From: Arcobacter sp.
GTDB lineage: Bacteria; Campylobacterota; Campylobacteria; Campylobacterales; Arcobacteraceae
Direction of reading: 5' to 3'
Length of the DNA stretch: 35,266 nt
NCBI GenBank assembly: GCA_002685075.1
Contig: NYWO01000056.1
Coordinates: 1 to 35,266 of the forward strand
Shown: positions 1 through 35,266 of the stretch, piece by piece
How the letters are laid out: each line of letters opens with the position of its first letter
Numbering within the stretch: position 1 is the first letter of the stretch
Notes under the pieces: model-generated
What the model was told of the DNA's origin: nothing
Databases searched by the model: none
What the model saw: the letters and a program-made list of their open reading frames with translations, nothing else
Translations under genes and position numbers: made by a program

Positions 1-377
1 AAGGCTAAAATCAATACCCCAAGAAAATTAAAATCATTTTCAATAGCAACCAATGAACCCGTAATAGCAAAGGATACAAGCCCTATAGCATCAGATACAA
101 TGAAAGCAGTTTTACCTTCTAAATCATCTATTTTATGAAGTTTTAATACAAGTGAAATTAAAACAGTGGCTACCACTAAGGTTACCGGTAATACATCGGT
201 AAATACATATGGTGTTTTATTTGCTAGTACATCTCTTGTCATTCCTCCACCAAGTGCAGTTAAAAATGCTGATATAAAAACACCTAAAATATCTAGTTTA
301 TAATGTACTGCAATTAAAAACCCCGATAGGGCAAAACAAATTACACCAATAATATCTGCTAATTGCAGTGCTGTCAT
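1..377 (-). CDS. TRIC/UPF0126-family membrane channel (3' part cut off)
   Basis: The reading frame starts at ATG 375-377 after a good AAAGG site and runs off the left edge of the window, so only about 125 residues are visible. They contain two glycine-rich hydrophobic repeats, with TALGGGMTRDVL near residues 41-52, the hallmark of the UPF0126/TRIC family (YicG/YadS type), which forms trimeric cation channels in the inner membrane. The start lies 47 bases downstream of the glutaminase stop on the same strand, so co-transcription is likely. Family assignment is strong; the physiological substrate in bacteria is poorly defined. Confidence 0.85.
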   Translation of the reverse strand, partial: MTALQLADIIGVICFALSGFLIAVHYKLDILGVFISAFLTALGGGMTRDVLANKTPYVFTDVLPVTLVVATVLISLVLKLHKIDDLEGKTAFIVSDAIGLVSFAITGSLVAIENDFNFLGVLILA

Positions 378-424
378 ATATAAACCTTTGTGATTTTTGA
401 TGATGAGATTATACTACAGCCTTT

Positions 425-1342
425 TTAAAAGATGGATAAACCTGTCTTATCTGTAAAAAGTTCTAATGCTTTTGTTCCAGCATACGAGTTTCCAAATTTA
501 TTTAATCTTGGAGAATAAACACAAATAGCCATTTTCTTAGGAACAATAGCTACAATTCCTCCTCCAACACCACTTTTACCAGGAAGACCAACTCTGTAGG
601 CAAAATCACCTGAAGCATCATAATGTCCACATGTTAACATTAAAGAGTTTATTCTTTTTGCTTTGCTTTCATTTATAAGCTGTTCATTTGTTATAGGATT
701 TACTCCATGGTTTGCTAGAAATAGCATAGATTTTGCTAGTTGAGTTGTACTCATATCAATAGAACATTGTTTAAAATATGTTTGCATTACACTATCTGTA
801 AAGTTTTTTATATTTTTAAAACTCTTCATCATATTAATAAGTGCTAGATTTCTATGTCCATGTTTTAGTTCTGATTTAAATACTTCTTTATTATATGTAA
901 TGCTATGGTCATTTGTTGCATCTTGTATAAAATGAAGTATATAATCAAATGTATTCTCTTTATATAAAGATATTAAAGAATCTGTTGTTACTATTGCTCC
1001 TGCATTTATGAAAGGGTTTCTAGGAACACCATTTTCATACTCTAATTGAACTAAAGAGTTAAAAGGATCACCTGATGGTTCATGTCCTACTCTTTTATAT
1101 AACTCTTTACTATAATTTTGTAAGGCTAAAGCAAAGGTAAATACTTTTGAAATACTTTGAATAGAAAAAGGTTTTTTGTGTGAGCCTATATGATATTCAT
1201 TTAAATCTACATCAATAATACTCATAGCAAAATCATTTTTCTTTACTTTTTGTAAAGCTGGAATATAGTTTGCAACTTCACCTTTTTTTAGGTGAGGTTT
1301 AATTTCTTCTTTAATCTCTTCTAAAACTTCTTGATAATTCAT
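425..1342 (-). CDS. glsA: glutaminase (serine-dependent, GlsA family)
   Basis: 305 residues, the normal length for the bacterial glutaminase family, which hydrolyses L-glutamine to glutamate and ammonia in the cytoplasm. The fold is beta-lactamase-like: the catalytic Ser-x-x-Lys is visible as S63-I-S-K66, NAGAIVT near residue 113 supplies the conserved Asn, and the GLPGKSGVGGGI segment near residue 255 is the family signature around the oxyanion hole. The ATG at 1340-1342 has an AAAGG site about 8 bases upstream. It is divergent from typA and probably co-transcribed with the TRIC-like gene downstream. No regulatory or STAS domain is attached. The assignment is confident. Confidence 0.95.
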   Translation of the reverse strand: MNYQEVLEEIKEEIKPHLKKGEVANYIPALQKVKKNDFAMSIIDVDLNEYHIGSHKKPFSIQSISKVFTFALALQNYSKELYKRVGHEPSGDPFNSLVQLEYENGVPRNPFINAGAIVTTDSLISLYKENTFDYILHFIQDATNDHSITYNKEVFKSELKHGHRNLALINMMKSFKNIKNFTDSVMQTYFKQCSIDMSTTQLAKSMLFLANHGVNPITNEQLINESKAKRINSLMLTCGHYDASGDFAYRVGLPGKSGVGGGIVAIVPKKMAICVYSPRLNKFGNSYAGTKALELFTDKTGLSIF

Positions 1343-1376
1343 ATATAACCTTTATATACTAAAAATAAATTTGAGT

Positions 1377-1385
1377 ATTGTACCA
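1377..1385 (-). promoter_or_regulatory. extended -10 promoter of glsA
   Basis: On the minus strand this reads TGGTACAAT, an extended -10 (TGn followed by TACAAT), about 35 bases upstream of the glsA start. No good -35 hexamer is seen 16-18 bases further up, which is common in Campylobacterota. This is a sequence-only prediction. Confidence 0.5.
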
Positions 1386-1465
1386 AAGACTGGGAAGATA
1401 AAAAGTGTATATGTCATCAATTTGTAATTGTTAAGACAATGTATCTATAGTTTAAGCAAGTTTTT

Positions 1466-1473
1466 AGTATAAT
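1466..1473 (+). promoter_or_regulatory. -10 promoter element of typA
   Basis: A perfect TATAAT at 1468-1473, preceded by T-rich sequence, lies about 70 bases upstream of the typA ATG. No clear TTGACA-like hexamer is present. The predicted leader is about 60 bases long and A-rich. Confidence 0.6.
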
Positions 1474-1542
1474 CGCGAAAACATATCAGGAAAATTTTAG
1501 CTAAACTTAAAACTTCCTTTAAAATTATTATAAAGAGAATAA

Positions 1543-3360
1543 ATGAGAGACATTAGAAATATTGCAGTTATTGCGCACGTTGACCATGGTAAAACAACAC
1601 TTGTTGATGAATTATTAAAACAATCAGGAACTTTTTCTTCGCACCAAGAAGTAGATGAAAGAGTTATGGATAGTAATGATATTGAAAAAGAAAGAGGAAT
1701 TACAATTCTTTCTAAGAATACTGCTATTGATTATGAAGGTGTAAGAATTAACATTATTGACACTCCAGGCCATGCTGACTTTGGTGGAGAAGTTGAGAGA
1801 GTTCTTAAGATGGTTGACTCAGTATTATTACTAGTTGATGCTCAAGAAGGTACTATGCCTCAAACTAAATTCGTTGTTAAAAAAGCATTACAATTAGGTC
1901 ATAGACCAATTGTTGTTATTAACAAAATTGATAAGCCAGGTGCTGATGCAGATAGAGTTGTTGATGAAGTATTTGACCTGTTTGACCAAATGGGTGCAAC
2001 AGAAGAACAATTAGAATTCCCAGTTGTTTATGCAGCAGCAAGAGATGGTTATGCAAAACTTGACCTAGAAGAGCCTAATGAAAATTTAATCCCATTATTT
2101 ACAACTATTTTAAATGAAGTTCCAAAGCCAAAAGGTTCTGATGAAAATGGTCTTCAATTACAAGTATTTACACTTGACTATGACAACTTCATTGGAAAAA
2201 TTGGTATTGCTAGAATCTTCAACGGTACTATTTCTATGGGCGAAACAGTAACTTTAGTTAAAGCTGATGGTGAAAGAATCAAAGGTAGAGTTACTAAACT
2301 TATTGGATTCAAAGGTGTTGATAGATTTGATATCCAAACTGCTGGTACTGGTGATATTGTTGCTGTTGCTGGTTTTGAAACAATTGATGTTGGTGATTCA
2401 CTTTGTGATCCTACTAACCCAATGCCATTAGATCCAATGCATATTGAAGAGCCTACATTATCTGTTACTTTTGCAGTAAATGATTCTCCATTAGCAGGAA
2501 CTGAAGGTAAATATGTAACTTCTAACAAAATTGATGAAAGACTAGTTGCTGAAATGAATACTAATATTGCTATGAATTATGAGCAAATTGGTGAAGGTAA
2601 ATTCAAAGTTAACGGTAGAGGTGAATTACAAATTTGTATCCTTGCTGAAAACATGAGAAGAGAAGGTTTTGAGTTCTCTATTGGTAGACCAGAAGTAATT
2701 ACTAAAGAAGAAAATGGTGTAACATTAGAGCCATTTGAGCATTTAGTAATTGATACACCTGATGAGTTCTCTGGAGCAATTATTGAGAAGTTAGGAAAAA
2801 GAAAAGCTAATATGACAAACATGGTACCAATGGGTTCTGGTTATACAAGGTTAGAGTTTGAAATTCCAGCAAGAGGATTAATCGGTATTAGAACTGAGTT
2901 CTTAACTGAAACTAAAGGTGAGGGTGTTATGAATCACTCATTCTTAGAATTTAGACCTCACTCAGGTGTTGTTGAGTCTAGAAAATATGGAGCATTAGTT
3001 TCTATGGAAAATGGTGAAGCTGTTGGTTATTCAATCTTCAACTTACAAGATAGAGGGATTATGTACATTAAACCTCAAGATAAAGTTTATAACGGAATGG
3101 TTGTTGGTCAACATGCAAAAGCAAATGACTTAGATATCAATCCTATTAAAGCTAAGCAACAATCGAATGTTAGATCTTCTGGTGCAGATGAAGCCATTAA
3201 GTTAGTTCCACCAAGAGTTATGTCTTTAGAAAATGCATTAGAGTGGATTGAAGAAGATGAGCTTGTTGAAGTAACTCCTGTTTCTATTAGAGTTAGAAAA
3301 AGAGAGCTTGACCCAACAGCTAGAAAAAGAACAGCAAAGAAAGCAAAATTCGCTGAATAA
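1543..3360 (+). CDS. typA: ribosome-associated GTPase TypA/BipA
   Basis: 605 residues, full length for TypA/BipA, a translational GTPase that binds the ribosome and supports 50S assembly and growth under stress or cold. All G motifs are visible: [10 protein letters not shown] at 11-20 (P-loop), RGITI at 51-55, DTPGH at 73-77 and NKID at 127-130. EF-G-like domains II, III and V and the TypA-specific C-terminal domain follow; the C-terminus ends in a basic tail rich in Arg and Lys. The ATG follows an AAAGAG site. It is a single gene with its own promoter and a strong terminator. Confidence 0.98.
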
Positions 3361-3382
3361 AATTAGATTTATCTATTTTTAT

Positions 3383-3417
3383 AAAAGGATGAGCTTTTTA
3401 GCTCATCCTTTTTTTTT
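3383..3417 (+). terminator. rho-independent terminator of typA
   Basis: Perfect 9-bp stem GGATGAGCT (3387-3395) with AGCTCATCC (3400-3408), TTTT loop, extended by four A-T pairs and running into nine T residues (3409-3417). It sits 22 bases after the typA stop. Confidence 0.95.
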
Positions 3418-3500
3418 ACAAAATTTTTAGACAAAAGGGTTTATATGTCCGATATGAAGGTATTTAGGATTAGACAAAATTTAATAAATATAAAAAAATA

Positions 3501-3537
3501 ATAGGAGAATTTTTTCTCCTATAAAAAGGAGAAAAAA
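3501..3537 (+). promoter_or_regulatory. two mutually exclusive hairpins over a ribosome binding site
   Basis: Hairpin 1 pairs ATAGGAGAA (3501-3509) with TTCTCCTAT (3514-3522) around a TTTT loop: 9 perfect pairs. Hairpin 2 pairs TTTTTTCTCCT (3510-3520) with AGGAGAAAAAA (3527-3537) around a 6-base loop: 11 perfect pairs, covering the ribosome binding site and the first base of the start codon of the small ORF at 3537. The TTCTCCT segment is shared, so both cannot form at once: hairpin 1 frees the start site and hairpin 2 hides it. This layout is seen directly; a switch function is inference. Confidence 0.6.
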
Positions 3538-3620
3538 TGGAAAATATTAAAGATTATATAATAGTAATTACAATTGAATTTATCACAGTATTTACTAGCT
3601 TTATATTTATTAGTAATTAG
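3537..3620 (+). CDS. 27-residue hydrophobic small protein (possible membrane peptide)
   Basis: ATG at 3537 follows a strong AAAAAGGAG site by five bases. The product starts MENIKDYI and is then almost wholly hydrophobic and beta-branched (Ile, Val, Phe, Thr) from residue 8 to 25, enough for one membrane span, with a TAG stop at 3618. It stands alone between the typA terminator and the 3' end of the convergent AraC-type gene. I do not recognise it. A short toxic or regulatory membrane peptide would fit the occluded start site, but a chance ORF in AT-rich DNA cannot be excluded. Confidence 0.45.
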   Translation: MENIKDYIIVITIEFITVFTSFIFISN

Positions 3621-3632
3621 ACTTATTATAAA

Positions 3633-4514
3633 TTATGAAAATCTAATAGGCAAATAATAATTTGCTTTAAACTGTGAACTATTATCAAAGAAATCATTCT
3701 TCTCAAACTTTATGTATGAGGGAATGGTAGTAGCTTCATAACCACTATTTGGTAACCAATAGTGATATACCCATTGAATGAACTTTAAAATATCCTCATA
3801 CTTACCTTCAAAAGGAAACTTTGCACATAAACCATCATACAAATTAAAAAATGGTAAATTACTATTTTCAACAATATCTGCTTTATCTACCATAATTGCA
3901 GCCACATAATGACAATCTTCAGCTTTTGTAATAATAGGATTATCATGGTAAATACCAACTTGAGAATAGTTTATGATATTATTTGTATAAACCCAAGCTT
4001 TTAACTTTTGCCATGTTTGTCTAGCATGTGTTCCTAAACCTTTTTCTCTAATATAATAAGCTACTTTTTTTTCTATTTTAACAATTTGTGCTTCTATTAG
4101 AGAAAAGTCTTTTTTAATAAGACTTAATGAAGAATTAGAGTTTATTATTTTGTCAGAGAATTCTTTATATCCACCTTTTCTCCATTGCTTTGGTGTTTGA
4201 TTAAACCTTTGTTTAAAAGCTCGTAGAAATGATGTTTGAGAGCTATATCCACACATCGATGCAATTTTACTAATAGTTGAACCTTGATTAGTAATTAATA
4301 AATTGGATGCTTTTTGTAATCTAATTGATTTAATTGTTTCATATATATTTTCACCCATTTGTTCTTTAAAAATTCTATGAAAGTGAAACTTACTTACTTT
4401 AAATTCAATTGCCATTGCAGATATATTTATATCTGTATCGATGTAAGTATTTATATAATTTACCATCTCATTGGCTATTTTACAGTGTTTTAATGATGTT
4501 TCTTTCTTATGCAT
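3633..4514 (-). CDS. AraC-family transcriptional regulator with GyrI-like effector domain
   Basis: 293 residues. The N-terminal third (about residues 10-112) is an AraC/XylS DNA-binding domain with both helix-turn-helix units: FKVSKFHFHRIFKE near 42 and the signature KIASMCGYSSQTSFLRAFKQ near 83. The remainder (about 135-293) looks like a GyrI/Rob-type effector-binding domain, found in regulators that sense drugs or small hydrophobic ligands. The ATG has GGAT upstream. It is divergent from an EamA exporter with 135 bases between the starts, which suggests it controls that gene and itself. The ligand is unknown. Confidence 0.9.
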   Translation of the reverse strand: MHKKETSLKHCKIANEMVNYINTYIDTDINISAMAIEFKVSKFHFHRIFKEQMGENIYETIKSIRLQKASNLLITNQGSTISKIASMCGYSSQTSFLRAFKQRFNQTPKQWRKGGYKEFSDKIINSNSSLSLIKKDFSLIEAQIVKIEKKVAYYIREKGLGTHARQTWQKLKAWVYTNNIINYSQVGIYHDNPIITKAEDCHYVAAIMVDKADIVENSNLPFFNLYDGLCAKFPFEGKYEDILKFIQWVYHYWLPNSGYEATTIPSYIKFEKNDFFDNSSQFKANYYLPIRFS

Positions 4515-4584
4515 TTTCTAATCCATATGAGTTTTTGCATACTATAACAATAATAGAGTAAATAATTAGCACTAAATGATAATA

Positions 4585-4616
4585 AATTAAGCATTAATTA
4601 TAAAGTTATAAACTTT
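4585..4616. promoter_or_regulatory. paired palindromes in the araC-type/eamA divergent promoter region
   Basis: Two small palindromes lie side by side: AATTA-AGC-ATTAATT-type symmetry at 4585-4599 and AAAGTT-ATA-AACTTT (perfect 6-bp arms) at 4602-4616, just upstream of the eamA leader. A TATAGT -10 candidate for the regulator is at 4543-4548 (minus strand). They are plausible operators for the AraC-type protein, but AT-rich palindromes arise easily by chance. Confidence 0.35.
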
Positions 4617-4649
4617 TTTATTGGTTATTATTCTACAAAAGGATTAAAA

Positions 4650-5537
4650 ATGACAAAAAGAGATTTAAGTATTGCATTATTTATAACATTTATTTGGGGT
4701 ATTAATTTTTCATTTATAAAATTAGGATTATCTTCTTTAGATCCATTTATGTTAGCAGCACTTAGGTTTTTTCTTTGTTGTTTTCCATTAGTTTTTTTTA
4801 TTAAAAAACCTGATGTAGAATTTAAATATATTGTTTCTTATGGTTTATTATTTGGAGTTGGACTTTGGGGCGTACTATATTTAGGAATGTACTTTGGTGT
4901 CTCAGCAGGTGTTGCTTCTATCGTTTTACAGTTAGGAGTATTTTTAACTGTATTATTATCTTATATAATTTTAAATGAAAAAATCTATATTCATAATAAA
5001 ATTGCATTTATTGTTGCATTGATTGGAATTTTCTTGATATTTTTACTTGATGATGGAACAGTTACAGTATTAGGAATGATGTTTGTAATTTTATCTTCAG
5101 TATCTTTTGCCTTTTTGCAAATAATAGTAAAAAAAGCAAAGACTAAAGATGTATTTTCATTTCTAGTTTATTCAACACTTTTTCCACCTATACCTCTTCT
5201 TTTATTATCATATATAACAAATGGAGATGTTGTCTTTATAAATTTTCTTAGTAATATTGATTCTAATGCAATTATTTCAATACTTTTTCAAGTATATCCA
5301 ACAACGTTATTTGGTTATTACATTTGGAATATATTGTTAAATAAATACAAGGTATCTCAGATATCTCCACTTAGTTTACTAATACCAATATTTGGTCTAT
5401 TAGGTTCATATTTATTTTTTAATGAAGAAGTTGGATTTTATAAAATATTAGCTTCTTTGGTAATTATTCTAGGATTAGTTATAAATACTTTTGGTGCTAA
5501 AGTATTTACTAATTTAAAAAGAGTCGATAAAGACTAA
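4650..5537 (+). CDS. EamA/DMT-superfamily transporter
   Basis: 295 residues with about ten hydrophobic segments arranged as two EamA repeats (roughly residues 5-130 and 145-285). The start FITFIWGINFSFIKLGL with DPFMLAALRFF near residue 32 is typical of the DMT superfamily of inner-membrane metabolite exporters (YdcZ/RhaT-like; amino acid or metabolite efflux). AAAGGA lies 7 bases before the ATG. The neighbouring divergent AraC-type regulator suggests inducible export; the substrate cannot be told from sequence. Confidence 0.9.
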   Translation: MTKRDLSIALFITFIWGINFSFIKLGLSSLDPFMLAALRFFLCCFPLVFFIKKPDVEFKYIVSYGLLFGVGLWGVLYLGMYFGVSAGVASIVLQLGVFLTVLLSYIILNEKIYIHNKIAFIVALIGIFLIFLLDDGTVTVLGMMFVILSSVSFAFLQIIVKKAKTKDVFSFLVYSTLFPPIPLLLLSYITNGDVVFINFLSNIDSNAIISILFQVYPTTLFGYYIWNILLNKYKVSQISPLSLLIPIFGLLGSYLFFNEEVGFYKILASLVIILGLVINTFGAKVFTNLKRVDKD

Positions 5538-5867
5538 AATAATAGAGATAACTTTCATAAAAAATTATAATATTAAATAAAATGAAAATTATCTCTATAG
5601 AAAAGGAAAGAAGAAAGTAAATCCAATTAGGATGATTGGCTTATATCTAGCTTTGGCTTATAGTAGGAGGCCATAAAACGTATTGTATATATTAAGTGCT
5701 AAGATACTTTTTACTTCTTGGTTTGAAATCAAAGTTATTAATCAGTTTTATTTTTTAATATTTATTAAATTGGAGGAAAATAAAATAAATACTGATGTAA
5801 ATATTATGAAATTCATAAAGAAATTATATACTTCAATGATTAATGAATATTAAACACAAAGTTAAGA
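5538..5867. other. gene-poor 330-base stretch with structured repeats
   Basis: I see no convincing gene. It holds a long inverted repeat at 5542-5598 (listed separately) and a locally less AT-rich block at about 5620-5680 with a TTGGCTTATA direct repeat (5636-5645 and 5653-5662) and a small CCAAT/ATTGG hairpin at 5623-5639. A frame without ATG start is open from 5677 to 5853. The block could be a small RNA or gene remnant. No T-tract terminator for either flanking convergent gene is evident. Confidence 0.4.
5542..5598. repeat. 17-bp inverted repeat
   Basis: Arm 5542-5558 (ATAGAGATAACTTTCAT) is the reverse complement of arm 5582-5598 except at one position, with a 23-base AT-only loop. In minus-strand RNA the odd pair would be a tolerated G-U; in plus-strand RNA it is a C-A mismatch. 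There is no T-run on either side, so it is not a classic terminator. Confidence 0.7.
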
Positions 5868-7169
5868 TTAGTTAACAATTTTTTTAATTGATTTAATTAA
5901 GTCTTTTATTTCATCTTCACTTTGAGAAAAATGAATAGAAATTCTAATCCATCCTGGATTTTCTTCATTTTCTAAATCATCAATTCCTAGTAAATCATGA
6001 CCATAAGGTCCAGCACATGAACATCCTGCTCTTGTTTGGAAACCTTTTGTAGATGAAAGCTTTGAACACAATTCATAAGGGTCATGGTTTTGAATATTAA
6101 ATGAAACTATTCCAATATTATCTTCTTTCTTATTCCCATAAATTTCACAATTTGGAATATCTGTAAGACCATTGATTAACAATTTTTTTAAAGTATTTTT
6201 TCTTGTCTTTATAAAATCAAAACCAATTTCATTTCTGAGTTGATAAGCTAAACTTGCTCTAATTAATTGCAAGATCCCAGGAGTACCAGCGTCTTCTCTT
6301 ACTTGTATATCTTTTTGATAAACTTGTTTTTGCTTATTTACATATTTAACTGTTCCCCCACCTGCAAAAGAAGGAGCGATTGTTGTATCTATTAATGATT
6401 TTCTTATAACTAATAAACCACAAGAACCAGGACCGCCAAGAAGCTTATGTGGAGACATAAACATTGCATCATATAAATGTGAAGGAATATTCATATATGG
6501 TGATGAAGCTGCTGCATCGAAGCAAATTGTAGCATTGTATTTACGTAATATTTTTGATATCTCTTCATATTTTGTGATAATTCCTGTAACATTTGAAGCT
6601 ACACAAAATGATGCTATAATTTCTCTGTTTTTATTATCTTCAAGAACTTGTTTTAAATGTTCTAAATCTATTAATCCACATTCACATAAATTTATTCTTT
6701 GAATTTCACAAAGTGCTTCTCTAAATGAAACTTCATTGGAATGATGTTCATAAGGTCCAACAATTACTAAAGGTAGTTTTGACTTATCAACATTAATGTT
6801 ATATCGTTTTTTAGTTGCTGGGGGAATATAAAGACCCATAAGCTCTTGAAAATTTTTAATAGCAGCAGTTGTACCACAGCCATTTGGAAGTATTGCAAAC
6901 TCATCTGTAATTTCTAGATTTTTTGCTAAGTTTAATCTAGCCATTTCATAGTAATTACTTGTTGTATCTGCATTTGATGATTCTTTTGAATGAGTATTTG
7001 CATAAGTTTCTAAGACGTCATGTATTCTATTTTCTATTTGTCTAAAGGCTAGACCTGTTGCAGTATAGTCAAAATACTCTTTTTTATTTTTTCCAATAGT
7101 GTTATATCGTATAAAATTAAGAGTATCTGTATTTTCATTTAAAAATGGTTTGAAAATTTTGTTATTCAT
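5868..7169 (-). CDS. class V aminotransferase, cysteine desulfurase-like (SufS/CsdA type)
   Basis: 433 residues, the last gene of the sulfur operon, 8 bases after the half reductase gene. Class V PLP fold: HHSN at 142-145 (cofactor stacking), FDAA with D218, and SPHKLLGG with PLP lysine K242. Near the C-terminus RAGCSCAGPYGHDLL (380-394) carries candidate catalytic cysteines C383/C385, as in SufS-type desulfurases that strip sulfur from cysteine. It is not a close match to housekeeping IscS/NifS (around 400 residues with a long mobile Cys loop). Location suggests a sulfur-transfer job tied to assimilation; an epimerase or other lyase activity remains possible. Confidence 0.8.
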   Translation of the reverse strand: MNNKIFKPFLNENTDTLNFIRYNTIGKNKKEYFDYTATGLAFRQIENRIHDVLETYANTHSKESSNADTTSNYYEMARLNLAKNLEITDEFAILPNGCGTTAAIKNFQELMGLYIPPATKKRYNINVDKSKLPLVIVGPYEHHSNEVSFREALCEIQRINLCECGLIDLEHLKQVLEDNKNREIIASFCVASNVTGIITKYEEISKILRKYNATICFDAAASSPYMNIPSHLYDAMFMSPHKLLGGPGSCGLLVIRKSLIDTTIAPSFAGGGTVKYVNKQKQVYQKDIQVREDAGTPGILQLIRASLAYQLRNEIGFDFIKTRKNTLKKLLINGLTDIPNCEIYGNKKEDNIGIVSFNIQNHDPYELCSKLSSTKGFQTRAGCSCAGPYGHDLLGIDDLENEENPGWIRISIHFSQSEDEIKDLIKSIKKIVN

Positions 7170-7177
7170 TGTTCTAC

Positions 7178-8272
7178 TTATATAAAAGGATTAAAGTTCT
7201 CTTTTTGTAACTCGTTTGCTAAAGCACTTGCTTTAGTTGTTGGTGCATCTAATATAATTATATGACCACTATTTGTAAGCTTTAATTTTGAAGCATCATG
7301 TTTTTCAAGTGTAGTTGCAAGATTAATAATATCTGATGAGCTAAAGTTTAATGAATTAACTTTACATCCAATATAACTTTGACCTTCAATAGCACTATTA
7401 TTTATTCCAAAGTGTTCACCTTTTGTAGCTGTGGAGTCAATTCCGATATCAATCTTTTTTATAGAAAAATTAATTGATGAATCTAAAATATTATTAAATT
7501 CATTTATTCCCCAAGTATCGATAAGTGAAGAAAAACTACTTTTATTAATGTCAGTTCTATTTCCATAATCTTTAAAAATATTTGCAATTGCTTTTGCCGT
7601 TTGAAGAATTTGAGAAGGTGTTATAAATCCTATATGTTGACCAGTGATTTTTACTGAAAATAATACTTTATTTGCTTTGTAACTATTTGCTTCAAAACTA
7701 ATATCAGGAGTTTCATCTAAGTTACAGCCTTCTTTACAACCACTAATAGACATTTGTAATTTATTAGGCAAATTTGAAAACTTTTTGTTACCAATAAAAG
7801 CGTCATTTATATTATTTGCTATTTTACTTGTATCAATTAACTGTTTACAATCAACACTATTAATTGGACATGTGATAATACTTCTTACAGTATGTCCTGC
7901 TTCAAAAACAGTATTTAAATTTACATTATGTAAAAGATTAAAAACATGAGGTAAATCATGCATTTTTAACCATTTAAATTCAATTTTTTGGCCAGTTTTT
8001 ATATCTAATGAATTTCTAGCATACTCTTTTGAAATTGATGCTAAAGTTTTTAATTGCTCAACATTTAATTGTCCAAGAGGAAGAGGAACTACAATTCTAA
8101 AATAATTTGTATTATCTTCTTGCTGATAAATTCCATACCATTGAAATCTAATTAAATCTTTAGAAGAGGGTTTTTCACCTAGAACTGCATAGATGTAGAT
8201 GTCGCTTAAGACATCTAATCCATCCTTTTCTTTTTTGATATGTTCTATATTTAAAGCTAAATTATTTGACAT
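7178..8272 (-). CDS. half-length nitrite/sulfite reductase-like protein
   Basis: 364 residues against about 500-570 for sulfite or nitrite reductases. Residues 40-110 are the ferredoxin-like half-domain (IRFQWYGIYQ..., PLGQLNVEQL). Residues 127-240 follow the first siroheme/iron-sulfur half (HTVRSIITCP, SNLPNKLQMSISGC, FKDYGNR). Residues 298-364 are a second ferredoxin-like half-domain, and the protein stops where the second catalytic half would begin. Four cysteines, C135, C142, C179 and C183, are spaced like a [4Fe-4S]/siroheme ligand set but in the first half. Its start overlaps the cysN stop (TAATG), so it is translationally coupled. It probably serves sulfite reduction, but whether it is catalytic alone is open. 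Confidence 0.75.
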   Translation of the reverse strand: MSNNLALNIEHIKKEKDGLDVLSDIYIYAVLGEKPSSKDLIRFQWYGIYQQEDNTNYFRIVVPLPLGQLNVEQLKTLASISKEYARNSLDIKTGQKIEFKWLKMHDLPHVFNLLHNVNLNTVFEAGHTVRSIITCPINSVDCKQLIDTSKIANNINDAFIGNKKFSNLPNKLQMSISGCKEGCNLDETPDISFEANSYKANKVLFSVKITGQHIGFITPSQILQTAKAIANIFKDYGNRTDINKSSFSSLIDTWGINEFNNILDSSINFSIKKIDIGIDSTATKGEHFGINNSAIEGQSYIGCKVNSLNFSSSDIINLATTLEKHDASKLKLTNSGHIIILDAPTTKASALANELQKENFNPFI

Positions 8273-9729
8273 TATATCGCCTTACAATTCCATTGAGGAT
8301 AATTTTTTCTAATAAATGCATTTAATTCAATTTCAGCTTGAGTATAAACTTTTTTATCAAGATCTAATTGAGCAGAACCTTTACTTGAACCTACAATCAT
8401 ACCAGCACCAACAGTTGAGTTAGTGTATTTATCAATGATGATAAAACTTCCTGTATATCTATTTTCATGATATGGATCTACTGCTATTTCTCTATCTAAT
8501 GAAACTGTAACTTGTGCAATATCATTTAATTCTAAGTTTTGAGCATCAATTTCTTCAAATGTATTAATATTCTTTTTAAATTGAATCTCATTAAATGCAC
8601 CATTAAGTACTGAAGTCGCTCTTTTAATCACATAATTTTGATTTAAAGTTAATGGTGTTTCATCCATCCATACTACCATTGCAGTTAAATGATTTGATAC
8701 TTTTGGAATATCAGTTGATTTAACAATCATATCTCCACGTGAGATATCAATCTCATCTTCAAGTGTAATAGTTGTTGCCATTGGAGCAAAAGCTTTAGGA
8801 ATCGTTTCTACTGTTTCATCTTTTCCAATTGGTCTTAAATCTTTAATATCATTTGATACAATTGATTTTACTTTAGATGTTTTTCCTGAAGGTAATACAG
8901 TAATCTCATCACCAACACTAACGCTTCCACTGGCAATTGTTCCAGAGAATCCTCTAAAGTTTAAGTGAGGACGAACTACGTATTGGACAGGTAATCTAAA
9001 TGAAGTATTCTCTTTTTCATGTATTGAAATAGTATCAAGTAATTCCATTAAAGGAAGACCATCATACCATGGTGCTTTTGGAGTATTAGTTAAAATATTA
9101 TCTCCATCTAAAGCAGATATAGGAATAAATTCAATATTTAAATCTTCATTATGTGGAAGATTTGGAATAATTTCTTTATAATCTTTTTTAATACTTTCAA
9201 ATACATCTTGGCTAAAATCAACTAAATCCATTTTATTAATAGCAACTACAAGGTTTTTAATTCCTAATAGTGAAGCAATATAAGAGTGTCTTTTAGTTTG
9301 AGTTAAAATACCTTGTCTTGCATCTATTAATATAATTGCAATATCAGCAGTACTAGCACCAGTTGCCATATTTCTTGTATATTGTTCATGACCTGGAGTA
9401 TCTGCAATAATAAACTTTCTTCTTTCAGTTGAGAAGAATCTATAAGCTACATCAATAGTAATACCTTGTTCTCTCTCAGATGCTAAACCATCAACTAAAA
9501 GTGCTAAATCTATTTTATCACCAGTAGTTCCAGACTTTTTAGAATCTTTTTCTATTGCTGCTAATTGATCTTCAAAAATCATTTTTGAATCATAAAGTAA
9601 TCTACCAATTAAAGTTGATTTACCATCATCCACTGAACCACATGTAATAAATCTACAAATTTCTTTATTCTCATGTTCTTTTAAATATGCTTCTATATCT
9701 TTTTCTATTAAATCTGATTGATGTGCCAT
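8272..9729 (-). CDS. cysN: sulfate adenylyltransferase subunit 1 (GTPase subunit)
   Basis: 485 residues from the ATG at 9727-9729, chosen over an in-frame ATG 57 bases upstream because AAGAAGGG precedes it and it starts one base after the cysD stop. CysN uses GTP hydrolysis to drive ATP sulfurylation by CysD (sulfate + ATP to APS). Motifs: P-loop GSVDDGKST at 31-39, DTPGHEQYTRNM and NKMD in the GTPase domain, then EF-Tu-like beta-barrel domains II and III. No APS-kinase (CysC) extension is fused, consistent with direct APS reduction by the CysH here. Confidence 0.96.
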   Translation of the reverse strand: MAHQSDLIEKDIEAYLKEHENKEICRFITCGSVDDGKSTLIGRLLYDSKMIFEDQLAAIEKDSKKSGTTGDKIDLALLVDGLASEREQGITIDVAYRFFSTERRKFIIADTPGHEQYTRNMATGASTADIAIILIDARQGILTQTKRHSYIASLLGIKNLVVAINKMDLVDFSQDVFESIKKDYKEIIPNLPHNEDLNIEFIPISALDGDNILTNTPKAPWYDGLPLMELLDTISIHEKENTSFRLPVQYVVRPHLNFRGFSGTIASGSVSVGDEITVLPSGKTSKVKSIVSNDIKDLRPIGKDETVETIPKAFAPMATTITLEDEIDISRGDMIVKSTDIPKVSNHLTAMVVWMDETPLTLNQNYVIKRATSVLNGAFNEIQFKKNINTFEEIDAQNLELNDIAQVTVSLDREIAVDPYHENRYTGSFIIIDKYTNSTVGAGMIVGSSKGSAQLDLDKKVYTQAEIELNAFIRKNYPQWNCKAI

Positions 9730-9730
9730 C

Positions 9731-10645
9731 TTAAAAATACCCTTCTTGTTTCTTTTTCTCCATTGACGCATCACTATCAGAGTCAATTAACCTACCTTGT
9801 CTTTCACTTGTAGTACATACAAGCATTTCTTGAATAATTTCAGGTAATGTTGTAGCTTCACTCTCAACTGCACCTGTTAGTGGATAACATCCAAGTGCTC
9901 TAAATCTAACCATTTCTTTTTTTGCAGTTTTTCGTAATTCTTCTGGCATTCTATCATCATCTACCATGATTTTTGTACCCATATACTCAACTACTTCTCT
10001 CTCTTTTGAGAAGTATAAATCTGGAATATCAATATTTTCTAAATAAATATATTGCCAAATATCAAGTTCTGTCCAGTTAGATATTGGGAATACTCTAATT
10101 GATTCACCTTTTGTATGTCGTCCATTATAAATATTCCAAAGTTCTGGTCTTTGGTTTTTTGGATCCCATCTATGGTTTTTATCTCTGAATGAATAAATTC
10201 TCTCTTTAGCTCGTGACTTTTCTTCATCACGTCTTGCTCCTCCAAATACTGCATCAAACTTTTGGATATTTAAAGCATTTTTTAAACCTTCTGTTTTCAT
10301 TACATCTGTATGCACTGAAGATCCATGTTCAAAAGGAGAGATATTCATTTCAATTCCTTTAGGATTTGAATATGTAATAAGTTCCATTCCTACTTCTTTT
10401 GCACGTCTATCTCTAAATTCAATCATTTCTTTAAATTTCCATTTAGTATCTACATGCATTAAAGGTAATGGTGGTGGTGCTGGATAAAAGGCTTTTTGTA
10501 AAATATGTAACATTACAGAGCTATCTTTCCCTACACTATAAAGCATACCAGGGTTTTGAAACTCTGCTACTACTTCTTTCATTATGTGCATTGATTCAGC
10601 TTCTAGCTGTTTTAAATGCGTTAATCGTTCTTGACTTATTTCCAT
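9731..10645 (-). CDS. cysD: sulfate adenylyltransferase subunit 2
   Basis: 304 residues, full length. CysD catalyses ATP sulfurylation as a heterodimer with CysN. It is a PP-loop ATP pyrophosphatase: [10 protein letters not shown] at 37-46 is the phosphate-binding loop, and [15 protein letters not shown] and [12 protein letters not shown] are typical CysD blocks. The ATG at 10643-10645 has GGAG about 10 bases upstream. It follows cysH after 81 bases that contain no gene but a weak TCAAA/TTTGA stem (about 10677-10693). Confidence 0.97.
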
Positions 10646-10726
10646 CTCTATTCTTCTCCATTAATTTACGAATCACTCAAATTTAAAGTTTGAATTCATC
10701 TTTTTTGAATTTTACTTAAACTAGGT

Positions 10727-11431
10727 TTATTTTTTGTGTAGTCCACATTCTTTATGTTCTGGGTTTTCCCACCACCATCGTCCTGCTCTAATATCTTCGC
10801 CAGCTTTAACTGGCCGTGTACAGGGTGCACATCCAATACTTGGGAAGCCCTTGTCGTGAAGTTTATTATATGGAACTTTATTTTCTTTTATATAATCCCA
10901 CACATCATCTTCGTTCCAGTTTATTAAAGCATTTACTTTTATTAGTTTAAAACCTTCATCGTATTCAACAAGTTTCATATCAGTTCTTGTTATACTTTGA
11001 GATGCTCTAACACCTGTAAACCAAATATCTAGACCTTTTAAAGCTCTTTTTAGAGGTTCAATTTTTCTAATCCCACAACATGTTTTTCTTTTTTCAATAC
11101 TTTCATATTGACCATTTACACCTTGTGTTTTATAAAGTTCTTGAACATCATTCTCATTTGGAAAATATACATCCATTTTGATGTTATATTTTAGGTTCGT
11201 TGCATCCATTACATCATAAGTTTCTGGATGAAGTCTTCCTGTATCTAAAGTGAAAATTTTAGCGTCTTTATTTATTTTTAAAATGACATCTGTCAAGACT
11301 TGGTCTTCTGCTGCTAAACTTGAACTTAATGCTGAAGAATATTTATAATGTTTTAAAAAATATTCTATTACTTCATTTGTAGATTTATTTTTTAATTCTT
11401 CGTTTAACTTTTCTGCTATTTCTTTACTCAT
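10727..11431 (-). CDS. cysH: assimilatory adenylylsulfate (APS) reductase
   Basis: 234 residues. PP-loop segment SSSLAAEDQVLTDVI at 37-50 and TLDTGRLHPET at 61-71 mark the CysH family. The iron-sulfur cysteines of the APS-type enzyme are present: C118-C119 and C201-x-x-C204, plus the C-terminal ECGLH with the catalytic C229. This set points to APS rather than PAPS as substrate (APS + reduced thioredoxin to sulfite + AMP), and no cysC is seen in the window. It lies 8 bases after the DUF2061 gene. Confidence 0.95.
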   Translation of the reverse strand: MSKEIAEKLNEELKNKSTNEVIEYFLKHYKYSSALSSSLAAEDQVLTDVILKINKDAKIFTLDTGRLHPETYDVMDATNLKYNIKMDVYFPNENDVQELYKTQGVNGQYESIEKRKTCCGIRKIEPLKRALKGLDIWFTGVRASQSITRTDMKLVEYDEGFKLIKVNALINWNEDDVWDYIKENKVPYNKLHDKGFPSIGCAPCTRPVKAGEDIRAGRWWWENPEHKECGLHKK

Positions 11432-11439
11432 AATTCACC

Positions 11440-11670
11440 TTATATTTGATAATCATTTGCTGTTGGTTTTACTCTACCTAAATCAATTTTGTTCCATGCT
11501 CTCTCGTGAAAATAGTATAAAGCCATTTTTGTGAAAAGTTCTATTGAACCAATTGATGCTGCCATTGCTAAATTACCAGTAATAAAATATGAGATGATTA
11601 TTGTATCTAGAGTTCCAATTGTTCGCCATGATATGGTCTTAACAACTGATCTATAAGCTTTTTCCTGCAT
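11440..11670 (-). CDS. DUF2061 small membrane protein
   Basis: 76 residues. SVVKTISWRTIGTLDTIIISYFITG near residues 8-32 and the ending HERAWNKIDLGR match the DUF2061 family of small inner-membrane proteins with two predicted spans (about 16-34 and 36-54). Members are often encoded beside sulfate-assimilation genes, as here between cysK and cysH, but the function is not established. It is 8 bases upstream of cysH and 46 bases downstream of cysK. Confidence 0.9.
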   Translation of the reverse strand: MQEKAYRSVVKTISWRTIGTLDTIIISYFITGNLAMAASIGSIELFTKMALYYFHERAWNKIDLGRVKPTANDYQI

Positions 11671-11716
11671 TCTAATTTCCTCTCATATTTATTTGTTATA
11701 CGAGAGCGAAGAGTTT

Positions 11717-12649
11717 TTACTCTTCGTCATAATCATATAACCCTGAACTTAAATATCTTTCACCAGTATCACATAAAATAGTTACAATTGTTTTACCTTT
11801 ATTTTCAGGTCTTAATGCAACTTGTTTTGCAATATGTGCATTTGCACCAGCAGAAATACCAATTAATAAACCTTCTTTTTTAGCTAAAGCTCTAGAACTA
11901 GCTATTGCATCTTCATTTGATACTTGGATAACTTCATCATAAACTTCAGTATTTAATACATCAGGAACAAATCCTGCACCAATACCTTGAATTTTATGAG
12001 GACCTGGTTTACCACCACTTAATACAGGTGATGCTTCAGGTTCAACTGCAATAATTTGAACATTTGGATTATTTGCTTTTAATACTTCACCAACACCTGT
12101 AATTGTTCCACCTGTTCCAATTGCAGCAATGAAAATATCAATTTTCCCATCTGTATCAGCTATAACTTCTTTAGCAGTTGTAAGTCTGTGAATTTCAGGA
12201 TTAGCTGCATTTCCAAATTGTTGAGGAATAAATGAATTTTCTGTTTTTTCACTTAATTCAACAGCTTTATCAATAGCACCTTTCATTCCTTTTTCAGGCT
12301 CAGTAAGTACTAAATCAGCACCTAAAGCTTTTAATAATCTTCTTCTTTCAATACTCATAGATGAAGGCATAGTAAGAATTAATTTAATTCCTAAAGCAGC
12401 ACAAACACCAGCTAGTGCAATACCTGTATTTCCAGATGTTGGCTCGATTACTGTTGTATCTTTATTAATTAAACCTTGCTCTAAAGCAGAGTTAATCATA
12501 TTTGTTCCAATTCTATCTTTTACAGAATGTGATGGATTCATAAATTCACACTTTCCTAAAACAGTTGCTCCACTTTGCTCACTTGCACCTTGTAATTTTA
12601 CTAGAGGTGTATTACCTATTAATTCTGTTATGTTATTTGCATATTTCAT
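11717..12649 (-). CDS. cysK: cysteine synthase A (O-acetylserine sulfhydrylase)
   Basis: 310 residues, full length for CysK, which replaces the acetyl group of O-acetylserine with sulfide to make cysteine. The PLP lysine is K44 in [11 protein letters not shown], the phosphate/substrate loop TSGNTG is at 71-76, and [11 protein letters not shown] near 177 binds the PLP phosphate. AAAGGA precedes the ATG by 6 bases; the gene is 11 bases after the Rrf2 regulator. A short stem (CGAAGAGT with ACTCTTCG, 11707-11726) overlaps the stop codon but has no T-run, so read-through into DUF2061-cysH is likely. Confidence 0.96.
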
Positions 12650-12660
12650 TTTATTTTCCT

Positions 12661-13074
12661 TTATATACTGTAATGTAAAAATTCGTTATATTTATCTTGA
12701 TAATCATCTAGCTTTGCTAAGTTCATATCAAATAATTTTTTCATATTTTGTTTTGATTCATCAAAAAAGATATTTAATATAGGGTTTGATGTTTTTGCAT
12801 CAACTACATTTATATCACCTTCAAGCGCAACTAAAATATCTAATACTTTTATATCTTCTGGCGCATGGGCTAAGATATAACCACCTTTTGCTCCTCTAAT
12901 ACTTTTTACAAGTTCAGCTCGTCTTAACTTACTTAATAGTTGTTCTAAGTAATTTTGAGGAATATTAGCATTTGATGATATCTCCTTAATTTGCATTGGA
13001 GTTTTTTTATCATGTTTGCTAAGTTCGTACATGGCGGTTAAACCATATACACCTTTTGTTGAAATTAATGGCAT
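12661..13074 (-). CDS. Rrf2-family transcriptional regulator, CymR-like
   Basis: 137 residues. A winged helix-turn-helix spans about 1-80: [40 protein letters not shown] is diagnostic of Rrf2 proteins. It has no cysteines, so unlike IscR it cannot carry an iron-sulfur cluster by the usual three Cys. That resembles CymR of Firmicutes, which represses cysteine-uptake and synthesis genes and works in complex with CysK. The gene lies directly between metY and cysK, so a cysteine-responsive repressor of this operon that partners with CysK is the best inference; the target sites are not known. Confidence 0.88.
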
Positions 13075-13086
13075 TCTCTCAAATCC

Positions 13087-14355
13087 CTAATTTAAAGCTG
13101 ACTCTAAATCAGCTTTTAAATCTTCAGTGTTTTCTAAACCAATTGAAAGTCTAATCGTAACTGGTTTAACACCAACTTTTGTTAACTCTTCTTCTGTTAA
13201 TTGAGAGTGAGTTGTAGATGCAGGATGAACAATAAGTGATTTACTGTCTCCAATATTTACAACAACACTAAATAGTTTTGCACTATCAATTACTCTTTTT
13301 GCTTCTTCATAAGATTCAACATCAAAAGAAATTAATCCAGATGCTTTTCCACCTTTAAAATATTTTTGAGCTTTGTCATAAAATGTATCAGTTTTTAAAC
13401 CTGGATAATTAACCGCTTTTACTTTTGGATGTGCTTCTAAAAACTCTGCAATTTCTAAAGCATTATCAGAATGTTTATCAACTCTTAAAGCTAATGTTTC
13501 TAATGTTTGAATTAGTAACCATGAGTTTAATGGAGTTTGAACAGCACCAATATCTCTTGCTAATGATAATCTAGCTCTTAAACAAAAGTTTGGAAGAGGA
13601 ACATCTGTATAAACTAAGCCATGATAAGAAGCATCAGGAGTTGTAAACTCTGAATATCTGTTTTCATTTGCTTTAAAAAATTCGCTCAAGCCATCTCTTT
13701 CAACAATAATTCCACCAATAACTGTACCTTGACCATTTGTATATTTTGAAGTTGAATGAACTACAACATCAACACCCCATTTAATTGGGTTAAATAAAGC
13801 TGCAGTTGCAACTGTATTATCACAAATTGTTAAAACACCATGTTTTTGTCCTACTTCAACAATCTTTTCTACATCTGCTACTGCAATTTGTGGGTTTGAT
13901 AATGATTCAAAGAAAATTGCTTTTGTTTTATCATCAATTTGTTCTTCTAAATTTGAAGCATCTTCACATTTAAAGACTTTTGCTTCAATACCAAATCTTT
14001 TAATAGTATGAGTTAACAATGTAACCGCACCACCGTATAATTTGTCAGAGATTAAAATATTATCACCAGCACTTGCAACATTTGCAATTGCATAAAAGAT
14101 TGCAGTTTGTCCACTTGAAACACATAAAGCAGCAGCTCCACCTTCAAGTGCAGCAAATCTTTGCTCTAATACATCTGTTGTAGGATTATTTAATCTTGTG
14201 TAAATTGGTCCTAATTCTTTTAAAGCGAATAAGTTCGCAGCATGTTCAGCATCTCTAAAGGCATATGCAGTAGTTTGAGCAATTGGCACAGACATTGAAC
14301 CATAACCTTCTTTTTTATTATAGCCTCCGTGAACTGCAATTGTTTCGTTTTGCAT
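13087..14355 (-). CDS. metY: O-acetylhomoserine/O-acetylserine sulfhydrylase
   Basis: 422 residues, the size of MetY. It condenses O-acetylhomoserine with sulfide to homocysteine, using PLP bound at K204 in VVHSTSKYTNGQG; CVSSGQTAIFYAI near 78-90 and CDNTVATAALFNP near 178 are Cys/Met-metabolism enzyme signatures, and YTRLNNPT near 52 binds the partner cofactor. The ATG at 14353-14355 has AAGGA about 8 bases upstream. It is the first gene of the sulfur operon, 12 bases before the Rrf2 regulator, downstream of a consensus promoter. Confidence 0.93.
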   Translation of the reverse strand: MQNETIAVHGGYNKKEGYGSMSVPIAQTTAYAFRDAEHAANLFALKELGPIYTRLNNPTTDVLEQRFAALEGGAAALCVSSGQTAIFYAIANVASAGDNILISDKLYGGAVTLLTHTIKRFGIEAKVFKCEDASNLEEQIDDKTKAIFFESLSNPQIAVADVEKIVEVGQKHGVLTICDNTVATAALFNPIKWGVDVVVHSTSKYTNGQGTVIGGIIVERDGLSEFFKANENRYSEFTTPDASYHGLVYTDVPLPNFCLRARLSLARDIGAVQTPLNSWLLIQTLETLALRVDKHSDNALEIAEFLEAHPKVKAVNYPGLKTDTFYDKAQKYFKGGKASGLISFDVESYEEAKRVIDSAKLFSVVVNIGDSKSLIVHPASTTHSQLTEEELTKVGVKPVTIRLSIGLENTEDLKADLESALN

Positions 14356-14390
14356 TTTGTAAATCCTTTTTTGTTTTTATTTATGGTGAA

Positions 14391-14419
14391 ATTATAGAAT
14401 TTTTTTATTTTAATGTCAA
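14391..14419 (-). promoter_or_regulatory. consensus sigma-70 promoter of the sulfur operon
   Basis: On the minus strand TTGACA (14414-14419) is followed by a 17-base spacer and TATAAT (14391-14396): both hexamers and the spacing are perfect. The start of metY is 35 bases further. Such a strong promoter in a biosynthetic operon would be expected to be held by a repressor, plausibly the Rrf2 protein encoded by the second gene. Confidence 0.88.
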
Positions 14420-14709
14420 GTGATTTAATCATATTTAATTAAATAAAGCCTATTAAAATACTTGTATTTATTAATTTATATTAATAAAAGAGAAAAAAAA
14501 TTATTTTATAAAACACTATAAAGTCTTATTTTAAGGCATCTGTAGATACTTTAAAAATTTTATAAATTAATTATGATTAAAAAACAAAGAATTTTAGAAT
14601 TTGTCATAATTATTTCAAAATATTAATAGTTGATTAAATTACTATGGATTTATAATTAAAAATTTTGTATAAAAAAGCTATACTTTAAGAGAATAAAAGG
14701 TTAGAAATT
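14420..14709. other. AT-rich divergent intergenic region
   Basis: No gene is seen. Upstream of the metY promoter are two AT palindromes: TATTTAATTAAATA (14432-14445) and TTTATTAA/TTAATAAA arms with a 6-base gap (14467-14488); either might be an operator. A TATACT -10 candidate (14679-14684) serves the cupin gene. The base composition makes chance symmetry likely. Confidence 0.35.
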
Positions 14710-15021
14710 ATGAAAAAAAATGTATTTGAAAATATTATAATAGATAAAAGCAAAGAACAGTTTTTCCAATTATTTAAAAATGATAATATAAAAATAGAAA
14801 AGATTGTTTCAAATGGACAAAGTTCACCAATTAATTTTTGGTATGAGCAAAAAGAAAATGAATTTGTTTTAATACTAAAAGGCAATGCAATTTTAGAATA
14901 TGAAAATAATGAGCTAGTTTTAAATGAGGGAGATTATATAAATATTCCTGCTTTTACAAAACATAGGGTAAAATACACAAATAAAAATGAGCCAACTATT
15001 TGGCTTGCGATATTCTACTAA
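14710..15021 (+). CDS. small single-domain cupin protein
   Basis: 103 residues forming one cupin barrel: INFWYEQKENEFVLILKGNAILEYENNELVLNEGDYINIPAFTKHRV covers both cupin motifs, with a partial metal-ligand set (E near 50 and H78 seen; the usual HxH of motif 1 is replaced). Cupins of this type bind small molecules or act as isomerases; the substrate is not evident. AAAAGG lies about 10 bases before the ATG. The nhaD gene begins 15 bases after the stop, suggesting co-transcription. Confidence 0.8.
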   Translation: MKKNVFENIIIDKSKEQFFQLFKNDNIKIEKIVSNGQSSPINFWYEQKENEFVLILKGNAILEYENNELVLNEGDYINIPAFTKHRVKYTNKNEPTIWLAIFY

Positions 15022-15036
15022 AGTAGGGGTTATCAA

Positions 15037-16401
15037 GTGCGAAGTTTTTTAATTTTGATTTTAATGACAAGTTTTTTATCTGCAAATGAAGTAGGTGCAA
15101 TTGATTTAACAATGACATGGGTAGGGTTTCTAGTTCTTTTTGTATTTGTAGTTGCTTATTATTTTATTGCTAATGAAGAAAAATATAAAATAGATAAATC
15201 AGTACCTGCACTTTTTGTAGGAATAGTCTCTTTTTTATTAATAGCGGTTTATTATTATATAAATGATTTAAATATTCATGCTGTTCATGATGAAGCAGAA
15301 AGTGTTATTTTAGAAATTGCCGAGATAATTTTCTTTCTTTTTGTGGCAATGACATATATTGAATCACTTATACATATGGGAGTTTTTGATACTTTAAAAT
15401 ATAAGCTTATTTCAAAAGGCTATTCTTATCGAAAGCTATTTTGGCTAACAGGATTTTTGGCATTTTTTATCTCACCTCTTGCTGATAACTTAACAACTGC
15501 ACTTATTCTTTCAACTGTTTTAATTACAATTGAAAAAACAAAAAAAGAGTTTTTAGTCCCAGGTGCTATAAATATAGTAGTTGCTGCAAATGCAGGTGGA
15601 GCTTGGTCTCCTTTTGGTGATATCACAACACTTATGGCTTGGACATCTGGAAAAGGGCATTTTGTTGATTTCTTATATTTATTTCCTTCTTCAATTTTAG
15701 GATATTTAGTAACAGCTTTTTTACTTTCTAGAGTTGTTCCAAATACAAAACCAGATTTTGATCCTATAAATGAGGAAAAACCCCAAATGAGAGAAGGTGC
15801 TGTTAGTGTAATTTATTTAGGTGTTTTCACTATTCTTTGTGCAGTTTTATCTCATCAGGTTTTAGATTTTCCTGCTATGTGGGGAATGGTGTTTGGTCTA
15901 GTTCTTTTAAAACTTCATGCTTTTAGACTTGCAAAAAAATTTGGTAAGGACTATTTTGATGTTTTTGAATCTATGTCCAAAATTGAAAATAATACTTTAA
16001 TGTTCTTCTTTGGTATTTTAGCCGCTGTTGGGGCTTTATATTTTATAGGGTGGCTTGATTTAGCTGCTGTAATTTATAAACCTGAATATTTAGGTCCTAT
16101 TTTATCAAATATAAGTATTGGTTTCCTTTCTGCAGTTATTGATAATGTTCCTGTTATGTCTGCAGTTTTAAAAGCAAATCCTGATATGGATTTATCAAAT
16201 TGGATGCTAGTTACGTTGACAGCTGGTATTGGTGGTTCTTTAATATCTTTTGGTAGTGCAGCTGGTGTTGGAGTTATGGGAAAACTTCCAGGTATTTACA
16301 CTTTTAGTTCTCATTTTAAATATGCTTGGACAATTTTACTTGGATATTTTGTATCAATAGCAATTTGGTATTTACAGTTTCAAGTTTTAGGATTAAATTG
16401 A
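15037..16401 (+). CDS. nhaD: NhaD-type sodium/proton antiporter
   Basis: 454 residues from a GTG start, chosen because AGGGG lies 7 bases before it and because it gives an intact hydrophobic leader (MRSFLILILMTSFLSAN). About 12-13 membrane spans. NhaD signatures are present: FFISPLADNLTTALILSTV near 143, NAGGAWSPFGDITTLM near 185, and SAVIDNVPVMSAV near 365, where buried Asp residues carry Na+ and protons. NhaD belongs to the ion transporter superfamily and extrudes Na+ or Li+ in exchange for protons, typical of marine or salt-exposed bacteria. Confidence 0.93.
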   Translation: MRSFLILILMTSFLSANEVGAIDLTMTWVGFLVLFVFVVAYYFIANEEKYKIDKSVPALFVGIVSFLLIAVYYYINDLNIHAVHDEAESVILEIAEIIFFLFVAMTYIESLIHMGVFDTLKYKLISKGYSYRKLFWLTGFLAFFISPLADNLTTALILSTVLITIEKTKKEFLVPGAINIVVAANAGGAWSPFGDITTLMAWTSGKGHFVDFLYLFPSSILGYLVTAFLLSRVVPNTKPDFDPINEEKPQMREGAVSVIYLGVFTILCAVLSHQVLDFPAMWGMVFGLVLLKLHAFRLAKKFGKDYFDVFESMSKIENNTLMFFFGILAAVGALYFIGWLDLAAVIYKPEYLGPILSNISIGFLSAVIDNVPVMSAVLKANPDMDLSNWMLVTLTAGIGGSLISFGSAAGVGVMGKLPGIYTFSSHFKYAWTILLGYFVSIAIWYLQFQVLGLN

Positions 16402-16402
16402 G

Positions 16403-16408
16403 TATAAT
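16403..16408 (+). promoter_or_regulatory. -10 element before the HI0933-type flavoprotein
   Basis: A perfect TATAAT begins one base after the nhaD stop codon, 35 bases before the TTG start of the next gene. The -35 region is weak. It may give the flavoprotein its own transcript. Confidence 0.45.
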
Positions 16409-16443
16409 CTTAAAAAATACAGAATCCTAAAACAAGGTTGGTT

Positions 16444-17673
16444 TTGAAAATAGCAATAATAGGAGCAGGGGCTGCTGGAATAATAGCAGCAATAACTGCT
16501 AAAAGATTAAACAAAGATATTCAAGTTGATTTATTTGATGCAAATAAAGGTATTGGTAAAAAGATACTAGCAAGTGGAAATGGAAGATGCAATATCTCAA
16601 ATAGTGATGTAACACCTAAAAACTATTTAGGAGAAAACCCTGATTTTACATCTTATGCTTTAAAAGAATTTGATTTTAAAGCTTTTGAAAAGTTTTGTAA
16701 ATCAATTGGCTTATTATTAGATATTAAAGAAACAAACAAAGTATATCCATTATCAAATGAAGCTAAATCAGTTACAAGACTACTTGAACTAACACTTGAT
16801 TCTTTAGACGTTAAAGTGTATCTAGACTCATTAATAAAAGATATAGATAAAGAGAATGAAAAGTTTTCAATCAAAACTGAACAAAGAGAGTTTGTAGGGT
16901 ATGATAAAGTTCTTATATCAAATGGTCTAGGAGCAGCACCACAACTAAATGCAAATGAAAGTGGGCTAGACTTCGCCTCAAAGTTTGAACATAGTTTCAA
17001 TCCCACTTATCCATCACTTGTTGGACTTCATACGGATGTAAACTATCACTCTCGTATGCAAGGAGTTAAAAAAGAGTGTAATGTATCACTATATATAAAT
17101 GGACAGTTAGAACAAGAGATATTTGGAGATGTATTATTTACAAAATATGGTGTTTCAGGTTTTGCTATTTTAGATATCTCACAAGTAGCTGCATATAATC
17201 TTAGCATCTACCAAGATGTAAAAATAGCAGTTAATTTCTTCCCAAAACTTCATAGAAATGATTTGGCAGATCAAATACAAAGTTTGTTTAAAACAGCACC
17301 AAAGCAAAAAGCACTAGATATTTTAACTGGAATGATATCAAATAAAATAGCTCCAGTTTTACTAGAAATCTGTAAAATACCAGAAGATACAAAAGCTGAA
17401 AATGTAAACGCAAAACAAATCAAAGCTATTTCATATCAATTAAACCAATGGAAACTAAAAATCACAGATACTCAAGGCTTTGGCCATGCGGAAGCTAGTG
17501 GTGGTGGAGTAAGAACAGATGAGGTAGACAATAGAACTTATGAAAGCAAGAAATGTAAGAACTTATATTTTGCAGGTGAGGTTTTAGATATTGTTGGAAA
17601 TAGGGGTGGATTTAATCTGCAGTTTGCTTGGGCAAGTGGTTACTTAGCTGGAAAAGCATTGGTTAGAAAATAA
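16444..17673 (+). CDS. HI0933-family FAD-dependent oxidoreductase (YhiN/BaiN-like)
   Basis: 409 or so residues from the TTG at 16444, preferred to the in-frame TTG at 16438 because ACAAGG ends at 16437, giving a normal 6-base spacing. The product begins MKIAIIGAGAAGIIAA (dinucleotide-binding GxGxxG) and has KKILASGNGRCNISN near 40 and GEVLDIVGNRGGFNLQFAWASG near 378, the family hallmarks of HI0933-like flavoproteins. The physiological substrate is uncertain; relatives include bile-acid-reducing BaiN in gut bacteria. The stop codon overlaps the palindromic element that follows. Confidence 0.9.
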   Translation: MKIAIIGAGAAGIIAAITAKRLNKDIQVDLFDANKGIGKKILASGNGRCNISNSDVTPKNYLGENPDFTSYALKEFDFKAFEKFCKSIGLLLDIKETNKVYPLSNEAKSVTRLLELTLDSLDVKVYLDSLIKDIDKENEKFSIKTEQREFVGYDKVLISNGLGAAPQLNANESGLDFASKFEHSFNPTYPSLVGLHTDVNYHSRMQGVKKECNVSLYINGQLEQEIFGDVLFTKYGVSGFAILDISQVAAYNLSIYQDVKIAVNFFPKLHRNDLADQIQSLFKTAPKQKALDILTGMISNKIAPVLLEICKIPEDTKAENVNAKQIKAISYQLNQWKLKITDTQGFGHAEASGGGVRTDEVDNRTYESKKCKNLYFAGEVLDIVGNRGGFNLQFAWASGYLAGKALVRK

Positions 17674-17790
17674 ATCGTAACTTTTGGTAAATTTCGGCGT
17701 TATCGTCGAAATTGAAATAGTCACATACTAGAAGTATGCTCCCACTTCAATTTCTCCTCTGGCCTTGAACTTTATCAAAATTTACGATTT
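17672..17790. repeat. 119-bp imperfect palindrome (REP/BIME-like extragenic element)
   Basis: The ends are a perfect 9-bp inverted pair, AAATCGTAA (17672-17680) and TTACGATTT (17782-17790). Moving inward, TTTTG/CAAAA, TAAA/TTTA, TTTC/GAA, GGC/GCC, GAAATTGAA/TTCAATTTC and CATACT/AGTATG also pair, with the CATACT-AGA-AGTATG tip near 17734-17748, so the whole block can fold into one long interrupted hairpin. It is less AT-rich than its surroundings, has no ORF, and fills the gap exactly between two genes. This looks like a dispersed repetitive element; copies elsewhere cannot be checked here. Confidence 0.75.
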
Positions 17791-17804
17791 TAAAAAGGAA
17801 TGAA

Positions 17805-18562
17805 ATGATTTATAAATATAGAGAGTTCGGAGAATATACTGATAAAATAATATTAAATTCAGAGTTATTCTTTGCAACTTATAATAGTTTTAATGACCCT
17901 TTTGATTGTAATTTAGATGTAAATTCTTATAATAATGATGAATTTGATAGTTATATTGATGATTTTTGTGAAAGTTATCCTCAGACTAAAAGTACATTAT
18001 TAAAGGGTCAAAGTAAAAAAGAATTTAGAGAAGTAATAAAAAGTAAACTAGAAGAGTTTAAGAGTCATACGGGCATATTATCTATGAGTAGAAAAAATAA
18101 GAATATTTTAATGTGGTCACATTATTCAGATCATCATAAAGGCTTATGTTTGGTTTTGAAAAAATGATATTTGAAGGCGCTAAAGGTCAAAAAGTTGATT
18201 ATGCTAAAAAAAATAAATATGATTTAATCTCTTATTTAGATGATTCTGGTGAAGAATTAAAAAGAGTATTCATGTCTAAATCAAAGTATTGGAAATACGA
18301 GAAAGAGTTTAGATTTATAGAATTAGGGCATACTGGTGTTAAGAAATATAATAAAAATAAATTAAAACAAATAATATTTGGGTGTAAAGCTGATGATACA
18401 AATATCAAGAAAATTATTCAATTATGTCAAATAAATGGCTTTGAACATGTAAAGTTTAAAAAAGCAAAACTAATTCCAGGAAAATTTGCATTAGATTTTG
18501 ATGATATAGATAAAGATTTATATTTAAATCAAGGTTTAGAAGGTTTGGGTTCACTGAACTAA
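17805..18562 (+). pseudogene. DUF2971-family protein, split by a -1 frameshift
   Basis: Two overlapping frames make one protein. Frame A (17805-18167) starts MIYKYREFGEYT after AAAAAGGA and includes TYNSFNDPFDCNLD and ILMWSHYSDHHKGLCL, the core motifs of DUF2971; it ends early after VLKK. Frame B (from about 18149 to 18562) continues with GFEKMIFEGAKGQKVDYAKK and KYWKYEKEFRFIE, the expected second half. Adding one base around 18149-18152 (TGTTTGG) restores HHKGLCLGFEK, the normal family sequence. DUF2971 genes often sit in defence or toxin-antitoxin neighbourhoods; the function is unknown. Decay, sequencing error or programmed slippage could explain the break. Confidence 0.85.
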
Positions 18563-18581
18563 ACTAGTGTAATATTTTTAT

Positions 18582-18615
18582 TTGACAAATGTAAAACTAT
18601 TATATTTAATATAGT
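18582..18615 (+). promoter_or_regulatory. promoter and small palindrome before the broken antitoxin gene
   Basis: TTGACA at 18582-18587 is followed 17 bases later by TTTAAT (18605-18610). ACTAT (18596-18600) and ATAGT (18611-18615) form a small inverted repeat across the -10, as expected of an autoregulated antitoxin promoter. AAAGGA follows, then the ATG at 18633. Confidence 0.5.
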
Positions 18616-18618
18616 AAA

Positions 18619-18652
18619 ACAAAAGGATAGATATGAATACTTTATCATCTTT
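18619..18652 (+). repeat. 34-bp direct repeat, copy 1
   Basis: Identical over 34 bases to 19406-19439. It contains an AAAGGA ribosome binding site and the first seven codons (ATG at 18633) of a ribbon-helix-helix gene. The two copies lie 787 bases apart and bracket the toxin-antitoxin pair at 18813-19332. Confidence 0.9.
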
Positions 18653-18802
18653 AGAAAACAACAAGTTGGATTACGTGTTCCAAAGTATTTACTTGATGAG
18701 ATAGATGAGTTTACAAAAACTTTTTCTGTTAATAGAAGTGAAGTTATAATAGAAGCTATAAAGTCTTACGTTAAATTCTGGGGACATGATACTAAATTAT
18801 AA
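18633..18802 (+). pseudogene. ribbon-helix-helix (CopG/ParD-like) antitoxin, frameshifted
   Basis: From the ATG at 18633 the frame reads MNTLSSLE then goes wrong and stops after 23 codons. In the next frame from about 18656 it reads KQQVGLRVPKYLLDEIDEF and then FSVNRSEVIIEAIKSYVKF, a typical ribbon-helix-helix DNA-binding fold. One extra A in the run at 18655-18658 would join them. The C-terminus (KFWGHDTKL) is encoded by the REP-like motif at 18773, suggesting that the natural end has been replaced. No partner toxin in the same orientation follows. It is probably a decayed orphan antitoxin. Confidence 0.75.
18773..18800 (+). repeat. GGGGACA repeat motif, copy 1
   Basis: AAATTCTGGGGACATGATAC followed by TAAATTAT is matched by 19441-19467 with only a few differences. 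The motif forms the tail of the broken antitoxin frame. It resembles, from memory, the short GGGGACA repeats found around REP-associated transposases; no transposase is in the window. Confidence 0.7.
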
Positions 18803-18812
18803 TACTAAAACT

Positions 18813-19088
18813 TTAATAAACATCATCATGTGTTCCAATATCAACTAAGATTATTTCACCATCTCTAATAATAAAATCAATAATAATTCTATATTCCATA
18901 TTTATAGAAATTGAATAAAACTCTGCTAATCGTCCTTTTAGTTTATGAATTCTTAGGCTTGGGTGATAAGGGTCTTGTTCTAATATAAATAAACATTTTG
19001 AATACCTATCCAACATATTTGGATGTTTTTTAAAAAACTTTTTTAGTTTCTTTTTATACTCATCACTTATTAGTAGTTTATAACTCAT
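18813..19088 (-). CDS. RelE/ParE-family toxin (YafQ/StbE-like)
   Basis: 91 residues. The start SYKLLISDEYKKKLKKFFKKHP, the middle HPSLRIHKLKGRLAEFYSIS and the ending YRIIIDFIIRDGEIILVDIGTHDDVY are typical of RelE-superfamily toxins, small endoribonucleases that usually cut mRNA on the ribosome. The start overlaps the antitoxin stop by 11 bases, the normal translational coupling of a type II module. Intact length and conserved His near the C-terminus suggest it is functional. Confidence 0.88.
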   Translation of the reverse strand: MSYKLLISDEYKKKLKKFFKKHPNMLDRYSKCLFILEQDPYHPSLRIHKLKGRLAEFYSISINMEYRIIIDFIIRDGEIILVDIGTHDDVY

Positions 19089-19332
19089 TTTTTAGTTCTT
19101 CAATATGCTCTCTGGCACTTTGCGTTTTATAATTACCTTTTTCAATATCTTGCATCGTTTTTAAGTATGCTAAATCTAGTTCATTTGCTCTTAATTCTTT
19201 ATATCTTTCAATATCAATAACAACAAATTTATTTTTTCCTCTAACATTTATAACTAATTCATCAAATTTATCAAGAAGCGTTGCAAATATTGAAACACCT
19301 TTTGTTTTTACTTCATTTGCATTAATTACCAT
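19078..19332 (-). CDS. Phd/YefM-family antitoxin
   Basis: 84 residues. VINANEVKTKGVSIFATLLDKFDELVINVRGKNKFVVIDIERYKEL is the Phd/YefM N-terminal DNA-binding fold; the C-terminal helical part (about 55-84) would wrap and neutralise the RelE-type toxin encoded just downstream. The ATG follows AAGGAT by about 6 bases. It is driven by a perfect consensus promoter with a palindrome in the spacer, fitting autorepression by the toxin-antitoxin complex. Confidence 0.85.
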   Translation of the reverse strand: MVINANEVKTKGVSIFATLLDKFDELVINVRGKNKFVVIDIERYKELRANELDLAYLKTMQDIEKGNYKTQSAREHIEELKNEL

Positions 19333-19362
19333 TATCGTATCCTTAATAGTACTTTTAAGAGT

Positions 19363-19391
19363 ATTATAGTTTAAATACTTAAACTTGTCAA
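19363..19391 (-). promoter_or_regulatory. consensus promoter and operator of toxin-antitoxin pair 1
   Basis: On the minus strand TTGACA (19386-19391), a 17-base spacer and TATAAT (19363-19368) are all perfect. The spacer is almost entirely a palindrome: AGTTTAA (19368-19374) and TTAAACT (19379-19385) with a 4-base centre. A protein bound there would block polymerase directly. A second imperfect palindrome (TACTTTTAAGAGTA, about 19350-19363) covers the transcription start area. Confidence 0.85.
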
Positions 19392-19405
19392 CTATTGTAT
19401 ATTTT

Positions 19406-19439
19406 ACAAAAGGATAGATATGAATACTTTATCATCTTT
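19406..19439 (+). repeat. 34-bp direct repeat, copy 2
   Basis: Identical to 18619-18652. Here the seven-codon antitoxin start (MNTLSSF) runs directly into the GGGGACA motif and stops, giving only a 17-codon remnant. Relative to copy 1, the codons for the entire DNA-binding part are absent. Confidence 0.9.
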
Positions 19440-19440
19440 C

Positions 19441-19467
19441 AAATTCCGGGGACACGGTACTAATTAT
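19441..19467 (+). repeat. GGGGACA repeat motif, copy 2
   Basis: AAATTCCGGGGACACGGTAC followed by TAATTAT, homologous to 18773-18800. Its end overlaps the stop codon of the second toxin gene on the other strand. Confidence 0.7.
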
Positions 19468-19754
19468 CTATAAACATCTTTTCTATGAGAAACTCTTAAA
19501 ACCAAAATCACTAGTTTGTTATTAATTTTTTCATAAATAACTCTATATGTTCTAAGTCTTAATCTATAAAGACCTTTAAATTCACCTTTTAAAGCTTTTA
19601 TTTTACTTACTTTGATTAACTCTTTTTCATATTCTTCATCAAAATTATTGATAAAACTTTCCAATTCATCTAAAATAAAATTTCTTGTAGATTTATCTAA
19701 AGATAAAATATCCTTAGAAGCCTTTTTATCAATATCTAAACTATACTGACTCAT
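19464..19754 (-). CDS. RelE/ParE-family toxin 2
   Basis: 96 residues. SQYSLDIDKKASKDILSLDKSTRNFILDEL followed by IKALKGEFKGLYRLRLRTYRVIYEK and LVILVLRVSHRKDVYR is a classic RelE-type ribonuclease toxin, including the basic RLRxYRVIY strand and the SHRKDVYR end with catalytic-type His/Arg residues. The start overlaps the antitoxin stop by 14 bases. It is distinct in sequence from toxin 1. Confidence 0.92.
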   Translation of the reverse strand: MSQYSLDIDKKASKDILSLDKSTRNFILDELESFINNFDEEYEKELIKVSKIKALKGEFKGLYRLRLRTYRVIYEKINNKLVILVLRVSHRKDVYR

Positions 19755-19971
19755 TAGATAATTTTCTCATTTGGCTTAAACTTATAGTTTCATTTTTTTC
19801 CATACTTCTTTTCTTTGCAATTTGTAAATCTAAATGGTCAAAATAAAATTCTAATGCTTGACTAACTAAAGCACTTTTATTTTGATTTAAATCTTCTGCA
19901 AATTGAGTAACTTCATCTGCTAAGTTTTGTGGTACTGAAATCAACATCTTTTTATTTTTAGTTGTTATCAT
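19741..19971 (-). CDS. ribbon-helix-helix antitoxin of pair 2
   Basis: 76 residues. KMLISVPQNLADEVTQFAEDLNQNKSALVSQALEFYFDHL is a MetJ/Arc-type ribbon-helix-helix (beta strand then two helices), dimerising to bind DNA. The remaining 25 residues should contact the toxin. AAAGGA lies 7 bases upstream of the ATG. A perfect 18-bp palindrome lies 27-44 bases upstream. Confidence 0.85.
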   Translation of the reverse strand: MITTKNKKMLISVPQNLADEVTQFAEDLNQNKSALVSQALEFYFDHLDLQIAKKRSMEKNETISLSQMRKLSNESV

Positions 19972-19995
19972 CTGATATCCTTTTATATATCTATA

Positions 19996-20015
19996 AGTAT
20001 ATCTTTAAAGATATA
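19996..20015 (-). promoter_or_regulatory. operator palindrome and -10 of toxin-antitoxin pair 2
   Basis: TATATCTTTAAAGATATA (19998-20015) is a perfect 18-bp palindrome; further GATATA half-sites continue toward the gene. On the minus strand TATACT (19996-20001) overlaps its edge and is the best -10. The arrangement fits autoregulation by the ribbon-helix-helix antitoxin. Confidence 0.7.
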
Positions 20016-20065
20016 AATTGATTCTTAAATAATTTTTTTACATTTACTTCAATTTATACCTTGTT

Positions 20066-20434
20066 TTATAAATCAACAGCGTAAGATTTCAATGTCTCTA
20101 AATCAATGAGTTCTAAAATACGTTCATGAGTAGAATGTATAAATATTTTAGGTGCTTTACCTTCTTGATGTGCTTTGATAAAACTATATCCACCTAAACA
20201 CCAACTCTCACCTGGTTTAACACCTGGGAAATTATATTCAGGTATTGGAGTTGAAAGATCATTACCCGCTTTTTTAGAATATTCTAAAAACTCTTTAGTT
20301 GCATAAATACAAACAGCATGAACTCCATCATTATCTTCTCCCGAGAAACAACAACCATCACGATAATATCCTGTAAGTGGATTTACACTACATGGTTCTA
20401 ATGGCTCACCTAGTACATTTAACTTCTTTTTCAT
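20066..20434 (-). CDS. DUF2237 family protein
   Basis: 122 residues from the ATG at 20432-20434, preceded by TAAGGA at normal spacing; an upstream in-frame ATG has no binding site. NVLGEPLEPCSVNPLTGYYRDGCC, then FLEYSKKAGNDLSTPIPEYNFPGVKPGESWCLGG, match the DUF2237 family, whose conserved cysteines and acidic residues suggest metal or redox chemistry but whose role is unknown. It is 56 bases after the ArsI/CadI-like gene and probably co-transcribed with it. Confidence 0.9.
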   Translation of the reverse strand: MKKKLNVLGEPLEPCSVNPLTGYYRDGCCFSGEDNDGVHAVCIYATKEFLEYSKKAGNDLSTPIPEYNFPGVKPGESWCLGGYSFIKAHQEGKAPKIFIHSTHERILELIDLETLKSYAVDL

Positions 20435-20490
20435 ATTTTTCCTTACTTTGTAATAATAAAAGCATTGTATCAAATTTCTTTAGTATTTTA

Positions 20491-20964
20491 TTAACAGCAA
20501 CCCTCACTAGGTTTTGCTATAGAAAAAGCTGGTTTTTTATCATCATTAAATGTTGGAGTACAGCACTGGCTATGTTCATTTCCTCCATATAATTCTACAT
20601 CATTCATTGAATGATAGTTTTCCCAGATTAGACCACTTGGGTCATTTATCCAGTATTTATTTGATTCTTTATAACAGCATATTGCACCAACTTCTTCTTT
20701 ACCTTTGATTCCAGCATCTTCAAAACTTTTTTGTGCATTACTTAATGCTTCGTCACTTTCGTATTGAATTCCTAAGTGATTAAGGCCTTTTTCTTCACCT
20801 TTTGTTGATATTGCAAAGTTTACAGATATATCTTCTAGTAACCATTGTGCATAGTCTTCTTTTACTTTAGTAGGTTTTGCATCAAATTGTATATTATAAA
20901 AATGTATGCTTTCTTCTAAGTTATCAACTGTAATATGCATATGTAATCTTTTTTTATTATTCAT
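20491..20964 (-). CDS. ArsI/CadI-family vicinal-oxygen-chelate dioxygenase
   Basis: 157 residues. RLHMHITVDNLEESIHFYNIQF starts a glyoxalase/VOC fold. Candidate metal ligands are H8 or H10, H63 and E115, and a vicinal C96-C97 pair (GAICCYKESNKYW) lies where ArsI C-As lyases bind trivalent organoarsenicals; two further CC pairs occur at 134-135 and at the very C-terminus. ArsI cleaves methyl- or phenyl-arsenite C-As bonds; the related CadI is cadmium-induced. A strong AAAGGAGA site precedes the ATG. No other ars gene is in the window, so the natural substrate is uncertain. Confidence 0.87.
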   Translation of the reverse strand: MNNKKRLHMHITVDNLEESIHFYNIQFDAKPTKVKEDYAQWLLEDISVNFAISTKGEEKGLNHLGIQYESDEALSNAQKSFEDAGIKGKEEVGAICCYKESNKYWINDPSGLIWENYHSMNDVELYGGNEHSQCCTPTFNDDKKPAFSIAKPSEGCC

Positions 20965-21011
20965 TTCTATCTCCTTTTCTAGTTTGTAAATTTATAATCT
21001 CAAAATCAATG

Positions 21012-21047
21012 AACATCCTACTTAAATATCAATTTAAGTACGATGTT
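21012..21047 (-). terminator. stem-loop after the phosphate/polyphosphate operon
   Basis: Arms 21012-21026 and 21033-21047 pair over 15 positions with one C-C mismatch around a 6-base loop, 10 bases beyond the second PPK2 stop. The downstream minus-strand tract is T-rich but not a clean T-run, so termination efficiency is uncertain. Confidence 0.6.
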
Positions 21048-21057
21048 ATTTTAAATA

Positions 21058-21897
21058 TTATTTAAGTGAAAATTTAAACATACTTTCCATGTTTATAGTT
21101 TCATCTCTTCCATAAACTATAATATCTTTATCTACTGTTATTTTTTTATCAGAGATTTTATTTGGATAGTCTACATATTGTAAGATATGCTTAATACAAT
21201 TTATTCTAGCTCTTTTTTTATCATCACTTTTAATAATTGTCCATGGAGCATCTTCTGTATGAGTTGCACTTAACATCATAAATTTAGCAAGTGTATATTC
21301 ATCCCATAATCTTTGAGATTCTTTATCTACAGGGCTTAACTTATATTGTTTTAAAGGATCTGTTTCTCTTTCTTTAAATCTTCTGCTTTGTTCTTCTTTT
21401 GAAACTGAGAAGTAAAATTTAAAGATTTGGATTCCTTCATCAACAATCATTTTTTCAAAAGCAGGAGCATCTTTTAAAAACTTATGGTGTTCTCTTTCTG
21501 TACAAAATCCCATAACAGGTTCAACCATAGAACGGTTATACCAAGACCTATCAAATAATACTAATTCTCCCGCACTAGGAAGATGTTTTACATATCTTTG
21601 AAAGTACCATTGTGTTGATTCTTCAATTGATGGTTTTTCTAAAGCTACTACTCTTGCACCCCTTGGATTTAAATGCTCAGTAATTCTTTTTATTGTTCCA
21701 CCTTTTCCCGCTGCATCTCTACCTTCAAAAATCATAAGAACCTTTAATCCAGCATCTTTTATATGATTTTGGAATTTAAGAAGCTCTACTTGTAATCTTC
21801 TTAATTCTTTTTCATAAGCTAGCTTTTCATTTTTTACCCAAATTTGAGTTTTACCTTCATTTTTCTTAGCTTCTTCAACTTTTAATTCGTTTTTCAT
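21058..21897 (-). CDS. polyphosphate kinase 2 (PPK2), second copy
   Basis: 279 residues from the ATG at 21895-21897 (AAGGAG 5 bases upstream; an earlier ATG in frame lacks a site and overlaps the previous gene). PPK2 kinases move phosphate between polyphosphate and nucleoside di- or monophosphates. Walker A GRDAAGKGGT at 59-68, Walker B VLFDRSWYNR at 113-122, and the lid RRFKERETDPLKQYKLSPVD are present. Single-domain length and sequence suggest the class I group (ADP or GDP to triphosphate), but class cannot be settled by eye. It is 8 bases after the paralogue. Confidence 0.94.
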   Translation of the reverse strand: MKNELKVEEAKKNEGKTQIWVKNEKLAYEKELRRLQVELLKFQNHIKDAGLKVLMIFEGRDAAGKGGTIKRITEHLNPRGARVVALEKPSIEESTQWYFQRYVKHLPSAGELVLFDRSWYNRSMVEPVMGFCTEREHHKFLKDAPAFEKMIVDEGIQIFKFYFSVSKEEQSRRFKERETDPLKQYKLSPVDKESQRLWDEYTLAKFMMLSATHTEDAPWTIIKSDDKKRARINCIKHILQYVDYPNKISDKKITVDKDIIVYGRDETINMESMFKFSLK

Positions 21898-21905
21898 GAG
21901 TCTCC

Positions 21906-22802
21906 TTAGTTCGTAAATTTTCCACAACTGATTCGTTGAGCATCCATTATTTCTATTTCTCTTGCACCAGAAATCACAATATCAGGGTCAAGAAGATAAT
22001 CAAGATTTTCATCTCTATTTGCATAATCTACAGAACCTAAGATTACTTTTAATGATTCTATTCTAGCTTTTTGCTTATCATCTGATCGTATAACAGTCCA
22101 AGGTGCATTATGTGAATTTGTGTGTTTTAGCATTTGATATTTAGAATTTGTAAAGTCATCCCATCTTTCTTGTGCTTGCATATCAATTTCACTTAATTTC
22201 CATTGTCTTAAAGGATCAGTTTTTCTTCTCTCAAATCTTCTTGCTTGTTCTGCTTTTGTAACACTATAATAAAGTTTTACAAAAATAATACCTTGTGTTG
22301 TAAGATCTTTTTCAAAGCTTGAAACACCTGACATAAAGTCATCATACTCTTTTTGAGTACAGAAATTAAATACAGATTCAACCATAGCTCTGTTGTACCA
22401 AGATCTATCAAATAGTACTATTTCTCCTGCTCTTGGGAAATGTTGTATATATTTTTGATAGAACCATTGAGTTCTTTGCTCTTCAGTTGGTTTCCCTAAT
22501 GCTACAACTCTATAATGCTTTTCATCCATATATCTAGTAACTCTTCTAATAGTACCACCTTTTCCAGCAGCATCTCTTCCTTCAAAAAGTATTATCATTT
22601 TTTGATTTGTCTCTTCTAAATGCTTTTGTAGTTTTATTAACTCAGCTTGGTAAGGTTTTAATCTTTTTTCATCATCTCTTTTTTTCTTTGCTTTACTGTC
22701 CGTAGCTTTCTCTTCTTTTTGGCTTTTGTAAAAGTTTACTAATTCTTCTAGAGATATTTTTTCTCCATCAATTTCGATTAATTCTTGAGTATTTTTTTCC
22801 AT
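21906..22802 (-). CDS. polyphosphate kinase 2 (PPK2), first copy
   Basis: 298 residues from the ATG at 22800-22802; the ATG two codons upstream directly abuts the AAAAAGG site, so the second one has the proper 6-base spacing. Walker A GRDAAGKGGT at about 76-85, Walker B VLFDRSWYNR at about 129-138, lid ARRFERRKTDPLRQWKLSEID. It carries an extra charged N-terminal stretch of about 50 residues, KKKRDDEK-rich, lacking in the second copy. The two kinases are clearly diverged paralogues rather than a recent duplication, implying different nucleotide or direction preference. Confidence 0.94.
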   Translation of the reverse strand: MEKNTQELIEIDGEKISLEELVNFYKSQKEEKATDSKAKKKRDDEKRLKPYQAELIKLQKHLEETNQKMIILFEGRDAAGKGGTIRRVTRYMDEKHYRVVALGKPTEEQRTQWFYQKYIQHFPRAGEIVLFDRSWYNRAMVESVFNFCTQKEYDDFMSGVSSFEKDLTTQGIIFVKLYYSVTKAEQARRFERRKTDPLRQWKLSEIDMQAQERWDDFTNSKYQMLKHTNSHNAPWTVIRSDDKQKARIESLKVILGSVDYANRDENLDYLLDPDIVISGAREIEIMDAQRISCGKFTN

Positions 22803-22826
22803 TTCCATCCTTTTTATTTAATTGGT

Positions 22827-23078
22827 TTATTTTTCTGAGATTAGTTTATGAAGTAGTTTTCTAGCTTTTTTTAGGTGAATTGATACTATTTCATACTCTT
22901 CTTCTAAGAGTTTTTTTCTTTTTTTACTAATCTTTTTATTTAAAGATTTCTTGATTTGCCTTTTTTTATTATCTAAATTTTTGATTATCTTTTTTAATGT
23001 TTTCTTTTTTTTAGTAGTTTCCATAACTTCTAATCCCAAAAACTCTGTAACTTTAGTAATAAATTTTTTAGCACTCAT
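22827..23078 (-). CDS. lysine-rich small protein in phosphate operon
   Basis: 83 residues, of which 25 are lysine and 3 arginine. The first 20 residues (SAKKFITKVTEFLGLEVMET) look like a short amphipathic helix; residues 23-58 are a run of Lys pairs and triplets, and 59-83 an amphipathic helix. No known domain is recognised. Its ATG overlaps the stop of the Na/Pi cotransporter by one base and the first PPK2 follows 24 bases later, so it is co-translated with phosphate and polyphosphate genes. Binding of polyphosphate by the lysine tracts is a reasonable but untested inference. Confidence 0.75.
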   Translation of the reverse strand: MSAKKFITKVTEFLGLEVMETTKKKKTLKKIIKNLDNKKRQIKKSLNKKISKKRKKLLEEEYEIVSIHLKKARKLLHKLISEK

Positions 23079-24874
23079 TATTCGTCCTTTTTATTTAAAA
23101 TTTTGTGTACATCTTCATCATCAATTAATAAATCATTATTTTCACGATTGTATAAAATCTCTGCCATAGAGATTAGTTTTTTACTTATATCAAAAGCATA
23201 AGAGCTATCATTCATAAGTGAAGTTGCCATTTTATTTGTAATTAGACCATTTCTAATCAAATTATCCAAAGTGCCATTTGAAATAAAGTCGTATTTTTGT
23301 GCATGAAGTTTTACTTTTGAAAGTAACACTAAAACTTTTTCTTCTTCTTGTGTATTAGAAATAATATCAATACTTCTAAGTAGTGATACCAAATCTTTTC
23401 TCATATTTCTATACTCTTCTCTAATATGCCCATTTTTATCATTTGAGTATAAAACTAAATTTTTTTGAAGATGTTTTGTATCTTTTATTGCTTCAACTAT
23501 AGCTTTATTTGCAAGTTTCAATCTAAATAATTGATCTATTTCTTCAGGTGTCATATTAGTTTGTGCTCTAGCAGAGAAGTCGATAATCTCTCCATAAATA
23601 CCTTTTATTTTTCTATTATAAAAATTATCTATGTCAATCTTTACATTAATAAACTTTTCTTCAACAACTTCATCAAGTGGCATAGTAGATAGAATATTTC
23701 TTCTTTTTACATTTATTCCATGTGCAATTATTTCAAATGCATTTTCATATAAATGAAATGTCTCTCTTTTTATAGCTGCCATTGCAGTTGAAGGTAGCTC
23801 TAAAACGGAATCATTTAAAAATTTTGCATTGTCAATATCTTTATCAATATCTTCTTTTGGTGATTTAAGTGTTGATTCTAAAAATATAACAAGTTTTGGA
23901 ATAAATGGAATCATTACAACTACACCAATTGTATTAAATATTGTGTGGAAAACTGCTAGTTTTAAACTATAGTCATCATTTGCAATTCCTACATATGAAC
24001 TTATATAATTAACTGAAAACATTATTTGATATATAAAGATAATAGCAATTAGTCCTGTAACCATATTAAATATTAAATGTGCTCCTGCAAGTCTTTTCCC
24101 TTCGATATTTGAACTCATTGCACCAATAATTGCAGTAATTGTGGTACCTACATTAGCACCAATTGCAAGAGCAAGTGCATTTTCATAAGATATTTGTCCT
24201 ACTGATAAAGCAGTAATTATAAGAACAAGTGTTGCATGAGATGATTGCATTACAACTGTTGCAAAAATTCCAATACCTGTAAAAATAAACAGACCTTTTA
24301 ATCCAGTAACTGAAAAAGCAGTTAAATTTATAGTACTTTTAAAAGCTTCAAATCCTTCTTTCATATAATGAATTCCTAAAAATAAGAAACCTAGTCCTGC
24401 TAAAATATATCCAAACCCTTTTAATGATTTAGATTTTTGAAATATTAAAATTACACCAAATACAAGCATAGGCATTGCATAGGCTGCAATATTTACTTTT
24501 AAACCAAATCCAGCAACAAGCCAAGCCCCAGTTGTTGTACCAATATTTGCTCCAAAAACTATTCCTATGCCTTGAGCAAGTCCTATAAGACCAGCTCCAA
24601 GAAAAGAGATAGTTAGAACTGAAACAAGTGAGCTTGATTGCATCACAGTAGTAGCAAGAACTCCAAATCCAATACTCTTATAAAGTTTATCAGTAGACTT
24701 TCGTAAGATCTTTTCTAAACCACCTCCTGAAAAAGCTTTAAATCCTTCTTCTAAAGATAACATCCCAAATAAGAAAATAGCAACACCTGCTGAAATTTCT
24801 TTAAAATCTGAACTAACCCAGAATCCATATGCAAGAATTAATAGTATGAAAGGTAGTAAAAATCTTCTTAACAT
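23078..24874 (-). CDS. Na/Pi cotransporter (PNaS family) with PhoU-like C-terminal domain
   Basis: 598 residues. Two inverted membrane repeats carry the family motifs: TTVMQSSSLVSVL near 75-87 with GANIGTT at 108-114, and TVVMQSSHATLVL near 206-218 with GANVGTT at 239-245; the QSS segments bind Na+ and phosphate. About 8-9 spans are followed by a cytoplasmic helical part (about 375-590) resembling PhoU. It would import phosphate driven by sodium, matching the NhaD antiporter elsewhere in the window. The start overlaps the PiT stop by one base. Confidence 0.92.
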   Translation of the reverse strand: MLRRFLLPFILLILAYGFWVSSDFKEISAGVAIFLFGMLSLEEGFKAFSGGGLEKILRKSTDKLYKSIGFGVLATTVMQSSSLVSVLTISFLGAGLIGLAQGIGIVFGANIGTTTGAWLVAGFGLKVNIAAYAMPMLVFGVILIFQKSKSLKGFGYILAGLGFLFLGIHYMKEGFEAFKSTINLTAFSVTGLKGLFIFTGIGIFATVVMQSSHATLVLIITALSVGQISYENALALAIGANVGTTITAIIGAMSSNIEGKRLAGAHLIFNMVTGLIAIIFIYQIMFSVNYISSYVGIANDDYSLKLAVFHTIFNTIGVVVMIPFIPKLVIFLESTLKSPKEDIDKDIDNAKFLNDSVLELPSTAMAAIKRETFHLYENAFEIIAHGINVKRRNILSTMPLDEVVEEKFINVKIDIDNFYNRKIKGIYGEIIDFSARAQTNMTPEEIDQLFRLKLANKAIVEAIKDTKHLQKNLVLYSNDKNGHIREEYRNMRKDLVSLLRSIDIISNTQEEEKVLVLLSKVKLHAQKYDFISNGTLDNLIRNGLITNKMATSLMNDSSYAFDISKKLISMAEILYNRENNDLLIDDEDVHKILNKKDE

Positions 24875-26505
24875 TATAAAACAATACCTCTAATCATAAA
24901 GTATACCATTGCAGATAATACAGCAGCAGCTGGAACAGTAATGATCCAAGCTGCTACGATTTTTTTAATTGCATTTCTTTTTACATATTGTACTTTTTGA
25001 GCTGTTTTTAGATTTTTCTTTGCTTCTCTTAGTTTTTCTTCTTCTTCATCTACTTTTTTATATAGCTCAACAATTGTTTCATAATCATCTTTTTTCTTAT
25101 TTTTTTTCTTTCCTAAGTGTTTAAGTTGAGCTTGAAATGCTCTTAAAACTTTTTTCTCATCTTCAACTACTTCTTGACCAATTGCAATTACATCTTTTTT
25201 CTCAGTAGTATCTAAATACTCTCTTAAAAAACCTACTCCAAAAATACCACCAACTGCAATATGTGTAGAAGATACTGGAAGTCCTAATTGTGATGCAATA
25301 ATTACAGTAATAGATGCAGCCATCGCAACAGAAAAAGCTCTCATTTGATCTAACTCAGTTATTTCAGAACCAACTGTTCTAATTAGCTTTGGACCATATA
25401 AAGCAAGACCAAGAGCAATACCTAAAGCACCAACTGCCATAACCCATAAAGGGATACCTGCATTTGACGAAATACCACCTGTCATAACAGCATCATTAAT
25501 AGCCGCTAAGGGTCCAATTGCATTTGCAACATCATTTGCACCGTGTGCAAAAGATAAAAGTGCAGCTGCAAAAATAAGAGGAACTGTAAACATAGAATTT
25601 ATACCAGCTCTACTATTTTCAACATTATGAGCTTTTTTAGATAAAAGTGCTTTTACAAAAATATAAACTGCTATTGCAATTATAAGACCTAGTATCGCTG
25701 CAATTAAAAATGAAGGTTTTTTAGCATCTGGTAGAAATATTAATATATCAACAATATGTGGCCAAACTTTTTTTAATCCTTTAAGTATTAAGTATGTAAC
25801 AAATGCCCAAGACATGATACTTACAAAAATAGGTACCCATTTTTTAGCTGCTTCAATTTTGTTTTCTTTATACACCATAGAACGCTTAATAGAATATAAA
25901 AATGCAGCAGCTATAACTCCTCCTAATATAGGTGAGATAATCCACGATGCAGCAATTTTAACCATTGTTCCCCAAGCAACTATAGAAAAACCAGCAGCTG
26001 CAATACCTGCACCCATGACACCTCCAACAATAGAGTGAGTTGTTGATACAGGAGCTTTAATCATAGTTGCAAAATTTAGCCATAAAGCAGCAGATAAAAG
26101 TGCAGCCATCATTGCCCAAATAAAAGATTCTGTATCAGTGCCAAATGCATCAATATCAATAATCCCCTTTTTGATTGTATTTACAACTTCTCCCCCAGCA
26201 ATTAAAGCACCAGCTGCTTCAAAAATAGCTGCAATTATAATAGCACCACCCATAGTAAGTGCTTTAGAACCAACAGCAGGACCTACATTATTGGCAACAT
26301 CATTAGCACCTATATTCATAGCCATATAAGCACCAAAAAGTGCTGCTATCCCTAAGAACATATTATTTGGAACGCCACCTGAACTTAAAAAACTATAGGT
26401 TAAAACAGCAACCATAAAGAATAATGCAAATCCTAATCTTAGAAAGTCAACACCACTACTTTTTATTGCTTCTTTTTCCATTTTTTTTACAGTTTGTATT
26501 TCCAT
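24874..26505 (-). CDS. pit: inorganic phosphate transporter, PiT family
   Basis: 543 residues. Duplicated PiT signatures are seen: NIGANDVANNVGPAVGS at 64-80 and HGANDVANAIGP at 321-332, each followed by a P-V-S-(S/T)-T-H motif (152-157 and 410-415). About 10-11 spans. PiT proteins import metal-phosphate using the proton or sodium gradient. Residues 436-508 form a long, highly charged insertion (KKKNKKKDD and Glu-rich helix) before the last membrane span, likely coiled coil on the cytoplasmic side. AAAGGT precedes the ATG. First gene of the operon. Confidence 0.95.
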   Translation of the reverse strand: MEIQTVKKMEKEAIKSSGVDFLRLGFALFFMVAVLTYSFLSSGGVPNNMFLGIAALFGAYMAMNIGANDVANNVGPAVGSKALTMGGAIIIAAIFEAAGALIAGGEVVNTIKKGIIDIDAFGTDTESFIWAMMAALLSAALWLNFATMIKAPVSTTHSIVGGVMGAGIAAAGFSIVAWGTMVKIAASWIISPILGGVIAAAFLYSIKRSMVYKENKIEAAKKWVPIFVSIMSWAFVTYLILKGLKKVWPHIVDILIFLPDAKKPSFLIAAILGLIIAIAVYIFVKALLSKKAHNVENSRAGINSMFTVPLIFAAALLSFAHGANDVANAIGPLAAINDAVMTGGISSNAGIPLWVMAVGALGIALGLALYGPKLIRTVGSEITELDQMRAFSVAMAASITVIIASQLGLPVSSTHIAVGGIFGVGFLREYLDTTEKKDVIAIGQEVVEDEKKVLRAFQAQLKHLGKKKNKKKDDYETIVELYKKVDEEEEKLREAKKNLKTAQKVQYVKRNAIKKIVAAWIITVPAAAVLSAMVYFMIRGIVL

Positions 26506-26549
26506 TCTCTACCTTTGTAATCATATTGTTATTAGGTTTTCTTATATAT

Positions 26550-26578
26550 ATTATAGAGCAAAGTAGATAAATAAACAA
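26550..26578 (-). promoter_or_regulatory. promoter of the phosphate/polyphosphate operon
   Basis: On the minus strand TTGTTT (26573-26578), 17-base spacer, TATAAT (26550-26555), about 45 bases upstream of the pit ATG. Spacing is ideal and the -10 is perfect. I see no match to a known Campylobacterota Pho box next to it. Confidence 0.75.
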
Positions 26579-26582
26579 GCGA

Positions 26583-26630
26583 TAAAATAGTACTTTTTAA
26601 TGATTATCACAATAAAAAATTACTATTTTA
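26583..26630. promoter_or_regulatory. 48-base inverted repeat with Fur-box-like centre upstream of pit
   Basis: TAAAATAGTA (26583-26592) and TACTATTTTA (26621-26630) are perfect 10-bp inverted arms, continued inward by T and A runs. Near the centre, the minus strand reads TGTGATAATCATTA, which agrees with the enterobacterial Fur consensus at about 14 of 19 positions over the full site. It lies just upstream of the -35 box. Whether a Campylobacterota Fur would bind is uncertain. Confidence 0.5.
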
Positions 26631-26709
26631 TATAATAAAGTTTTATGAAGTTTTAAAATTTAATTATTTAGAAGATTTACAGATATATGACTAGATTTGT
26701 GTGGAATAA

Positions 26710-27531
26710 TTATTCAATTATTCCACTCATGCAAGTAACTTCAAGACCTTCATTTCTCCAAGCCTTTACAATTTCAAGTAAGCCAATACTATCACTAGGC
26801 ATATGAGGTGCAATGATTATATTTCCTATATTTTGTTCTGAAACTGCTTTTTTCACATCTTCAGGAACATGCATAGCTATAATAGTTCCAACACCTGCTT
26901 CAAAGTATGATTTATATACATCAACTCCACCATTAGTTCCTCCCGCCATTAAAACTTCTATTTTTCCTGCATAATCACTAGCACTTCCAACTCTAATAAC
27001 AGGTTGTGCAACTTTTCCTATATAATATTCCCATGAGTTTAATTCTTCTATAATATCTTGAAGTTTAGTTTTTGGTTTAGTTTTAAAAGCTTTATCAAGT
27101 CTTGATTGAACTATTTCTTCTGTTATAAAATCAGCAGGAATATGGATATTTAAATAGGGCATTTTCATTAATCTTGCAGCTGAGCTAACTCTATCATAAT
27201 TAAAAGCATGACTTCCTAGTTCTACATTTTGTTGTTTCTTTCTTAGTGCTTTTTGAGCCTTGTTTATTGGAACTCCAGCTTTTACCATTCTATCAATCTG
27301 TACATCCATAACTTTGGCAAAGTCAACTATACAAGAATCTGCTTTTGGGTGATGAGATACTACACAATCAAAACCCATTTGCTGTGCTAAAAGTAATTCA
27401 GGAGTTTCCATATCTATACCAATAAGTACTTTTTTGATATTTTTACCCTCAACAATAATATTTGTATCATAAGGGATAGAGTCTAATTTCGCAAGTTTTA
27501 GCGTAGTGTTCATTAAGTTTGTTGTATTCAT
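26710..27531 (-). CDS. NIF3/DUF34-family dinuclear metal protein
   Basis: 273 residues. IKKVLIGIDMETPELLLAQQMGFDCVVSHHPK near 32-63 is the NIF3 hallmark with the HH metal pair, and IIAMHVPEDVKKAVSEQ with NIIIAPHMPSDSIGLLEI near the C-terminus supplies the closing ligands. NIF3-like proteins form hexameric toroids with a two-metal site; the reaction is unknown, and links to GTP cyclohydrolase or metal insertion have been proposed. A 10-bp stem (26701-26710 with 26717-26726) overlaps the stop codon. No operon partner is clear. Confidence 0.85.
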   Translation of the reverse strand: MNTTNLMNTTLKLAKLDSIPYDTNIIVEGKNIKKVLIGIDMETPELLLAQQMGFDCVVSHHPKADSCIVDFAKVMDVQIDRMVKAGVPINKAQKALRKKQQNVELGSHAFNYDRVSSAARLMKMPYLNIHIPADFITEEIVQSRLDKAFKTKPKTKLQDIIEELNSWEYYIGKVAQPVIRVGSASDYAGKIEVLMAGGTNGGVDVYKSYFEAGVGTIIAMHVPEDVKKAVSEQNIGNIIIAPHMPSDSIGLLEIVKAWRNEGLEVTCMSGIIE

Positions 27532-27599
27532 ATTATTACCAATTTTAGTTTTTATGAATCATAACATTTATTTGTTTTAAATAGAAGATTATTTTAGAA

Positions 27600-27624
27600 T
27601 ATCAAACCCAAAAAGGGTTTGATA
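27600..27624 (-). terminator. stem-loop after the exported protein gene
   Basis: Perfect 10-bp stem TATCAAACCC (27600-27609) with GGGTTTGATA (27615-27624) and a 5-base loop, just beyond the stop at 27631 in minus-strand reading. The following minus-strand tract is only moderately T-rich. Confidence 0.7.
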
Positions 27625-27630
27625 AAAGAA

Positions 27631-28020
27631 TTAGTTTCCTAATAGTTTTGTAGCCGTATCCATTAAAGATGAGTTAGAAGTTGCTGCTTTTGCAGCTTCA
27701 GTACTTACTTGATCTTTTGCATCATTAGCAGTACCTTCTAAACCTTCACTAGATTTTTGAGCACAAATATCAATAGCTTTAGCCATCATTCCATCATCAG
27801 TAATTCCTACAAATGATTTATAAGTAGATGCTTGAGTACATAAAGTTTTAGCTTGTTCAGCTGTTGCTGGACTTTTTGCTTTTACTATATCAGTTAATTG
27901 TTTTCCAATACTTTCGGCACTAATACCTAAGGCACCACCAACTGAACTAGCAGCAGATTTTATATCAAATGCAAAAGTTGTTGAGATTATTAAAGCTGAA
28001 GCTAAAATGATTTTTTTCAT
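27631..28020 (-). CDS. small exported protein of unknown function
   Basis: 129 residues. A clear signal peptide, MKKIILASALIISTTFA, with likely cleavage before FDIKSAAS. The mature part is rich in Ala, Ser and Lys, probably helical, and has two cysteines (CTQAS near 61 and DICAQK near 91) that could form a disulfide in the periplasm. I do not recognise the family with certainty. AAAAGGA stands about 7 bases before the ATG. It has its own stem-loop terminator. Confidence 0.8.
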   Translation of the reverse strand: MKKIILASALIISTTFAFDIKSAASSVGGALGISAESIGKQLTDIVKAKSPATAEQAKTLCTQASTYKSFVGITDDGMMAKAIDICAQKSSEGLEGTANDAKDQVSTEAAKAATSNSSLMDTATKLLGN

Positions 28021-28054
28021 ATATATCCTTTTAAAATAATAGTTGGATTATATA

Positions 28055-28225
28055 CTAAGTATACTTATTTTTTAAAATAATTAAATTTTTAATTAATTTA
28101 AAATTTAATTCCATTTCTTCTATTTTAGAAGCTTTAATCATTTCATATTTTTTACCTTTGTAGGTAAAACTTACATAGTTTTTATCATTGATTGCTTTTT
28201 GTAAAAATCTTAATTGAATATCCAT
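28055..28225 (-). CDS. 56-residue basic small protein, possibly leaderless
   Basis: The ATG at 28223-28225 opens a frame MDIQLRFLQKAINDKNYVSF, then YKGKKYEMIKASKIEE and a Lys/Leu/Ile-rich tail, stopping at TAG 28055-28057. The first 30 residues recall the opening strands of WYL-type domains but are too short to assign. No ribosome binding site precedes the ATG; instead a TGTTATAAT extended -10 ends 5 bases before it, so transcription should start at or next to the A of ATG. Codon use looks ordinary for the genome. Confidence 0.6.
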   Translation of the reverse strand: MDIQLRFLQKAINDKNYVSFTYKGKKYEMIKASKIEEMELNFKLIKNLIILKNKYT

Positions 28226-28230
28226 TTTTG

Positions 28231-28239
28231 ATTATAACA
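28231..28239 (-). promoter_or_regulatory. extended -10 adjoining the 56-residue gene
   Basis: Minus strand TGTTATAAT: TG, one base, perfect TATAAT. It lies so near the ATG (5 bases between) that a normal +1 falls on the start codon. No good -35 is visible. Confidence 0.6.
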
Positions 28240-28335
28240 AGAAGGTATTTATATTAAAGTCACTTTGAAGCTAATAGTAAATTAATTCAGCTAGAATTCG
28301 TTTTTAACACAATTTGACAACTTATAGGAAACTTT

Positions 28336-29016
28336 TTGAACTTAAAACTAATATCAATGGCATTTTATGCTACATATCTTACAAATAAATTTGGATTTTT
28401 ACTAAAAAATGAAAAAAATAAAGACAAAAAAATGCTTCTTAGAGAAGAGTACACTAAGACTTTATTTAAGAAATTAAAGTTAAAAGTAAATGTAATAAAT
28501 AAAGAAAAACTACCCCAAGATGGAAAATACTTACTTATTTCAAACCATAGAAGTATTGTAGACCCCTTGATTATTGAAACTGCACTAAAAGATACAAAAA
28601 TAAGAGGTTTTTGGATTGCTAAAAAAGAGCTATACAACTCTTTTTTCTTTGGTATGTTTACAAGAAATGCTGGCTCAATTCTTTTAGATAGAGAAGCTAA
28701 AAATATGGCACCATTTTTTAAAAATATAAAAGAAGTTGTAAAAGATGAAAACTCTATTTATATCTTTCCTGAAGGTACTAGAAACAAAGAGAATACTGCT
28801 CTTTCTAGTTTTAAAGAAGGTGCTAGGATTATTGCTTTAAAAAATAGACTTTCAATCTTACCAGTTTATATAAAAACAAATGCAAATGAAGTATTAAAAG
28901 ATGCTATTAATAATAGAACAGATGAACTTACCATTGATATACAAATAGGTGATTTAATAGACTATAAAGATAAAACTTCACTAGAAGAAAATTATAGAAA
29001 AATATTTGATTTATAA
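28336..29016 (+). CDS. plsC: 1-acyl-sn-glycerol-3-phosphate acyltransferase (PlsC family)
   Basis: 226 residues from a TTG start supported by TAGGAAA at 6-base spacing. The acyltransferase motifs are clear: HRSIVD at 71-76 (HX4D catalytic pair) and FPEGTRN at 144-150 (glycerol phosphate binding), with an N-terminal hydrophobic anchor. PlsC acylates lysophosphatidate to phosphatidate in membrane lipid synthesis. Its end overlaps the convergent S24 gene by six bases. Confidence 0.9.
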   Translation: MNLKLISMAFYATYLTNKFGFLLKNEKNKDKKMLLREEYTKTLFKKLKLKVNVINKEKLPQDGKYLLISNHRSIVDPLIIETALKDTKIRGFWIAKKELYNSFFFGMFTRNAGSILLDREAKNMAPFFKNIKEVVKDENSIYIFPEGTRNKENTALSSFKEGARIIALKNRLSILPVYIKTNANEVLKDAINNRTDELTIDIQIGDLIDYKDKTSLEENYRKIFDL

Positions 29017-29376
29017 ATTTGTAAAAGTGATTAAAACTTTTGCAACTATATGAACTTCTTCTTGCTTATATACTAAGTGAGAGAAATCAGGATTTATTGA
29101 ATAAAAACTTTTGCTTTTTAAACTATATTTCTTTACCCACATTTTATTTTCATAATAAACTAAATAAATCTTTTCCTCTTCTAAGGTTTTATTTGATAAA
29201 TCAGCTACTATTACTGCTTTATGGTTTATTACAGGTTGCATTGACTTTCCATCTACTAATAAAGCAAATAAAGATTCTTCCTTAAAATGACTATTAAGTA
29301 GATGTTTAGAAAAGGTTAACTTTTTTATTTTCTTATCATCAAATACATCTGTATATTCTAAGTTTATAATTGACAT
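29011..29376 (-). CDS. stand-alone S24 (LexA/UmuD-type) peptidase domain protein
   Basis: 121 residues. LFALLVDGKSMQPVINHKAVIVADL around 36-60 has the catalytic serine S45 in GKSMQP, and MWVKKYSLK around 79-87 provides the catalytic Lys (K82). Full S24 regulators are about 200-230 residues and begin with a helix-turn-helix; here only the C-terminal peptidase/dimerisation part exists and the upstream sequence holds no DNA-binding domain. It may be a UmuD-like or degenerate repressor-derived protein. AAAGGT precedes the ATG. Confidence 0.85.
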   Translation of the reverse strand: MSIINLEYTDVFDDKKIKKLTFSKHLLNSHFKEESLFALLVDGKSMQPVINHKAVIVADLSNKTLEEEKIYLVYYENKMWVKKYSLKSKSFYSINPDFSHLVYKQEEVHIVAKVLITFTNL

Positions 29377-29515
29377 ATGATTACCTTTGTTTTTTAAGTT
29401 TTTCGATAATTTTTTTTGTAAAAAGTAAACATAAGTATATCTATATATTATTTAGATAAAATTCATTTTTAAAAAATATTAATAATTTATTTAAGCAGAG
29501 TAAAAAAGGATAATA

Positions 29516-29896
29516 ATGAGTCAAGAAAATATAGAAGAAGCACAAACAGCAAGTCAAAAAAAGTTAGTTCAAGATGAGTTTAATGTAAATGTAGCATTTT
29601 ATATTCATTTAAAAGCATTTAATGATAATACTAGAAAAGAGTTAAAACAAAGAATTAAAGAAGTATTTTTCTTTTCAAAAGGTGTTCATTGGAAGTTTGA
29701 TAGTTTTGGAATAGAAAAAGCAGGTTCAAGAGGTACAGATATTTTAGGATATTTTGTTTTTAGAACTTCAAATGTAGAGAAACTTAAAAAACTATTTTTA
29801 TCAGAGTTTAAAGATTATGATAATGCTTCAAAAATTACATGTTCTGTAGCAAAATATGAAAAGATTAGTGAGACATTTTTCGAATTAGAATTTTAA
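29516..29896 (+). CDS. conserved-looking protein of unknown function
   Basis: 126 residues, soluble, mixed alpha/beta, with charged N-terminus (MSQENIEEAQTASQKK), a central FYIHLKAFNDNTRKELKQRIKEVFFFSKGVHWKFDSFG and one cysteine near 112. No family is recognised. AAAAAGGA lies 6 bases before the ATG. A weak TATCTA/TAGATA palindrome (29438-29458) upstream is the only symmetry in the 139-base gap shared with the S24 gene. Confidence 0.8.
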   Translation: MSQENIEEAQTASQKKLVQDEFNVNVAFYIHLKAFNDNTRKELKQRIKEVFFFSKGVHWKFDSFGIEKAGSRGTDILGYFVFRTSNVEKLKKLFLSEFKDYDNASKITCSVAKYEKISETFFELEF

Positions 29897-29901
29897 AAAT
29901 A

Positions 29902-29946
29902 TTAATACTGCGTTAATACTTGTATGTTAAAATTTTAACATACAAG
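29902..29946 (+). promoter_or_regulatory. perfect 28-bp palindrome and tandem TTAATACT sites before the DUF4405 gene
   Basis: TTAATACT occurs twice, at 29902-29909 and 29913-29920, exactly 11 bases apart (one helix turn), as for tandem response-regulator sites. It runs into a perfect 28-bp palindrome (29919-29946) with arms CTTGTATGTTAAAA and TTTTAACATACAAG. The right arm ends inside AAGGAG, the ribosome binding site of the gene at 29956, so the RNA hairpin would partly hide it. Operator, attenuator or both are possible. Confidence 0.7.
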
Positions 29947-29955
29947 GAGCTTATT

Positions 29956-30765
29956 ATGAGCCTTAAAAAAATCACTTCATTATCGATGCTTTTATCGATG
30001 TTAGTTATGACATACACAGGTATAATTCTTTTTATTAGTCCACATGGACGTATTGCAAATTGGACAAATTGGGAATTATTAGGTTTATCAAAAGAACAAT
30101 ATGCACAACTGCATTCTACTTTTATGGTTATATTTATACTAGGTGCTACTTTACATGTATATTATAACTTTAAGCCAATCACTAGTTATTTAAAAAATAA
30201 GTCAAAAAAGTTTGTGTTTTTTACTAAAGATATGTTGGTTGCAAGTATTTTATTTGTTCTTTTTATTTTTGGAACACTTTATGGAATATCTCCTTTTTCT
30301 AATTTTCTTAATTTTGGAGATGATTTTAAGTCTTCTTGGGAAAAAGATTATGGAACAGCTCCATATTTTCATGCAGAATTATCATCAATTAAAAGTTTTT
30401 CAAAAAAATTATCTTATGATTTAGAAAAAGTAGAAGAGATTTTAAATAGTTATAATATAAAGTTTAAAACAGAACAAACACTCTCTTTTGTAGCAAAAAC
30501 AAATGGAGTAAGTCCAAATTTTATTTATAAGTTACTTCAAAAAAATCTACAAAAAGCAGGAAATCATGATATTCCTCTAACAGGACTTGGTAAAAAAACC
30601 ATTAAAGAAGTAGCAAGTACATTAAACCTTAAAAGTGAAGAGTTTATAGTAAAGCTAAGAGCTATAGGCTTAGATGCCAAAGAAGAAGACAAGTTTAGAA
30701 AAGTTGCAGAAGAAAATGACTTAGGACCTATAGATGTACTTAAAAAGCTAGGCTTTAAAAAGTAA
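29956..30765 (+). CDS. DUF4405 membrane protein, putative b-type cytochrome-like
   Basis: 269 residues from the ATG at 29956, chosen over an upstream ATG at 29920 because AAGGAG is 6-7 bases away. Three hydrophobic segments (about 8-28, 55-70 and 93-113) match DUF4405; His residues H30, H53 and H67 lie at or near the membrane ends and could ligate heme, as in related cytochrome b561-type folds, but this is inference. The soluble part (120-269) ends in repeated helix-turn segments (GLGKKTIKEVASTLNLKSEEF and similar) resembling small helical or SAM-like repeats. Electron transfer at the membrane is likely. Confidence 0.8.
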   Translation: MSLKKITSLSMLLSMLVMTYTGIILFISPHGRIANWTNWELLGLSKEQYAQLHSTFMVIFILGATLHVYYNFKPITSYLKNKSKKFVFFTKDMLVASILFVLFIFGTLYGISPFSNFLNFGDDFKSSWEKDYGTAPYFHAELSSIKSFSKKLSYDLEKVEEILNSYNIKFKTEQTLSFVAKTNGVSPNFIYKLLQKNLQKAGNHDIPLTGLGKKTIKEVASTLNLKSEEFIVKLRAIGLDAKEEDKFRKVAEENDLGPIDVLKKLGFKK

Positions 30766-30786
30766 ATCTATAAGATGTTAACTTTT

Positions 30787-31941
30787 TTACTCTTTATACA
30801 TACGCATTATTAAAAATGCTAAAAATGAAATAATAGAAATACTAAGAGCAATTGGAAAAAATGTCACACTATGAAATGATAGTGCAATTGATGAGATAAT
30901 TGCTCCTAATCCAAATTGTAAAACTCCAACAACTCCAGAAGCAACTCCTGCATTTTTTGGGAAGTGTTCTAAAGTTAAAGCCATACAATTTCCAAAAATA
31001 AATGCCATCATACTCATATAAGAAGCTAGTAAAATTACAATTAAAATTATACTAATATCTTCATAATTTAAAAGAAATATAAGTCCTGAAATAACTTGTA
31101 CTAAAAGAGCAACTTTTACAAGATCTGATGATTTTGAGCTTTTAAGTAGATTTACATTTACTTTTATCATTAGCATTAGCACTATAAAATTTATTCCAAA
31201 AAAGAATGGAAAAAAATCAGTTGAAATTTTAAAATGTTCAATATAGATAAAAGATGACTTTGCAATGATTATAAAAAAACCACCAAAACTAAAACCTAAA
31301 GTTAACATCGCTTTTAGGGCATTTTTATGACTTAGTACTAATTTAAACGATTCTAGTATATTTTGTTTACTATATGTATAACTCTCTTCTAAATCTCTAT
31401 AAACAAAGAAAGCTACAATTAACGCATAAAGAGTTAAAAATATAAATACAGCTTCCCAAGCAAAGAAATGAATAATAAAAGCACCAATAGCAGGAGCTAA
31501 AAGAGGAGCTAAACTTCTTACCATTCCAATTAGTGAGAAAACTTTTGCAGCTTCAGCTCCATGAAATCTATCTCTAACAGCAGCAGCTGCATTTACTACA
31601 ACAATACCTCCAAAGAAGGCCTCAATAAATCTGTAAACCCATAGTTCATAAATACTAGAACTAAAGATAATTACAAAACTAAATAATGCATAACCTAAAA
31701 GGCCAAATACAGAACTCATCTTTCTTCCATATTTATCAGATAGTGGTCCTCCAAATACTTGCCCAATTGAAAAACCAATTAAAAAGATAGATAAAGAAAG
31801 CTCAACTTTGTGAATACTTACATCAAAAGATTTTGCAATATTAGGAATGGAAGGTAAGTAAGTATCAACACCCATAGGTGCAACTGATGATAAAACCGAT
31901 AATAAAATAATAAGATATATATGATTTATTGGCTTTTTCAT
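30787..31941 (-). CDS. Bcr/CflA-type multidrug efflux MFS transporter
   Basis: 384 residues, about 12 spans. MGVDTYLPSIPNIAKSFDVS at 23-42, and FLIGFSIGQVFGGPLSDKYGRKM near 53-75 (MFS motif A), are characteristic of the Bcr/CflA subfamily, proton-driven drug and metabolite exporters such as bicyclomycin pumps. The gene follows marR with no gap, so the two are translated from one transcript and the pump is probably induced by ligands of that repressor. Confidence 0.93.
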   Translation of the reverse strand: MKKPINHIYLIILLSVLSSVAPMGVDTYLPSIPNIAKSFDVSIHKVELSLSIFLIGFSIGQVFGGPLSDKYGRKMSSVFGLLGYALFSFVIIFSSSIYELWVYRFIEAFFGGIVVVNAAAAVRDRFHGAEAAKVFSLIGMVRSLAPLLAPAIGAFIIHFFAWEAVFIFLTLYALIVAFFVYRDLEESYTYSKQNILESFKLVLSHKNALKAMLTLGFSFGGFFIIIAKSSFIYIEHFKISTDFFPFFFGINFIVLMLMIKVNVNLLKSSKSSDLVKVALLVQVISGLIFLLNYEDISIILIVILLASYMSMMAFIFGNCMALTLEHFPKNAGVASGVVGVLQFGLGAIISSIALSFHSVTFFPIALSISIISFLAFLIMRMYKE

Positions 31942-32364
31942 CTATTTTTCTACACTTAAATTTATTTTTTCAAGAAGTTCTATTAGTTTAAGAGCTTCTT
32001 CTTTTTCTAAGTTAGAGAATAAATCTTTCCTAAACTCTTGAACACTTTTTTGACTCTTTTCTAAAATCTTTTCACCCATAGTTGTTAGTTTAATAAGATT
32101 TGTTCTTTTATCAATTGCTTCTTTTTGAATAAAACCTTTTTTCTCTAAAGCAGAAAGAGTTCTACTTATTGTAGTTTTGTCTTTTGCTAAAATATTTGCA
32201 ATTTTTGTCTGATTTACATCTTTTTCAAACTTTATAATCTCTAGTGTTGCCCTTTGTTCAGGAGCTATTTTATATTCATTAAGTATGTTATTAAACTTAT
32301 TGTTTATTTTGTTTGCAGTTTGGTTTATTTTAAAACCAATAGAATTTTTTAATTCATATGCCAT
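31942..32364 (-). CDS. MarR-family transcriptional repressor
   Basis: 140 residues with a winged helix-turn-helix: APEQRATLEIIKFEKDVNQTKIANILAKDKTTISRTLSALEKKGFIQKEAIDKRTNLIKLT is typical MarR. It is expected to bind as a dimer to the two palindromes overlapping its promoter and to release on binding a drug or phenolic ligand, switching on the Bcr/CflA pump. AAAGGA lies 6 bases before the ATG. Confidence 0.93.
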   Translation of the reverse strand: MAYELKNSIGFKINQTANKINNKFNNILNEYKIAPEQRATLEIIKFEKDVNQTKIANILAKDKTTISRTLSALEKKGFIQKEAIDKRTNLIKLTTMGEKILEKSQKSVQEFRKDLFSNLEKEEALKLIELLEKINLSVEK

Positions 32365-32376
32365 GATAATCCTTTA

Positions 32377-32405
32377 ATTGTATATGCAATAGTTGCATAT
32401 GCAAC
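32377..32405 (-). promoter_or_regulatory. marR promoter with two overlapping operators
   Basis: Minus strand TTGCAT (32399-32404), 16-base spacer, TACAAT (32377-32382). Two operators cover it: perfect palindrome GTTGCATATGCAAC (32392-32405) on the -35 and TTGTATATGCAA (32378-32389, one mismatch) on the -10. Their centres are about 15 bases apart. The repetition of the TTGCATATGCAA core is strong evidence for autorepression. Confidence 0.85.
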
Positions 32406-32462
32406 CTTTTAAAAAGATTAAATCCCTTTTATCTAAAAGTTCAAAATAAACAAAAAATATTT

Positions 32463-33125
32463 TTATTTTTTGTTTACAATCTTTAAAATATCCAAAGGAT
32501 GTTTTACTAAAAAATCAGCACCATTATTTAAAAGCTCTTCTTCATCTCTAAAGCCCCATAAAACACCAATAGCTTTCATATTTGCATTTTTTGCAGTTTG
32601 CATATCTACCATTGTATCACCTACAAAATAAACTTCCTCACAAGGAGTTTCAAGTCTTTTAGCTATATTTATTGCAGCTAGTGGGTCTGGTTTTTTAGGA
32701 ATTTCTTCTTTTTGACCATGAATTTCTTGAATATTATATTTTGAAAATAGGTTTTTTACATATTGAACTGTAAATTCATGAGGTTTATTTGATAAAATTC
32801 CTATTTTAAAATCTAGTTTTTCTAACTCATCTAAAAGTTCATAAATTCCTTTATAAGGTAAAGTTTTTTTATGAAGTTTTTGATCATATACTTCTTTAAA
32901 TCTTAAAGTCACTTCATTTTTTATTTTTTGAGAAATTTCTTTATCTAGTGCGTTATCAACAAGTATACTAATTCCCCCACCTACAAAATATTTGTATTCT
33001 TCTATTTCATAATAGGGTAAATTTAACTCTTTTAAAACTTGATTCATACATACTGCAATATCTTCTAAAGAATCTATAAGTGTTCCATCTAAATCAAATA
33101 TTATTACTTTATTACCAGTTACCAC
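32463..33125 (-). CDS. gph: HAD-IA phosphatase, phosphoglycolate phosphatase-like
   Basis: 220 residues from the GTG at 33123-33125, chosen because GGAGGAG lies just upstream; the longer frame would overlap the previous gene's Gly-rich tail. Motif I IIFDLDGTLIDS (nucleophile D11, D13), motif II ILSNKP, motif III KPDP and motif IV FVGDTMVDMQTAKNA are all present. Gph dephosphorylates 2-phosphoglycolate, but HAD-IA members vary in substrate. The start overlaps the upstream TPM gene by 14 bases, so translation is coupled. Confidence 0.88.
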   Translation of the reverse strand: MVTGNKVIIFDLDGTLIDSLEDIAVCMNQVLKELNLPYYEIEEYKYFVGGGISILVDNALDKEISQKIKNEVTLRFKEVYDQKLHKKTLPYKGIYELLDELEKLDFKIGILSNKPHEFTVQYVKNLFSKYNIQEIHGQKEEIPKKPDPLAAINIAKRLETPCEEVYFVGDTMVDMQTAKNANMKAIGVLWGFRDEEELLNNGADFLVKHPLDILKIVNKK

Positions 33126-34029
33126 TAGCTCCTCCTCCACCAAAGCTGCCACCGCCGCCTGAAAATCTACCACCTGAAGAGCTAAAACCACCGCCTCCAA
33201 AGCCACCATTATATCCTGAACCATAAGTTGAAGATATATTCTTAGAGTTTCTTCTAATCTTATCGAAATCAACTTTTTTCATATTTAAAAATGTAATAAT
33301 AAAAATAGCAACAAAAGTAAGTAGAGCTATTTCTAAACTATATGATGTAAACTCTGTACTAAAAGCATAAGTAAAGAAAGCAGAAAATGAACTAAATAAT
33401 GAAGATTGGCTTGTCTTATAAAGCATTTTATAACGTAATTTCTTTGAAATATTTGTAAATATCATTGAAACAAAGATAATCATAAAGAAAAGTATTGGTA
33501 ATAGTTCACTTGAAGAACTGTTGTTATTTACTTCTTTGTCTTGAATATATTCACCTTTAATAGCTAAGATTATTTTATTAACAGCTTTGTAAATTCCTTC
33601 ATAATATTGATTTTGTCTAAACTTAGGTTTTAATGTATATTCAATAATTTCATAAGATATTTTATCGGTTAAAGCACCTTCTAAACCATAACCAACTTCG
33701 ATACGAAGTTTTCTATCATTTAAAGAGATCACTAATAAAATACCATTATCTTTATCTTTTTGTCCTATACCCCAATATCTGCCAAGTTGATATGAGTACT
33801 CAGCTATTTCATAACCATCAAGAGAGTTTAAAGTTACTACTACTATTTGATTAGATGTTTTTTCTTCTTGTTTTTTTAGTACAGTAGTAAGTGTTTCTTT
33901 TTGACTTTGTGTTAAAAGATTTGCAGTATCAACTACACGACCTGAAAGTTGCGGGAAAGAAGTTGTAATATCTGCAAAAGAAAAACTAAAAATTAAAAGA
34001 AGAGTTAATGATATTTTTTTTATATTCAC
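33112..34029 (-). CDS. TPM-domain protein with Gly-rich tail (YgcG type)
   Basis: 305 residues. Signal peptide (MNIKKISLTLLLIFSFSFA), a TPM domain (about 25-160: RVVDTANLLTQSQKETL, DNGILLVISLNDRKLRIEVGYGLEG), two membrane spans near 170-190 and 225-250, then a low-complexity Gly/Ser-rich tail (about 275-305). TPM proteins occur with LemA in bacteria and relate to photosystem repair factors in plants; their bacterial role is unclear. It follows the other TPM gene by 3 bases. Confidence 0.9.
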   Translation of the reverse strand: MNIKKISLTLLLIFSFSFADITTSFPQLSGRVVDTANLLTQSQKETLTTVLKKQEEKTSNQIVVVTLNSLDGYEIAEYSYQLGRYWGIGQKDKDNGILLVISLNDRKLRIEVGYGLEGALTDKISYEIIEYTLKPKFRQNQYYEGIYKAVNKIILAIKGEYIQDKEVNNNSSSSELLPILFFMIIFVSMIFTNISKKLRYKMLYKTSQSSLFSSFSAFFTYAFSTEFTSYSLEIALLTFVAIFIITFLNMKKVDFDKIRRNSKNISSTYGSGYNGGFGGGGFSSSGGRFSGGGGSFGGGGASGNW

Positions 34030-34032
34030 TGT

Positions 34033-34650
34033 TTATCCTAACTCAATAACATCATTTGTTAATTCATTTTCATCATTATCTTGAATAGGGAATTCTTGAA
34101 TTAACTTTTGGCTACAAGATTGAATAGCTTTTAAGTATCCATTTGATAATTGATTGTTTTTTACATCAGCTATAAAAGTATCAACTATTTCTTGAAAATA
34201 TTCATTTGAAATCTTAGAACTTATTGTATCATCTGCAATAATTTCAACATACTTCTCATCTAAACTAACAAAAAACATCAAAGTTTGATTTGTTTTAGTT
34301 CTATTTAAACCTAGATTTGAAAACTGTTTATTTGCATACTCTTTTGCAATATTGTATTTATAAGCTTTTGGAAGTATTAGCACAATAATATTGTCAAACT
34401 TTTCTAAAAGTAAATACAAAATTAAAAAGGTAAATAGTTGTATTTCAACAAGTAGTAAGGAAGATATTTGTGTAAAAATTATAAGTAAAATAGATAAAAA
34501 AGCGAGAATAGAAATACTTAGAAGGGAAGATATATATTTATAACTTGCACTTCTTTTAGTAACCACTGCAACTAATTCAGCTGAACTTTGTTGCTCTAGA
34601 TTTTCTATTTCTTTTGATATTTCTTGCTTTTCTTTATCATTTAAATACAT
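34033..34650 (-). CDS. TPM-domain membrane protein
   Basis: 205 residues from the ATG at 34648-34650, one base past the lemA stop; the longer frame would overlap lemA by 90 bases. Starts MYLNDKEKQEISKEIENLEQQSSAELVAVVTKRS, two hydrophobic spans (about 38-82), then RTKTNQTLMFFVSLDEKYVEIIADDTIS of the TPM fold. No clear ribosome binding site is seen, so translation probably depends on coupling to lemA. Function unknown; likely membrane envelope maintenance with its two neighbours. Confidence 0.85.
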   Translation of the reverse strand: MYLNDKEKQEISKEIENLEQQSSAELVAVVTKRSASYKYISSLLSISILAFLSILLIIFTQISSLLLVEIQLFTFLILYLLLEKFDNIIVLILPKAYKYNIAKEYANKQFSNLGLNRTKTNQTLMFFVSLDEKYVEIIADDTISSKISNEYFQEIVDTFIADVKNNQLSNGYLKAIQSCSQKLIQEFPIQDNDENELTNDVIELG

Positions 34651-34651
34651 A

Positions 34652-35245
34652 CTAAAATGATACTTTTGGAGTTTCTTGCTCTGCTTGGCTTGCTTTAAAT
34701 GTTTCTTTAACAATTGCACTTGGATGTGCGATTGCTGCAACTAATTTACCAGGCATTGTTCTTAATTCGATATTGTAGTTTTTAACAGAAGTTATAAAAT
34801 CTTTTCTAGCAACTGTAATTCTATTTTCAGTACCTTCAAGCTGTGATTGTAAAGCTTTGAAGTTTTCATTTGCTTTTAAATCAGGATATTTTTCAACAAC
34901 TAACATAAGTTTTGATAAAGCACTAGATAATCTAGCTTGAGCTTGAGAAAATTGTTGCATAGCAGCAGGATTATTTAAAGTATCTGCATTTACATTGATT
35001 TGTGATACTTTACTTCTAGCTTCTGTAACTTCTACAAAAGTACTTTTTTCATGTTCAGCATAAGCTTTTACAGTAGAAACTAAGTTTGGTATTAAATCAG
35101 CTCTTCTTTTATATTGGTTTTGAACTTGAGACCATTTTTCTTTTACATCTTCATCTAATTTGGGAACATTATTGTAGTTATTAATTATTAAATAAACTAT
35201 TGGAACAACTATTACAACGATTAGAATAAGTAGAATTCTTTTCAT
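34652..35245 (-). CDS. lemA: LemA family protein
   Basis: 197 residues. One N-terminal span (MKRILLILIVVIVVPIVYLI) then the LemA helical domain: VKEKWSQVQNQYKRRADLIPNLVSTVKAYAEHEKSTFVEVTEARSKV and NYNIELRTMPGKLVA. AGAGGT precedes the ATG by about 7 bases. LemA forms a set with two TPM proteins here, the common bacterial arrangement; the molecular role is unknown. Confidence 0.95.
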   Translation of the reverse strand: MKRILLILIVVIVVPIVYLIINNYNNVPKLDEDVKEKWSQVQNQYKRRADLIPNLVSTVKAYAEHEKSTFVEVTEARSKVSQINVNADTLNNPAAMQQFSQAQARLSSALSKLMLVVEKYPDLKANENFKALQSQLEGTENRITVARKDFITSVKNYNIELRTMPGKLVAAIAHPSAIVKETFKASQAEQETPKVSF

Positions 35246-35266
35246 ATTAGACCTCTTTTTAAGTTA

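Follow-up and report, generated by a model that had tools for sequence, protein, structure and literature searches.

Downstream of typA (bipA) in a Poseidonibacter genome, we found a compact element made up of a short upstream open reading frame (uORF), two mutually exclusive RNA hairpins and an ORF for a 27-residue membrane peptide. We read this element, with about an even chance of being right, as an ermB-like, ribosome-gated translation attenuator for the small membrane peptide. Coordinates refer to the window, the whole 35,266-nt stretch of DNA analysed here, in which the typA ORF occupies 1543-3360 and its intrinsic terminator (3383-3412, plus strand) lies directly 5' of the element.

The peptide ORF (3537-3620, plus strand) starts with the ATG at 3537, ends with TAG at 3618-3620 and encodes MENIKDYIIVITIEFITVFTSFIFISN. 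Its substitution pattern marks it as a genuine gene kept by purifying selection: pN/pS is 0.22 in frame, and the two other frames give 0.88 and 1.20. This conservation argues that a small product is indeed translated here, as the preliminary description of this DNA had supposed. The description of that product as nearly pure hydrophobic needs revision, since the N-terminus of the peptide is polar, D, Y/E and T are conserved, and there is a single membrane segment. It belongs to a family of unannotated 24-39 aa membrane peptides with the consensus M-x-N-I-N-T-N-K-K-D-Y followed by one membrane segment, the N-terminal part being incomplete in the window copy; the maximal 19-residue mean hydropathy was 1.8-2.3 in four members. 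Of 10 genomes of the genus, 9 have the peptide at the same site by DNA and protein searches, which also located it in other Arcobacteraceae, and a profile search of 104 Arcobacteraceae genomes matched strongly in several genera, bearing out the expectation that the ORF would be conserved in relatives. A search of 298 genomes drawn from the class yielded no convincing match beyond Arcobacteraceae, just weak partial ones, and neither the element nor the peptide matched a curated model in Pfam, NCBIfam or Rfam. By these searches the family appears to be previously undescribed and confined to Arcobacteraceae. A phage origin was also considered and rejected, as viral contigs contained no relative.

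The family occupies two chromosomal homes, one behind typA (38 loci, with typA 5' of the element at all 38) and one directly behind hsp20 (15 loci: L048, L079, L081, L103, L109-L111, L114-L120 and L122), where the peptide is 31-39 aa long and likewise unannotated. In several genomes typA is followed by a peptide gene, then by hsp20 and then by a second peptide gene. Of 10 genomes of the genus, only one has an hsp20 of this kind, and the incomplete genome from which the window comes yielded the typA-side copy of the peptide alone. Given the neighbourhood of hsp20 and typA, the peptide's role is probably stress-related. At seven loci (L062, L070, L073, L074, L076, L105 and L108) typA lies about 400-700 nt from the element, apparently with another short gene between them.

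The RNA upstream of the peptide can adopt two folds. As the preliminary description had noted, three segments, AGGAGAA (3503-3509), TTCTCCT (3514-3520) and AGGAGAA (3527-3533), follow one another ahead of the start codon. They lie within arm 1 (ATAGGAGAA, 3501-3509), arm 2 (3509-3522) and arm 3 (3527-3538), all on the plus strand, the last of which contains the ribosome binding site AGGAGA and the AU of the AUG. Hairpin H1 pairs arm 1 with nucleotides 3514-3522 of arm 2 (ATAGGAGAA/TTCTCCTAT, 9 bp, 3501-3522) and leaves the start site free, exactly as proposed. Hairpin H2 pairs nucleotides 3509-3520 of arm 2 with arm 3 (ATTTTTTCTCCT/AGGAGAAAAAAT, 3509-3538). The start-occluding hairpin proposed earlier is therefore present and is predicted to mask the ribosome site, but it comprises 12 bp rather than 11 and takes in both the A and the U of the AUG instead of the A alone. 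Arm 2 is common to both hairpins, which makes them mutually exclusive. In folding calculations both structures outperformed dinucleotide-shuffled sequence: the leader 3495-3560 folds to H2 (-15.3 kcal/mol, z -3.6; none of 200 shuffles was as good), and a transcript ending at 3525 folds to H1 (-11.7 kcal/mol, z -4.8). The preference for H1 in the shorter RNA suggests that the nascent transcript would form H1 first.

Conservation strongly supports the two-state switch envisaged in the preliminary description. Both hairpins, with arm 2 shared, form at 38 of 38 typA-side loci, a recurrence that excludes chance, and in most of them the energies are similar (H1 -9.7 to -18.2 kcal/mol, H2 -5.6 to -16.0 kcal/mol). 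Base pairs peculiar to H1, and others peculiar to H2, vary on both sides while pairing remains near complete. Of 37 distinct leaders, 33 have A-U and 4 have G-C as the H1-only pair at +6 (37/37 paired), and the H2-only pair at -5 is U-A in 27, A-U in 5 and G-C in 1 (35/37 paired). Since the pairing register was picked for each sequence, which favours pairing, the weight of these counts rests on the changes on both sides. Pairs were counted by script in a structural register because the MAFFT alignment misplaced arms (for example in G086, G093, G100 and G101). The retention of compensating pairs in relatives, on which the switch had been staked beforehand, is evident at the typA-side loci. Behind hsp20, 10 of 15 loci keep the three-arm plan directly 3' of the hsp20 stop with unrelated arm sequences, such as AAGAAGAGA / TCTCTTCTT / GGAAGAGA in G017; the other five have no hairpins, and there the ribosome site or start of the peptide adjoins the hsp20 stop. 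When a collection covering 84,980 species was scanned for the motif, 15 stretches emerged, 12 of them in Arcobacteraceae or with fitting titles. Similar three-arm motifs, possibly arising by chance, were seen on the minus strand of a Nitrospirota contig, ahead of a gene for a thioredoxin-like protein (L132, 4023-4063), and of a Terriglobia contig (L126, 4731-4774).

A further component, absent from the preliminary description, is the uORF (3445-3501, plus strand), which encodes MSDMKVFRIRQNLINIKK behind the SD-like sequence AAAAGGG (3433-3439) and whose stop codon (TAA, 3499-3501) abuts arm 1 and overlaps its base. At 35 of 38 typA-side loci we identified a uORF of at least 8 codons, preceded by an SD-like 4-mer and with its stop 1-6 nt 5' of AGGAG; the uORFs of the remaining three narrowly miss these thresholds. 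Shuffled upstream DNA gave 1.75 such uORFs (sd 1.3, maximum 5 in 100 rounds), a figure that takes no account of relatedness among the loci, and moving the anchor by at least 12 nt gave 0-5. The coding status of the uORF is a prediction from its SD, start and stop position, and the agreement among loci partly reflects shared ancestry. Several types of uORF (MSDDM-, MTDC-, MIHIDF-, MLKNVNF-, MNINTNF- and MKEDVPS-) are seemingly unrelated in sequence, and a pN/pS of 1.9 indicates that the product is not what is kept. A conserved uORF peptide was rejected as a general rule on the strength of this ratio, despite an MSDD(M) N-terminus that recurs in uORFs of several genera. The uORF thus appears to be kept for its translation and not for its product. 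At hsp20-side loci the hsp20 stop itself occupies the position of the uORF stop and, by eye, it also abuts H1 at the G089 locus. That unrelated uORFs and hsp20 genes all terminate at the same position suggests that the stop position itself is under selection. After the typA terminator, the window continues with a T-run and then an A/T-rich stretch (3400-3445), and TATGTCTAAAAA-like sequence recurs in several other genera; the element's promoter may lie in this shared stretch.

From this arrangement we infer transcription of the element, the direction of the switch, its signal and the role of the peptide, as follows. The mRNA would carry, in order, the short uORF, arms 1, 2 and 3 and the peptide ORF, with H1 leaving the ribosome site of the peptide open and H2 closing it together with the AUG. 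A terminating ribosome covers about 12 nt past the stop codon. The stop lies 13-27 nt (median 17) from the core of arm 2, so a ribosome terminating at the uORF or hsp20 stop would mask arm 1 and spare the core, whereupon arm 2 would pair with arm 3 and the peptide would be off. If the upstream frame, uORF or hsp20, is not translated to its end during RNA synthesis, owing to stress, ribosome shortage or stalling, H1 would form first and the peptide would be made, at least transiently. In computed folds with a ribosome footprint blocked at the stop, the ribosome site was less open, at 0.03 instead of 0.16 for typA-side loci and at 0.25 instead of 0.54 for hsp20-side loci. Several observations count against the attenuator: the typA terminator lies only 32 nt from the uORF, the uORF's pN/pS of 1.9 leaves its coding status to the SD, start and stop position, five hsp20-side loci have no hairpins, and H2 wins at equilibrium in most typA-side loci. 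In the window, openness is 0.01 with or without the ribosome and H2 is favoured either way. Because H2 prevails at equilibrium in the window and most close relatives, any on state must be kinetic and set during transcription.

We describe the element as working like a translation attenuator because its layout matches that of ermB and resembles that of toiL, and because a type I antisense RNA is unsupported. In ermBL-ermB, a leader ORF precedes hairpins 1 and 2, which have an element in common and cannot coexist; the start codon is blocked by hairpin 2 and becomes exposed when hairpin 1 forms (PMC11264731). Two features of the ermB/ermC type are present here, namely a uORF with its own predicted ribosome site (35/38) and exclusive hairpins that share a segment, one of them masking the start. 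The differences make it a variant of this kind: the regulated product would be a tiny membrane peptide, whereas that of ermB is a methyltransferase; the uORF stop lies at the base of H1; the uORF peptide is not conserved; and hsp20 can stand in for the uORF. The toiL uORF of the E. coli topAI-yjhQ locus likewise lies upstream of a structured ribosome site, reading the state of translation and altering structure at that site (PMC12121999). Unlike our element, toiL has a uORF that is itself predicted to base-pair with the ribosome site further along the RNA, and the genes that follow it encode a type II toxin-antitoxin system (PMC12121999). The suggestion of a regulatory leader made earlier therefore holds in part: a leader exists, but as the separate uORF, and the 27-residue peptide would be the regulated product and not the leader.

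A somewhat unlikely alternative is that coupling runs in reverse, such that ribosomes finishing the uORF or hsp20 open H2 or re-initiate, and upstream translation turns the peptide on. The five hairpin-free hsp20-side loci, which place the start or ribosome site of the peptide at the hsp20 stop as in ordinary coupling, fit this reading, as does the dominance of H2 at typA-side equilibrium, which would need opening. Where hairpins are present, however, about 37-43 nt separate the hsp20 stop from the start of the peptide, and a ribosome at that stop reaches arm 1 but not the H2 core; moreover, masking arm 1 favours H2 in the computed folds.

We consider it improbable that the element is an RNA thermometer in which heat melts H2, the peptide partners Hsp20 in heat shock and H1 is an accessory fold. 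The association with hsp20 and an A/U-rich hairpin that masks the SD would suit such a device, and mean predicted openness at typA-side loci, 0.07 at 10 °C, reaches 0.32 at 55 °C. No steep opening of the ribosome site was found within the physiological range, the typA-side mean moving from 0.07 (10 °C) through 0.13 (30 °C) to 0.21 (45 °C), and most typA-side sites are near shut at 45 °C (0.03 in the window). Nor does a thermometer account for arm 1 or for the conserved position of the uORF stop.

Similarly unlikely is a type I toxin-antitoxin system of the AapA/IsoA kind, one of two readings that the preliminary description called possible, in which mRNA folding and an antisense RNA made in cis would keep a toxic membrane peptide silent. 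The small hydrophobic peptide with its membrane segment is typical of type I toxins, and in aapA/IsoA of Helicobacter pylori, a member of the same phylum, SD-masking metastable hairpins form during transcription ahead of a small peptide gene, as shown for aapA3 (PMC6733600). The window ORF is also flanked on the minus strand by a sigma70-like promoter (10/12, 3625-3653) and by H1 read on that strand, whose T-rich tail makes it terminator-like (3501-3522). When a conserved minus-strand promoter and terminator for an antisense RNA were sought in relatives, the promoter recurred at that place only in the closest one (shared by G000 and G003), and other loci scored about like shuffled sequence; the antitoxin RNA was rejected on this basis. 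In contrast to aapA/IsoA, the element has a uORF and a fixed chromosomal place by typA and hsp20, including a second home directly behind hsp20, and purifying selection on the peptide speaks further against the toxin reading. The terminator-like sequence, whose tail is not kept in all relatives, possibly serves the convergent araC-type gene (3633-4514). The T-rich tail that H1 has on the minus strand in many loci would fit a hairpin that is chiefly a bidirectional terminator or mRNA stabiliser, with H2 a by-product of the chance resemblance of arm 1 to a ribosome site. We consider this reading very improbable: G006, G002, G099 and several hsp20-side loci have a weak tail, the plus strand lacks a T-run after H1, and the H2-only pairs have compensatory changes of their own.

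Returning to the ribosome-gated attenuator, we tentatively propose, as a possibility that falls well short of an even chance, that the three-arm switch arose repeatedly, from sequences unrelated to one another, at the stop codon of the ORF that happened to precede it, be it one of several unrelated uORFs or hsp20, and that the peptide reports failed upstream translation as a translation-stress sensor tied to Hsp20. The work adds an undescribed, conserved membrane-peptide family to Arcobacteraceae. If the mechanism holds, it would place an erm-like attenuator outside resistance genes and indicate that a full-length hsp20 can act as the leader. As sequence varies while stop position and pairing are retained, the loci constitute a natural mutant series, well suited to studying how a ribosome at a stop codon decides between RNA folds. 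Elsewhere in the window (18813-19971), two adjacent gene pairs resemble, by eye, type II toxin-antitoxin modules, with RelE/ParE-like products beside small partner proteins.

Follow-up and report, generated by a model that had tools for sequence, protein, structure and literature searches.

Gene organization of the locus

The locus analysed here belongs to a stretch of DNA of 35,266 nucleotides from Arcobacter sp., and we refer to this whole stretch as the window. On its minus strand, an ORF of 83 codons at 22827-23078 is annotated as ‘hypothetical protein’ in two public records. The genes around it are arranged in the order PiT, Na/Pi symporter, hairpin (the product of the ORF, named for its predicted fold), PPK2, PPK2, and this agrees with the position between phosphate transport and PPK2 genes that was described in the first-pass annotation. 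The features of the locus are as follows.

21058..21927, minus strand: PPK2 polyphosphate kinase, second copy (PF03976, E 2.4e-99)
21906..22808, minus strand: PPK2 polyphosphate kinase, first copy (PF03976, E 2.6e-86)
22827..23078, minus strand: basic protein, predicted helical hairpin (ORF; dN/dS 0.13-0.35; alignment A3 of 68 sequences; AlphaFold2 model)
23078..24874, minus strand: NptA-type Na/Pi symporter, 598 aa (PF02690, E 2.7e-48; NF037997, 151.9 bits against a cut-off of 50)
23081..23857, minus strand: predicted cytosolic C-terminal PhoU-like domain, symporter residues 340-598 (AlphaFold2 pLDDT 90.8; Foldseek matches in the PDB)
23085..23089, minus strand: AAGGA, resembling a Shine-Dalgarno sequence, within the last part of the symporter gene (read from the sequence)
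24874..26505, minus strand: PiT-type phosphate transporter (PF01384, E 9.9e-113)

The start codon of the hairpin gene (ATG, 23078-23076) shares one base with the TAA stop codon of the upstream Na/Pi symporter gene (23080-23078), and the AAGGA motif is located a few bases 5' of this ATG. Both observations are consistent with the translational coupling to the upstream gene that had been proposed. The scan for promoters and terminators in the region 20900-26800 yielded fewer promoter-like sites than shuffled sequences, and one terminator-like site versus 1.5 expected.

Some further properties of the window were recorded. The two PPK2 genes share 22 bases (window positions 21906-21927) if the second copy starts at TTG. 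The PiT protein (window positions 24874-26505) contains a strongly charged Lys/Glu-rich insert near its C-terminus, at about residues 430-520. Two adjacent gene pairs with small ORFs are found at 18813-19332 and 19464-19971, and we assume that they resemble type II toxin-antitoxin modules (RelE/ParE-like genes with small antitoxin-like ORFs). A phage or mobile origin of the hairpin was also considered and rejected, as a tblastn search of viral contigs gave no match.

Composition, selection and predicted structure of the hairpin protein

Lysine accounts for 25 of the 83 residues of the window protein, which is the 30% given in the first-pass annotation, along with 3 Arg and 9 Asp+Glu; the longest lysine run is KKKK. 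This is the highest lysine fraction among the 57 ORFs of at least 60 aa in the window (20% in the runner-up). The gene is clearly under purifying selection, with a dN/dS of 0.13 in comparison with Poseidonibacter lekithochrous, where the symporter and the first PPK2 of the same species pair have 0.17 and 0.06, respectively, and of 0.35 and 0.32 in comparison with two further species of the same genus. Because of these values (0.13-0.35), a chance or low-complexity ORF is ruled out.

By sequence comparison, the hairpin appears to represent an uncatalogued family that is absent from Pfam and NCBIfam, and the earlier statement that it belongs to no recognised family still stands. The best scores of the window protein were E 0.048 in Pfam and E 0.0053 in NCBIfam (16.8 bits, cut-off 70), and thus no score exceeded a curated cut-off. 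When 68 members were compared with both collections, no family was matched by more than two of them at E 0.01. The comparison of the hairpin profile with PDB sequences resulted only in matches with E 0.03 or worse, mostly to one stretch of the RNA polymerase beta' subunit.

The AlphaFold2 model, built from a 68-row alignment, contains helices at residues 3-14 (pLDDT about 60), 21-47 and 52-82 (about 90). The last two helices form a confidently predicted, basic hairpin, and the short helix ahead of them is modelled with low confidence. In the model the lysines are placed on the hairpin helices 21-47 and 52-82 themselves, and the previous description of lysine tracts flanked by helices needs to be revised. 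The family members range from about 67 to 100 aa and share conserved hydrophobic core positions (e.g. residue 35 is Leu in 94%). They also share a Q-R-K-K-G patch at positions 68-72, conserved in 76, 74, 72, 96 and 82%, respectively, where the window protein has H-L-K-K-A. A Foldseek search with the model gave 335 matches, all of them weaker than E 0.001, which is the usual outcome for a helical hairpin.

The family conserves total positive charge and not lysine density, since the Arg content climbs with GC (r 0.67) while the sum of Lys and Arg, on average 31.7% across the family, shows no trend (r 0.15). The lysine tracts had been regarded as the point of the protein; this idea has to be abandoned, as lysine density is unconserved in the family. 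Lysine itself as the conserved trait is ruled out by the Arg trend with GC and by the number of lysine-dense relatives (26 of 68).

These properties would also suit a small basic protein that binds nucleic acids or associates with ribosomes; its adjacency to the symporter would then reflect co-expression only. The high charge, the small size and a helical hairpin like those of several RNA-binding proteins would be in line with such a function. However, no match above the cut-off to nucleic-acid-binding families was obtained, and a single kind of neighbour across bacterial classes, together with near absence where there is no symporter (see below), is unexpected for a free-standing regulator. 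We regard this explanation as a long shot.

Distribution of the family and linkage to Na/Pi symporters

By a combination of sequence searches and reading of gene neighbourhoods, we identified the hairpin family in Campylobacterota and in Gamma-, Alpha- and Zetaproteobacteria, with many aquatic and sediment bacteria among its carriers. Starting from a single sequence, we detected matches in 11 of the 41 genomes, and those in G013 and G038, at loci without a symporter, were judged to be spurious. Further searches used the profile A1, built from ten sequences, and the broad profile A3, built from 68.

The A1 profile, which is blind to gene position, gave 68 matches in 62 of the 104 genomes of the host's taxonomic family. 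Among these, 63 are located -20 to +90 nt behind an independently found PF02690 symporter gene. The remaining five include two matches at most 110 bases from the first base of their contig and one hairpin (L054) that follows a PiT gene and precedes two PPK2 genes, with no adjacent symporter. We also read 19 symporter loci without an A1 match, most of which hold another small lysine-rich ORF at this place.

In a scan of named genomes with the symporter alignment, the best 80 of 511 relatives were kept, and three of their loci end inside the symporter. The hairpin is present downstream in 66 of the 77 readable loci, a count that is not position-blind, since 62 of the 66 were chosen by position and composition and the other four (L157, L163, L168 and L197) by a profile of those 62. 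It is missing at 11 loci (L145, L152, L161, L173, L179, L182, L185, L190, L192, L200 and L201), although at L161 only 160 bases are left on the contig. One locus (L207, positions 2868-7028) has a tandem symporter-hairpin-symporter-hairpin arrangement, and another (L142) carries a second hairpin.

Application of the A3 profile, again irrespective of gene position, to the 30 genomes of the named loci, which had been chosen for holding a symporter, resulted in 32 matches in 24 genomes. Of 30 matches viewed, 26 are located directly behind a PF02690-type gene, which in three cases (L226, L234 and L235) is of a second, more distant type. The matches without a symporter upstream are L232 (weak, E 0.0086), L236, L237 and L238, with orphans among these exceptions. 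The strong homologue L237 (E 2.3e-15) comes from the genome of L208 (Azoarcus taiwanensis), and we take its adjoining gene to encode a TRAP DctM-like transporter.

In 298 genomes of the phylum, A3 gave 33 matches, and again 26 of the 30 viewed are found directly behind a symporter. The exceptions are L247, L254, L256 and L267, the last of which is spurious, being inside an ORF of 438 codons. Altogether three of the 33 matches are inside ORFs of 438-522 codons, and 30 genomes with a credible match are left. A symporter at E 1e-60 or better was present in 29 of these 30 genomes (all except G328) versus 145 of all 298, as counted by eye and uncorrected for relatedness. Among 20 symporter ends from distant Campylobacterota, all 17 from two families are without such an ORF, and the other three (L314, L317 and L318) are followed by a hairpin version of 68-80 aa. 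Our guess is that the two families without a hairpin are Campylobacteraceae and Helicobacteraceae.

The homologues are thus found behind Na/Pi symporters and not mostly outside phosphate operons, in keeping with the phosphate-related context on which the first-pass annotation had relied. The constant neighbour of the hairpin is the NptA-type symporter (PF02690), whose C-terminal domain is PhoU-like, and not PPK2. Across several proteobacterial classes the hairpin gene begins at the end of the symporter gene, with an overlap or a short gap, and this gene order indicates functional linkage, not contact. No natural fusion of the two proteins was seen at the C-terminal ends of symporters at 18 loci outside the first selection.

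The gap between the two genes is zero or negative in 58 of 94 thinned pairs, which favours production at the nascent symporter. The hairpin could then be a helper in the assembly or membrane insertion of the symporter during translation and not a regulator, a function that its N-terminal amphipathic helix would also suit. However, symporters of the same family in Helicobacter- and Campylobacter-like bacteria lack the hairpin, and we find such a helper function quite improbable.

Association with PPK2 and the polyphosphate proposal

A PPK2 match was detected in 8 of the 66 hairpin loci, many of these loci being short; of the 42 hairpin loci that exceed 9 kb, PPK2 is present in two and PiT in 17. 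None of nine PPK2 loci that are remote from the symporter contains a hairpin homologue. These numbers do not bear out the particular tie to PPK2 that had been suggested for the window, and gene order rules out PPK2 as a constant partner.

Two genomes of the phylum have other arrangements. In G366, the locus L247 has the order hairpin-PPK2-PPK2; two divergent genes are presumably pstC and pstA, and there is no adjacent symporter. The symporter of this genome (L274) is elsewhere and has no hairpin. In G310, the symporter (L275) is directly followed by a PPK2-like gene, and the hairpin (L256) is an orphan on another contig.

According to the first-pass annotation, the hairpin would be a polyphosphate binder, either a granule scaffold or a sensor, that serves the PPK2 pair. 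Regions that are lysine-rich or PASK-like have been described to bind polyphosphate (PMC12077175, PMC12345225). In a P. aeruginosa study, the two polyphosphate-shifted proteins had nine Lys in 20 residues, four of them consecutive (PMC12077175). Like the KPM and PASK binders, the hairpin has dense lysine at least in the window member, which reaches 10 Lys within 20 residues, contains KKKK and thus has the lysine density that defines KPM proteins (at least three consecutive Lys, about nine in 20). For PASK, defined by a 20-residue segment with at least 75% D/E/S/K, the maximum in the window protein is 65%. The preservation of hairpin-PPK2-PPK2 without an adjacent symporter at L054 (behind PiT) and L247 also favours this proposal.

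In contrast to those binders, lysine density is unconserved in the hairpin family: at least nine Lys in 20 residues are found in 26 of 68 relatives, an additional run of three in 18 of 68, and the PASK rule holds for 4 of 68. The scarcity of PPK2 in long hairpin loci and the nine PPK2 loci without a hairpin likewise count against the proposal. The gel shift of YihI was abolished by a Lys-to-Arg change, as described in the same reports (PMC12077175, PMC12345225), and the exchange of Arg for Lys in GC-rich members of the hairpin family therefore bears on this question. Moreover, YihI reportedly binds through a disordered region (PMC12345225), in contrast to the predicted hairpin. Overall, we consider a polyphosphate binder in the service of the PPK2 pair to be unlikely; judged from its lysine content, polyphosphate binding by the window member is possible, but it is not a hallmark of the family.

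Opposite charges of the hairpin and the PhoU-like domain of the symporter

The C-terminal domain of the symporter is predicted to be PhoU-like from its model, and the nine top-ranking PDB entries found by Foldseek (E 0.018 to 0.58) are PhoU or PhoU-like proteins or 1sum, an entry whose title gives only a hypothetical protein. The hairpin has a net positive and the PhoU-like domain a net negative charge in 111 of 118 pairs. Independent contrasts of the two charges were correlated outside Campylobacterota (n=56, r -0.40, p 0.002), where the membrane-domain control gave r -0.09, and uncorrelated within Campylobacterota, the phylum of the window (r +0.10, p 0.44, n=62). The pooled contrasts were borderline (r -0.18, p 0.056, n=118), with a membrane-domain control near zero, and were weaker than in a smaller earlier set (r -0.33, p 0.007, n=66). 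Charge matching is thus only suggestive, favouring contact outside Campylobacterota and not within this phylum.

A tail motif was seen in 60 of 118 symporters with a hairpin versus 3 of 35 without, but the pattern was written after viewing the tails, one locus (L114) is in both lists and relatedness is uncorrected, and we place no reliance on it.

Comparison with known systems

The SPX fold has a cluster of lysines to which inositol pyrophosphate or polyphosphate binds. Like the SPX domains found in phosphate transporters of eukaryotes, the hairpin combines a basic helical module with phosphate transport, which would be an analogous solution; however, it is far shorter, and SPX was found neither by Pfam nor among the best 50 of the 335 Foldseek matches. 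MgtS, one of the small proteins that bind transporters, is a short membrane peptide that binds PitA. Both MgtS and, by our proposal, the hairpin are small proteins that modulate a phosphate transporter, but the hairpin looks soluble, is basic and is encoded in the transporter's own operon.

The PhoU and PitR regulators are helical proteins of the cytosol that accompany one transporter family, either encoded alongside it or fused to it, and the window symporter itself has such a domain. The same tie to one transporter family is observed for the hairpin, with a PF02690 gene upstream of 63 of 68 matches and, in each of the two A3 surveys, of 26 of the 30 viewed. In contrast to these regulators, it has about one third of their size, is strongly basic and occurs in addition to the PhoU-like domain. 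A PhoU-type helical domain was not matched in the hairpin, which is a single hairpin of about 80 aa.

Our literature search, which covered titles and the beginnings of abstracts, found no description of such a hairpin protein. The terms ‘lysine’ and ‘small protein’ are absent from a report on altered phosphate control in aureus (PMC13170248).

Proposed role of the hairpin protein

A partner of the symporter is probably the best-supported role of the hairpin, with regulation via the PhoU-like domain as the likeliest mechanism. We give about an even chance to the hairpin being an accessory protein dedicated to NptA-type Na/Pi symporters with a PhoU-like cytosolic domain. Transport as such does not require it, because 11 of 77 symporters in the named loci and 17 of 17 Campylobacter- and Helicobacter-like symporters have no hairpin. 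The homologues away from a symporter (two with PPK2, one by a TRAP-like gene, and orphans) count against a partner role.

As a partner, the hairpin would be made together with the symporter and would bind its acidic PhoU-like domain in the cytosol, perhaps with the N-terminal helix and lysines of the hairpin touching the membrane surface as well. It may thereby tune Pi import or the signal of the PhoU-like domain to phosphate control, and in the operon of the window the phosphate taken up would be consumed by the downstream PPK2. If the hairpin binds polyphosphate or a different phosphate-rich ligand, this could be an input signal and would not define its function. The full version of this scheme, in which a basic hairpin subunit attaches to the PhoU-like domain of NptA symporters and reads polyphosphate or a similar polyanion, is a speculative extension that we rate as very unlikely to hold in its entirety.

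If docking and ligand reading were true, the hairpin would represent a further class of regulator of bacterial phosphate import and a bacterial counterpart of the SPX modules of eukaryotic transporters, in kind and not by descent. NptA-type symporters with a PhoU-like domain are common, and a conserved, uncatalogued candidate partner offers a concrete second component for them. Studies of such symporters as single genes may therefore miss a subunit.
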